Positions 1-35,228 of a stretch of 35,228 nt of DNA are shown here, piece after piece. Source of the stretch: an uncultured Verrucomicrobiota bacterium. GTDB lineage: Bacteria > Verrucomicrobiota > Verrucomicrobiia > Verrucomicrobiales > Akkermansiaceae. The position numbers were made by a program, and so were the translations under genes. Positions within the stretch are counted from its first letter, which is position 1. The number at the start of each line of letters is the position of its first letter. The DNA is taken from positions 1 to 35,228 of the forward strand of contig CALMKO010000316.1 in the NCBI GenBank assembly GCA_937867415.1, written 5' to 3'. The notes below the pieces were generated by a model. The model had not been told where the DNA came from, ran no database searches, and saw nothing but the letters and a program-made list of their open reading frames with translations.

Positions 1-397
1 CCTTGATCGGTGGGGAGGGTTTGGTGGTAGCGCGCAAGGCTACCACGGGAACGGCCGCAGGAACGGCGACAGGAACGGCGACAGGAACGGCGACAGGAAC
101 GGCGACAGGAACGGCGACAGGAGTGGCGACAGGAGTGGCGACAGGAGTGGCGACAGGAGTGGCGACAGGAGTGGCGACAGGAACCGATGGCTCTGCCAGA
201 GAATCAGGAGAGACCGTTGGGAGGTTTTCTGGAGCAGGGGGCGTGGAAGTGTCGGCCGGTGGCGTGACAGGCGCTTTTTCAGCCTCACCTTGAAGGCGGT
301 CTTTCAGCTGTTGCAGGGCCTCTGGATTCTGCTCGAGAAGCCCGATCAGGTCATTCAGGAGCTTCTGCTGATTCGGTACTTGGTTAGATGGATTCAT
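1..397 (-). CDS. Pro/Val-rich tandem-repeat protein, N-terminal part (cut by window edge)
   Basis: I do not recognise this protein. The minus-strand frame opens at ATG 397-395 (MNPSNQVPNQQKLLNDLIG...) and stays open for 132 codons to the window edge, so the C-terminus is missing. The first ~45 residues are Gln/Leu-rich and probably helical (LLNDLIGLLEQNPEALQQL). A Pro/Thr/Ser-rich linker follows, then five PVAT and five PVAV four-residue repeats, then a basic Pro-rich stretch. Competing frames over the repeat (TATG/VATG on plus, SPFL/SPLL on minus) close within the window and lack a convincing start, so this frame is the best choice. There is no signal peptide or membrane segment in the visible part. 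The leader just before ATG is C/A-rich with no good ribosome binding site. It is divergent from the barrel-like gene at 926. A low-complexity spacer or scaffold role is only a guess. Confidence 0.6.
   Translation of the reverse strand, partial: MNPSNQVPNQQKLLNDLIGLLEQNPEALQQLKDRLQGEAEKAPVTPPADTSTPPAPENLPTVSPDSLAEPSVPVATPVATPVATPVATPVATPVAVPVAVPVAVPVAVPVAVPAAVPVVALRATTKPSPPIK
48..179. repeat. 12-bp tandem repeat, 11 units in two homogeneous blocks
   Basis: Eleven head-to-tail 12-mers. The first (48-59) is degenerate, then five identical GGAACGGCGACA units (60-119), then five identical GGAGTGGCGACA units (120-179). The two unit types differ by two adjacent bases, which changes Val (GTT) to Thr (ACT) in the minus-strand protein. 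As 12 is a multiple of three, copy-number change would lengthen or shorten the protein without breaking frame. Confidence 0.95.
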
Positions 398-854
398 GTC
401 GGTGATGGGTACCCTTTGAAAACGCAGCGATGCTACTCATTGTGCTCTGGCAATTTATCATCTGGATGGAGATCAGATCCAGAAAAGTTTCTGATTCGCG
501 TGGTGGCCCGAAAAAAAAGACCTGATGCGATCCGACAGGAGGCGGGTAAGCGGGGTTCCACGGCCAACCTTGAACGGATCGATCCAAGCGCTTTGTCTCG
601 ATCCGTTTCGCCAGGCTGCTTCAAGAAACCCACGGTTCTTCGACTTAGGGTGGCTCGAGTGGCATCGGCTTTCGTGATGAGCCGGCGAGGTGCGTCCATG
701 TGAAAATGCATCGATGGACTCCAAGTTTGATGGGGCATTCAAGCCTGTCGCCGTGCGTGATCGGCAACTCCATTTGGTGCTAATGTTTACTGGGTGCAAA
801 AGTATTCTATTTGGCACAGCGGCTGCTGGTTAAAAAAAGTTCCCGAATTTATTA
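398..854. other. Non-coding divergent intergenic region
   Basis: Several short open frames cross this stretch on both strands, but none has a plausible start, protein-like composition or recognisable domain. I see no RNA gene. It presumably carries the 5' control regions of the left repeat gene and of the barrel-like gene at 926. Confidence 0.5.
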
Positions 855-883
855 TTGACAGGTTAATCGAGTTCGGGGATACA
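855..883 (+). promoter_or_regulatory. Candidate sigma-70-type promoter of the barrel-like gene
   Basis: A perfect TTGACA (855-860) is followed after 17 bp by GATACA (878-883), which matches the -10 consensus at three of six positions. The site lies in a locally AT-rich stretch 42 bp before the ATG at 926. That leader (about 35 nt from the likely start) is A/C-rich and has no Shine-Dalgarno sequence. Confidence 0.45.
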
Positions 884-925
884 GCCAGCACATCTGCACT
901 TCAGCAAATTAACACAGAAACAACC

Positions 926-1690
926 ATGACATCCACTTATTTAAAGACTGCTTCCACACTTTCTTTTGTCGCTACCGTAGCCCTCGCGGGTTCCGCGTTT
1001 GCTGGCAATGACATGTCCGTCGGAACCACTCCAATGAAAAGCCCTGATCCAGAAGGAATGAACCTCGCAGTTGCTCTCAACTCCGACAGCTTCTTCGGTT
1101 TCTACCCATCCTTCGCGGGTGCATACGGCCTTTCCGAGGACCTGGACCTCACCGTTTACGGGATTTACTGGGGTGGTGGCGGTGTTGGCCAAGCATTCGA
1201 CGACTGGACCGAATTCGGCTTGGGTGTTAACTACAGCCTCACCGACTCGATCTCCATCAACCCGCAAATCGGCTTCCTCTCCGGTAGCCTTCTCTCTCAG
1301 GGAGCTGCAACCGACCAAGGCGACGTGGGCGAGGGTGTCGTTCCAAGCATCACAGTCAACCTGAACTCCGGCAAGCTCGAAGGTCAGTTCTACGCAGGAC
1401 TCTACCTCCCAATCCAAGGCGACAGCGATCAGCTTGAGTTCCTTCACACATGGCTCAGCCTTGGTTACAAGGTGAACGACATCTTCTCTGCTGGTGGCCA
1501 TGTTGAGTGGTTGAGCGGCGGCGAAAGCTTCGACACCGACACCAACTTCATCTGGGTTGGACCTTACGTCCAGTTCCGCAACGAAGACAAGGGTGTGTTC
1601 ATCCGCTTCGCAGGTGGTTTTGAATTCGACGCCAGTGGCGCAGCAGACAGCGGCACCTTCTGGAAGACCGCCGTTGGTTTCAGCTTCTAA
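926..1690 (+). CDS. Secreted outer-membrane beta-barrel-like protein
   Basis: Likely a small outer-membrane barrel. The ATG at 926 gives 254 residues beginning with a textbook signal peptide (MTSTYLKTASTLSFVATVAL..., cleavage probably after AGSAFA at residue ~23). The mature part alternates short Gly/aromatic-rich segments (FFGFYPSFAGAYG, LTVYGIYWGGGG, FGLGVNYSL, FYAGLYLPI, WVGPYVQFR, FIRFAGGFEF), as in amphipathic beta-strands. It ends in TAVGFSF, a C-terminal phenylalanine typical of barrels recognised by the Bam machinery. A longer frame reaches upstream to 794, but those 44 residues overlap the promoter and would bury the signal peptide. Codon use (many AAC, TTC, CAA) suggests strong expression. 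It is monocistronic, with a promoter candidate upstream and a terminator downstream. The exact family and any pore substrate are not identifiable by eye. Confidence 0.8.
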   Translation: MTSTYLKTASTLSFVATVALAGSAFAGNDMSVGTTPMKSPDPEGMNLAVALNSDSFFGFYPSFAGAYGLSEDLDLTVYGIYWGGGGVGQAFDDWTEFGLGVNYSLTDSISINPQIGFLSGSLLSQGAATDQGDVGEGVVPSITVNLNSGKLEGQFYAGLYLPIQGDSDQLEFLHTWLSLGYKVNDIFSAGGHVEWLSGGESFDTDTNFIWVGPYVQFRNEDKGVFIRFAGGFEFDASGAADSGTFWKTAVGFSF

Positions 1691-1746
1691 TTCATCAGTC
1701 GATCTTCAGCAGGTCCTCTGAGATCGCTTGAAGATCACTTCAATCC

Positions 1747-1779
1747 AGCCGCTCCATCGTATGATGGAGCGGCTTTTTT
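1747..1779 (+). terminator. Rho-independent terminator of the barrel-like gene
   Basis: A perfect 12-bp stem AGCCGCTCCATC (1747-1758) / GATGGAGCGGCT (1763-1774) with a 4-nt loop GTAT runs directly into a T tract (1774-1779). It lies 57 bp after the stop codon. Confidence 0.92.
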
Positions 1780-2585
1780 GTGACTTACGCCAGCTCAGCA
1801 GGCGTGACGGCCCTGAGTTGCAGTTGGCAGGCGGTAATGCTGAGGGGTGATGAGATCGAAAAAGACGAATCACGCTGAGAGTAAAGCGGCCATCAAGGAG
1901 CTCAATCATGCAGCGTCTTGGTGCTGATTTACAAAATATTCTTTTATTTTAAAAATAAGAAGCGTTCCAACTCGTCCAGAAGGTGAGCTAATGGGGTGTA
2001 AAACTCAAATTGGTGGGTAAGGGGGCGCCGCGCGTCTGTGTTACTGGTGAATCTGTGGCCTTCGAAATGCGCAAAGCTCTCCGCACAGGCCGACCATTCG
2101 CGGTAGTGGAAAGATTCGCCTGTGAAATTCCGCACGGGGTATGCTCTTGCCGCACTGAAGGCTGAGCGAGCGAGTGCGGCGTTGCTCCGACCTACCCCGG
2201 TCCCCGGGCTTGCAGGTGGTGATCTAGGTTGTGAGTTTCATAGGTTTGGTTGGTTGGGATTCACACTCGCCGGAGGGAAAACCAACGAATAATCCCAGTG
2301 GCTCAGCGTTGTAAAGGAAGCGGGTCGGTGAACCAAAATCTGCGGCGCACTGCTTGATTCCCTGGTCTCGGAAGGCTTTGAAAATCAGCGATTCACATGA
2401 ATGATGTGCCTGTGCGAAAGGTGGTTAAGAAAAGCCTGAAAGAATACCTGCGGGATCCGTTGGTGATCAAGGGTGGGTGAAGCGTCTGGCGGGTGAAGAT
2501 TGGCTGGCTGGACGCCAAGTCACCTTGGGAAACTTGTAATACTAGACTGGAATTCTCCCGCGGCATCATCCAGCATCGCTGTCAC
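1780..2585. other. Gene-poor stretch with decayed coding remnants
   Basis: About 800 bp without a convincing intact gene. On the minus strand two adjacent pieces in different frames look protein-like (described separately). On the plus strand a 27-codon frame (2397-2480, MNDVPVRKVVKKSLKEYL...) overlaps one of them and has no ribosome binding site. I see no transposase signature, tRNA or terminal inverted repeat. Confidence 0.45.
1944..2424 (-). pseudogene. Possible frameshifted gene remnant
   Basis: Reading down the minus strand, a start-less open piece from 2424 to the TAG at 2226-2224 contains RDQGIKQCAADFGSPTRFLY and NAEPLGLFVGFPSGE. The next frame is open from about 2240 to the TAA at 1946-1944 and contains RNFTGESFHYREWSACAES and a C-terminal LLDELERFLFLK. 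Both pieces have protein-like composition and touch each other, as expected of one gene broken by a frameshift. I do not recognise the family, and chance open frames in GC-rich DNA are a real alternative. Confidence 0.22.
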
Positions 2586-3515
2586 ATGCTTGCTTTTTCT
2601 TCCTGCTGGAACAACAGCCGTCACACGGATGGGGAGAGCATGATCGAGGAAATCGTCGATCTCGGGTTTTCGCGCATCGAGCTCTCCCATGGGATGACCA
2701 TCGCCAAGCTTCCGGGAATCAAGAAGGCTCATGCGCGTGGCATCTTCACCTGCTCGGGCGTGCACAATTGTTTTCCCTCGCCGGTGGAGGTGATGATCGA
2801 CGCGCCGGATGCTTATGAATTCACCTCACACCGTCCCTTCGACCGCCAGCGTGCGCTGGATATGACATTCCGCACCCTGGACCTGGCGGCGGAGTTCTCG
2901 GCGCAGTATCTGGTGCTCCACATGGGCTCCGTGCCGCTGAGGCCAAGCCGCTGGACCAAGCCTCTGACCCACATGGTAGCGGAAGGCGGTCAGCATGCGC
3001 CGGACTTCATCAAGATGAAGCTCGCCTTCGTCAGGAAGCGGGAAAAAATTGGCCCGCTCTACTACCAGCGCGCCATCGAGGCTCTCGACGCCATCGCCGG
3101 GCGGGCGGCGGAAGTCGGGGTGAAATTGGCGATCGAATCCCGTTCGCGTTTCGAGGACATGCCCACTGAGCGTGAGATGCTGGCGCTTCAGGCGCATTTT
3201 GAGACAAATCCGTGGGTCGGCTATTGGCACGATTTCGGGCATATCCAGCTCAAGCACAATCTGGGTCTGCTTGATCATGGCGAGTGGCTGGAAAAGATTT
3301 CGCCTCATTTGATCGGCGGGCACGTCCATGATGTGGAGTGGCCCGCGCGCGATCACCGCACGCCATTCAGCGGGACTCTGGACTATCATGCGCTTCTGCG
3401 GTTTTTCCCGGCCGCATGTCCGCTCATTTGGGAATTGAGTCCCACGCGGCGGGCGGAGGAAATCCGCGAGGCTCTGCGGCGCTGGAAAATGGAGTTCCCG
3501 GAACGCTCGCTCTAA
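2586..3515 (+). CDS. Sugar phosphate isomerase/epimerase-like TIM-barrel protein
   Basis: A xylose isomerase-like TIM-barrel protein (AP endonuclease 2 superfamily), 309 residues from the ATG at 2586. Family members are metal-dependent isomerases, epimerases or hydrolases of sugars and small metabolites; the substrate here is unknown. Expected metal-site residues are visible: E184 in LAIESRSR, H215/D216 and H219 in WHDFGHI, H246/H248/D249 in GGHVHD, and E283 in WELSP. The start is uncertain because there is no Shine-Dalgarno sequence. The frame extends back to 2493, but those residues do not fit the barrel start, whereas MLAFSSCWN leads into the first strand; an ATG at 2640 is too far in. The stop is 10 bp before the HD-domain gene, so the two are probably co-transcribed. 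Confidence 0.78.
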   Translation: MLAFSSCWNNSRHTDGESMIEEIVDLGFSRIELSHGMTIAKLPGIKKAHARGIFTCSGVHNCFPSPVEVMIDAPDAYEFTSHRPFDRQRALDMTFRTLDLAAEFSAQYLVLHMGSVPLRPSRWTKPLTHMVAEGGQHAPDFIKMKLAFVRKREKIGPLYYQRAIEALDAIAGRAAEVGVKLAIESRSRFEDMPTEREMLALQAHFETNPWVGYWHDFGHIQLKHNLGLLDHGEWLEKISPHLIGGHVHDVEWPARDHRTPFSGTLDYHALLRFFPAACPLIWELSPTRRAEEIREALRRWKMEFPERSL

Positions 3516-3525
3516 CAAAATCATC

Positions 3526-4170
3526 ATGTCCCTGTTATCCACCGACGAGCCTTGGGCCACCCATTTTTTCAAGCTTCTGACGGAGCATGCCACCGAGGAT
3601 GCCGCGCATAATCCGATGCATATCCACCGGGTGGTCACCAACGCGCGTCGCCTGTGTGCGGCGGAGGGTGCGGATTGGCTGGTGGTGATGCCTGCGGCTT
3701 GGCTGCATGATTGCGTGATCATCCCGAAGTCTTCTCCAGAGCGCAGCCGCGCTTCGCAGCTTGCGGCGCGGCAGGCCATCACCTGGTTGGAAGATCTGGC
3801 TTGGCCGCATGGGCGTCTGGAGGAGATTCATCATGCGATTGAGGCGCACAGTTATACCGCCGGAATCACTCCGCAGACGCTGGAGGCAAAAGTCCTGCAG
3901 GATGCGGACCGCCTCGACGCGCTCGGCGCGGTGGGCCTGGCACGCACCTTGATGCTGGGTGCTGAAATGAAGCGCGAGTTCTACCATGCCGCCGATCCAT
4001 TCTGCCACACGCGCAAGGCGGACGATGGGGTCTTCACGCTGGATCATCTCTACTGCAAGCTCCTGACCTTGGAAGCGACCATGCAGACGCCAAGCGGAAA
4101 AAACGAAGCCCGCCAGCGCACCGCCTACCTGCGGCAATTCCTCGCCCAGTTGGAAAATGAGATCGGATAG
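3526..4170 (+). CDS. HD-domain phosphohydrolase, YedJ-like
   Basis: A metal-dependent HD-superfamily hydrolase of 214 residues. The HD signature is present: H34 in PMHIHRVVTNAR, the H61-D62 pair in AAWLHDC, and the distal Asp in LQDADRLDALGAVG (126-131), which is typical of the YedJ-type subfamily. Two further His residues (H102/H103, H108) lie between, as usual in this group. The length fits the family. Such enzymes are assumed to act on phosphoester or nucleotide substrates, but none can be named from sequence. The leader CTCTAACAAAATCATC before ATG has no Shine-Dalgarno sequence. It follows the TIM-barrel gene closely and converges with the VF530 gene, whose stop lies 7 bp beyond. Confidence 0.85.
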   Translation: MSLLSTDEPWATHFFKLLTEHATEDAAHNPMHIHRVVTNARRLCAAEGADWLVVMPAAWLHDCVIIPKSSPERSRASQLAARQAITWLEDLAWPHGRLEEIHHAIEAHSYTAGITPQTLEAKVLQDADRLDALGAVGLARTLMLGAEMKREFYHAADPFCHTRKADDGVFTLDHLYCKLLTLEATMQTPSGKNEARQRTAYLRQFLAQLENEIG

Positions 4171-4177
4171 GGTCGCC

Positions 4178-4420
4178 TCAGGATGTCGAGCGATCCCGCA
4201 CGGCATCATAGACATACCAATCCTCTAGCCGCTTGCGTGCCCATGGGGTTTTGCGGAGGAAGGTCAGGCTGGATTTGATCGTTGGATCGAACATGAAACA
4301 ACGGATTGGAATCCGGACGCTCATTTCCTGCCAGCCGTGTCGGTCCACCACAGCGCGGAGCACGGTTTCCAGGGTTAGCCCGTGCAGGGGGTCGTTCGGA
4401 TGGGACGAGGGTGATGGCAT
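4178..4420 (-). CDS. VF530 family (DUF2132) small protein
   Basis: A small conserved protein of the VF530/DUF2132 family; its biochemical role is unknown, although its fold has been associated with DNA binding. The diagnostic stretches are DPLHGLTLETVL, IPIRCF and SSLTFLRKTPWARKRLEDWY, which span nearly the whole 80 residues and match the family's usual compact length. I start at the ATG at 4420-4418, just before the domain. An in-frame ATG at 4477, preceded by GGGAAG, would add 19 residues and cannot be excluded. It is convergent with the HD-hydrolase gene and divergent from the small membrane-protein gene at 4520. Confidence 0.88.
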   Translation of the reverse strand: MPSPSSHPNDPLHGLTLETVLRAVVDRHGWQEMSVRIPIRCFMFDPTIKSSLTFLRKTPWARKRLEDWYVYDAVRDRSTS

Positions 4421-4519
4421 CTGCTGCGGATGATTCGTGAAATTCCAATCTGCGTCAATTTTTCCATTTCCGAGCATTCAAGTTGCTTCCCGGGCCGTCA
4501 TGGGGAAACTGGAGGGCGC

Positions 4520-4789
4520 ATGTCGCAAGAGTCTCAAGCCATCGAAGTAGAGGTTGTCGCCATCGATGGAGCCGCGCCCGTGGTGAAGGATCCGGAAACC
4601 GCCGCCGGTCCGCCGCCGTGGCAGAACTGGCGGGGACGGGCTGTGACGTTTGACGGCTACTGGTGGCCGGTGTGGATCATTCTGGGAGCCATCGCTCTGG
4701 TGTTGTTCATGACCGTGGGGCTGGTTTTCGGTGCCATTTACCTGACTTTACGGATTCTCCGGGGATTGATCCGAGCGCTCATCCGCTAG
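4520..4789 (+). CDS. Small membrane protein of unknown function
   Basis: I do not recognise a family. The 89-residue product has an acidic, Pro-rich N-terminus (MSQESQAIEVEVVAIDG, then PPPWQNWRGR) and one long hydrophobic region (VWIILGAIALVLFMTVGLVF onward, ~residues 52-80) that could form one or two membrane passes. It ends in a short basic tail (LRGLIRALIR), consistent with a cytoplasmic C-terminus. The start at 4520 is chosen because GGAGGG (4511-4516) sits directly upstream, one of the few clear Shine-Dalgarno sequences in the window. The frame extends back to 4430 but that part is not protein-like. It lies 62 bp before fabG on the same strand and may be co-transcribed. Confidence 0.65.
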   Translation: MSQESQAIEVEVVAIDGAAPVVKDPETAAGPPPWQNWRGRAVTFDGYWWPVWIILGAIALVLFMTVGLVFGAIYLTLRILRGLIRALIR

Positions 4790-4851
4790 GGGGCTTTCCT
4801 GTTTCATCGCTGGAATTGACAGCAGCCCCCTGCCATCGTCAGGTTGTGGGC

Positions 4852-5598
4852 ATGTCAAGTTTTGCCAACAAAGTTGCCGTTGTCACGGGAGGTGGCCGCG
4901 GAATCGGTCAGGAAATCGCCCGCGCCCTGGCTGCCGGGGGTGCCAAGGTTGCGGTGGTGAGCCGCAGTGCTGCCAGCTGCGGCAAGGCGGCCGAAGAGAT
5001 CAACGCGCTTTTCCCCGGCTCCGCAACTGCCTACGCGGTGGATGTGGCGGACCACGCGGCGGTTCAGGAACTTGCAAAGACGATCGCCACCGAGCTTGGC
5101 CCCGTCAATATCCTCGTCAACAATGCCGGTGTCACCCGCGATGGTCTGCTCATGCGCATGAAAGAGGAGGACTGGGATACCGTGCTCGATACCAACCTCA
5201 AGGGTGCCTTCAACACCGTCAAGGCCTTCATGCGCGTCCTGATGAAGGCCGAGGATCCGAGAATCATCAATATCGCCTCGGTGATCGGTCTCATCGGCAA
5301 CGCAGGGCAGACGAACTACTCCGCAAGCAAGGCCGGCCTCATCGGTTTCACAAAGGCGGTCGCGCGTGAGCTCGCCGGCCGAAGCGTCACTTGCAACGCC
5401 GTGGCTCCGGGCTTCATCACCACCGACATGACCGACGAGCTTCCCCAAGCGGTCAAGGATGGGGTCATCGCTCAAATTCCCCTGGGCACCTTCGGCAAGA
5501 CCGAGGACATCGCGGCCGTAGTCACCTTCCTCGCAAGCCCCGCCGCGCGTTACATCACCGGGCAGGTGATCGCCGTGGATGGTGGAATGACGATGTGA
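4852..5598 (+). CDS. fabG: 3-oxoacyl-[acyl-carrier-protein] reductase
   Basis: NADPH-dependent reduction of 3-oxoacyl-ACP to 3-hydroxyacyl-ACP in fatty acid synthesis (cytoplasmic, short-chain dehydrogenase family). The 248-residue length is typical. The nucleotide-binding motif TGGGRGIGQEIA is at 12-23, NNAG at 90-93, N115 in DTNLKGAF, and the catalytic triad is S143, Y156 and K160 (YSASK). The C-terminal VDGGMTM is the classic FabG ending. The ATG at 4852 places the first beta-strand at the usual distance. It is not in a fab cluster here: there is no fabD, acpP or fabF beside it. Instead the sixA-like gene starts 9 bp after its stop. A different short-chain reductase is possible, but motif and C-terminus favour FabG. 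Confidence 0.92.
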   Translation: MSSFANKVAVVTGGGRGIGQEIARALAAGGAKVAVVSRSAASCGKAAEEINALFPGSATAYAVDVADHAAVQELAKTIATELGPVNILVNNAGVTRDGLLMRMKEEDWDTVLDTNLKGAFNTVKAFMRVLMKAEDPRIINIASVIGLIGNAGQTNYSASKAGLIGFTKAVARELAGRSVTCNAVAPGFITTDMTDELPQAVKDGVIAQIPLGTFGKTEDIAAVVTFLASPAARYITGQVIAVDGGMTM

Positions 5599-5607
5599 TG
5601 CTCCGCC

Positions 5608-6099
5608 ATGAAATTGATTCTTCTCCGCCATGGAAAAGCCGAGGATTCCCATGTCGATGGCGATTTTTCCCGTGCTTTGGTTGGCAAAGGCCGTGACCAG
5701 GCGCGCAATGCGGCGCGCTTGTTGAAGAGTGCGGGCGAGCTTCCCCACATCGTTCTCACCAGTCCGCTGATCCGTGCGCGCCAGACTGCGGACGAGTTCT
5801 GTCAGACGGCTGGCATCCCTGGAGCCACCTTGCAAAGTTGGCTGGCTTGCGGAATGACGCCGGAAACGGCCATGCGTGAACTCGCCGCCTTTCAGGATTT
5901 CAAGAGTGTCGCCATCGTCGGACATGAGCCGGACCTCTCGGGCCTGATCGAATGGCTCCTGGGCGTCAGCGTCGGCAGCGTGGATATGAAAAAAGGAGCC
6001 CTCGCCTGCATTCAGATCCACCCGGGTGCGCGCTCTGGCTCGCTTGCCTACCTCGTCCCGCCTGCCTTGCTCAAGGGTGGGGGATCCCCGGAGGCTTGA
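5608..6099 (+). CDS. sixA: SixA-like histidine phosphatase
   Basis: A histidine phosphatase of the SixA/phosphoglycerate-mutase-like branch, 163 residues. The catalytic LILLRHGKAED motif is at the N-terminus (H8 is the expected phospho-acceptor), SPLIRARQTAD in the middle and VGHEPDLS (second active-site His) about two thirds along. E. coli SixA removes phosphate from histidine phosphotransfer proteins; the partner here is unknown, and small-molecule phosphatase activity is possible. It starts 9 bp after fabG and is probably translated from the same mRNA. Confidence 0.85.
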   Translation: MKLILLRHGKAEDSHVDGDFSRALVGKGRDQARNAARLLKSAGELPHIVLTSPLIRARQTADEFCQTAGIPGATLQSWLACGMTPETAMRELAAFQDFKSVAIVGHEPDLSGLIEWLLGVSVGSVDMKKGALACIQIHPGARSGSLAYLVPPALLKGGGSPEA

Positions 6100-6171
6100 G
6101 AAGCCGTCCCGGCTCGGATGGATGCCTTTTTGCGCTTGCGGCAACCGGCGTGGGAGGCTGGACTGGGTGGG

Positions 6172-6831
6172 ATGAGCGCAGCTGGCACATTTTGGCAAGT
6201 TGGGAGATCACTCCTTTTCGGATTGAGTGTCTTGGGGCTGCCTGCTGCCAAGGCCGAGGTTAAAGTCAACCTGGCGGATGGTTTTGATTTCCCGGTGGGT
6301 AAGCCAAACGCGGAGGGATACTACAAGGCCCGCGGGCTGCGGCTGCGCGCGCCTCAACACTTCGGTGAGGATTGGAACGGCCGCTCGGGAGGAGATTCGG
6401 ACCTTGGCGACCCCGTTTACGCGGTGGCGGATGGTGTGGTCACCTTTGCCTACAACGTCCGCACCGGCTGGGGGAATGTGGTGCTCACGCGGCACGCCTA
6501 TCGCGACCCCTCGACCGGAGAGGTCAAATACTGTGACACTTTGAACGGCCACCTCCACCAAATCATGGTGAAGACCGGCCAGGCGATCAAGCGCGGCCAG
6601 CAAATCGGGACCATCGGCTCGAATTTCGGAATGTATCCCGCCCACCTGCATTTTGAAATCCGCCACAACATCACCATCGGGATGCAACGGAGTGGCGTGC
6701 CGTCCGATCTGGTCAACTGGGCGGATCCGACCCAGTTCATCAATCAATTCCGGAAGCTCAACCGCGAGTGGCGCCCGGTCGCCGTCCCCACGGGCACCTA
6801 TCAGGACTACGGCGGTTTCTCGGGACTTTGA
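6172..6831 (+). CDS. Secreted M23-family metallopeptidase (LytM/peptidoglycan endopeptidase type)
   Basis: A predicted zinc endopeptidase cutting peptidoglycan peptide bridges in the periplasm or outside. From ATG 6172 the 219-residue product has a signal peptide (MSAAGTFWQVGRSLLFGLSV..., cleavage near AAKA-EV at 28). Zinc ligands are visible: H63 and D67 in HFGEDWNG and H160 in HLHFE; H127 in GHLH is the expected catalytic base. All key residues are present, so it should be active rather than an EnvC-like activator. An in-frame ATG at 6118 would give an overlong N-terminal region before the signal peptide. There are no coiled coils or SH3/LysM domains. The nuclease gene follows after a single base. 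Confidence 0.86.
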   Translation: MSAAGTFWQVGRSLLFGLSVLGLPAAKAEVKVNLADGFDFPVGKPNAEGYYKARGLRLRAPQHFGEDWNGRSGGDSDLGDPVYAVADGVVTFAYNVRTGWGNVVLTRHAYRDPSTGEVKYCDTLNGHLHQIMVKTGQAIKRGQQIGTIGSNFGMYPAHLHFEIRHNITIGMQRSGVPSDLVNWADPTQFINQFRKLNREWRPVAVPTGTYQDYGGFSGL

Positions 6832-6832
6832 T

Positions 6833-7564
6833 ATGATTCGGAATCCAAGGCCCAAGAATTCCTGGTTGACGGCCGTGCTGGTGATCGCGGCAGTGGGCCT
6901 TTGGATTTACCAAGAGACCCAATCCGGCTCCGCGCCACGAGGCACCGGATCCAGGCCCGGCGCGTCTTCCAGCAGCCCGTCCCAAAAGGTGGCAGCTCCC
7001 GCCACCAAGGGCGCTCAATCCACCCGGAAGGTGGAAAAGGTGGGGGCTTACGAGTTTTACCAAGGCTGCACCTTGGTGGATGCCCGCAACAATGATGGCG
7101 ATAGTTTTCTCGTGCGCCTGCCCGATGGCAAGAACGTCGAGCTCCGGCTCTACTTCGTGGATACCCCGGAAAGCGCCTTCAAAAACTATGGCGGAGGAGA
7201 GACCAACCACCCGCGAATCCGGCAACAAGCCGCCGACCTGGGAGGAATCACCCCCGAGCAGGCCGTGGAGATCGGGAAAAAGGGAAAAAGCTTCACCCTT
7301 GGACTGCTCTCCAGCCGCCCATTCGGCATCTACACGGCGTGGGATAGTCCTTATCAGGATAACCGTTACCACGCATTTGTCGAAGTCGTGCACGACGGTA
7401 AGTCACGCTGGTTGAGCGAATTGCTCGTCGAGCGCGGGCTGGCCCGGCTGAAGACCAAGCCCGCCGATCTGCCCGATGGCACGCCCGCCTCGAAACAAAC
7501 TGCCCGCCTCAGAGACTTGGAGCGAGCCGCAAAACGTGCCGAACTCGGAGCATGGGGGCTCTAG
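6833..7564 (+). CDS. Membrane-anchored or secreted thermonuclease-like (SNase) protein
   Basis: A staphylococcal-nuclease-fold protein, 243 residues, probably exported. Residues ~11-26 (WLTAVLVIAAVGLWIY) form an uncleaved anchor or signal sequence, followed by a Ser/Pro/Ala-rich linker to ~65. The nuclease core starts with DARNNDGDSFLVRL (calcium-site DGD at 88-90) and ELRLYFVDTPES, supplying R105, D110 and E113, equivalent to R35, D40 and E43 of the S. aureus enzyme. The C-terminal LVERGLARL and RDLERAAKRAELGAWG are typical of the fold. Between them is an insert of about 25 residues (HPRIRQQAADLGGITPEQAV). It starts one base after the M23 stop, so coupled expression is very likely. Confidence 0.85.
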   Translation: MIRNPRPKNSWLTAVLVIAAVGLWIYQETQSGSAPRGTGSRPGASSSSPSQKVAAPATKGAQSTRKVEKVGAYEFYQGCTLVDARNNDGDSFLVRLPDGKNVELRLYFVDTPESAFKNYGGGETNHPRIRQQAADLGGITPEQAVEIGKKGKSFTLGLLSSRPFGIYTAWDSPYQDNRYHAFVEVVHDGKSRWLSELLVERGLARLKTKPADLPDGTPASKQTARLRDLERAAKRAELGAWGL

Positions 7565-7591
7565 CAGCTCGGAAGGTTCCAGCTGCCAGGC

Positions 7592-7622
7592 GCCAGAGCC
7601 GGCTTCGGAGCCCGGCGCTGGC
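7592..7622 (+). terminator. GC-rich hairpin after the nuclease gene
   Basis: GCCAGAGCCGG (7592-7602) pairs with CCGGCGCTGGC (7612-7622) at 10 of 11 positions around a 9-nt loop, 27 bp after the nuclease stop. There is no T tract, so intrinsic termination is doubtful; it could be an mRNA 3'-end stabilising hairpin. Confidence 0.35.
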
Positions 7623-7730
7623 CACGGATGGTGCTCATTTGGAGGCTCGCCAAAGCTTGAGGTCCCTCGTTGATCGGCAGTCGTGATTGCAAGCTGGTGA
7701 TTTGCCGCGAAGATCTCCACGATTTTGGAA

Positions 7731-8411
7731 ATGACAGCGCAGACAACATTGGTTTTTGAGACATCCACGCCCTTTGCCTCGTTGGCGCTCATTGAGTCCG
7801 GAGGGCTGTCCGAACTGCGAAGCTTCACGAGCGACCGCAGTCATAATGCGGTGCTTTTCGGCCCTCTTGCTGAGCTTCTCCACGGGCGGGAGTCTGCGGA
7901 GATCGAGCGGGTCCTCGTCGGAAGCGGCCCGGGGAGCTACAGTGGCACGAGGGTCGGAATCGCAGCCGCGCAGGGAGTCGCCATGGCTGCGGGCTGCCCA
8001 GCCGTGGCAATCCCGTCGATCCTGGGCGTGGCGGCAGCCGAAAAGGGTGCCGGATGTCTCGCCATCGGCGATGCCAGGCGGGGCAGCTTTTGGACAGCGC
8101 ATATCCAAGATCATCATCTGGCGGGCGATCCGGAGCTGACGGACGCAAGCGGCTTGGCCGCCGTCGTTGCCCGGGCGCTGGCGGCTGGAATCCCGGTTTT
8201 TTCATTCGAGAATCCCGAGCGATTCCCCTTGGCGCCCGAGCTTGGTCGTGAGGTCCGCCACGAGTATCCCAGCGCGGACCTTTTGTGGCGTGCCTGGCAG
8301 GCGGCGGGTCCCGCCGCCCGGCAACGTTGGTGCGACGAGAGGCCCCAACCGATTTATCTCAAACCGCCGCATATCACGCCCGCGAAGCGCTCGTGGCTCA
8401 CCCCGGGCTAA
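7731..8411 (+). CDS. tsaB: tRNA threonylcarbamoyladenosine biosynthesis protein TsaB
   Basis: TsaB is the scaffold partner of TsaD in making t6A37 on tRNAs that read ANN codons. The N-terminal LVFETSTPFASLALIE and the hallmark VLVGSGPGSYSGTRVGIAAAQG are clear, followed by AIGDARRGSFW and a C-terminal IYLKPP region. The 226-residue length is normal. I start at the ATG at 7731; a TTG two codons earlier is less likely. There is no strong Shine-Dalgarno sequence. tsaD and tsaE are not nearby. Confidence 0.9.
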   Translation: MTAQTTLVFETSTPFASLALIESGGLSELRSFTSDRSHNAVLFGPLAELLHGRESAEIERVLVGSGPGSYSGTRVGIAAAQGVAMAAGCPAVAIPSILGVAAAEKGAGCLAIGDARRGSFWTAHIQDHHLAGDPELTDASGLAAVVARALAAGIPVFSFENPERFPLAPELGREVRHEYPSADLLWRAWQAAGPAARQRWCDERPQPIYLKPPHITPAKRSWLTPG

Positions 8412-8488
8412 GCGCCAAAGGTGCTTTCAGAATGGTGTGAGTTTGGCCTTAAAAATGCACCGTGGCGGGTGTATTGAGAATTCAAGAT

Positions 8489-9835
8489 ATGAGCCTTACC
8501 ACCCTTTCCGATGATGTCCTTGCGCCGATTGTGGCGGATCTAGCGGCGGAAAACCGAGCGTTTATGGAAGTTTACCCTGGCGAGTCGGACCGGCGGCAGG
8601 CGGTGCATACGGTTTATGGAGGGGCCCACCTTTTCAAGGCCGAGTCGCCGGGCAAGCTGGGTGAAGTGGCCTTGCGCTCGCTCAAGGAATACGCGCCGGA
8701 TGGCGCAGCGTTGAATGCGATTCTCGAAGCAGGTTGGGAACCCGCATTCGCCGGGAAACTTTACGGGCGGATCCTTGAAAAACTGACCCGCGAGCCGGTG
8801 GAGGATTTTCGGTTGGATTTTGAGGACGGTTACGGAAACCGGGTGGATCAGGAGGAGGATGCTCATGCGGTGCAAGGTGCGAAAGAGGTCGCGGCGGGCC
8901 TCGCGGCGGGGACCTTGCCACCGTTCATCGGCATCCGGATCAAGCCATTCAACGAGGATTTGCGGGAGCGTGCGGTCCGGACGCTTGATATCTTTATGAC
9001 CACGCTCATGAAGGAAACCGGTGGTGTGGTTCCTCCGGGGTTTGTGGTGACCTTGCCGAAAGTCCAGCTCGCCTCTCAGGTCACCGCGGCCGTGCGGATC
9101 CTGGCTTCGCTCGAGCATGAACTGGGGCTTCCCCATGGCTGTCTGCGCATCGAGTTGATGATCGAGACCCCCCAGTCCATCATTGACCGGCATGGCAAGT
9201 GTCCACTGCTTGAGATGGTGCTTGCGGCGCAGGGGCGCTGCGGCAGTGTGCACTTTGGAGTTTACGACTATACGGCATCGAGCGGGATCACCGCGGCCTA
9301 TCAGGCGATGGGGCACGCGGCCTGTGATTTCGCCCGCTCCCACATGGTAGTGGCGCTCGCCGGCACTGGAGTCCACCTGTCGGATGGAGCGACCAACATC
9401 CTTCCCGTAGCCCCGCACCGTGGGCAGGCGCTGAGTGCCGGGCAGCTGGAGCGCAACCGTAGCGCTGTGCATGGCGCATGGTCACTCGCTTACCGCGACA
9501 ACCTTCATTCCCTGGAGAACGGTATCTATCAAGGGTGGGACCTCCACCCGGCGCAACTGGTCGCGCGCTACGCTGCGGTGTATTGTTTCTTTCTTCAGGG
9601 GCTTGAGGCCGCATCCGGACGCTTGAAGGCCTTCGTGGAAAAGGCCGCGCTGGCTTCATTGTTTGGGGATGTTTTTGACGACGCCGCCACGGGTCAGGGG
9701 CTGTTGAATTTCTTCCTCCGGGGAATCGCCTGCGGTGCCATCACCGAGGCCGAAGCGCTTGAAACGGGCCTGACCCTCGAGGAGATCCGTTCCAGATCGT
9801 TTTACAAAATTCTAACCGGGCGCAGGACCGCCTAG
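8489..9835 (+). CDS. HpcH/HpaI aldolase/citrate-lyase-like protein (DUF6986-type)
   Basis: A TIM-barrel enzyme of the citrate lyase beta/HpcH-HpaI aldolase superfamily, 448 residues from ATG 8489, longer than the usual ~300 because of extra helical regions at both ends. Typical sites are FRLDFEDGYG (acidic D110, E112, D113), GIRIKPF (substrate Arg), VTLPKVQ, and LRIELMIETPQSI followed by HFGVYDYTAS, which supply Mg2+ ligands. Substrates in the superfamily are 2-oxo or acyl-CoA acids; the one here is unknown. A GTG at 8462 would add nine residues without better support. It stands alone, convergent with the threonine dehydratase gene. The DUF6986 assignment is from memory of the family pattern. 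Confidence 0.75.
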   Translation: MSLTTLSDDVLAPIVADLAAENRAFMEVYPGESDRRQAVHTVYGGAHLFKAESPGKLGEVALRSLKEYAPDGAALNAILEAGWEPAFAGKLYGRILEKLTREPVEDFRLDFEDGYGNRVDQEEDAHAVQGAKEVAAGLAAGTLPPFIGIRIKPFNEDLRERAVRTLDIFMTTLMKETGGVVPPGFVVTLPKVQLASQVTAAVRILASLEHELGLPHGCLRIELMIETPQSIIDRHGKCPLLEMVLAAQGRCGSVHFGVYDYTASSGITAAYQAMGHAACDFARSHMVVALAGTGVHLSDGATNILPVAPHRGQALSAGQLERNRSAVHGAWSLAYRDNLHSLENGIYQGWDLHPAQLVARYAAVYCFFLQGLEAASGRLKAFVEKAALASLFGDVFDDAATGQGLLNFFLRGIACGAITEAEALETGLTLEEIRSRSFYKILTGRRTA

Positions 9836-9894
9836 TGGCCGGCATCGCCCAAAGGGACCATTTCAGCCGCGATGCCGCCGCCTCGGACCACTAG
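9832..9894. terminator. Interrupted palindrome between convergent genes
   Basis: Nested inverted repeats: outer arms CTAGTGG (9832-9838) / CCACTAG (9888-9894) and inner arms CGGCATCGC (9840-9848) / GCGATGCCG (9869-9877) around a 20-nt loop. The outer arms contain the stop codons of both convergent genes. There is no T tract on either strand; a bidirectional transcription-end or RNA-stability element is the likeliest role. Confidence 0.4.
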
Positions 9895-11429
9895 ATGCCG
9901 ATCAGCCGCTTTCGGGTCGCCTCGTCCACGACTTCACATAGCCGGTAACCATCACCTTGGCGTGGGATGGTCATGAGCAGGGCATCACGTTCGTAGGGCG
10001 AGGGGAAATCCAGCCCGAGCAAGGCGCGTCCAATGCGTTCGCCCGAGTTGCGGTAGTTGAAATAGCAAAGACTGGCATTGCCGCGGATCCTTTGGCCCAG
10101 AAAGGCGTGCAAGGCTCCGGGCCGCTCGTAGAAATCCAAGCGCAGGAATGCGGGGAATTTCAACAGGTCACCCCGTAGGGGAATCGCTCGAAAGGCGATA
10201 TCCAAAGCCCCGGTAAGGTCCTCTGACGCGTATCCGTGCGCCTGTAGCTTTGCCGGCAGGTCATCCAGCACGGCCGGGTCCTCCGCACGGATCGTGAATG
10301 CGGGCCAAGCCTCTTGTTCATCGGACTTACCGTATTGGAAATCCGCGATGTCGCCCCCTCCGAAGCATGAATCCAGCAGTTCCAACATGGTCCCCGCACG
10401 CTCCGGAATACGGACGCGCAGGGTGCGGCTGGTCTTCGTCGTGACGGATTGGGCGATGAGACCGAGCTGGAGGAAGTCGATATTGGACCCGCAGAGCACG
10501 ATGAGGACCCGCTTGCCGATCAGCGATTCACGGTTCTTCAGCACACCTGCCAATCCCATCGCTCCCGACGGCTCGGAAATGCAGCGCAAGCCTTCCCATA
10601 GCACCCGGATGGCCTGACTGACTTCGGAATTGCTAACAGTCTCTATCCTGGCAAGCGTGTGCTTGCAGATTTCGAAAGGTAATTCGCCGACCTTCCGCAC
10701 CGCTGTGCCATCGCAGAAAAGATCCACGGAATCCAGGGCGATGGTCGTTCCTGCTTCGAGCGCGGCTTTCATGGATGCCTGGCCTTCACCTTCCACTCCG
10801 ACGATTTCGATGTCTGGCCAATAGGTCTTGAGCCACGAGGAAACGCCCGCTGCCAGACCGCCGCCGCCGATTTGCAGGTAGGCTGCATCGAAGGGGCCGG
10901 CACCCGATAGCACGACTTCATCCGCAAGAGTGCCTTGGCCGGCCATCACTTTTAGATCATCATACGCATGAATGTAAATCGCCCTGCTGGCGGCTTCATC
11001 GGCGCGGGCGGCGGAAACGGCCTCATCGTAACTGTCGCCGGTCAGATGGATTTCCACAAACTCGCCGCCGTGATGAAGAACGGCATCTTGTTTCACCTTG
11101 GGCGTCGAGCGCGGCATGTAGATCCGTGCACGGATGCGCAGGGTCCGCGCCGCGAGGGCGACTCCCTGTGCATGATTTCCGGCGGACGCGGTGACCACTC
11201 CGCGGGCTGTTTCGGAGGCTGACAGGGTGGCCATCCGGTTGCAGGCACCGCGCCATTTGTAAGATTTCACGGCTGATAGATCTTCACGCTTGACCCAGAT
11301 TTCCGGTCCCGCGCCGGGGAGCTTGATCTGTTCGAGCGGAGTCGCCCTGCCAAAGCGGTACACCCGTTCCCGCGCAAGCAGGATTTCCTGCCGCAGTTGT
11401 CGGTCCAGTGGCAAGTCGTCGCGCGTCAT
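9891..11429 (-). CDS. ilvA: Threonine dehydratase (threonine ammonia-lyase), biosynthetic type
   Basis: PLP-dependent deamination of threonine to 2-oxobutyrate, first step of isoleucine synthesis. The 512-residue length fits the long biosynthetic form. The PLP lysine is K58 in SYKWRGA, with the Asn loop ASAGNHAQGVA and phosphate-binding GGGGLAAG also present. The C-terminal ~170 residues start near RTLRVRIPERAGTML and contain two ACT-like repeats (second around FLRLDFYERPGALHAFL), the site of feedback control by isoleucine in characterised enzymes. It starts with ATG 11429; the leader GAACACCATCCATC lacks a Shine-Dalgarno sequence. No other ilv genes are nearby. Convergent with the aldolase gene. 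Confidence 0.92.
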   Translation of the reverse strand: MTRDDLPLDRQLRQEILLARERVYRFGRATPLEQIKLPGAGPEIWVKREDLSAVKSYKWRGACNRMATLSASETARGVVTASAGNHAQGVALAARTLRIRARIYMPRSTPKVKQDAVLHHGGEFVEIHLTGDSYDEAVSAARADEAASRAIYIHAYDDLKVMAGQGTLADEVVLSGAGPFDAAYLQIGGGGLAAGVSSWLKTYWPDIEIVGVEGEGQASMKAALEAGTTIALDSVDLFCDGTAVRKVGELPFEICKHTLARIETVSNSEVSQAIRVLWEGLRCISEPSGAMGLAGVLKNRESLIGKRVLIVLCGSNIDFLQLGLIAQSVTTKTSRTLRVRIPERAGTMLELLDSCFGGGDIADFQYGKSDEQEAWPAFTIRAEDPAVLDDLPAKLQAHGYASEDLTGALDIAFRAIPLRGDLLKFPAFLRLDFYERPGALHAFLGQRIRGNASLCYFNYRNSGERIGRALLGLDFPSPYERDALLMTIPRQGDGYRLCEVVDEATRKRLIGI

Positions 11430-11683
11430 GATGGATGGTGTTCAGAAATGGTGGGCCCTTGCAAGCCGGAGGAACGCCTCCAAGTCGCGGGACGATCGAG
11501 GGTCAAGGTGATTTGCGCGATTTTCGGTAGGGCGCTACCGCCGGGAGCGCTGCGAATGGGCGTAGAAAGGGGGGGCATAGGAAGCGTTTTGGCTTTGATG
11601 GATGGGGTTTTCTATCGCCTCGCATTCGCTGGCTGCCCCGGCGGCGCAGCCCTTCCTTGGTCGCGCCTTCGGCGGTAGAGAGA

Positions 11684-14600
11684 TCATTCGAGGATCTCTA
11701 ACACCTTGTCATCCGAGTTGGCGCGGAGTTCGGGGGCATACATGGCTTCGGCGGTGGCGGGCAGGGCTTTGTAGGTTCCCGGGGCCTCGGCGCGGAGTTG
11801 ATAGCGCAGGGTGTGGGTGCCACGGGGAAGGGCACGGATGAAGAAGTTCACCGATTGATCGCGTGGTTCCATGTAGGCGTTCAGCCCCGCCCCGGCGATG
11901 TAGCCACTGAGTGAATCAAGCGCTTCGAAACCGGCGGCCTTGAGGTCGGAGAAGAGCAAGTATTCGTAGTCGTTTTTGCTATCCAGGATGAGTTCCACTT
12001 CGATGCGGTCGCCGGAGCGGAGTTGGGCAGCATCCGCGAGGGGTTCGCGGCGGAAGCGCTCGGCTTGTTGTTTCACGACGAGGCCGGTGGCGTCTGGGAC
12101 TTCGGTTTCTTTTTCGAGCGCGACGACTTTGGAGAGGTTGCGGGTGAGTTTTACCTCGAGGCCGGCGGCGCGGAGCTTGTCCTCGAGGGTGAAGACTTCG
12201 AGATAGGCGTTGGCGTAGAGGCTGCCCTTGCCGGTTTTCCTGAGCTCGATGTCGTGCTTGCCGGTGGCGAGGTCGTCTCCCGCGAGGGTGATGGTTCCGT
12301 CAAAGGTGAAAAGGTTCTCACGGGTGATGGAGATTTTCCGGAGCGATTTGCCGTCTAACAAAACTTCGGCCTCCATGTCCGGACTGTCCTCGCCGCTGGC
12401 TTTGAAGTAGCTGGCGATGGCCTCGATGGCGAAGGCGGTGTCGCGGGTGGAGTCCCAGTAGGTGGCGTGTTTGCGGTTGTTGACGAGGTATTTGACGAGG
12501 CCGCGGGTGTCGGGGTCGTTGGGCTTTACGGCGGCGAGCAGTTTAAGATACCATGCGTGGGCCTCAATTTCGCTGCCATACCAGTTCCAGCGATAGGTGT
12601 TGTTTTGGAGGTCGAGGTAGGCGCTTTGGTTTTCCGGGTCGCGCTTGAGGAATTGTGAAATCATTTTCATCACCTCGTCACGGCGGGCCTCGTCGCCTTG
12701 GCGGTGGTGTTCAAGAGCGAGCAGGCATTTGGCGTAAACCGGGAGGGTGATGCGGTCGCGGTGGAGGAAGGCAAGCATCGGCTCTGAGTCGCGCTTGGCC
12801 TCACCGAGGACGAGGCGGACAAAGGCATCCATGGCGTCGGTGGTGGCTTTTTCCGGTTTGTTCGAGGGTTTGAGTTTTTTACCTTCCTTGCGGAGGGCGT
12901 CGCGCTCGACGTGGCGTTGCAGGTCGGCGACTTGGGTCCGCTCGTAGGAGGCGAGCCAGGCGAGGCCGCGGGTGCGCATTTCCTCGGGGATCTTTGCGCC
13001 GTTCTGATTTGCGACGAACAGGCCATGGACCACCACGGCGGTGGTGTGAGGGTAGGAGGTCTCGCCATAGCCGGAGAACCAGCCCCAGCCGCCATCGGCA
13101 TTCTGCATGGCGGCGAGTTTTTCGATTCCTGAGGCGACTCTTTGGGTCATTTCCGCTTCGTCAAACACGGGGTTGCCCTGCCATTGTTTCCACTGGGTGG
13201 CGCGGGTGGCAGAGTTGCCGAGTTCCTGAGGGTTGAGGTTGTTGCGTTTTGCTTTGACCTCGGCGAGGTTGACTTTCATTTCCCTGAGCATTTGCTGGGC
13301 GATGACGGCGGGCACGAAGCGGTTGAGCGTCTGCTCGGTGCAGCCGTGCGGGTATTCTGCTAGATAGGGAATGGCGTCGACCACTGCCCCGGCGATGGTG
13401 GGGGAGAAGCGGACGGTGAGCTTGGATTGATCCGGGCGACGTTGGGCGGGAATCTCGATCTGGATTTTCGCGCTGTCGGCCGTGGGTTCGACCACGCGGC
13501 TCCATGCGTCCTGGCGCAGCATGCCGTGAACGCGGACCGGCATCTTTCGTTCGACGGCGTCGCCGTCATCGCCGGAGTCCGCTCGCATGCGGAAGGTTGC
13601 CTCGCCTTCCCGCAGGGCTTGGACTCGCCAATCGACGCGGGCTTCGGAATTCGCCGCGATTTCCAAGGTCTGCGGGGCACCGTCCAGCGCTGTGAGAGTG
13701 TGGCCATCCAGTTCGAGCGAGATTTTGACGCTCTTGGGGGAATCGTGGTCGTTTTGGACGATGGCGCTGAGGACGGCTTCATCGCGCTCGACGAGGAAGC
13801 GCGGGGCTTGAAGCCGGACTAACAATTGTTTGGAGGTGATGATTTCCGTGCTGCCCTCGCCGACTTGGGTGCCTTTGGTCAGGACCCAGACGCGGGCTTT
13901 CCAGGTGGTGAGGTTGTCGGGGAACTCGAGGGGGATCTCGGCATGTCCATCCGCGTCGGTCTGGATCGCGCCGGACCATTTGAGGAGATCTGCGAAGTCC
14001 TTGCGGACAAGGATGGGTTTGGCGCCGAAGGGGGCGTTCGATTCAGCGAGGGCGCTTTTGGCGGCGAATCCATCGGCCGCCATTTCCATGGGGGCTGCGG
14101 CCATTTCGGCAACTCCGTTTCCTAGCGCTAACCCGCGCCCAAACATCATGCCGCCTCCGCCGCCCATGGGACTGTTGCTGAAGCGGCCGAGTGTTTGCAT
14201 GGCGGTGGTTTTGGGTTTTGTTAGATTTCCGCTGGGCTCGGGGATCGAGCCGGCTGATTGCTGGGGGTGGTAGTTGTTTTTCCAGGCCCAGAAGTTTTCC
14301 TGGATGGGATCCACGTTGGAACCACCGGTGATCGCTTCGAGGGCCTTGTCGTAAATGGATAGAATGGCGGTGCCGCTGATGGGGTTGCCGGTGGAGTCGC
14401 GGAGGGTGACGCGGAGCGAGGATTTTTCCTGCGGCTTTACGCGGGATTTGGTGGGTTCCAGGGTGACTTCGATGAGTTTGCCAGCGGGTGGCAGGAGGAT
14501 CTCGCGGACGGCGGTGTGGACCTTGGCACCGAAGACCGTGACGCCCTCGATAAACATGTTAGGCATGTCGCGGAGATCAAGCGGCACCTCGACTTCGAGG

Positions 14601-17600
14601 CTTTTGCCATCCAACTGGATGCGGCGGGCCTCGCGTCCGGCGGAGCCTGCAACGTGGAGGAAGAGCCAGACGTGGGCGTTTGTCTGGTCGCTGTTGACAC
14701 GGAGTTTGACGCTGTCCCCGGCGCTGTAGGATGAGCGGTCTGCGACGAGTTCGAGCGGGCCGAAGTTCCATGCAGCGGGATCGGTGCGGCCGGGTGCTTG
14801 GACGTTGAGGATGGTGGCACCTTCCGCGGGGTCTCCGCCTTGGAAGGAGAGGCTGGCGGCAAGGCGGTATTGGCCAGTGGCAGGGGCTGGGAAACGTTGG
14901 CGGACTTCTCCGGCGGCGTCGGTTTGGATCGGGAAGGACTCGACTTGCTGTTCGAGGATGCGTCCATCCTCCGCGCGGGTGAGTTTGAAGATGGTGAGCC
15001 GGCCGGCTGCGCCGACCACGGGTTTTCCTGCGAGGGTGGCAGCGGAGATGTTGGCCTCTAACGGATCTCCGGCACGGGCGTGGCCGCGGTCGGTCCAGAC
15101 GACCACTTCGAACGGCTTGCGGGCGGCGATGACCGAGCCGGTGCCGGTTTCCTCGCGGCGTGAGGCATCGACCACGCGGGCTTCGATGGTGTAATTGGCA
15201 TCCATGTCGCCGTGGATTTCCTTGGCCGGGGCGGTGTCGATTTCCAGCTTGGCGGTGCCATCCTCGCCGATGGTTAGATTCCGTTTGAGAATGACTTCGT
15301 CAGGGGTCCAGCGATCGCCTTGCCACCAGGGTGGCTGGGGCGGGATGCAGCCCCAGTTTTTCCAGGTGGGGTGCCAGGATGCCTCGCTTCCGCTCCACCA
15401 AGCGCCCGGGCCATAGAGCCAGTCCCAGCGCCAGGCGGGAAACCAGCGCTGGCTGATGGAGGCGCGCTTGACGGTGACCTCGACGCTTGCATTTCTAACG
15501 GGTGTTCCGTGGAAGTAGGCGGCCTTGATGGTGGCGGTGAATTTTTCCCCGAGTTTCACGGGGGCTTCGGGCGCCTGCACGGTGACTTCGTATTCCGGTT
15601 TGCGGTATTCCTCCACGCTGAGGGCGAGGGAGGCGGAGATTTGATCACCGACTCGGAAGCTTGCGTTCCAGGATCCGAGGACGGCATCCTTGGGGATGAT
15701 GACTTCGCATTCGGCCGCGCCGAGCGCGTCGGTCTTGAGGGTGGTGATCTTGATCACTTCCTCGCCGCGTCCGTTAGAGAGCGTGAGGATTCCGGGTTGG
15801 TTGGCGAATTTGTTTTCGTCGGGTTGGAAGTAGCCGACGTTGCGAAAGAAGAACTTGAGATGCACGGTGTCGCCGGGTTTGTAGAGCGGGCGGTCCGAGA
15901 TGGCGTAGGAGAGGTCTTGATCGGCATTTTCGAGGCGGGGAGATTCGATCTGATAGGATTGGAAATTGAAGAAGGTGGGGCTTTTGCCGGGTGAACGGGC
16001 GATGACCATCCATCGATATTGAGGGTCCCAGTCGCCGGGATTGAGCAGGGTCTTGCCGTCGGCGTCGGTGGTGCGTTTGAAGGATTTGGTGAGTATGTCA
16101 AATCGCCGGCCGAGCGGGAGTTTGCGTTCGGTTTCCACGGGGTGGTAGCCGATGAATTCGATCTCCGAGTTAGGGATGGGAGCGCCGTTTGACGAGTCGG
16201 CGACCCACCATTGTTTTTTACCGCCGACGTCGTTTTCGACGAGCACGGCATCGACGATGTGGATGAGGGTGTGGAATGAATTTCCATTTTGTAGGGTGCC
16301 TGTGACCCACCAAGCGCCAGTCTGGGTGATGGGGATCTCGAGGTCTGCGCGGGTATCGCGGTGGTTCTCGCGGGGAGTGAGGGTGGATTCCCAGGAGGTG
16401 GTGATTTTTCCGATGTATTTGGAACCGTCCTCGCGAATGATGCGTGAGGCGATTTGGGAGGGGCTGAGTTTTTCCCAATCGAGTTCGCGGGGATTGCTTT
16501 GGATGTAGGTGGTGGTGTCGTCAATGACGGCGGCCATGTCCACGGGGGCTGCGCTGAGCTTGATCAGGGCTGCGTTGCGGAAGACGAGCGGGAGCTTGGG
16601 CTTGGTGCCGGTGGGGACGGTTTCGGAGGGTTCGAAGCGGCCCCAGTTGCCGGTGATCTGGTTGAGGAGTTTTTTGCGGGAGTCGTTGTCGCCGGGGCCG
16701 TGTTTGGCGATGGTCTGCGTGAGTGCGTCGCGGGCTTTGGCGGGTTGGTGGCGATTGAGAAAGACTTGTGCGAGGGCGTCACCGGCGCTGGGGACCTCGT
16801 TGAGGATGGAGCGGTAGAGGGTGATGAAATGTTGGTCTGGGGGGAGTGTGAAGCGGCGGACGCCGTCTGAGGTTTTGGCGAGGCATTCGTCCTCGGCGAG
16901 GGTGTCCATTTCGAGGATTCCTTTCGCAGATTCGGGGTCTTGTTGTTGCCACCAGCCGTAGGATGCCAGGGTCTGGGTGCCGAATTGGGACTCGGAAAAG
17001 CGGGCGAGTTCGAGGGTGGTGGCGGGAGCGGATGCAGGGTTGAGTTTGGATTTTTCCGAGAGGGCGAAGCGCCAGCGTTCACCGTCGGTTCTGGCGCTTT
17101 GCCAGGTGTTAGGAATCTGGTAGAGAATGGGAGCGTCCTTGGACCATGGTGCGCCTTCGGTAGCACCGTCGGGGCCGGGCTCGCCCCACGCGGGAAGGGT
17201 GTCGATGGGGCTGAGGATTTGGAGTTTCCAGGGGGCTGGGGCGCGGAGATTTTGGGCGATGCTGTCCCAGATGGCGGATTTCTGGGTGTCGTCCTGGGTG
17301 AGTGGGAGGGCCTGCACGAGAAGTTGGAGCGAGCGGATGTGGTCGCGGTAGGTGGTCTCGACTTCTGCGCCGGCTGATGCGGTGGGGTCGCTTTCGGGGT
17401 TGAAGTTGCGGCCGCGGTAGCCAGCCTGGCGTTCGAATTGGCCGGCGATGAGGCGGCCGTGGTGCGGAGCGTTTTGGTAAACGAGGGCTGCCGCGTGGAG
17501 CACCCGGGGGTTGTCGGGGTGGCTGGAGATGGCTTGTTCGAGCAGGTCGTCGAGCTCGTTGTAGGCAGCGAGTTGTTGGATGTGCTTGAAGGCGGTTTCG

Positions 17601-17782
17601 AGATCCTTGCCGGATTGCTCGTCGGAGATGGGTAGCAGTTTTTCCTGGTAGAAATTCAAGCCGTCCCTGAACAAGCCACGGTTGTGGAGCTTGTCGCGTT
17701 CTTCGCGCAGCTCGGGAGTGGTTTGTGCCATGAGCTTGAGGGGGATGACGAGTGCGATGCAGAAGCAGAAAAATGCTTTCAT
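11684..17782 (-). CDS. Giant secreted alpha-2-macroglobulin family protein with intact thioester
   Basis: A bacterial alpha-2-macroglobulin, 2032 residues, presumed to trap proteases in the periplasm. Order: signal peptide (MKAFFCFCIALVIPLKLMA, ~1-19); helical, TPR-like N-terminal region (~20-400); macroglobulin domains including the typical DRPLYKPGDTVHLKFFF at ~630; a Trp-rich insert (780-825, 12 Trp in 46 residues); more MG domains; a Gly/Met/Ala-rich linker at ~1206-1245 (starting MGGGGGMMFGRG) just before the A2M domain (VRKDFADLLKWSG), where a bait region would lie; and the thioester domain with HGCTEQT (C1481, Q1484), followed by WGWFSGYG-type toroid repeats and a C-terminal MG domain. 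It lacks the lipobox of E. coli YfhM, and no pbpC partner is adjacent. ATG 17782 is supported by the signal peptide. Divergent from the secreted protein at 17945. Confidence 0.9.
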   Translation of the reverse strand: MKAFFCFCIALVIPLKLMAQTTPELREERDKLHNRGLFRDGLNFYQEKLLPISDEQSGKDLETAFKHIQQLAAYNELDDLLEQAISSHPDNPRVLHAAALVYQNAPHHGRLIAGQFERQAGYRGRNFNPESDPTASAGAEVETTYRDHIRSLQLLVQALPLTQDDTQKSAIWDSIAQNLRAPAPWKLQILSPIDTLPAWGEPGPDGATEGAPWSKDAPILYQIPNTWQSARTDGERWRFALSEKSKLNPASAPATTLELARFSESQFGTQTLASYGWWQQQDPESAKGILEMDTLAEDECLAKTSDGVRRFTLPPDQHFITLYRSILNEVPSAGDALAQVFLNRHQPAKARDALTQTIAKHGPGDNDSRKKLLNQITGNWGRFEPSETVPTGTKPKLPLVFRNAALIKLSAAPVDMAAVIDDTTTYIQSNPRELDWEKLSPSQIASRIIREDGSKYIGKITTSWESTLTPRENHRDTRADLEIPITQTGAWWVTGTLQNGNSFHTLIHIVDAVLVENDVGGKKQWWVADSSNGAPIPNSEIEFIGYHPVETERKLPLGRRFDILTKSFKRTTDADGKTLLNPGDWDPQYRWMVIARSPGKSPTFFNFQSYQIESPRLENADQDLSYAISDRPLYKPGDTVHLKFFFRNVGYFQPDENKFANQPGILTLSNGRGEEVIKITTLKTDALGAAECEVIIPKDAVLGSWNASFRVGDQISASLALSVEEYRKPEYEVTVQAPEAPVKLGEKFTATIKAAYFHGTPVRNASVEVTVKRASISQRWFPAWRWDWLYGPGAWWSGSEASWHPTWKNWGCIPPQPPWWQGDRWTPDEVILKRNLTIGEDGTAKLEIDTAPAKEIHGDMDANYTIEARVVDASRREETGTGSVIAARKPFEVVVWTDRGHARAGDPLEANISAATLAGKPVVGAAGRLTIFKLTRAEDGRILEQQVESFPIQTDAAGEVRQRFPAPATGQYRLAASLSFQGGDPAEGATILNVQAPGRTDPAAWNFGPLELVADRSSYSAGDSVKLRVNSDQTNAHVWLFLHVAGSAGREARRIQLDGKSLEVEVPLDLRDMPNMFIEGVTVFGAKVHTAVREILLPPAGKLIEVTLEPTKSRVKPQEKSSLRVTLRDSTGNPISGTAILSIYDKALEAITGGSNVDPIQENFWAWKNNYHPQQSAGSIPEPSGNLTKPKTTAMQTLGRFSNSPMGGGGGMMFGRGLALGNGVAEMAAAPMEMAADGFAAKSALAESNAPFGAKPILVRKDFADLLKWSGAIQTDADGHAEIPLEFPDNLTTWKARVWVLTKGTQVGEGSTEIITSKQLLVRLQAPRFLVERDEAVLSAIVQNDHDSPKSVKISLELDGHTLTALDGAPQTLEIAANSEARVDWRVQALREGEATFRMRADSGDDGDAVERKMPVRVHGMLRQDAWSRVVEPTADSAKIQIEIPAQRRPDQSKLTVRFSPTIAGAVVDAIPYLAEYPHGCTEQTLNRFVPAVIAQQMLREMKVNLAEVKAKRNNLNPQELGNSATRATQWKQWQGNPVFDEAEMTQRVASGIEKLAAMQNADGGWGWFSGYGETSYPHTTAVVVHGLFVANQNGAKIPEEMRTRGLAWLASYERTQVADLQRHVERDALRKEGKKLKPSNKPEKATTDAMDAFVRLVLGEAKRDSEPMLAFLHRDRITLPVYAKCLLALEHHRQGDEARRDEVMKMISQFLKRDPENQSAYLDLQNNTYRWNWYGSEIEAHAWYLKLLAAVKPNDPDTRGLVKYLVNNRKHATYWDSTRDTAFAIEAIASYFKASGEDSPDMEAEVLLDGKSLRKISITRENLFTFDGTITLAGDDLATGKHDIELRKTGKGSLYANAYLEVFTLEDKLRAAGLEVKLTRNLSKVVALEKETEVPDATGLVVKQQAERFRREPLADAAQLRSGDRIEVELILDSKNDYEYLLFSDLKAAGFEALDSLSGYIAGAGLNAYMEPRDQSVNFFIRALPRGTHTLRYQLRAEAPGTYKALPATAEAMYAPELRANSDDKVLEILE

Positions 17783-17909
17783 GTTGTTGAGGATGACACC
17801 TGAAATCGGGGTGACTTAGAAGAAATATCTTTTTCGCGGTGAGTGGGGGCGGATTGAGGGGGGGTGGAAAAGAAACTTTCAGGCTTGGTGGTGAAATCAT
17901 GAGTGCGGG

Positions 17910-17938
17910 TTGACGCGGGCGGGGGAGTGGGCTAATTC
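17910..17938 (+). promoter_or_regulatory. Candidate promoter placing transcription start at the ATG
   Basis: TTGACG (17910-17915), 17-bp GC-rich spacer, TAATTC (17933-17938); alternatively GCTAAT (17931-17936) matches the last four bases of the -10 consensus with a 15-bp spacer. Either would start transcription within a few bases of the ATG at 17945, implying a leaderless mRNA. Confidence 0.3.
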
Positions 17939-17944
17939 TTGGGC

Positions 17945-18817
17945 ATGATGACTGCCAGGAAAACCATCGTTTTATGGATCGCTCTTTTTTTAACAAGCGC
18001 GGTGCATGGCCAGCTGTCAACCACACTCCGGCTGTCGAAGCAGCAATACTTGGCGGGAGAGTCGGTGATGGCGGTGGTCACGGTGACGAATCACGCCGGG
18101 CAGGCGCTGACGTTTGCCAGCGACGGGCGCACGCAGTGGCTGGATTTTGTGATGAAAGATCGCAATGGAGAGCCGGTTTCACCGAAGGGAAGGTCAATTT
18201 TCGGGAAAATGTCGATCCGTGCCGGAGAATCATTGTCACGTGAGGTGGATCTCGCCCAGCACTTCCAGTTGGGTGAGCCGGGGAATTATTCGGTGGCTGC
18301 GGTGGTGCACATGCCGGGCCGTGATGGAGGCGGCGCTTCGACGAACCGGGTCCAGTTTACGCAGAGCCCGGGTGCGCGTTACTGGACTCAGAAAGTGGGA
18401 GTGGCCGGGAAGCCTGGACAAACCCGCGAATACAACGTCCTCAGTTTCAGCGGAGATGAGAAATCCCAGATTTACGTAAAAATCACCGATAGTCAGACGG
18501 GCCGGAACATTCGCACCTTTCTCCTCGGGGAGTTACTGATGCTTCGCAAGCCTCTGGTGGCAGTGGATCGGGCGCAGCGGATGCATGTCTTGTTCCTGGC
18601 GACTCCAACGACCTGGGTGCATTGTACGGTGAATCTGGATGGTGCGCTGGTGGATCGCAAACTCCACCAACGCGGGCAGCTCGGTGACCCGCAGTTGCTG
18701 ACTTTTGGCGACGGCACGGTGAAGGTGACCAACAGTGTGGTTTATGATCAAAAGGCAGCGGCTGAGGCTCGCTCCAAGGTGAGGAAAGCATCAGACCGGC
18801 CGCCGATCACCTACTGA
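17945..18817 (+). CDS. Secreted protein of unknown function with Ig-like/BsuPI-like N-terminal domain
   Basis: No family recognised with certainty. The 290-residue product has a signal peptide (MMTARKTIVLWIALFLTSAVHG, ~22). The first domain (~25-125) looks like an immunoglobulin-type fold: STTLRLSKQQYLAGESVMAV, VTNHAGQALTF, then a ligand-like DFVMKDRNGEPV and RAGESLSREVDL. This pattern (a pre-strand, a 'nexus' of free-energy-neutral loops, 'normal' beta-strands) recalls BsuPI-like proteinase-inhibitor domains and macroglobulin domains, but the similarity is weak. The second half (~150-265) appears to be a series of beta-strands with MHVLFLATPTTWVH. The tail is basic. It lies divergent from the macroglobulin gene with 162 bp between them. 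ATG 17945 or the adjacent ATG 17948 are both possible starts. Confidence 0.7.
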   Translation: MMTARKTIVLWIALFLTSAVHGQLSTTLRLSKQQYLAGESVMAVVTVTNHAGQALTFASDGRTQWLDFVMKDRNGEPVSPKGRSIFGKMSIRAGESLSREVDLAQHFQLGEPGNYSVAAVVHMPGRDGGGASTNRVQFTQSPGARYWTQKVGVAGKPGQTREYNVLSFSGDEKSQIYVKITDSQTGRNIRTFLLGELLMLRKPLVAVDRAQRMHVLFLATPTTWVHCTVNLDGALVDRKLHQRGQLGDPQLLTFGDGTVKVTNSVVYDQKAAAEARSKVRKASDRPPITY

Positions 18818-18837
18818 GTCAATCTCGGCCCTTGCCG

Positions 18838-18905
18838 AACTGCATATTTAATTAATTTTTCTTTACAAATCTTCACAAATTTCGATTTATCTATCTCGTT
18901 TTTTA
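18838..18905 (+). promoter_or_regulatory. AT-rich promoter region of the amidase gene
   Basis: A sharply AT-rich island in GC-rich surroundings. TTTACA (18862-18867) is followed after 17 bp by ATTTAT (18885-18890), with the ATG 33 bp further on. The exact hexamers are uncertain because several alternatives overlap. Confidence 0.4.
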
Positions 18906-18923
18906 AACGAACCGTTTCGCACC

Positions 18924-19523
18924 ATGAAGGCATTTTTCCAGTTTATGATCTTAGCGGCGGTATGTGCGCTGAATCCGTTTGCCAGTGCCGCGAGCTTCCG
19001 CACGGTGGTCATTGATGCCGGGCACGGTGGTCATGACAATGGCGGGCAATGGGGGCGAGTGTATGAAAAGCACCTCGCGCTGGACACGGCGTATCGTCTT
19101 GAAAGTAAATTGAAGGCCTTGGGTTATCAAACCGTGATGACGCGGCGCAGTGATTATTTCATTTCGCTCCCGCAACGGGTGAGCGTGGCGAACCGTTACC
19201 GGAATGCGATTTTTGTGAGCATCCACTACAACTACACGTGGAAGCAGGAGGTGAGTGGGCTTGAGACATTTTATTCGACCGAGGAGGGCAGACGCCTTGC
19301 CCAGCACGTGCAGAACGGCTTGATCCGGCGGACGCGCACGGTGGATCGTAGTGCGAAGTATGCCCGCTTCTATGTGATCCGGCATGCCAAGATTCCAGCG
19401 ATCCTGGTGGAGGGAGGGTTCGTGAGCAATTCGCGTGAAAGAAACCGCATGAAATCCGGCTGGTTCCGGGACAGTGTGGCGCAGGGTGTGGTCGATGGCA
19501 TTCAGCGCTACAGGCGCGAGTGA
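18924..19523 (+). CDS. N-acetylmuramoyl-L-alanine amidase (Amidase_3 type)
   Basis: A zinc amidase that releases stem peptides from MurNAc in peptidoglycan, 199 residues, essentially a signal peptide plus one catalytic domain. The signal is MKAFFQFMILAAVCALNPFA with cleavage near SAA (~23). Zinc ligands fit the family: H34 in DAGHGGHD, E48 in YEKHLALD and H101 in VSIHYN. The catalytic E163 is in LVEGGFVSN. No AMIN, SH3 or LysM domain is present, so septal targeting as in E. coli AmiC is not indicated. It has its own AT-rich promoter region and is followed 44 bp later by the Nnr gene. Confidence 0.92.
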   Translation: MKAFFQFMILAAVCALNPFASAASFRTVVIDAGHGGHDNGGQWGRVYEKHLALDTAYRLESKLKALGYQTVMTRRSDYFISLPQRVSVANRYRNAIFVSIHYNYTWKQEVSGLETFYSTEEGRRLAQHVQNGLIRRTRTVDRSAKYARFYVIRHAKIPAILVEGGFVSNSRERNRMKSGWFRDSVAQGVVDGIQRYRRE

Positions 19524-19567
19524 TCTCGTGCCGAAGCCGTGGGTGAGGACCGAACTTGATCGATATT

Positions 19568-21064
19568 ATGGGATCTCTCACCATTGCTGAAACGCTCGCA
19601 AGGGAGGCCGTGGCCATTTCAAAGGGTTGGTCCGAGGAGCGCTTGCTTGATCTCGCTGGCGAACAACTTGGATGGGCGCTTGGTTGCCATTTTCCGCAAG
19701 CGGGGAAGGTCGTGGGCTATCTCGGCAAGGGCCACAATGCGGGCGATACCTTGGTGGCGCTGAGGGTGCTGCGTGACGAATTCGGGTGGGAAATCGCGGT
19801 CCGCCATGCCTACCCATACGAGCAGTGGGCGGTTCTGACCCGGAACAAATGGCTGGAGCTGGGGGCTTGCGAGGCGCTCGATCAGCGTCCGGAGACCGAG
19901 CGGTTTGGCGGCACGTTTTTATTGTTAGATGGTCTTCTCGGCAGTGGGGGGAAAGGTGAATTACGCGGGCCCTTGATCCCGCTTGCCGCGGAAATGGAGG
20001 CGCTGCGCACCGGGGCTGGAGCGCGGGTTGCGGCGGTGGATCTGCCATCGGGAATCGACCCGGATGAGGGGGAAGTGTTTTCAAACACCGTGACGGCGGA
20101 TATCACCTTCATGATCGGCAATGCCAAGCGCGGCCTGTTGACCCATCGTGCGGCCCGGGCGGTGGGTGCGCTTGCTTTGGTTCCGGTGGAACCGTTGACG
20201 GATTCCGGAGTCCGCGATGTGGAGTTGATCGCGCCGCAGTCGCTTGAGTTTGGGAAGCCTGTGAGGGCGTTCGATTTTCATAAAGGCATGGCGGGGCGGG
20301 TGCATGTTTTCGCAGGTTCTGAGAATTTCCCCGGTGCCGCCGCCCTTGCTGCAACCGGTGCGTTGCGCGGCGGTGCGGGGTTGGTGACGCTTTGGGTGAT
20401 GGGATCCGCTGTGGCGCGGGTCGCCGCGCTGTGCCCGCCCGAAGTGATGGTGCGTCAAATCCAAGATCCACGGGAATTGCTCGATCTAGCAGGTGATGCC
20501 CTGGTCGTGGGGCCGGGTCTGGGAGAAATGGATGACTCATCCGTGACGGGATTGATCGGGTTGATCGCCAAGTGCCCCGCTCCCATGGTGGTGGATGCGG
20601 ATGCGCTGAACCACCTTGCCCGGACGGGAAATTTGGGGGTGTTGGATAGTCGCCATGTGGTGACGCCGCATCCCGGTGAGTTCGCGCGGCTTGCGCCGGA
20701 TTTGCAGGGGGTGGCCAGGGAGGTGGCGGCGCGTCGGTTCTGCGAGCGAGTTCCTGCAACGCTGTTGCTGAAGGGGTGCAGGACCTTGGTTACGCGTGAG
20801 AGGCAGCCCTTGTGGTGCAATGGTACCGGAACTCCGGGGATGGCCACGGGCGGGCAGGGTGATTTACTGGCCGGGGTGATCGGCGCGCGGCTTGCTGGCG
20901 GCGACTCACCGGTGGCCGCAGCCTCACTCGGTGCTTGGCTGTGCGGACGCGCGGCGGAGGTCGCTCTGAATGAGCGACACCTTTCCGAGGACTCCTTGCT
21001 TCCCAGTGATGTGCTCCATTTCCTGGGAGCGGCTTTCCGGGATTGGCGGACATGTCGGCGATGA
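19568..21064 (+). CDS. nnr: Bifunctional NAD(P)H-hydrate epimerase / ADP-dependent dehydratase
   Basis: Repairs hydrated NAD(P)H: the N-terminal YjeF_N domain epimerises NAD(P)HX and the C-terminal ribokinase-like domain dehydrates the S form using ADP. From ATG 19568 it has 498 residues, normal for the fusion. The N-terminal part shows VVGYLGKGHNAGDTL, where most homologues have GNNGGDG, and AVDLPSGIDPDEG. The C-terminal part shows FHKGMAGRVHVFAGS, RGGAGLVTL, VVDADALNHL, TPHPGEFARL and NGTGTPGMATGGQGD, the standard catalytic and nucleotide-binding sites. An in-frame TTG at 19556 is a weaker start. The altered epimerase glycine loop makes full epimerase activity less certain than dehydratase activity. 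Confidence 0.87.
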   Translation: MGSLTIAETLAREAVAISKGWSEERLLDLAGEQLGWALGCHFPQAGKVVGYLGKGHNAGDTLVALRVLRDEFGWEIAVRHAYPYEQWAVLTRNKWLELGACEALDQRPETERFGGTFLLLDGLLGSGGKGELRGPLIPLAAEMEALRTGAGARVAAVDLPSGIDPDEGEVFSNTVTADITFMIGNAKRGLLTHRAARAVGALALVPVEPLTDSGVRDVELIAPQSLEFGKPVRAFDFHKGMAGRVHVFAGSENFPGAAALAATGALRGGAGLVTLWVMGSAVARVAALCPPEVMVRQIQDPRELLDLAGDALVVGPGLGEMDDSSVTGLIGLIAKCPAPMVVDADALNHLARTGNLGVLDSRHVVTPHPGEFARLAPDLQGVAREVAARRFCERVPATLLLKGCRTLVTRERQPLWCNGTGTPGMATGGQGDLLAGVIGARLAGGDSPVAAASLGAWLCGRAAEVALNERHLSEDSLLPSDVLHFLGAAFRDWRTCRR

Positions 21065-21112
21065 GAAATTTTATCAATCGACATTTTCCCGCTGCTGCTG
21101 CGTATTTCCGCC

Positions 21113-22267
21113 GTGCCGACTGTCCAACTTAAATACCAAACGTTCCACCCGTCGATCTGGCCTAAGATGATCGGTGATGTCTCCCGCGATGCGACGCCGG
21201 GTTCATTTGTAATGGTGCTGGGCAAGGAAGGCACGCCGTTCGGCTGGGGGCTTTGGAATCCCAAATCACGGATGCCGCTGCGGGTGGTCAGTCACTCGCT
21301 GGAGCCACTTGAGGATCAGGCGTTTTTTGAAAATGCGATCCGGCGAGCGGCGAAGTTGCGGCGGGAGATGCTCAAATTGGACGGGGAGACCGACAGCTAT
21401 CGGGCGATTCATGGCGATGCGGATTTCATGCCGGGCATCGTGGCGGATAAATTCGCGGATGTGTTGTCCGTGGAAATCACGAATCTCGCAGCGTGGCAGC
21501 GTCTGCCGCAGTGGTTGCCCTTGTTGCACGAGAGCTTTGACACCAAGCGGGTGGTGGTGGGTGTGGACGCGGATTTGGCGAGAATCGAAGGTATCCCGCA
21601 GCGGGGCGGTGTGGAGTCGGACAACGTGCGCACCGTGAAAATCCGGGAGCATGGGATCCGCTATGAAGTGGATTTCAGCGCGGGTCACAAGACCGGCTTT
21701 TTCTGCGATCAGCGGGACAACCGGAAAAAATTTGGTGCGCTTGCCGAGGGGCGGACGGTTTTGGATTTATGCTGCTACACCGGAGGCTTCGGGGTTTCCG
21801 CCGCCCTTGCGGGTGCGAGCGATGTCACGGGGGTGGACTTGGATGAGACCGCCGTGGCGATGGCCAAGCGGAATGCAAATCTCAATTCAGCGCGGGTGAA
21901 GTTCACCCATGCGGATGCATTTACCTGGGCCAGAACGATGATTGAAAATGGCAGGACCTGGGACTTGGTCATCGCGGATCCGCCGAAGTTCATTCATGGT
22001 CGCGAAGATGAGACCGGCGTGGCGAAGTATGCCGATTTGAATAAACTGGCCTTGCAGCTGGTGGCTCCTGAAGGATTGTTCGTGACCTGCTCCTGCTCTG
22101 GGATGCTTGGGGCTGGGGACTTCGAGCAAATCGTCGTCACCGCCGCGCACCGCAGGAACAAGCGCTTGCAGATGTTTGATCGCACGGCGGCCGGCCCGGA
22201 TCACCCGACACTTTCCAACTACCCGGAATCCCGCTACCTCAAGGTGCTGTGGTCGCGAGTGATCTAA
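21113..22267 (+). CDS. Class I rRNA (cytosine-C5) methyltransferase, RlmI-like
   Basis: An RlmI/YccW-like SAM-dependent methyltransferase of 384 residues. E. coli RlmI makes m5C1962 in 23S rRNA; the same target is likely but not certain. An N-terminal PUA-like region (HPSIWPKMIGDV... PFGWGLWNPKS) precedes a Rossmann domain with VLDLCCYTGGFGVSAAL (SAM motif I), GVDLDE, IADPPKF (motif IV) and TCSCSG, which carries the catalytic Cys. FFCDQRDNR is the typical RlmI linker. It starts with GTG 21113, as no upstream ATG is in frame. The stop overlaps the msrB stop by 4 bp (22264-22267, CTAA read from both strands). Confidence 0.87.
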   Translation: MPTVQLKYQTFHPSIWPKMIGDVSRDATPGSFVMVLGKEGTPFGWGLWNPKSRMPLRVVSHSLEPLEDQAFFENAIRRAAKLRREMLKLDGETDSYRAIHGDADFMPGIVADKFADVLSVEITNLAAWQRLPQWLPLLHESFDTKRVVVGVDADLARIEGIPQRGGVESDNVRTVKIREHGIRYEVDFSAGHKTGFFCDQRDNRKKFGALAEGRTVLDLCCYTGGFGVSAALAGASDVTGVDLDETAVAMAKRNANLNSARVKFTHADAFTWARTMIENGRTWDLVIADPPKFIHGREDETGVAKYADLNKLALQLVAPEGLFVTCSCSGMLGAGDFEQIVVTAAHRRNKRLQMFDRTAAGPDHPTLSNYPESRYLKVLWSRVI

Positions 22268-22716
22268 GTGGGGCCGCTTTCCGCAGGGGCGTAGATCAAG
22301 CCGCCGCCATTGATGCAGTAGCGCAGGTCGGTAGGCGTGTCGAAGCCCTCGCCTTCGAAAACATGGCCCAAGTGCCCGTCGCACATCGCGCACACGACCT
22401 CGGTGCGCGTCCTTCCGAGTGAGCGATCCACCCTGAGCTTCACGTGATCCGCGTTCGCAGGGTCGTAAAAGGACGGCCACCCGCAGCCGGAATCGAACTT
22501 GTGATCGGATGAAAACAACAAAGCTCCGCAACCCGCACAGTGGTAGGTTCCTTTTCCCTGATGCTTGAACTCTTTGTAAACCGACCCATTCGGCGGCTCG
22601 GTCCCGGCCTGCCGCAGGATATGGTATTGCTGGGAGGTCAGGACCTCCCTCCACTCCGCGGCTGTTTTCACCACGCGTTCGGCAGGATCCGCAGGGCGGT
22701 CGGGGCGGGTAAGCAT
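22264..22716 (-). CDS. msrB: Peptide-methionine (R)-S-oxide reductase
   Basis: Reduces methionine-R-sulfoxide in proteins using thioredoxin; single-domain MsrB of 150 residues without MsrA fusion or signal peptide, so cytoplasmic. The structural zinc site is intact: C60/C63 in CAGC and C109/C112 in CAMC. The catalytic Cys is C134 in LRYCINGGG, with HLGHVF, GCGWPSF and VVCAMCDGH all typical; C78 is a candidate resolving Cys. Start ATG 22716 is preceded by GGATCGC, a possible weak ribosome binding site. It lies 24 bp after sdhB on the same strand and may be read from the sdhB transcript. Confidence 0.93.
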   Translation of the reverse strand: MLTRPDRPADPAERVVKTAAEWREVLTSQQYHILRQAGTEPPNGSVYKEFKHQGKGTYHCAGCGALLFSSDHKFDSGCGWPSFYDPANADHVKLRVDRSLGRTRTEVVCAMCDGHLGHVFEGEGFDTPTDLRYCINGGGLIYAPAESGPT

Positions 22717-22740
22717 GCGATCCAGAGAGGTGGGCCGGGC

Positions 22741-23493
22741 TTAGACGAATTGCTCCATCAACACGGCTTTGTTGTAGTCGCGGTTCATGCGGGCGATGTG
22801 ATCCACGCTGATTTCCTTGGGGCATGCGGCCTCGCACTCGTATTGGTTGGTGCAGTTTCCAAAGCCTTCCGCGTCCATTTGGCGAACCATGGCAAGCACA
22901 CGCTTTTGGCGCTCGGGCTGTCCTTGCGGCAAATGGCCGAGGTGGGACACCTTGGCGGCAACAAACAACATGGCTGAAGCATTTTTGCAAGATGCCACAC
23001 AAGCACCGCATCCGATGCACGCGGCGGCGTCGAAGGCCGCGTCCGCATCCGCCTTGGGGATGGGAATCGAATTCGCGTCCACGCTCGATCCTGTCCTCAC
23101 GCTGATGTAGCCCCCCGCAGCCACGATTCGGTCGAAGGCGGAGCGATCCACGATCAGGTCCTTCACCACTGGGAAAGGATTCGCACGGAATGGCTCGATC
23201 CAGATCGTGTCGCCCTCCGAGAACTTCCGCATGTGGACCTGGCAGGTCGCGGTGGCACGTTCCTTGCTGTGAGGGATCCCGTTGATCGTCAACGAGCAGG
23301 AGCCACAGATTCCTTCGCGACAATCGTGTTCGAAGTGAATCGGCTCGTTTCCGTTCATGATGATTCGCTCGTTGACGATATCGAGCATTTCAAGAAACGA
23401 AGCCTCCGCCGGAATATCCTTGGCGTCGTAGGTTTCGATTTTTCCTTTGGCGTTGGGGCCGGACTGCCGCCAGACTTTGAGTGTGAGGTTCAT
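22741..23493 (-). CDS. sdhB: Succinate dehydrogenase/fumarate reductase iron-sulfur subunit
   Basis: Electron-transfer subunit of complex II, on the cytoplasmic side of the membrane, 250 residues. The [2Fe-2S] ligands are C58, C63 and C66 (CREGICGSC) plus C84. The C-terminal domain has [11 protein letters not shown] and CEAACPKEI for the [4Fe-4S] and [3Fe-4S] clusters. The sequence style ([31 protein letters not shown]) resembles SdhB proteins of the Bacteroidetes/Chlamydiae type used with a single cytochrome b subunit. It appears monocistronic or paired only with msrB: no sdhA or sdhC lies upstream, where only 230 bp separate it from tRNA-Val. The leader ACCTTCATCGCCTTATTTCC lacks a Shine-Dalgarno sequence. 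Confidence 0.93.
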
Positions 23494-23725
23494 GGAAATA
23501 AGGCGATGAAGGTGAAACGTGTTGGCATGTCTCCCAGCGATTCATGCCCGGGGAGAGAGTAAATGGCATTTGCCGCCGGGCTAGTAGAAAAATTGACATT
23601 TCTGCGTGATTTCCGGCATTTCAATCGCATGGATTGCTGTCGTCGCCTCTTGGGCGCTAAATCGGCATACCTCGAGCGTCAGTTGACCCGTTGGAAACAA
23701 GCTACCCGGCCTGCGCCAGAAAAAT

Positions 23726-23800
23726 TGGTGCACGCTGTAGGGTTCGAACCTACGACCCCATCCGTGTGAAGGATGTGCTCTACCACTGAGCTAAGCATGC
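23726..23800 (-). tRNA. tRNA-Val (anticodon CAC)
   Basis: A complete cloverleaf can be folded by eye on the minus strand. The acceptor stem is GCATGCT/AGCGTGC, followed by discriminator A and encoded CCA. D arm GCTC-AGTGGTA-GAGC, anticodon arm CATCC-TTCACAC-GGATG giving anticodon CAC, and T arm GTAGG-TTCGAAC-CTACA are all standard. Confidence 0.97.
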
Positions 23801-23957
23801 TTGATAGGCGAATGGCTGGGAACTCAGCCGTCGGGCGGAGAGAATGGCGGGATGGATGGGCGCTTGGCAAGTAAATCAGTTTCTTCGATGGCGATTTTTA
23901 AATTCCGGCTTCGTGTCGAGGGGGCGGGCGTCTTAGTCTGGGCCGCAGCAAGATCCC

Positions 23958-25853
23958 GTGGCCCTGATTTCCAAAGACAGTATTGAGAAAGTGCTCGAAG
24001 CGACGGACATCGTCGACTTGATCGGCTCGTACATTCAGGTCAAGAAGGCGGGTTCCCAGTTCAAGGCACTTTGCCCGTTTCACAACGAGAAATCCCCGTC
24101 ATTCACGATCACACCGTCGCGCCAGTACTATCACTGCTTCGGCTGTGGCAAGGGGGGCAACGCGATCTCCTTCGTCTGCGATTACGAAAACCTGCCCTTC
24201 CTCGATGCGGTGCGGAAGCTCGCAGGACGGGCGAACGTGTTTCTCGACGAAGAGGTTTCCGATCCGAATGCGGATAAGAACCGCAAGACTCGTGGTCGAT
24301 TGTTAGATATCCACCGCGAAGCCACGGCGTTTTTTCACGAGCTGCTGATGAAGGACCCGGGTGCCCGCCACGCGAGGGACTACATGAAATCGCGGGGCTT
24401 CGGCAGCGCGATGGCCGTGAGTTGGTCCGTCGGGTGGATGCCGGATAATCCGAAGGTCTTCCTCGATTGGGCACGGGCGAAAGAGTTCACCGGCCGCGAG
24501 CTGGTGGAGTCCGGAATGGTAAAATTAAAGGAAGACAACCAACCGCGTTCCGGGTTGTTCGTGCGTTTTCAGGACCGCTTGATGTTTCCCATCCGCAATG
24601 AACTTGGCGACGTCATCGCCTTCACGGCCCGGCAACTCCGCGAGAACAAGAACAGCGGGAAATACATCAACTCGCCAGAGACCGCGATTTACAAAAAATC
24701 CAAGGTGTTCTTTGCCTTGGATCGCGCGAAAAAACCGATTCTAACCGAGAAGGCGGCATTGCTGTGTGAAGGGCAGCTGGACGCGATTTGCTGCCACGAG
24801 CATGGCTTCACCCATGCCATCGCCACTTCCGGCACGGCCTGCACCAGCGAGCACGCCAGGATTTTGAAACGTTACACCAGCAATGTCTTGATTTGTTTCG
24901 ACGCGGACAACGCGGGCCTGGCAGCGGCCGAGAAGGCTTATCAACAACTCGCTCCAGAGGGACTTGCCGTGCGCGTGGTCGAGATGCCTGCGGGCGATGA
25001 TCCGGATTCCTACCTCAAAGCCCATGGTGAGGCGGAGTTCAGAAACCTGCTCACCAACGCCAAGGAGTTTTTCGACTTCAAGCTGGGGCGTGCCAAGGCG
25101 GTCGGAGTCTTGGATTCGGCGGCTGGTCGATCCAAGGCGCTCACCGAGTGTGCGGATCTTCTGGCGCTCATGACGGATTTCGCCGCGCGGGAGAATCAGC
25201 TCAACATCGTCGCCTCTTACCTCCAGACATCCACGGTTGCGCTGCGGGATGCCATCGCCCGCGCGAAGGCCAAGCCGAAGCGCGCGGTTACGGAAACACC
25301 GGCGGATTCGCTCGAAGCTCCCTCTGCCGTCGAGCCCACCCCGCTGCACCGGATTGTCGCTTTTCTTTGCCATCTGGCGCTCTCCTCGGGAGCTGCGCAG
25401 CGGTTCATCAGCGAGCAGTTCGAGACCTTGCATGAGGCGAACCGCTGGGTGGAGGGGGTGCCATTGTTAGAATCCATTCTCGGCGCTGCACCGGACACCA
25501 CCTCGAATGCGGCGGTGAATCTTTTCATCAGCGGACTTTCCGAGGCGGATCGCCTGGCTTTGATGGCTGAGACTTCCAGCTTGGAAGGAGTGACGTTGGA
25601 TGGGATGCAGGCGGCGGAGCAGGCGCTGTCGCTTCTTTCCGGAACGGTCTTGCAGCGCCGTGATGCGGCGGTGAAGGCGGAGTTGAAGCAGCCGGGATTA
25701 TCCAAGGAGCGGATGTTGGAGCTGCTTCACGAGACCAAGGAAATCAGCAGCCTGCTGCGCGGGATCAGCCAGCGCTCGGAATTTGACGATGAGCTCCCGG
25801 CCTCGACTTGGAAGCCCAAGACCCCGCCATGGAAAAATGGCCGTGCTAAATAA
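23958..25853 (+). CDS. dnaG: DNA primase
   Basis: Makes RNA primers for DNA replication. The 631-residue product has all three domains. Residues 1-100 form the zinc-binding domain with C39, H42, C60 and C63 (CPFH, CFGC). The core with TOPRIM fold shows LLCEGQLDAI (catalytic Glu), ATSGTACTSEHARIL, CFDADNAGLAAAEKA and MPAGDDPDSYL (metal-binding Asp residues). The C-terminal ~170 residues are helical and less conserved, as expected of the DnaB-helicase-binding domain. It starts with GTG 23958; no in-frame ATG gives the canonical start, while MALISKDSIEKVLEATDI fits the family N-terminus. rpoD or rpsU, often adjacent to dnaG, are absent here. Confidence 0.96.
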   Translation: MALISKDSIEKVLEATDIVDLIGSYIQVKKAGSQFKALCPFHNEKSPSFTITPSRQYYHCFGCGKGGNAISFVCDYENLPFLDAVRKLAGRANVFLDEEVSDPNADKNRKTRGRLLDIHREATAFFHELLMKDPGARHARDYMKSRGFGSAMAVSWSVGWMPDNPKVFLDWARAKEFTGRELVESGMVKLKEDNQPRSGLFVRFQDRLMFPIRNELGDVIAFTARQLRENKNSGKYINSPETAIYKKSKVFFALDRAKKPILTEKAALLCEGQLDAICCHEHGFTHAIATSGTACTSEHARILKRYTSNVLICFDADNAGLAAAEKAYQQLAPEGLAVRVVEMPAGDDPDSYLKAHGEAEFRNLLTNAKEFFDFKLGRAKAVGVLDSAAGRSKALTECADLLALMTDFAARENQLNIVASYLQTSTVALRDAIARAKAKPKRAVTETPADSLEAPSAVEPTPLHRIVAFLCHLALSSGAAQRFISEQFETLHEANRWVEGVPLLESILGAAPDTTSNAAVNLFISGLSEADRLALMAETSSLEGVTLDGMQAAEQALSLLSGTVLQRRDAAVKAELKQPGLSKERMLELLHETKEISSLLRGISQRSEFDDELPASTWKPKTPPWKNGRAK

Positions 25854-26027
25854 GCGCGCCAGGCGGAGCTCAAAAAAACTAGACGCCTGCCAAACCGGGC
25901 TGCATTCTTTCCGGGATGTTGTCGCGCCCTGCGATTTTCAAAACTTTGATAAACCATTCTAAAGAGGCACGTTTCAGCAAGCCTCCACGCACCAACCCGA
26001 TCCCATTCACCACCTGTTAAATCAATC

Positions 26028-27176
26028 ATGAAAAAACCAATCCGCATCGGTCTCATCGGCTACGGCTTCATGGGCCGCACCCACTCGAACGCCTACTCGC
26101 AACTCTCTCACTTCTTCGATACCGAGCACGTCCCGGTCCGCCAGGCAGTCTGCGGTCGTGACAAGGAGAAAGTCGCCGCCTTCGCCGAAAAATGGGGCTA
26201 TGATTCTTATGAAACCGACTGGCGCGAACTCGTGAAGCGCGACGACATCGACGCGATCGACATCTGCACGCCCAACGACTCACACGCCGAGATCGCCCTC
26301 GCCTGCATCGCCAACGGCAAGATGATCCTTTGTGAGAAACCTCTCGCGCTCAATGGCGAGCAGGGTGAAAAAATGGTGAGCGCCGTGGAGAAGTCCGGCC
26401 TGCCGAATCTCGTTTGGTATAACTACCGCTTTCTTCCCGCCGTCACCCTCGCCAAGAACATCGTCGATGCTGGCGAGCTCGGGCGCATCTTCCACTATCG
26501 GGCGAATTTCCTCCAAGACTGGACCATCTCCGAAGAGCTCCCCCAAGGCGGAGCCGGCCTCTGGCGGCTCGATGCCGCGGCAGCTGGCTCCGGGGTGACC
26601 GGTGACCTGTTAGCCCACTGCATCGACACCGCCCGCTGGATCAATGGCGACATCGTTTCTGTTAGCGCCATGACTGAGACCTTCATCAAGGAGCGCGTCC
26701 ACACCGCCACCGGTGAGAAGCAGGCCGTCACCATCGACGACGCCTGCGCCTTCATCGCCCGCTTCGAGAACGGCTCCCTCGCCATCTTCGAGTCCACCCG
26801 CTACGCCCGCGGTCACAAGGCGCTTTATAGTTTTGAAATCAATGGTGAGAAAAAATCCCTCGCCTGGGATCTCCATGATTTGAACTATCTTTCCTACTTC
26901 GACCATGGCGTCCCCGGAGATCGCCGCGGCTGGACGAACATCCACGCCACGGATGGGGATCACCCGTATTCCGGCAACTGGTGGGTACCGGGGCTCTGCC
27001 TCGGTTACGAGCACTCGTTCACCCATGAACTCGCCGAGTTTTTCAAATCCCTCGACGATCCATCCGCCGAGAAACGCTACCCTGATTTCCGCCACGCGCT
27101 AGGGACCCAATATGTCTGTGATGCGGTTCTTGAATCTGCTAGAACCAAGCAGTGGGTGGATGTGAAGAAGTCCTGA
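26028..27176 (+). CDS. Gfo/Idh/MocA family NAD(P)-dependent oxidoreductase
   Basis: A predicted sugar or cyclitol dehydrogenase, cytoplasmic, 382 residues. The Rossmann motif [17 protein letters not shown] is at the N-terminus. [13 protein letters not shown] and the family hallmark [10 protein letters not shown] (catalytic Lys of EKP) follow. The C-terminal domain contains [17 protein letters not shown], with the expected G-D-x-x-x-H arrangement, and [17 protein letters not shown]. The substrate is unknown; Verrucomicrobiota and Planctomycetota carry many paralogues used in polysaccharide breakdown. The leader CACCACCTGTTAAATCAATC lacks a Shine-Dalgarno sequence. It is 174 bp after dnaG, has no obvious operon partner, and probably has its own promoter. 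Confidence 0.9.
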
Positions 27177-27804
27177 AAAACGGCTTTTCCGACTGCGGCC
27201 TTCCAGCGTCTGAGTTCCTCCATCCGGATCTCTGATCGATCAAGCCTTGGTGTGTCCGCCATGGCGGAGCTCGATGCGGCATAGCTTTCCACGCGAGTGC
27301 TCGAACGGGGTCCTTGGCCGGACCCGGAGGCATTGGGCAGCTACTCCGGGCCGCCCAAACCCGCTGAGCTGCGGAAGCGTTCCTCGATCTGCCAGAGGCT
27401 TGCGTGATTCAGCGACAAATACCCGGTCATCCGTGCCTTCACGGTGATCCGTAGCCGGGTAATGAAAACCACCGCAGACTTGGAAATCACGGACCACATG
27501 GATGATCCATGAGTGATGAAGAATCCGCGTCTCACCGGGCAGGTGAGGACGAGTCGGTTTTTCGATTTGGGATTCTTCCGTAAAATCCGTTCAAGTCCAT
27601 GAATCCGAAGTAAAAAACCCGGAAACTCCGGACTCACTGCGGGTTCGCATGCGCTCAAGGTGCGGCGCTCTCCAAACCGCCGAAGCGCATGAGGTGCCGA
27701 TGAGGGGGAGAGCTTCGCGCTTTCCCAGCGGCCAAACATGCTCCAGGGCGAAAATCGGAGGGGGCGGAGCTGCCGACCTGAACACAAGCTGCTGGCAGAA
27801 GTGG
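27177..27804. other. Gene-poor intergenic region, possible decayed or repeated sequence
   Basis: About 630 bp without a convincing gene. Open frames on the minus strand (for example 27240-27497, beginning MVRDFQVCGGFHYPATDH) have no recognisable domain and no supporting start signal. A 14-bp palindrome, TCCGCCATGGCGGA, lies at 27255-27268. The right part (27500-27804) has gene-like base composition but no open frame that I trust. I see no terminator with a T tract for either flanking gene. Confidence 0.45.
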
Positions 27805-28758
27805 TCAAGCCTGCCGCTTGCGGGCGAGTGTGAGGCAAAGGACCCCCGCGAGCGTGAGCAGCCATGAAGAGGGCTCGGGAATCATCTCATTGTCGGCAAA
27901 CGTATTGCTGCTGATTCCGACGATTTTGATGTCAGCCTCGCTGTTGTTGTCAATCCGGAGGCCGAAGATCGGGCCACCGGAGCTCCCGGTTCCCTCGAAG
28001 AATTTTTTGGCGGAAAAGACCGTGATGGTTTGTGCCTGATCGGCAAACTGACCTGTGGGGGCGTAACCGGTATTCCAATCGTGGGCGGTGTAGGGATCGC
28101 CGAAGCCAGTGCCGGGCAATGGACCACCGAGGCGCAGGACATTGGCGGTCGGGTAGGGTTGTCCGTTCTGCATCAAGGCGGTCACGTTGAAGGGGCTGTT
28201 TCCCCAGCGCTCGCTGATCATGAAGTAGTCATCCATGCGGAAGGACCTGAGGAAGAGGAGATCCAGGTCCGCAGCAGGCGAGGAAGGGCCAGGCAGGGCG
28301 GGAATTACGGAATCATGAAAGCTGAAATTCCGGAGGTCGGTATCCATCGAGGTCCCTGCGAAGGCATCGAGGTAGCCGAGTGGATCGTCGATGCTGCGGG
28401 TGACGGTTCCATTCTTATAAACACCGATGCCGTTCGCCGTGAAGAGGTTGGTTGAGGCGTTCGCCACCGATGCGCCGGAGGTGTTGAAAAAAGTAAGGTT
28501 GATGCCCACCTGGGCGCCATCGTTGATACGGACGCTTTTGACGACCACCGGCGTGGTTCCGCTAATGGGCAAGGGGGCAATGCCGTGCCCTGGAGCCTCG
28601 GAATTCTGAGTGACATCCACTCCATCCACCGTGAGAACCACCTGGGTGATGGTGGCATTGTTATTGCCCGGAGTGACGTCCAAAAAGGTGACTGCCTGAG
28701 TCATCGAAGCGCTGAGTCCAAGCAGGCACCAAGGAATCACTTCTCGGACGAAATTCAT
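27805..28758 (-). CDS. PEP-CTERM sorting domain protein
   Basis: An exported protein of 317 residues with a signal peptide (MNFVREVIPWCLLGLSASMTQA, ~22) and a C-terminal PEP-CTERM signal: MIPEPSS, a hydrophobic stretch WLLTLAGVLCLTLA, then RKRQA. Such proteins are cleaved by an exosortase and usually destined for the envelope or extracellular matrix. The middle part is beta-rich; a GSSGGPIFG stretch near the C-terminus resembles the active-site loop of trypsin-like serine peptidases (GDSGGP), but with Ser in place of Asp, and HDWN is upstream. It could be a remote serine-peptidase relative (exact members of this type occur with PEP-CTERM), but I do not claim activity. ATG 28758 is preceded by CAGGATCGCGGT, a plausible ribosome binding site. 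It is 107 bp after nuoL, on the same strand. Confidence 0.82.
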   Translation of the reverse strand: MNFVREVIPWCLLGLSASMTQAVTFLDVTPGNNNATITQVVLTVDGVDVTQNSEAPGHGIAPLPISGTTPVVVKSVRINDGAQVGINLTFFNTSGASVANASTNLFTANGIGVYKNGTVTRSIDDPLGYLDAFAGTSMDTDLRNFSFHDSVIPALPGPSSPAADLDLLFLRSFRMDDYFMISERWGNSPFNVTALMQNGQPYPTANVLRLGGPLPGTGFGDPYTAHDWNTGYAPTGQFADQAQTITVFSAKKFFEGTGSSGGPIFGLRIDNNSEADIKIVGISSNTFADNEMIPEPSSWLLTLAGVLCLTLARKRQA

Positions 28759-28865
28759 ACCGCGATCCTGATGGATGTTAGGACGGCGTAAAGAGGAAAA
28801 TTCAGCGTCACCCAAATGTAACGGAATTACGCGGATATTTGTCAGAGCGTGGCCTCGAAATTATT

Positions 28866-30680
28866 TCAGAAAGCCGTAAAATAGACGACAAGCAGAACTC
28901 CCAGACCGAAGCAGAAGGCATAGCCTTGGAGGCTGCCGGACTGGACCTTGCGGAAGATGTTGCCGAAGGATTCCGCCGCGCGGCTCAGGCCCCCGACGAG
29001 CAGGCCATTGATGAGCAACTCGTCGAAGAATGCGATGATGGCGGCGAAGGCGTCCTGGAAATAACGCACGAGGCCCTTGTCGTAAATGGTGTCGATGTAA
29101 AAGCGGTTCTTGAACAGCGGGATGGAGACCGGGTCCTTTTCTTTTCCGGCGTAGAGGACCAACCCCAAGATCACGCCGATGACGAGCGCGGCGATGGATA
29201 CGTAGGTGACTGTTCCGAAGTGAATGAGGTGCTCCGGAGCGACGTAAGCCGGAGAAAGCTTGCTGGCGACGAAGGGGAATCCGGCGATGAGTCCCAGCAC
29301 GGCCAGAATGACCAGCGGACCAACCATCAGCGGGCCGACTTCATGCGCGTGGTCGGCGTTTTCGGACTTGGTTTTCCCCAGAAAGGCGACGACGAAAAGC
29401 CGGGTCATGTAAAACGGGGTGAGCACCGCGACGAGGGCGGCGATCCAGAAAAGCGCCGGGTTCTGGTGGTGGGCGGCCTCGAGGATCTGTTCCTTCGAGA
29501 AGAAGCCGGAAGTGAACGGAACCGCGATCAAGGCGGCGAAACCGATGGCGAATGTCAGCCCGGTGAGCGGCATTTTTTTCAGCAAGCCGCCCATTTTCCA
29601 GATGTTTTGTTCGTGATGGCAGGCGTAGATGACCGCGCCCGAGCCGAGGAAGAGAAGCGCCTTGAACCAGGCGTGGGTGAAGAGGTGGAACATGCCCGCC
29701 TGCCCGGCCACGAGGCCCACGGCCATCACCATGTAGCCGAGTTGGGAGAGCGTCGAGTAGGCGAGGATTTTTTTGATGTCGTCCTGCTGGGTGGCCATGA
29801 GTGCGGCGACCAGCGCGGTGATGCAGCCGGTCCAGGCGATGACCGTGCTGGCTTGAAGCGCTGTGAAGTGCTCGAAGCCGAGGGTGAATTGCAGGCGGAA
29901 GAGCATGTAGACCCCCGCGGCGACCATGGTGGCCGCGTGGATGAGTGCGGAGACCGGAGTGGGGCCTTCCATGGCATCCGGCAGCCAGACGTGAAGCGGA
30001 AGTTGCGCAGACTTGCCGATGGCCCCGCAGAAGATGCAGAGGACTGCGGCGGAGAGCACTCCACCAGCGATGGCGGGATTGGCGGCGATGAAGGACTCCA
30101 GGCCGCCCTTCATGGAGTCGAAGGCGAGGTGGCCGGTGATGCCCCAGAGCATGAGGATGCCGATCATGAAGCCGAAGTCACCGACGCGGTTGCAGAGGAA
30201 GGCCTTCTTGGCGGCATCCGCAGCGGAATCCTTTTGATACCAATGGCCGATGAGCAGGTAGGAGCTGAGTCCCACGAGTTCCCAGAACATGAAGGTCATG
30301 ATGAAATTGTCCGCCAGCACGATGCCGGTCATGGAAAACATGAACAGGGAAAGCCCGGTGAAGTAGCGGGCCTTGGCCTCATCCTCTTTCATGTAGGCAA
30401 GTGAGAAAATATGGACTAACAGCCCGACGCCCGTCACCACGATCATCATGCCGGTGGAGAGCTGGTCGAGCTTCAGGCCGATGTTGATGGAAAAGTCACC
30501 GATGGTGGCCCAGTTGAAATGAGAGGTTTCATTTTTCCCTAACAACAACACCGCGATCACGAAGGTCGCCAGCGTCGAGGCCGTCGAGACGAGCGGTGCG
30601 AGTCCGGTTTTTTTGAGGACGAGTTGGTTCGCCGCCGCGATGGCCAGCGGGAGGAAGAGGAGGAGCCAGGGAAGGGTCAT
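28866..30680 (-). CDS. nuoL: NADH-quinone oxidoreductase subunit L
   Basis: Antiporter-like membrane subunit of complex I that carries one proton pathway and the long lateral helix; 604 residues, normal length. Key residues are visible: E134 in MFWELVGLSSYLL and K223 in IGKSAQLPLHVWLPDAMEG, a nearly invariant motif, followed by SALIHAATMVAAG. The C-terminal ~60 residues (YDKGLVRYFQDAFAAI... and a last hydrophobic helix) fit the lateral helix end. It is the last nuo gene present: nuoM and nuoN do not follow. It starts 24 bp after nuoK. Its leader CTTCACCCATATCCCATCTC contains no G, so translation initiation cannot use a Shine-Dalgarno sequence. Confidence 0.97.
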   Translation of the reverse strand: MTLPWLLLFLPLAIAAANQLVLKKTGLAPLVSTASTLATFVIAVLLLGKNETSHFNWATIGDFSINIGLKLDQLSTGMMIVVTGVGLLVHIFSLAYMKEDEAKARYFTGLSLFMFSMTGIVLADNFIMTFMFWELVGLSSYLLIGHWYQKDSAADAAKKAFLCNRVGDFGFMIGILMLWGITGHLAFDSMKGGLESFIAANPAIAGGVLSAAVLCIFCGAIGKSAQLPLHVWLPDAMEGPTPVSALIHAATMVAAGVYMLFRLQFTLGFEHFTALQASTVIAWTGCITALVAALMATQQDDIKKILAYSTLSQLGYMVMAVGLVAGQAGMFHLFTHAWFKALLFLGSGAVIYACHHEQNIWKMGGLLKKMPLTGLTFAIGFAALIAVPFTSGFFSKEQILEAAHHQNPALFWIAALVAVLTPFYMTRLFVVAFLGKTKSENADHAHEVGPLMVGPLVILAVLGLIAGFPFVASKLSPAYVAPEHLIHFGTVTYVSIAALVIGVILGLVLYAGKEKDPVSIPLFKNRFYIDTIYDKGLVRYFQDAFAAIIAFFDELLINGLLVGGLSRAAESFGNIFRKVQSGSLQGYAFCFGLGVLLVVYFTAF

Positions 30681-30704
30681 GAGATGGGATATGGGTGAAG
30701 ATGC

Positions 30705-31025
30705 TTATCCTTTGAGCGATGTCAGTTCGTCGGTGTGAATGGTTTGGCGGGCGCGGTAGAGGGCGACGATGATGGCCAGGCCGACGGCGACTTCCGCAGC
30801 AGCCACGGTGATGACAAAGAAGACGAGCATTTGGCCTTGGTAATCCGGCAGGCCGTTGGGCGTGGGATTGAAGCGCGAGAAGGCGACGAGCGAGAGGTTG
30901 GCCGCGCTGAGCATGAGCTCCAGGCACATGAACACGATGATGATGTTCCGGCGGACGACAACGCCCGCGAGGCCGATGGCGAAGAGGAGTCCCGAGACGA
31001 GCAGGTAGTCGTGGAGTGATGCCAT
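30705..31025 (-). CDS. nuoK: NADH-quinone oxidoreductase subunit K
   Basis: Small membrane subunit of complex I, 106 residues, three transmembrane helices. The first covers [17 protein letters not shown], the second [20 protein letters not shown], which contains the conserved membrane Glu (LELML) of the proton path, and the third [20 protein letters not shown] with the second conserved Glu (AAEVAVG). Length and motifs are typical. It lies 68 bp downstream of nuoJ; the 25 nt before its ATG contain no G. Confidence 0.97.
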
Positions 31026-31093
31026 GGTTGGTAAATGGTGATGGGTGATGGACCGGTGTTAAGATTTTTGGCGGATGATTGATGATTGGAGAA

Positions 31094-31657
31094 TCAATCC
31101 GCCTGGCGCTTGGAGAGGACCACGACGCCGACCGTGGCGACGAGCAGGAGGACGCCGAGGACTTGGAGTGGCATGTTGTAGTCGGTGAAGAGCGTGTGGC
31201 CGATGAGGTGCACGTCTGGCAGTTTTCCCTGACCGAGTGTGGTGGCGATCTTGCTGGTGGGTGCGAAACCGGCGGCTGCGGAGGCAAGCGTGGCGGGATC
31301 GAGCGGCGGAGCGGTCTTGTCGGGCGTCCGCGAGAGCACGCCGATGAGTTGCACGGTGAAGACCAGGAACAAGGCGATCCCCGAGGCGATCGGGAGCAGG
31401 GGTTTGGCGGCTTTTTCCTCATCCTTGAGGTCGAGCAGCATGATGATGAAGAGGAACAGCACCATCACCGCACCGGTATAGACCAGGATCTGGATCACGC
31501 CGACGAAGAAGGCGCTCAGGCCGATGAAAAGGCCCGCGAGGCCGACGAAACAGGTGACCACCGCCATGGCGCTGGAGACGGGATTGCGGAAAGCGATCAC
31601 GGCACCACCGCCGATGAGCATGATGGTGGAAAAAAGCCAGAAGAGGTAACTAGGCAT
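31094..31657 (-). CDS. nuoJ: NADH-quinone oxidoreductase subunit J
   Basis: Membrane subunit of complex I next to the quinone site, 187 residues with five predicted transmembrane helices. The family signature is in helix 3: GVIQILVYTGAVMVLFLFII. Other hydrophobic segments are LFWLFSTIMLIGGGAVIA, SAMAVVTCFVGLAGLFIG, SGIALFLVFTVQLIGVL and LQVLGVLLLVATVGVVVL. A loop of about 50 residues (PDKTAPPLDPATLAS...) between the last two helices is typical of this subunit. It lies between nuoI and nuoK; the 33 nt before its ATG contain a single G. Confidence 0.95.
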   Translation of the reverse strand: MPSYLFWLFSTIMLIGGGAVIAFRNPVSSAMAVVTCFVGLAGLFIGLSAFFVGVIQILVYTGAVMVLFLFIIMLLDLKDEEKAAKPLLPIASGIALFLVFTVQLIGVLSRTPDKTAPPLDPATLASAAAGFAPTSKIATTLGQGKLPDVHLIGHTLFTDYNMPLQVLGVLLLVATVGVVVLSKRQAD

Positions 31658-31735
31658 TTGGTAATATGTTATACTTTAATGGTGATTGGTGGATAGGAGA
31701 CTGCCCTTATCGCTTGTAACCAATAACATCCCACA

Positions 31736-32302
31736 TCATTTCAGTTCGTTCCATTTGTTGACGAGGCCGGTGCGGACGCCGCCGATTTCGTAGAGCTTTT
31801 TCTTGTTGTGGACCATGTCCGCGCGTTTGAGGCCGGTGATGAGGTAGTCCTTCCGCAGATAGATCGCCTGTTCGGGACAGACTTCCTCGCACATGCCGCA
31901 GTAGATGCAGCGGATCATGTCGATGTCGAATTCGAGCGGGCGCTTCTCCACCTTGGCCCACGGGTCATCGGAGGGGATTTCGCTGGGTTTGATTTTGATG
32001 GCCTTGGGCGGGCAGATGAACTCGCAGAGCTGGCAGGACACGCAGCGTTCGCGGCCTTGTTCATCGGTGACGAGGGTGGGTGCGCCGCGGTAGTAGTCGG
32101 GGAGGTGGGAGTCCCAGCGTTGTTCGGGGAACTGCATGGTCACGCCGAGTCCGGAAGAAGCGAGTTCCTTGGCTCCCACGGATTTTCCGAGGAGGGTTTT
32201 GACCGCATGGGTCATGGTGAGGAAGAAGCCCTTGACGAGCGCTCCGAAGTAGATTTTTTCCCCGAAATTGAGCTTCGGGCGTTGGAGTTTGACGACGGCC
32301 AT
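31736..32302 (-). CDS. nuoI: NADH-quinone oxidoreductase subunit I
   Basis: The 188-residue peripheral-arm subunit carrying the two [4Fe-4S] clusters N6a and N6b that pass electrons towards the quinone site. Ligands are C87, C90, C93, C97 (CVSCQLCEFICP) and C132, C135, C138, C142 (CIYCGMCEEVCP). The N-terminus has the amphipathic FGALVKGFFLTMTHAVKTLL segment used for membrane contact, and the typical HLPDYYRGAP. Length matches the family. It lies 40 bp after nuoH, across a spacer made of 7-bp repeats. Confidence 0.97.
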   Translation of the reverse strand: MAVVKLQRPKLNFGEKIYFGALVKGFFLTMTHAVKTLLGKSVGAKELASSGLGVTMQFPEQRWDSHLPDYYRGAPTLVTDEQGRERCVSCQLCEFICPPKAIKIKPSEIPSDDPWAKVEKRPLEFDIDMIRCIYCGMCEEVCPEQAIYLRKDYLITGLKRADMVHNKKKLYEIGGVRTGLVNKWNELK

Positions 32303-32304
32303 TG

Positions 32305-32336
32305 GAATTTGAGATTTGAGATTTGAAATTTGAGAT
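32305..32336. repeat. 7-bp tandem repeat in the nuoH-nuoI spacer
   Basis: Four and a half degenerate copies of a heptamer with plus-strand consensus AGATTTG (32305-32336). On the nuo coding strand it reads as CAAATCT units with no G. It ends 2 bp before the nuoI start codon. Confidence 0.85.
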
Positions 32337-32342
32337 CCCCAA

Positions 32343-33599
32343 TTAAGCGCGAAGGACTTTCGGATTCTCTTCGGATACCTTGGCCACCCAGATGACGGCG
32401 AGGGTCACGATGACGAGCAGGACGGCACCGATGCCGATGATGGTCTTTTCGAGCTGGGGAGCTGCGAGGATGAGAGCGGCGAGGAAAACATTGATGAGGG
32501 CGGCTTCGAAAAAGACCACCCAGCCGAGTTTCATGAGTTGGTCATAGCGGAACCGGGGTACGGTCCAGCGGACGAGGATGAAGAACAGGATGAAGGCGAT
32601 GAGCTTGGTCATGAAGCAGCCCATGTGGATGAGTCCGCCGAAGTAGAAGTCGCCGATGTGGAGGTCTGTCACGTATTTGTCCAAGCCGAAGCCGATGGAC
32701 CAGCCACCGAGGAAGAGGGTGATGATGAGCGCCGAGCCGATGACCATGGCGGCGTATTCGCCCATGAAGAACATCGCGAATTTCATCGAGGAATACTCGG
32801 TGTGGTAGCCGCCGACGAGCTCCGTCTCGCACTCGGGGAGGTCGAAGGGCATGCGGTTGGTTTCCGCGAAGATGGAGATGGTGAAAATCAGGAAGGCGAT
32901 GGCGGCGGGGAACCAAAAGAGGACGGTGTTGATGTCGGGGAGGCCGAGCTGGCCATTTTTCCAGAGCGGGAGAAGTAGCCAGCCGTTTTCCGCTTGTTTC
33001 TGGACGATGGTGCTCAGGTTGAGGTCGCCGTAGAACATGAGCACGGGGATGATCGACAGGCCGAGGGCGATTTCGTAGGAGATCATCTGTGCTGTGGAGC
33101 GGACGCCGCCGATGAAGGGGAATTTGGAGTTGGAGGACCAACCTGCGAGGGTGATGCCGTAAACGCTGAGCGAGGCGACGGAGAAAATGAACAGCGGCCC
33201 GATGTCGAGATCCGCGATGACGAGTTTTTCCGTGTGGCCGAAGATCCCGAGGGGCGAGCCGAAGGGGATGACGCAGACGGTGATGAGCGCGGGAACCACG
33301 GTGAGCGCGGGGGCCATCCAGAAGAAGGCCTTGCGGACATGGTCGGGGGTGAAGTCCTCTTTGAGAAAGAGTTTCAATCCATCGGCCACGGGTTGGATCA
33401 GGCCGAAGAGGTGGAAGTCCTTTTTGAATCCCAGCAAGGTCAGTGGGATGCCCACGCGGTTGGGGCCTACGCGGTCCTGGATGACGGCGGAGAAGCGGCG
33501 CTCGAAATAAACGGAGAGCGGCACCAAAGGCAACACCACCACAAAGGTGAGGAGGACGATCTTGGTGACGATGATGGCGAGTTGGAAAATGAGATCCAC
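32343..33599 (-). CDS. nuoH: NADH-quinone oxidoreductase subunit H
   Basis: Membrane subunit that forms the quinone chamber with NuoB and NuoD, 418 residues, about eight to nine helices. The signature YFERRFSAVIQDRVGPNRVG is near the N-terminus, followed by GLIQPVADGLKLFLKED. The second signature FAETNRMPFDLPECETELV, with acidic residues of the E-channel, is about two thirds along, and TEYSSMKFAMFFMGEY follows. It is longer than E. coli NuoH (325) because of extra loops and a C-terminal helix. It starts with GTG at 33599; the 30-nt spacer from nuoG contains no G on the coding strand. Confidence 0.96.
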   Translation of the reverse strand: MDLIFQLAIIVTKIVLLTFVVVLPLVPLSVYFERRFSAVIQDRVGPNRVGIPLTLLGFKKDFHLFGLIQPVADGLKLFLKEDFTPDHVRKAFFWMAPALTVVPALITVCVIPFGSPLGIFGHTEKLVIADLDIGPLFIFSVASLSVYGITLAGWSSNSKFPFIGGVRSTAQMISYEIALGLSIIPVLMFYGDLNLSTIVQKQAENGWLLLPLWKNGQLGLPDINTVLFWFPAAIAFLIFTISIFAETNRMPFDLPECETELVGGYHTEYSSMKFAMFFMGEYAAMVIGSALIITLFLGGWSIGFGLDKYVTDLHIGDFYFGGLIHMGCFMTKLIAFILFFILVRWTVPRFRYDQLMKLGWVVFFEAALINVFLAALILAAPQLEKTIIGIGAVLLVIVTLAVIWVAKVSEENPKVLRA

Positions 33600-33629
33600 G
33601 GGGAAGATTGGAAGGTTATTTGTTAGTTT

Positions 33630-35228
33630 TCACCCATTGATCAAGCCGGCGGCTTTGCGGGCGCGTTCGTTGGCGAGCAGGGGGATCTGGTAGCCGGTGT
33701 CAGCGATTGGTGTGCCTTGGTGGCCGATTTTCGAGAGGGTGAGTCCGTTGAAGGAGGTGATGTTTTCCGCGATGGCCTTGAAGACATCCTCAATGTTGTG
33801 GGCCTCGTTGGGTCCGCCGGAAAGGGCGAGCAGGAGATCGCGGAGGATTTCCCAGTCGTCGCGGACCTGGCCGGTGGGCTCGACGGCGCGGTTGAGGCGT
33901 TGGAGGCGACCGGAAAGATTGACCATGGAGCCGCGCTTCTCGGCGAAGGCGGCGGAGGGAAGCACCAGGTGGGCGTGGTCCGCTGTGGCGTTGGCAAGAA
34001 TGCTGGTCTGGAGCAGGAAATCAAGTTTTCCAAGGTCTTCTGCGGTGAAGCCGGCGTCGGCGATGAGGTCTTCTCCGAGCACGATGAGTGCTTGGATCGC
34101 GCCGCTTCGAACGCCGTCGCGGATGGCGTCAAGCTTGGCGAAGGGCTGCTCGGTTCCGAGGACGAGCTGTGCGCCGGTGGTGTTCGGGTTGCGGTCCGCT
34201 GCGACGAGCAAGGCGTCTGCTTCTGCAAACCGGGGAACCAGCGTGACTTGGTCAGTGCCGATTTCCGTGGCGAGGGCGCGGGTGAGGAAGAGTTCCTCAT
34301 TGGTCATGCGCCCGGAGGCGATGATTGCGATTTTTCCGGCCGGATGGGCTTTGATTTTGGCGGCGGCCTCGGTGATCGCGGCGGTCCAGGAAATCGGTTG
34401 GTGGCCCTGCGGGCTGGCCGCGAGGGGCTCGGTGAGACGGGAAGGGCTGTCGATGTAGTGGAAATTGAGACGATGGGAGTCGGGCATCCAGGCGGAGTTC
34501 ACCTCGTCGTTCAGGCGCGGGGTGATGCGGTGGATTTGATTTCCGCGGGTCCAGACGTTGATGTTGGTGCCGGTGCCGCAGTTGACGTCGATGGTGGGGG
34601 TCTCCTTGAGGAACCAGACCCGCATTTGGAAGCGGAAGTCATTGGATGTCAATGCTCCGACGGGGCAGATGTCAGCGGTGTTGAGGGAGTAGTTCGAGTC
34701 CAGGAGGCGGCCCGGATGGACGGTGAGGGTGGTGTGGGTGCCGCGTTGGGTGAAGCCGAGAACCGGGTCGCTGGCGACCTCGTCCATGAAGCGGATGCAA
34801 CGGCTGCACATGATGCAGCGCTCGTCATCGAGGCGGATGCGGGGGCCGATCTCGACGTTTTTCGGTTTTTTCACCTTCATGTCCACGAAGCGTGAGACGC
34901 CGCGACCGTGTTGGACGGATTGTTCCTGGAGGCGGCACTCACCGGCTTGGTCGCAGATGGTGCAGTCGAGCGGGTGATTGATGAGGAGGAACTCCATGAC
35001 GCCCTCGCGGCATTTTTCGACGAGTTCGCCAGTGGTGCGGATTCCCATGTTTTCGCCGACGGTGTTGGCGCAGGCGATGACCGGGCGGGGCATCCAGCCG
35101 ATGATTTCGTAGCCATTTTCATCCCGCTGCGGTTCCTGGCCGGGGGCGGGGCGGGGTGGCATGCCCATTTGAACGAGGCACATCCGGCAGTTTCCGGGTG
35201 AGGAAAGCTTGGGGTGGTAGCAGTAGTG
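33630..35228 (-). CDS. nuoG: NADH-quinone oxidoreductase subunit G (N-terminus beyond window)
   Basis: Large iron-sulfur subunit of the peripheral arm. The frame is open to the window edge: 532 codons are visible, starting HYCYHPKLSSPGNCRMCLV, part of the N-terminal [2Fe-2S] site, so only about 35 residues are missing. Further ligands are DCTICDQAGEC (after INHP, where His helps bind N5), CIMCSRCIRF and DICPVGAL. A molybdopterin-oxidoreductase-like domain follows (GTGTNINVWTRG, IHRITPRLNDEVN, IAIIASGRMTNEE, HLVLPSAAFAEKRGS). With a predicted total near 570 residues it is much shorter than E. coli NuoG (~908), mainly by loss of C-terminal parts. nuoA-F presumably lie to the right, outside the window. 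Confidence 0.95.
   Translation of the reverse strand, partial: HYCYHPKLSSPGNCRMCLVQMGMPPRPAPGQEPQRDENGYEIIGWMPRPVIACANTVGENMGIRTTGELVEKCREGVMEFLLINHPLDCTICDQAGECRLQEQSVQHGRGVSRFVDMKVKKPKNVEIGPRIRLDDERCIMCSRCIRFMDEVASDPVLGFTQRGTHTTLTVHPGRLLDSNYSLNTADICPVGALTSNDFRFQMRVWFLKETPTIDVNCGTGTNINVWTRGNQIHRITPRLNDEVNSAWMPDSHRLNFHYIDSPSRLTEPLAASPQGHQPISWTAAITEAAAKIKAHPAGKIAIIASGRMTNEELFLTRALATEIGTDQVTLVPRFAEADALLVAADRNPNTTGAQLVLGTEQPFAKLDAIRDGVRSGAIQALIVLGEDLIADAGFTAEDLGKLDFLLQTSILANATADHAHLVLPSAAFAEKRGSMVNLSGRLQRLNRAVEPTGQVRDDWEILRDLLLALSGGPNEAHNIEDVFKAIAENITSFNGLTLSKIGHQGTPIADTGYQIPLLANERARKAAGLING

What the first reader, a model, noticed from the sequence alone, without database searches (positions are those of the whole stretch)
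30681..33629. G-free translation-initiation regions across the nuo operon
On the coding strand, the bases just before the start codons contain almost no G: nuoH 0 in 30 nt, nuoI 0 in 34, nuoJ 1 in 33, nuoK 0 in 25, nuoL 0 in 20. With G near 30% of bases this is far from chance. A Shine-Dalgarno sequence is therefore impossible for five consecutive cistrons. Similar G-poor leaders precede the genes at 926, 3526, 11429, 23493 and 26028. This suggests an unstructured-leader or ribosomal-protein-S1-type initiation mode, as proposed for Bacteroidetes, rather than random weak sites.
Basis: seen in the sequence. Interest (0 to 1): 0.55.

Follow-up and report, generated by a model that had tools for sequence, protein, structure and literature searches.

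The report
G-free seven-base repeats before genes
In this Verrucomicrobial genome most sampled genes start without the usual ribosome-binding signal, and the gaps inside the respiratory nuo operon are built of short seven-base repeats, almost free of G near the starts, that probably keep the messenger RNA open for the ribosome.

Summary
In detail: the five nuo leaders hold 0, 0, 1, 0 and 0 G in the stated stretches. Two things lie behind it. (1) A moderate G depletion of leaders over the sampled genome (0.12-0.19 against 0.28-0.33 before internal ATGs), C-rich rather than A-rich, without a general Shine-Dalgarno (SD) signal and with weak mRNA structure; relatives keep an intact anti-SD. SD scarcity is already in print for Akkermansia, so this layer is known. 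(2) The extreme G-freeness of the nuo leaders comes with a second feature: the spacers are made of degenerate seven-base direct repeats (nuoI: CAAATYT; nuoK: CATCACC). Period 7 stands far above shuffles in the window and in nuo spacers of relatives. The unit often changes between species, and most arrays lie within 40 nt of the start, mostly in the G-poor orientation. CAAATYT arrays also precede ribosomal-protein, suf and aspartyl-tRNA synthetase genes here; ordinary spacers of unselected contigs lack the period. The Bacteroidetes analogy is weak: C at -1, no Tyr54 in bS21, and rplP keeps a conserved SD. Closest known: TAACTGA heptamers of Beggiatoaceae. Best reading: repeat-built, unstructured ribosome landing stretches in place of SD. 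Mechanism inferred, not shown.

The parts
33600..33629 (-). nuoG-nuoH spacer, 30 nt, no G; heptad-like AACTAAC/AAATAAC at about 33615-33628 (read by eye)
32303..32342 (-). nuoH-nuoI spacer, 40 nt; CAAATYT array (3 full units and a partial one) at about 32306-32332, last 34 nt G-free
31658..31735 (-). nuoI-nuoJ spacer, 78 nt; heptads CACCAAT/CACCATT at about 31678-31691 (read by eye); 1 G in the last 35 nt
31026..31093 (-). nuoJ-nuoK spacer, 68 nt; CAATCAT x2 near the stop, CATCACC x2 + ATTTACC at about 31030-31050 (read by eye); last 27 nt G-free
30681..30704 (-). nuoK-nuoL spacer, 24 nt; heptads CACCCAT/ATCCCAT at about 30684-30697 (read by eye); last 23 nt of the leader G-free
32343..33599 (-). 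nuoH (GTG start; ATG in 69 of 78 placed nuoH starts)
31736..32302 (-). nuoI
31094..31657 (-). nuoJ
30705..31025 (-). nuoK
28866..30680 (-). nuoL
33630..35228 (-). nuoG, runs off the window

Best explanation
Translation in this lineage mostly starts without SD pairing, on leaders kept single-stranded by removing G on the mRNA strand while keeping C (shown as a composition pattern; the function is inferred). In a subset of core operons, nuo among them, the spacer before the start is filled by short seven-base direct repeats whose unit has little or no G. The arrays arise and change by slippage or a similar duplication process (inferred from the different units found at the same spacers) and are kept where they give a long, unstructured, low-G stretch on which the 30S subunit, probably through S1, can land next to the start codon (inferred). 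The anti-SD is intact in relatives and is probably still used by a few genes such as rplP.
For: Leader G 0.17-0.19 over -15..-1 in 532 genes and 0.12-0.15 in 222 with unambiguous starts, against 0.28-0.33 before 3279 internal ATGs; SD-like 4-mers in 6.8% of leaders against 7.7% in shuffled leaders and 14.3% before internal ATGs. Fold energy -30..+30 is -9.1 at starts against -15.6 at 600 internal ATGs and is nearly matched by base-shuffled leaders (-9.4), so the loss of G accounts for most of it. Second genome of the genus (G009), unambiguous starts: G 0.13, SD 4-mers 2.6% of 39. Window nuo spacers: lag-7 matches 106 against 58.8 (0 of 500 shuffles reach it); without the nuoI spacer 82 against 49.6 (0 of 2000). 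nuo spacers of relatives: lag-7 runs of 10 or more in 44 of the 255 distinct spacers of 20 nt or longer (282 of 15 nt or longer) against 0.8 in dinucleotide shuffles; z 22, 15.1 and 8.8 at lags 7, 14, 21. nuo leaders are 9-14% G over -30..-1 and SD-like 4-mers occur in 5.1% of 429. 42 of 49 arrays end within 40 nt of the start; of these 34 have G<C, 7 G>C, 1 a tie. Own-genome CAAATYT arrays with both neighbours known: 11 of 11 point at the downstream start of a same-strand pair, 1-22 nt away, and 2 more of 2. Their downstream genes, named by eye, include uL14, uS19, uL3, SufC, GltD, AspRS, Cas2 and nuoI; looser heptad leaders precede uL15, SufB, RRF and GlmS. The uL14 leader is 6.4% G in 30 loci, with heptads listed in 9 of them. 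Six S1 domains in one 578-aa frame.
Against: No expression or ribosome data. In 89 spacers of unselected contigs the 7-nt period is absent (z 1.2), so the repeats serve only some operons; 10 of the fetched contigs were picked because they held arrays, the ribosomal operon's among them. Another unit, CTGAWMA, points both ways in the genus (of 42 arrays, 10 forward and 10 reverse between same-strand genes, 6 facing an opposite gene, 4 inside calls, 12 at edges), reverse copies often lying close to stop codons; a long CAAATCT array in each of two genomes of another family faces a convergent gene. Both fit a DNA-level repeat without a role in translation. The 7 near-start arrays with G>C are A/T-rich ones with 1-2 G. 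In the ribosomal operon lag 6 (z 8.5) and lag 8 (z 5.4) exceed lag 7 (z 3.7), although lag-7 runs of 10 or more are commonest (10 of 171 spacers, 0.25 in shuffles; lags 6 and 8: 6 each). In relatives a G-free run of 20 or more precedes 8 (H), 37 (I), 26 (J), 23 (K) and 8% (L) of the spacers, so the window is at the extreme. Leader G depletion is weak in one genus member over all calls (0.254 against 0.274, G004).
Confidence: 0.6

Rival explanations
1. The heptads are neutral or selfish DNA repeats (slippage-prone or copied by an unknown route) that gather in spacers because coding sequence excludes them; their poverty in G is incidental and they do nothing for translation.
For: CTGAWMA arrays occur in both orientations (10 and 10 between same-strand genes) and some as inverted pairs in one spacer; units often differ between close relatives at one spacer; a slippage hypothesis for the excess of heptamers in bacteria is quoted in PMC4692102 (passages).
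Against: Strand and place bias near starts (34:7 within 40 nt, against 2:5 further away); uniform orientation of CAAATYT in the own genome where both neighbours are known (11 of 11 and 2 of 2); presence in operons of essential complexes.
Confidence: 0.22
2. The heptads are binding sites of a dedicated post-transcriptional regulator (S1, a cold-shock protein or another RNA-binding protein) that co-regulates nuo, ribosomal and suf operons.
For: A shared unit across unlinked core operons in one genome; the same proposal was made for TAACTGA repeats (PMC4679880, abstract and passages).
Against: The unit is mostly not conserved between species at the same nuo spacers, which fits composition better than a fixed motif; CAAATYT is shared at nuoI by a few (L094, L100, L104).
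Confidence: 0.13
3. Bacteroidia-type initiation: the anti-SD is hidden by bS21/bS18/bS6 and A-rich Kozak-like context selects the start.
For: SD scarcity with an intact 16S tail in relatives; bS21 found in 20 of 20 genomes.
Against: No Tyr54 (K at that position by collinear numbering); no SD-like 4-mer before rpsU in 13 of 13 genus loci; C at -1, A at -3 only 0.28; conserved SD before rplP.
Confidence: 0.06
4. G is avoided in order to remove competing NTG start codons, so that a scanning or re-initiating ribosome meets the true start as the first NTG.
For: A G-free stretch cannot hold ATG, GTG or TTG; out-of-frame ATG is 0.107 per leader against 0.207 before internal ATGs.
Against: NTG is not specifically depleted: out-of-frame NTG/GTN is 0.462/0.389 per leader; the TG dinucleotide is at 0.96 of expectation. 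Re-initiation over about 20-40 nt is reported to be nearly abolished in E. coli and Haloferax (PMC10666635, abstract and passages); the nuo spacers are 24-78 nt.
Confidence: 0.06

Closest known systems
[quoted passage not shown] glycaniphila and Verrucomicrobia bacterium IMCC26134
   Same: Same phylum; several of the nearest named genomes are titled Akkermansiaceae. Intact CCUCC with few SD-bearing mRNAs
   Different: That class is defined by scarce SD pairing; here also a C-rich, G-poor leader, C at -1, and heptad arrays; rplP keeps an SD
TAACTGA direct repeats of Beggiatoaceae, Cyanobacteria and Bacteroidetes (MacGregor 2015, PMC4679880; abstract and passages read)
   Same: Seven-base direct repeats between genes, in the Beggiatoaceae mostly oriented to and close to start codons, seemingly in place of SD, also in ribosomal-protein operons
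   Different: One fixed unit there, related heptamers rare; here several units (CAAATYT, CTGAWMA, CCAATAT, CATCACC) that often differ between species at the same spacer; 'Verrucomicrobia' has 0 occurrences in that text
GGGAATC heptamers of Xanthomonas and GGGGAYT of Nostoc (Rehm 2015, PMC4692102; passages read)
   Same: Heptameric intergenic repeats, some in inverted arrangement, variable between close relatives
   Different: G-rich, studied as quadruplex formers
Non-SD nucleotide bias classes (Nakagawa 2017, PMC5397173; passages read)
   Same: C immediately upstream of the start and weak structure in non-SD genes of several phyla
   Different: 'Verrucomicrobi' has 0 occurrences in that text; no repeats in the passages seen

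Membership tests
[quoted passage not shown]
   GGATCACCTCCTTTC in 23 of 28 16S loci scanned on both strands, with five same-genus genomes (G004, G009, G015, G028, G032) among them; 4 of the 5 misses are partial genes, L131 is full length without the motif as searched. The own 16S is a 5' fragment, so this is shown for relatives only
[quoted passage not shown]
   5-base SD cores in 1.9% and 4-mers in 6.8% of 532 leaders, not above shuffles (7.7% for 4-mers); pairing energies were not computed
Bacteroidia-type anti-SD sequestration | Tyr54 of bS21 | tested here: not met
   K54 in the own bS21; 7jil_z aligns 5-53 to 5-53. The residue-by-residue alignment to 7jil was not printed; position 54 follows by collinear numbering
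Bacteroidia-type anti-SD sequestration | strong SD before rpsU | tested here: not met
   no SD-like 4-mer in the 22 nt before the ATG in 13 of 13 genus loci; the one locus outside the genus that was read (L331) has AAGGA, 6 of the 20 loci were not parsed
Bacteroidia-type anti-SD sequestration | bS21/bS18/bS6 pocket residues and hidden 16S tail | not tested
   bS18 and bS6 were not examined; needs a structure
TAACTGA-type heptamer repeats | tandem direct repeats of seven bases between genes, close to and pointing at start codons | tested here: met
   not met for CTGAWMA as to direction
TAACTGA-type heptamer repeats | unit TAACTGA | tested here: not met
   window units are CAAATYT, CATCACC and others; (CTGATAA)n, the same unit in another phase, occurs in some genus members
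Leaderless mRNAs | transcript begins at the start codon | not testable with these tools
   no transcript data; nuoH-L are tightly spaced co-directional genes, so internal leaderless starts would need internal promoters
S1-dependent initiation | multi-domain S1 that binds the leader | tested here: inconclusive
   six S1 domains in one 578-aa frame, C30:28537-30030; binding not testable

The most novel reading that the evidence does not exclude
In Akkermansiaceae, core operons carry self-renewing ribosome landing sites: seven-base repeats of low G content that arise anew with different units at the same spacers in different species, so that composition and period, not sequence, are what selection keeps. 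Heptamers described separately in Beggiatoaceae and Cyanobacteria would then be instances of one general, convergent way to replace SD sequences.
Probability: 0.3. Interest if true: 0.68.

Novelty: new variant of a known kind. Interest (0 to 1): 0.48.

Why it matters
Several phyla start translation largely without SD, and what replaces it is an open question. A set of orthologous spacers in which the sequence turns over while low G, position and a seven-base period recur gives a natural experiment: it separates composition from motif and can be tested by swapping units in a reporter. It also suggests that start-site models trained on SD or on A-rich leaders will fit these bacteria poorly.

Tried and rejected
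Start-codon avoidance as the cause of G loss: NTG is not specifically depleted. A genome-wide heptad code: no period in 89 unselected spacers (z 1.2) or 113 divergent leaders (z 1.7; lag 9 has z 2.8). A strict rule that arrays always face the start: holds for CAAATYT in the own genome where both neighbours are known, fails for CTGAWMA and for other families. Bacteroidia mechanism: see membership test. CAAATYT as a phylum-wide element: 8 of 194 genomes drawn from the phylum, the own one included, hold 19 bases of it in tandem. My first gene calls for G004, G009 and G041 were trained on little sequence; one search repeats them with the own-genome model, and the G041 result stays unreliable (coding fraction 0.59). 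A first scan of 16S tails looked at one strand only (9 of 28); one search looked at both (23 of 28).

Limits: genes were called by my own script (codon model, no leader information), not by a published caller; 841 kb of 4.9 Mb of the own genome, window included, were used, 10 of the fetched contigs chosen because they held arrays. The lag-7 result for the own genome includes these; one search leaves them out. Gene names were assigned by eye from the translations; nuo names rest on the finding and on the likeness of relatives, no family search was run. Spacers shorter than 15 nt, holding N, or without a placed upstream stop were dropped, and those of 15-19 nt were not tested for runs (27 of 282).
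Full report
What was claimed. The window is contig C316 of a 4.9-Mb, 470-contig draft. The ten best-listed named matches to its NuoH are Verrucomicrobia, Akkermansiaceae and Luteolibacter records at 80-91% identity, so the host is probably an Akkermansiaceae member near Luteolibacter.

The observation. It is exact at the stated coordinates. The G-free runs before nuoH, I, J, K and L are 31, 34, 16, 27 and 23 nt, nuoJ having one G in 35. The GTG start of nuoH is the one called here; of 78 placed nuoH starts 69 are ATG, 7 GTG and 2 TTG.

Layer one: the genome. I called 550 genes on 841 kb with a codon model that uses no leader information. In 532 leaders G falls from 0.25 at -60..-51 to 0.17-0.19 over -15..-1; with unambiguous starts (222) it is 0.12-0.15 there; before 3279 internal ATGs it is 0.28-0.33. 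SD-like 4-mers occur in 6.8% of leaders, 7.7% after shuffling them, and 14.3% before internal ATGs. The leaders are C-rich; -1 is C in 58% and +4 is A in 46%. The first codons are G-poor too (0.196 over +4..+33 against 0.284 after internal ATGs). Predicted folding around starts is much weaker than around 600 internal ATGs (-9.1 against -15.6) and nearly the same as in base-shuffled leaders (-9.4), so removing G is how structure is lost. One further genome of the genus, G009, repeats this (G 0.13, SD 4-mers 2.6% of 39 unambiguous starts); another, G004, shows it less (0.188 in 26 unambiguous starts against 0.246 further upstream, and 0.254 against 0.274 over all 81 calls).

This layer is not new: a survey lists Akkermansia muciniphila, A. 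[quoted passage not shown]

Layer two: the heptads. The nuo leaders are more extreme than the genome: a G-free run of 20 or more precedes 5.7% of 385 leaders on unselected contigs but four of the five nuo genes. The reason is visible by eye and by count: the spacers are built of degenerate seven-base repeats. Over the five spacers, lag-7 identities number 106 against 58.8 in shuffles (0 of 500 reach it); leaving out the nuoI spacer with its obvious array, 82 against 49.6 (0 of 2000). Lags 3-6 and 9-13 are at chance, lag 8 is slightly raised (p 0.034), and lag 14 is raised (69 against 48.4, 0 of 500).

The same holds in relatives. From 110 loci I placed 429 nuo starts. Of 282 distinct spacers, 255 are 20 nt or longer; 44 of these hold a lag-7 run of at least 10 against 0.8 in dinucleotide shuffles, where other lags from 4 to 15 except 14 give 0-7; z is 22 at lag 7, 15.1 at lag 14 and 8.8 at lag 21, 6.4 at lag 8 and below 2 at lags 6, 9 and 13. 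The units often differ between species at the same spacer: CAAATYT, CTGAAAA, CTGATCA, CCAATAT, CTAACCG, TAACNNA and a nine-base CCGACCCAT, while a few species share CAAATYT at nuoI. Of 49 arrays in 270 spacers, 42 end within 40 nt of the start; of these 34 have fewer G than C on the mRNA strand, 7 more (A/T-rich ones with 1-2 G) and 1 is a tie; of the 7 further away 2 and 5.

In the window's genome the CAAATYT unit is dispersed: 31 overlapping pattern places against 0 for the reversed pattern. In the fetched stretches two or more units form 16 arrays, 0 for the reversed control; 11 lie between two called genes and all 11 point at the downstream start of a same-strand pair, 1-22 nt away; 3 are at contig edges and 2 inside called genes on the same strand. 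Further own-genome loci add 2 of 2, with the rest at edges, inside a call, or in one inverted pair without called genes. The genes behind the 11 arrays read by eye as uL14, uS19, uL3, SufC, GltD, AspRS, Cas2, nuoI, an oxidoreductase and two that I did not name; looser heptad leaders precede uL15 (unit CTGAAAA), SufB, RRF and GlmS. In a second operon, 30 loci around uL14, the uL14 leader is 6.4% G, and heptad leaders (CAAATYT or CAACTCT) are listed for 9 of the 30 loci, in several behind a short GC-rich inverted repeat; over all 171 spacers of that operon lag-7 runs of 10 or more are commonest (10, 0.25 in shuffles), but lags 6 and 8 have higher z (8.5, 5.4) than lag 7 (3.7).

Against a tidy story: unselected spacers show no period (z 1.2); CTGAWMA arrays in the genus face both ways (10 forward and 10 reverse between same-strand genes among 42 arrays), the reverse ones often near stop codons; and only 8 of 194 genomes across the phylum, the own one included, hold 19 bases of CAAATYT in tandem, two of them with a long array that faces a convergent gene. 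So the repeats behave partly as a DNA phenomenon. A slippage hypothesis for the excess of heptamers in bacteria is quoted in PMC4692102 (passages).

Is it the Bacteroidetes mode? Probably not. There the 16S tail is held by bS21, bS18 and bS6, with Tyr54 of bS21 unique to Bacteroidia and a strong SD before rpsU in many members (PMC9976891, passages). Here bS21 has K54 by collinear numbering, and rpsU has no SD-like 4-mer in the 22 nt before its ATG in 13 of 13 genus loci. In addition, an SD-like motif precedes rplP in 28 of 29 loci. The start there is probably the ATG nine bases upstream of the one first taken; in the 26 loci with that layout the 20 nt before it hold AGGAGGA in 9, AGGAG in another 9 and AGGA only in 8, the own genome among these last. 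AGGA-type motifs also precede rpsH and rplF in about two thirds of loci (0.69 of 26, 0.67 of 24). A usable anti-SD is the simplest reading.

Mechanism. Shown: composition, weak predicted structure, absence of a general SD, the period, its position and strand bias. Inferred: that low structure is what the ribosome needs, that S1 (six domains) helps, that arrays are retained for this. The closest published case is TAACTGA (PMC4679880, abstract and passages). My searches for heptamer or heptanucleotide repeats with Verrucomicrobia, start codons or Cyanobacteria, and for TAACTGA, showed no paper on such repeats in Verrucomicrobiota among the rows listed; these are full-text searches of open-licence papers only, and only 8-20 rows of each were seen.

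Noticed in passing
L342-L368, leader of the uL16 gene (own genome C250, about 14021-14060): An SD-like motif is conserved before rplP in 28 of 29 loci, AGGAG or better in 18 of 26 re-read, in an otherwise SD-poor lineage; a possible special case of regulation.
   Followed up: partly
L312-L327, start of rpsU: ATGCGTGGAGTGA at the start of bS21 is invariant, third codon positions included, in 13 of 13 genus loci, with an SD-like GGAG across codons 3-4.
   Followed up: partly
nuoI-nuoJ spacers of L107 and L116; G010:C164:14319-14375; own contig C286 about 4382-4436: Heptads occur as inverted pairs in one spacer, in the nuo cases with the reverse copy near the stop and the forward copy near the start; this could form a hairpin or point to a copying mechanism.
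   Followed up: partly
L342, L348, L349, L355, L362, L366, L368, spacer before uL14: A short GC-rich inverted repeat (GCCGGCTTCGCCGG-like, read by eye) precedes the G-free heptads.
   Followed up: no
G043:C11:23745-23910: A very long CAAATCT array, over 20 units, in another family of the order.
   Followed up: no
L116, L169, L179, L190, nuo spacers: Repeats of other periods, such as AATCCTGTA (9) and an AATCTGCG-type (10), stand in the same place as heptads in some species.
   Followed up: no
window 61-180: Tandem run of GGCGACAGGAAC/GGCGACAGGAGT units inside an open frame at the window's start.
   Followed up: no
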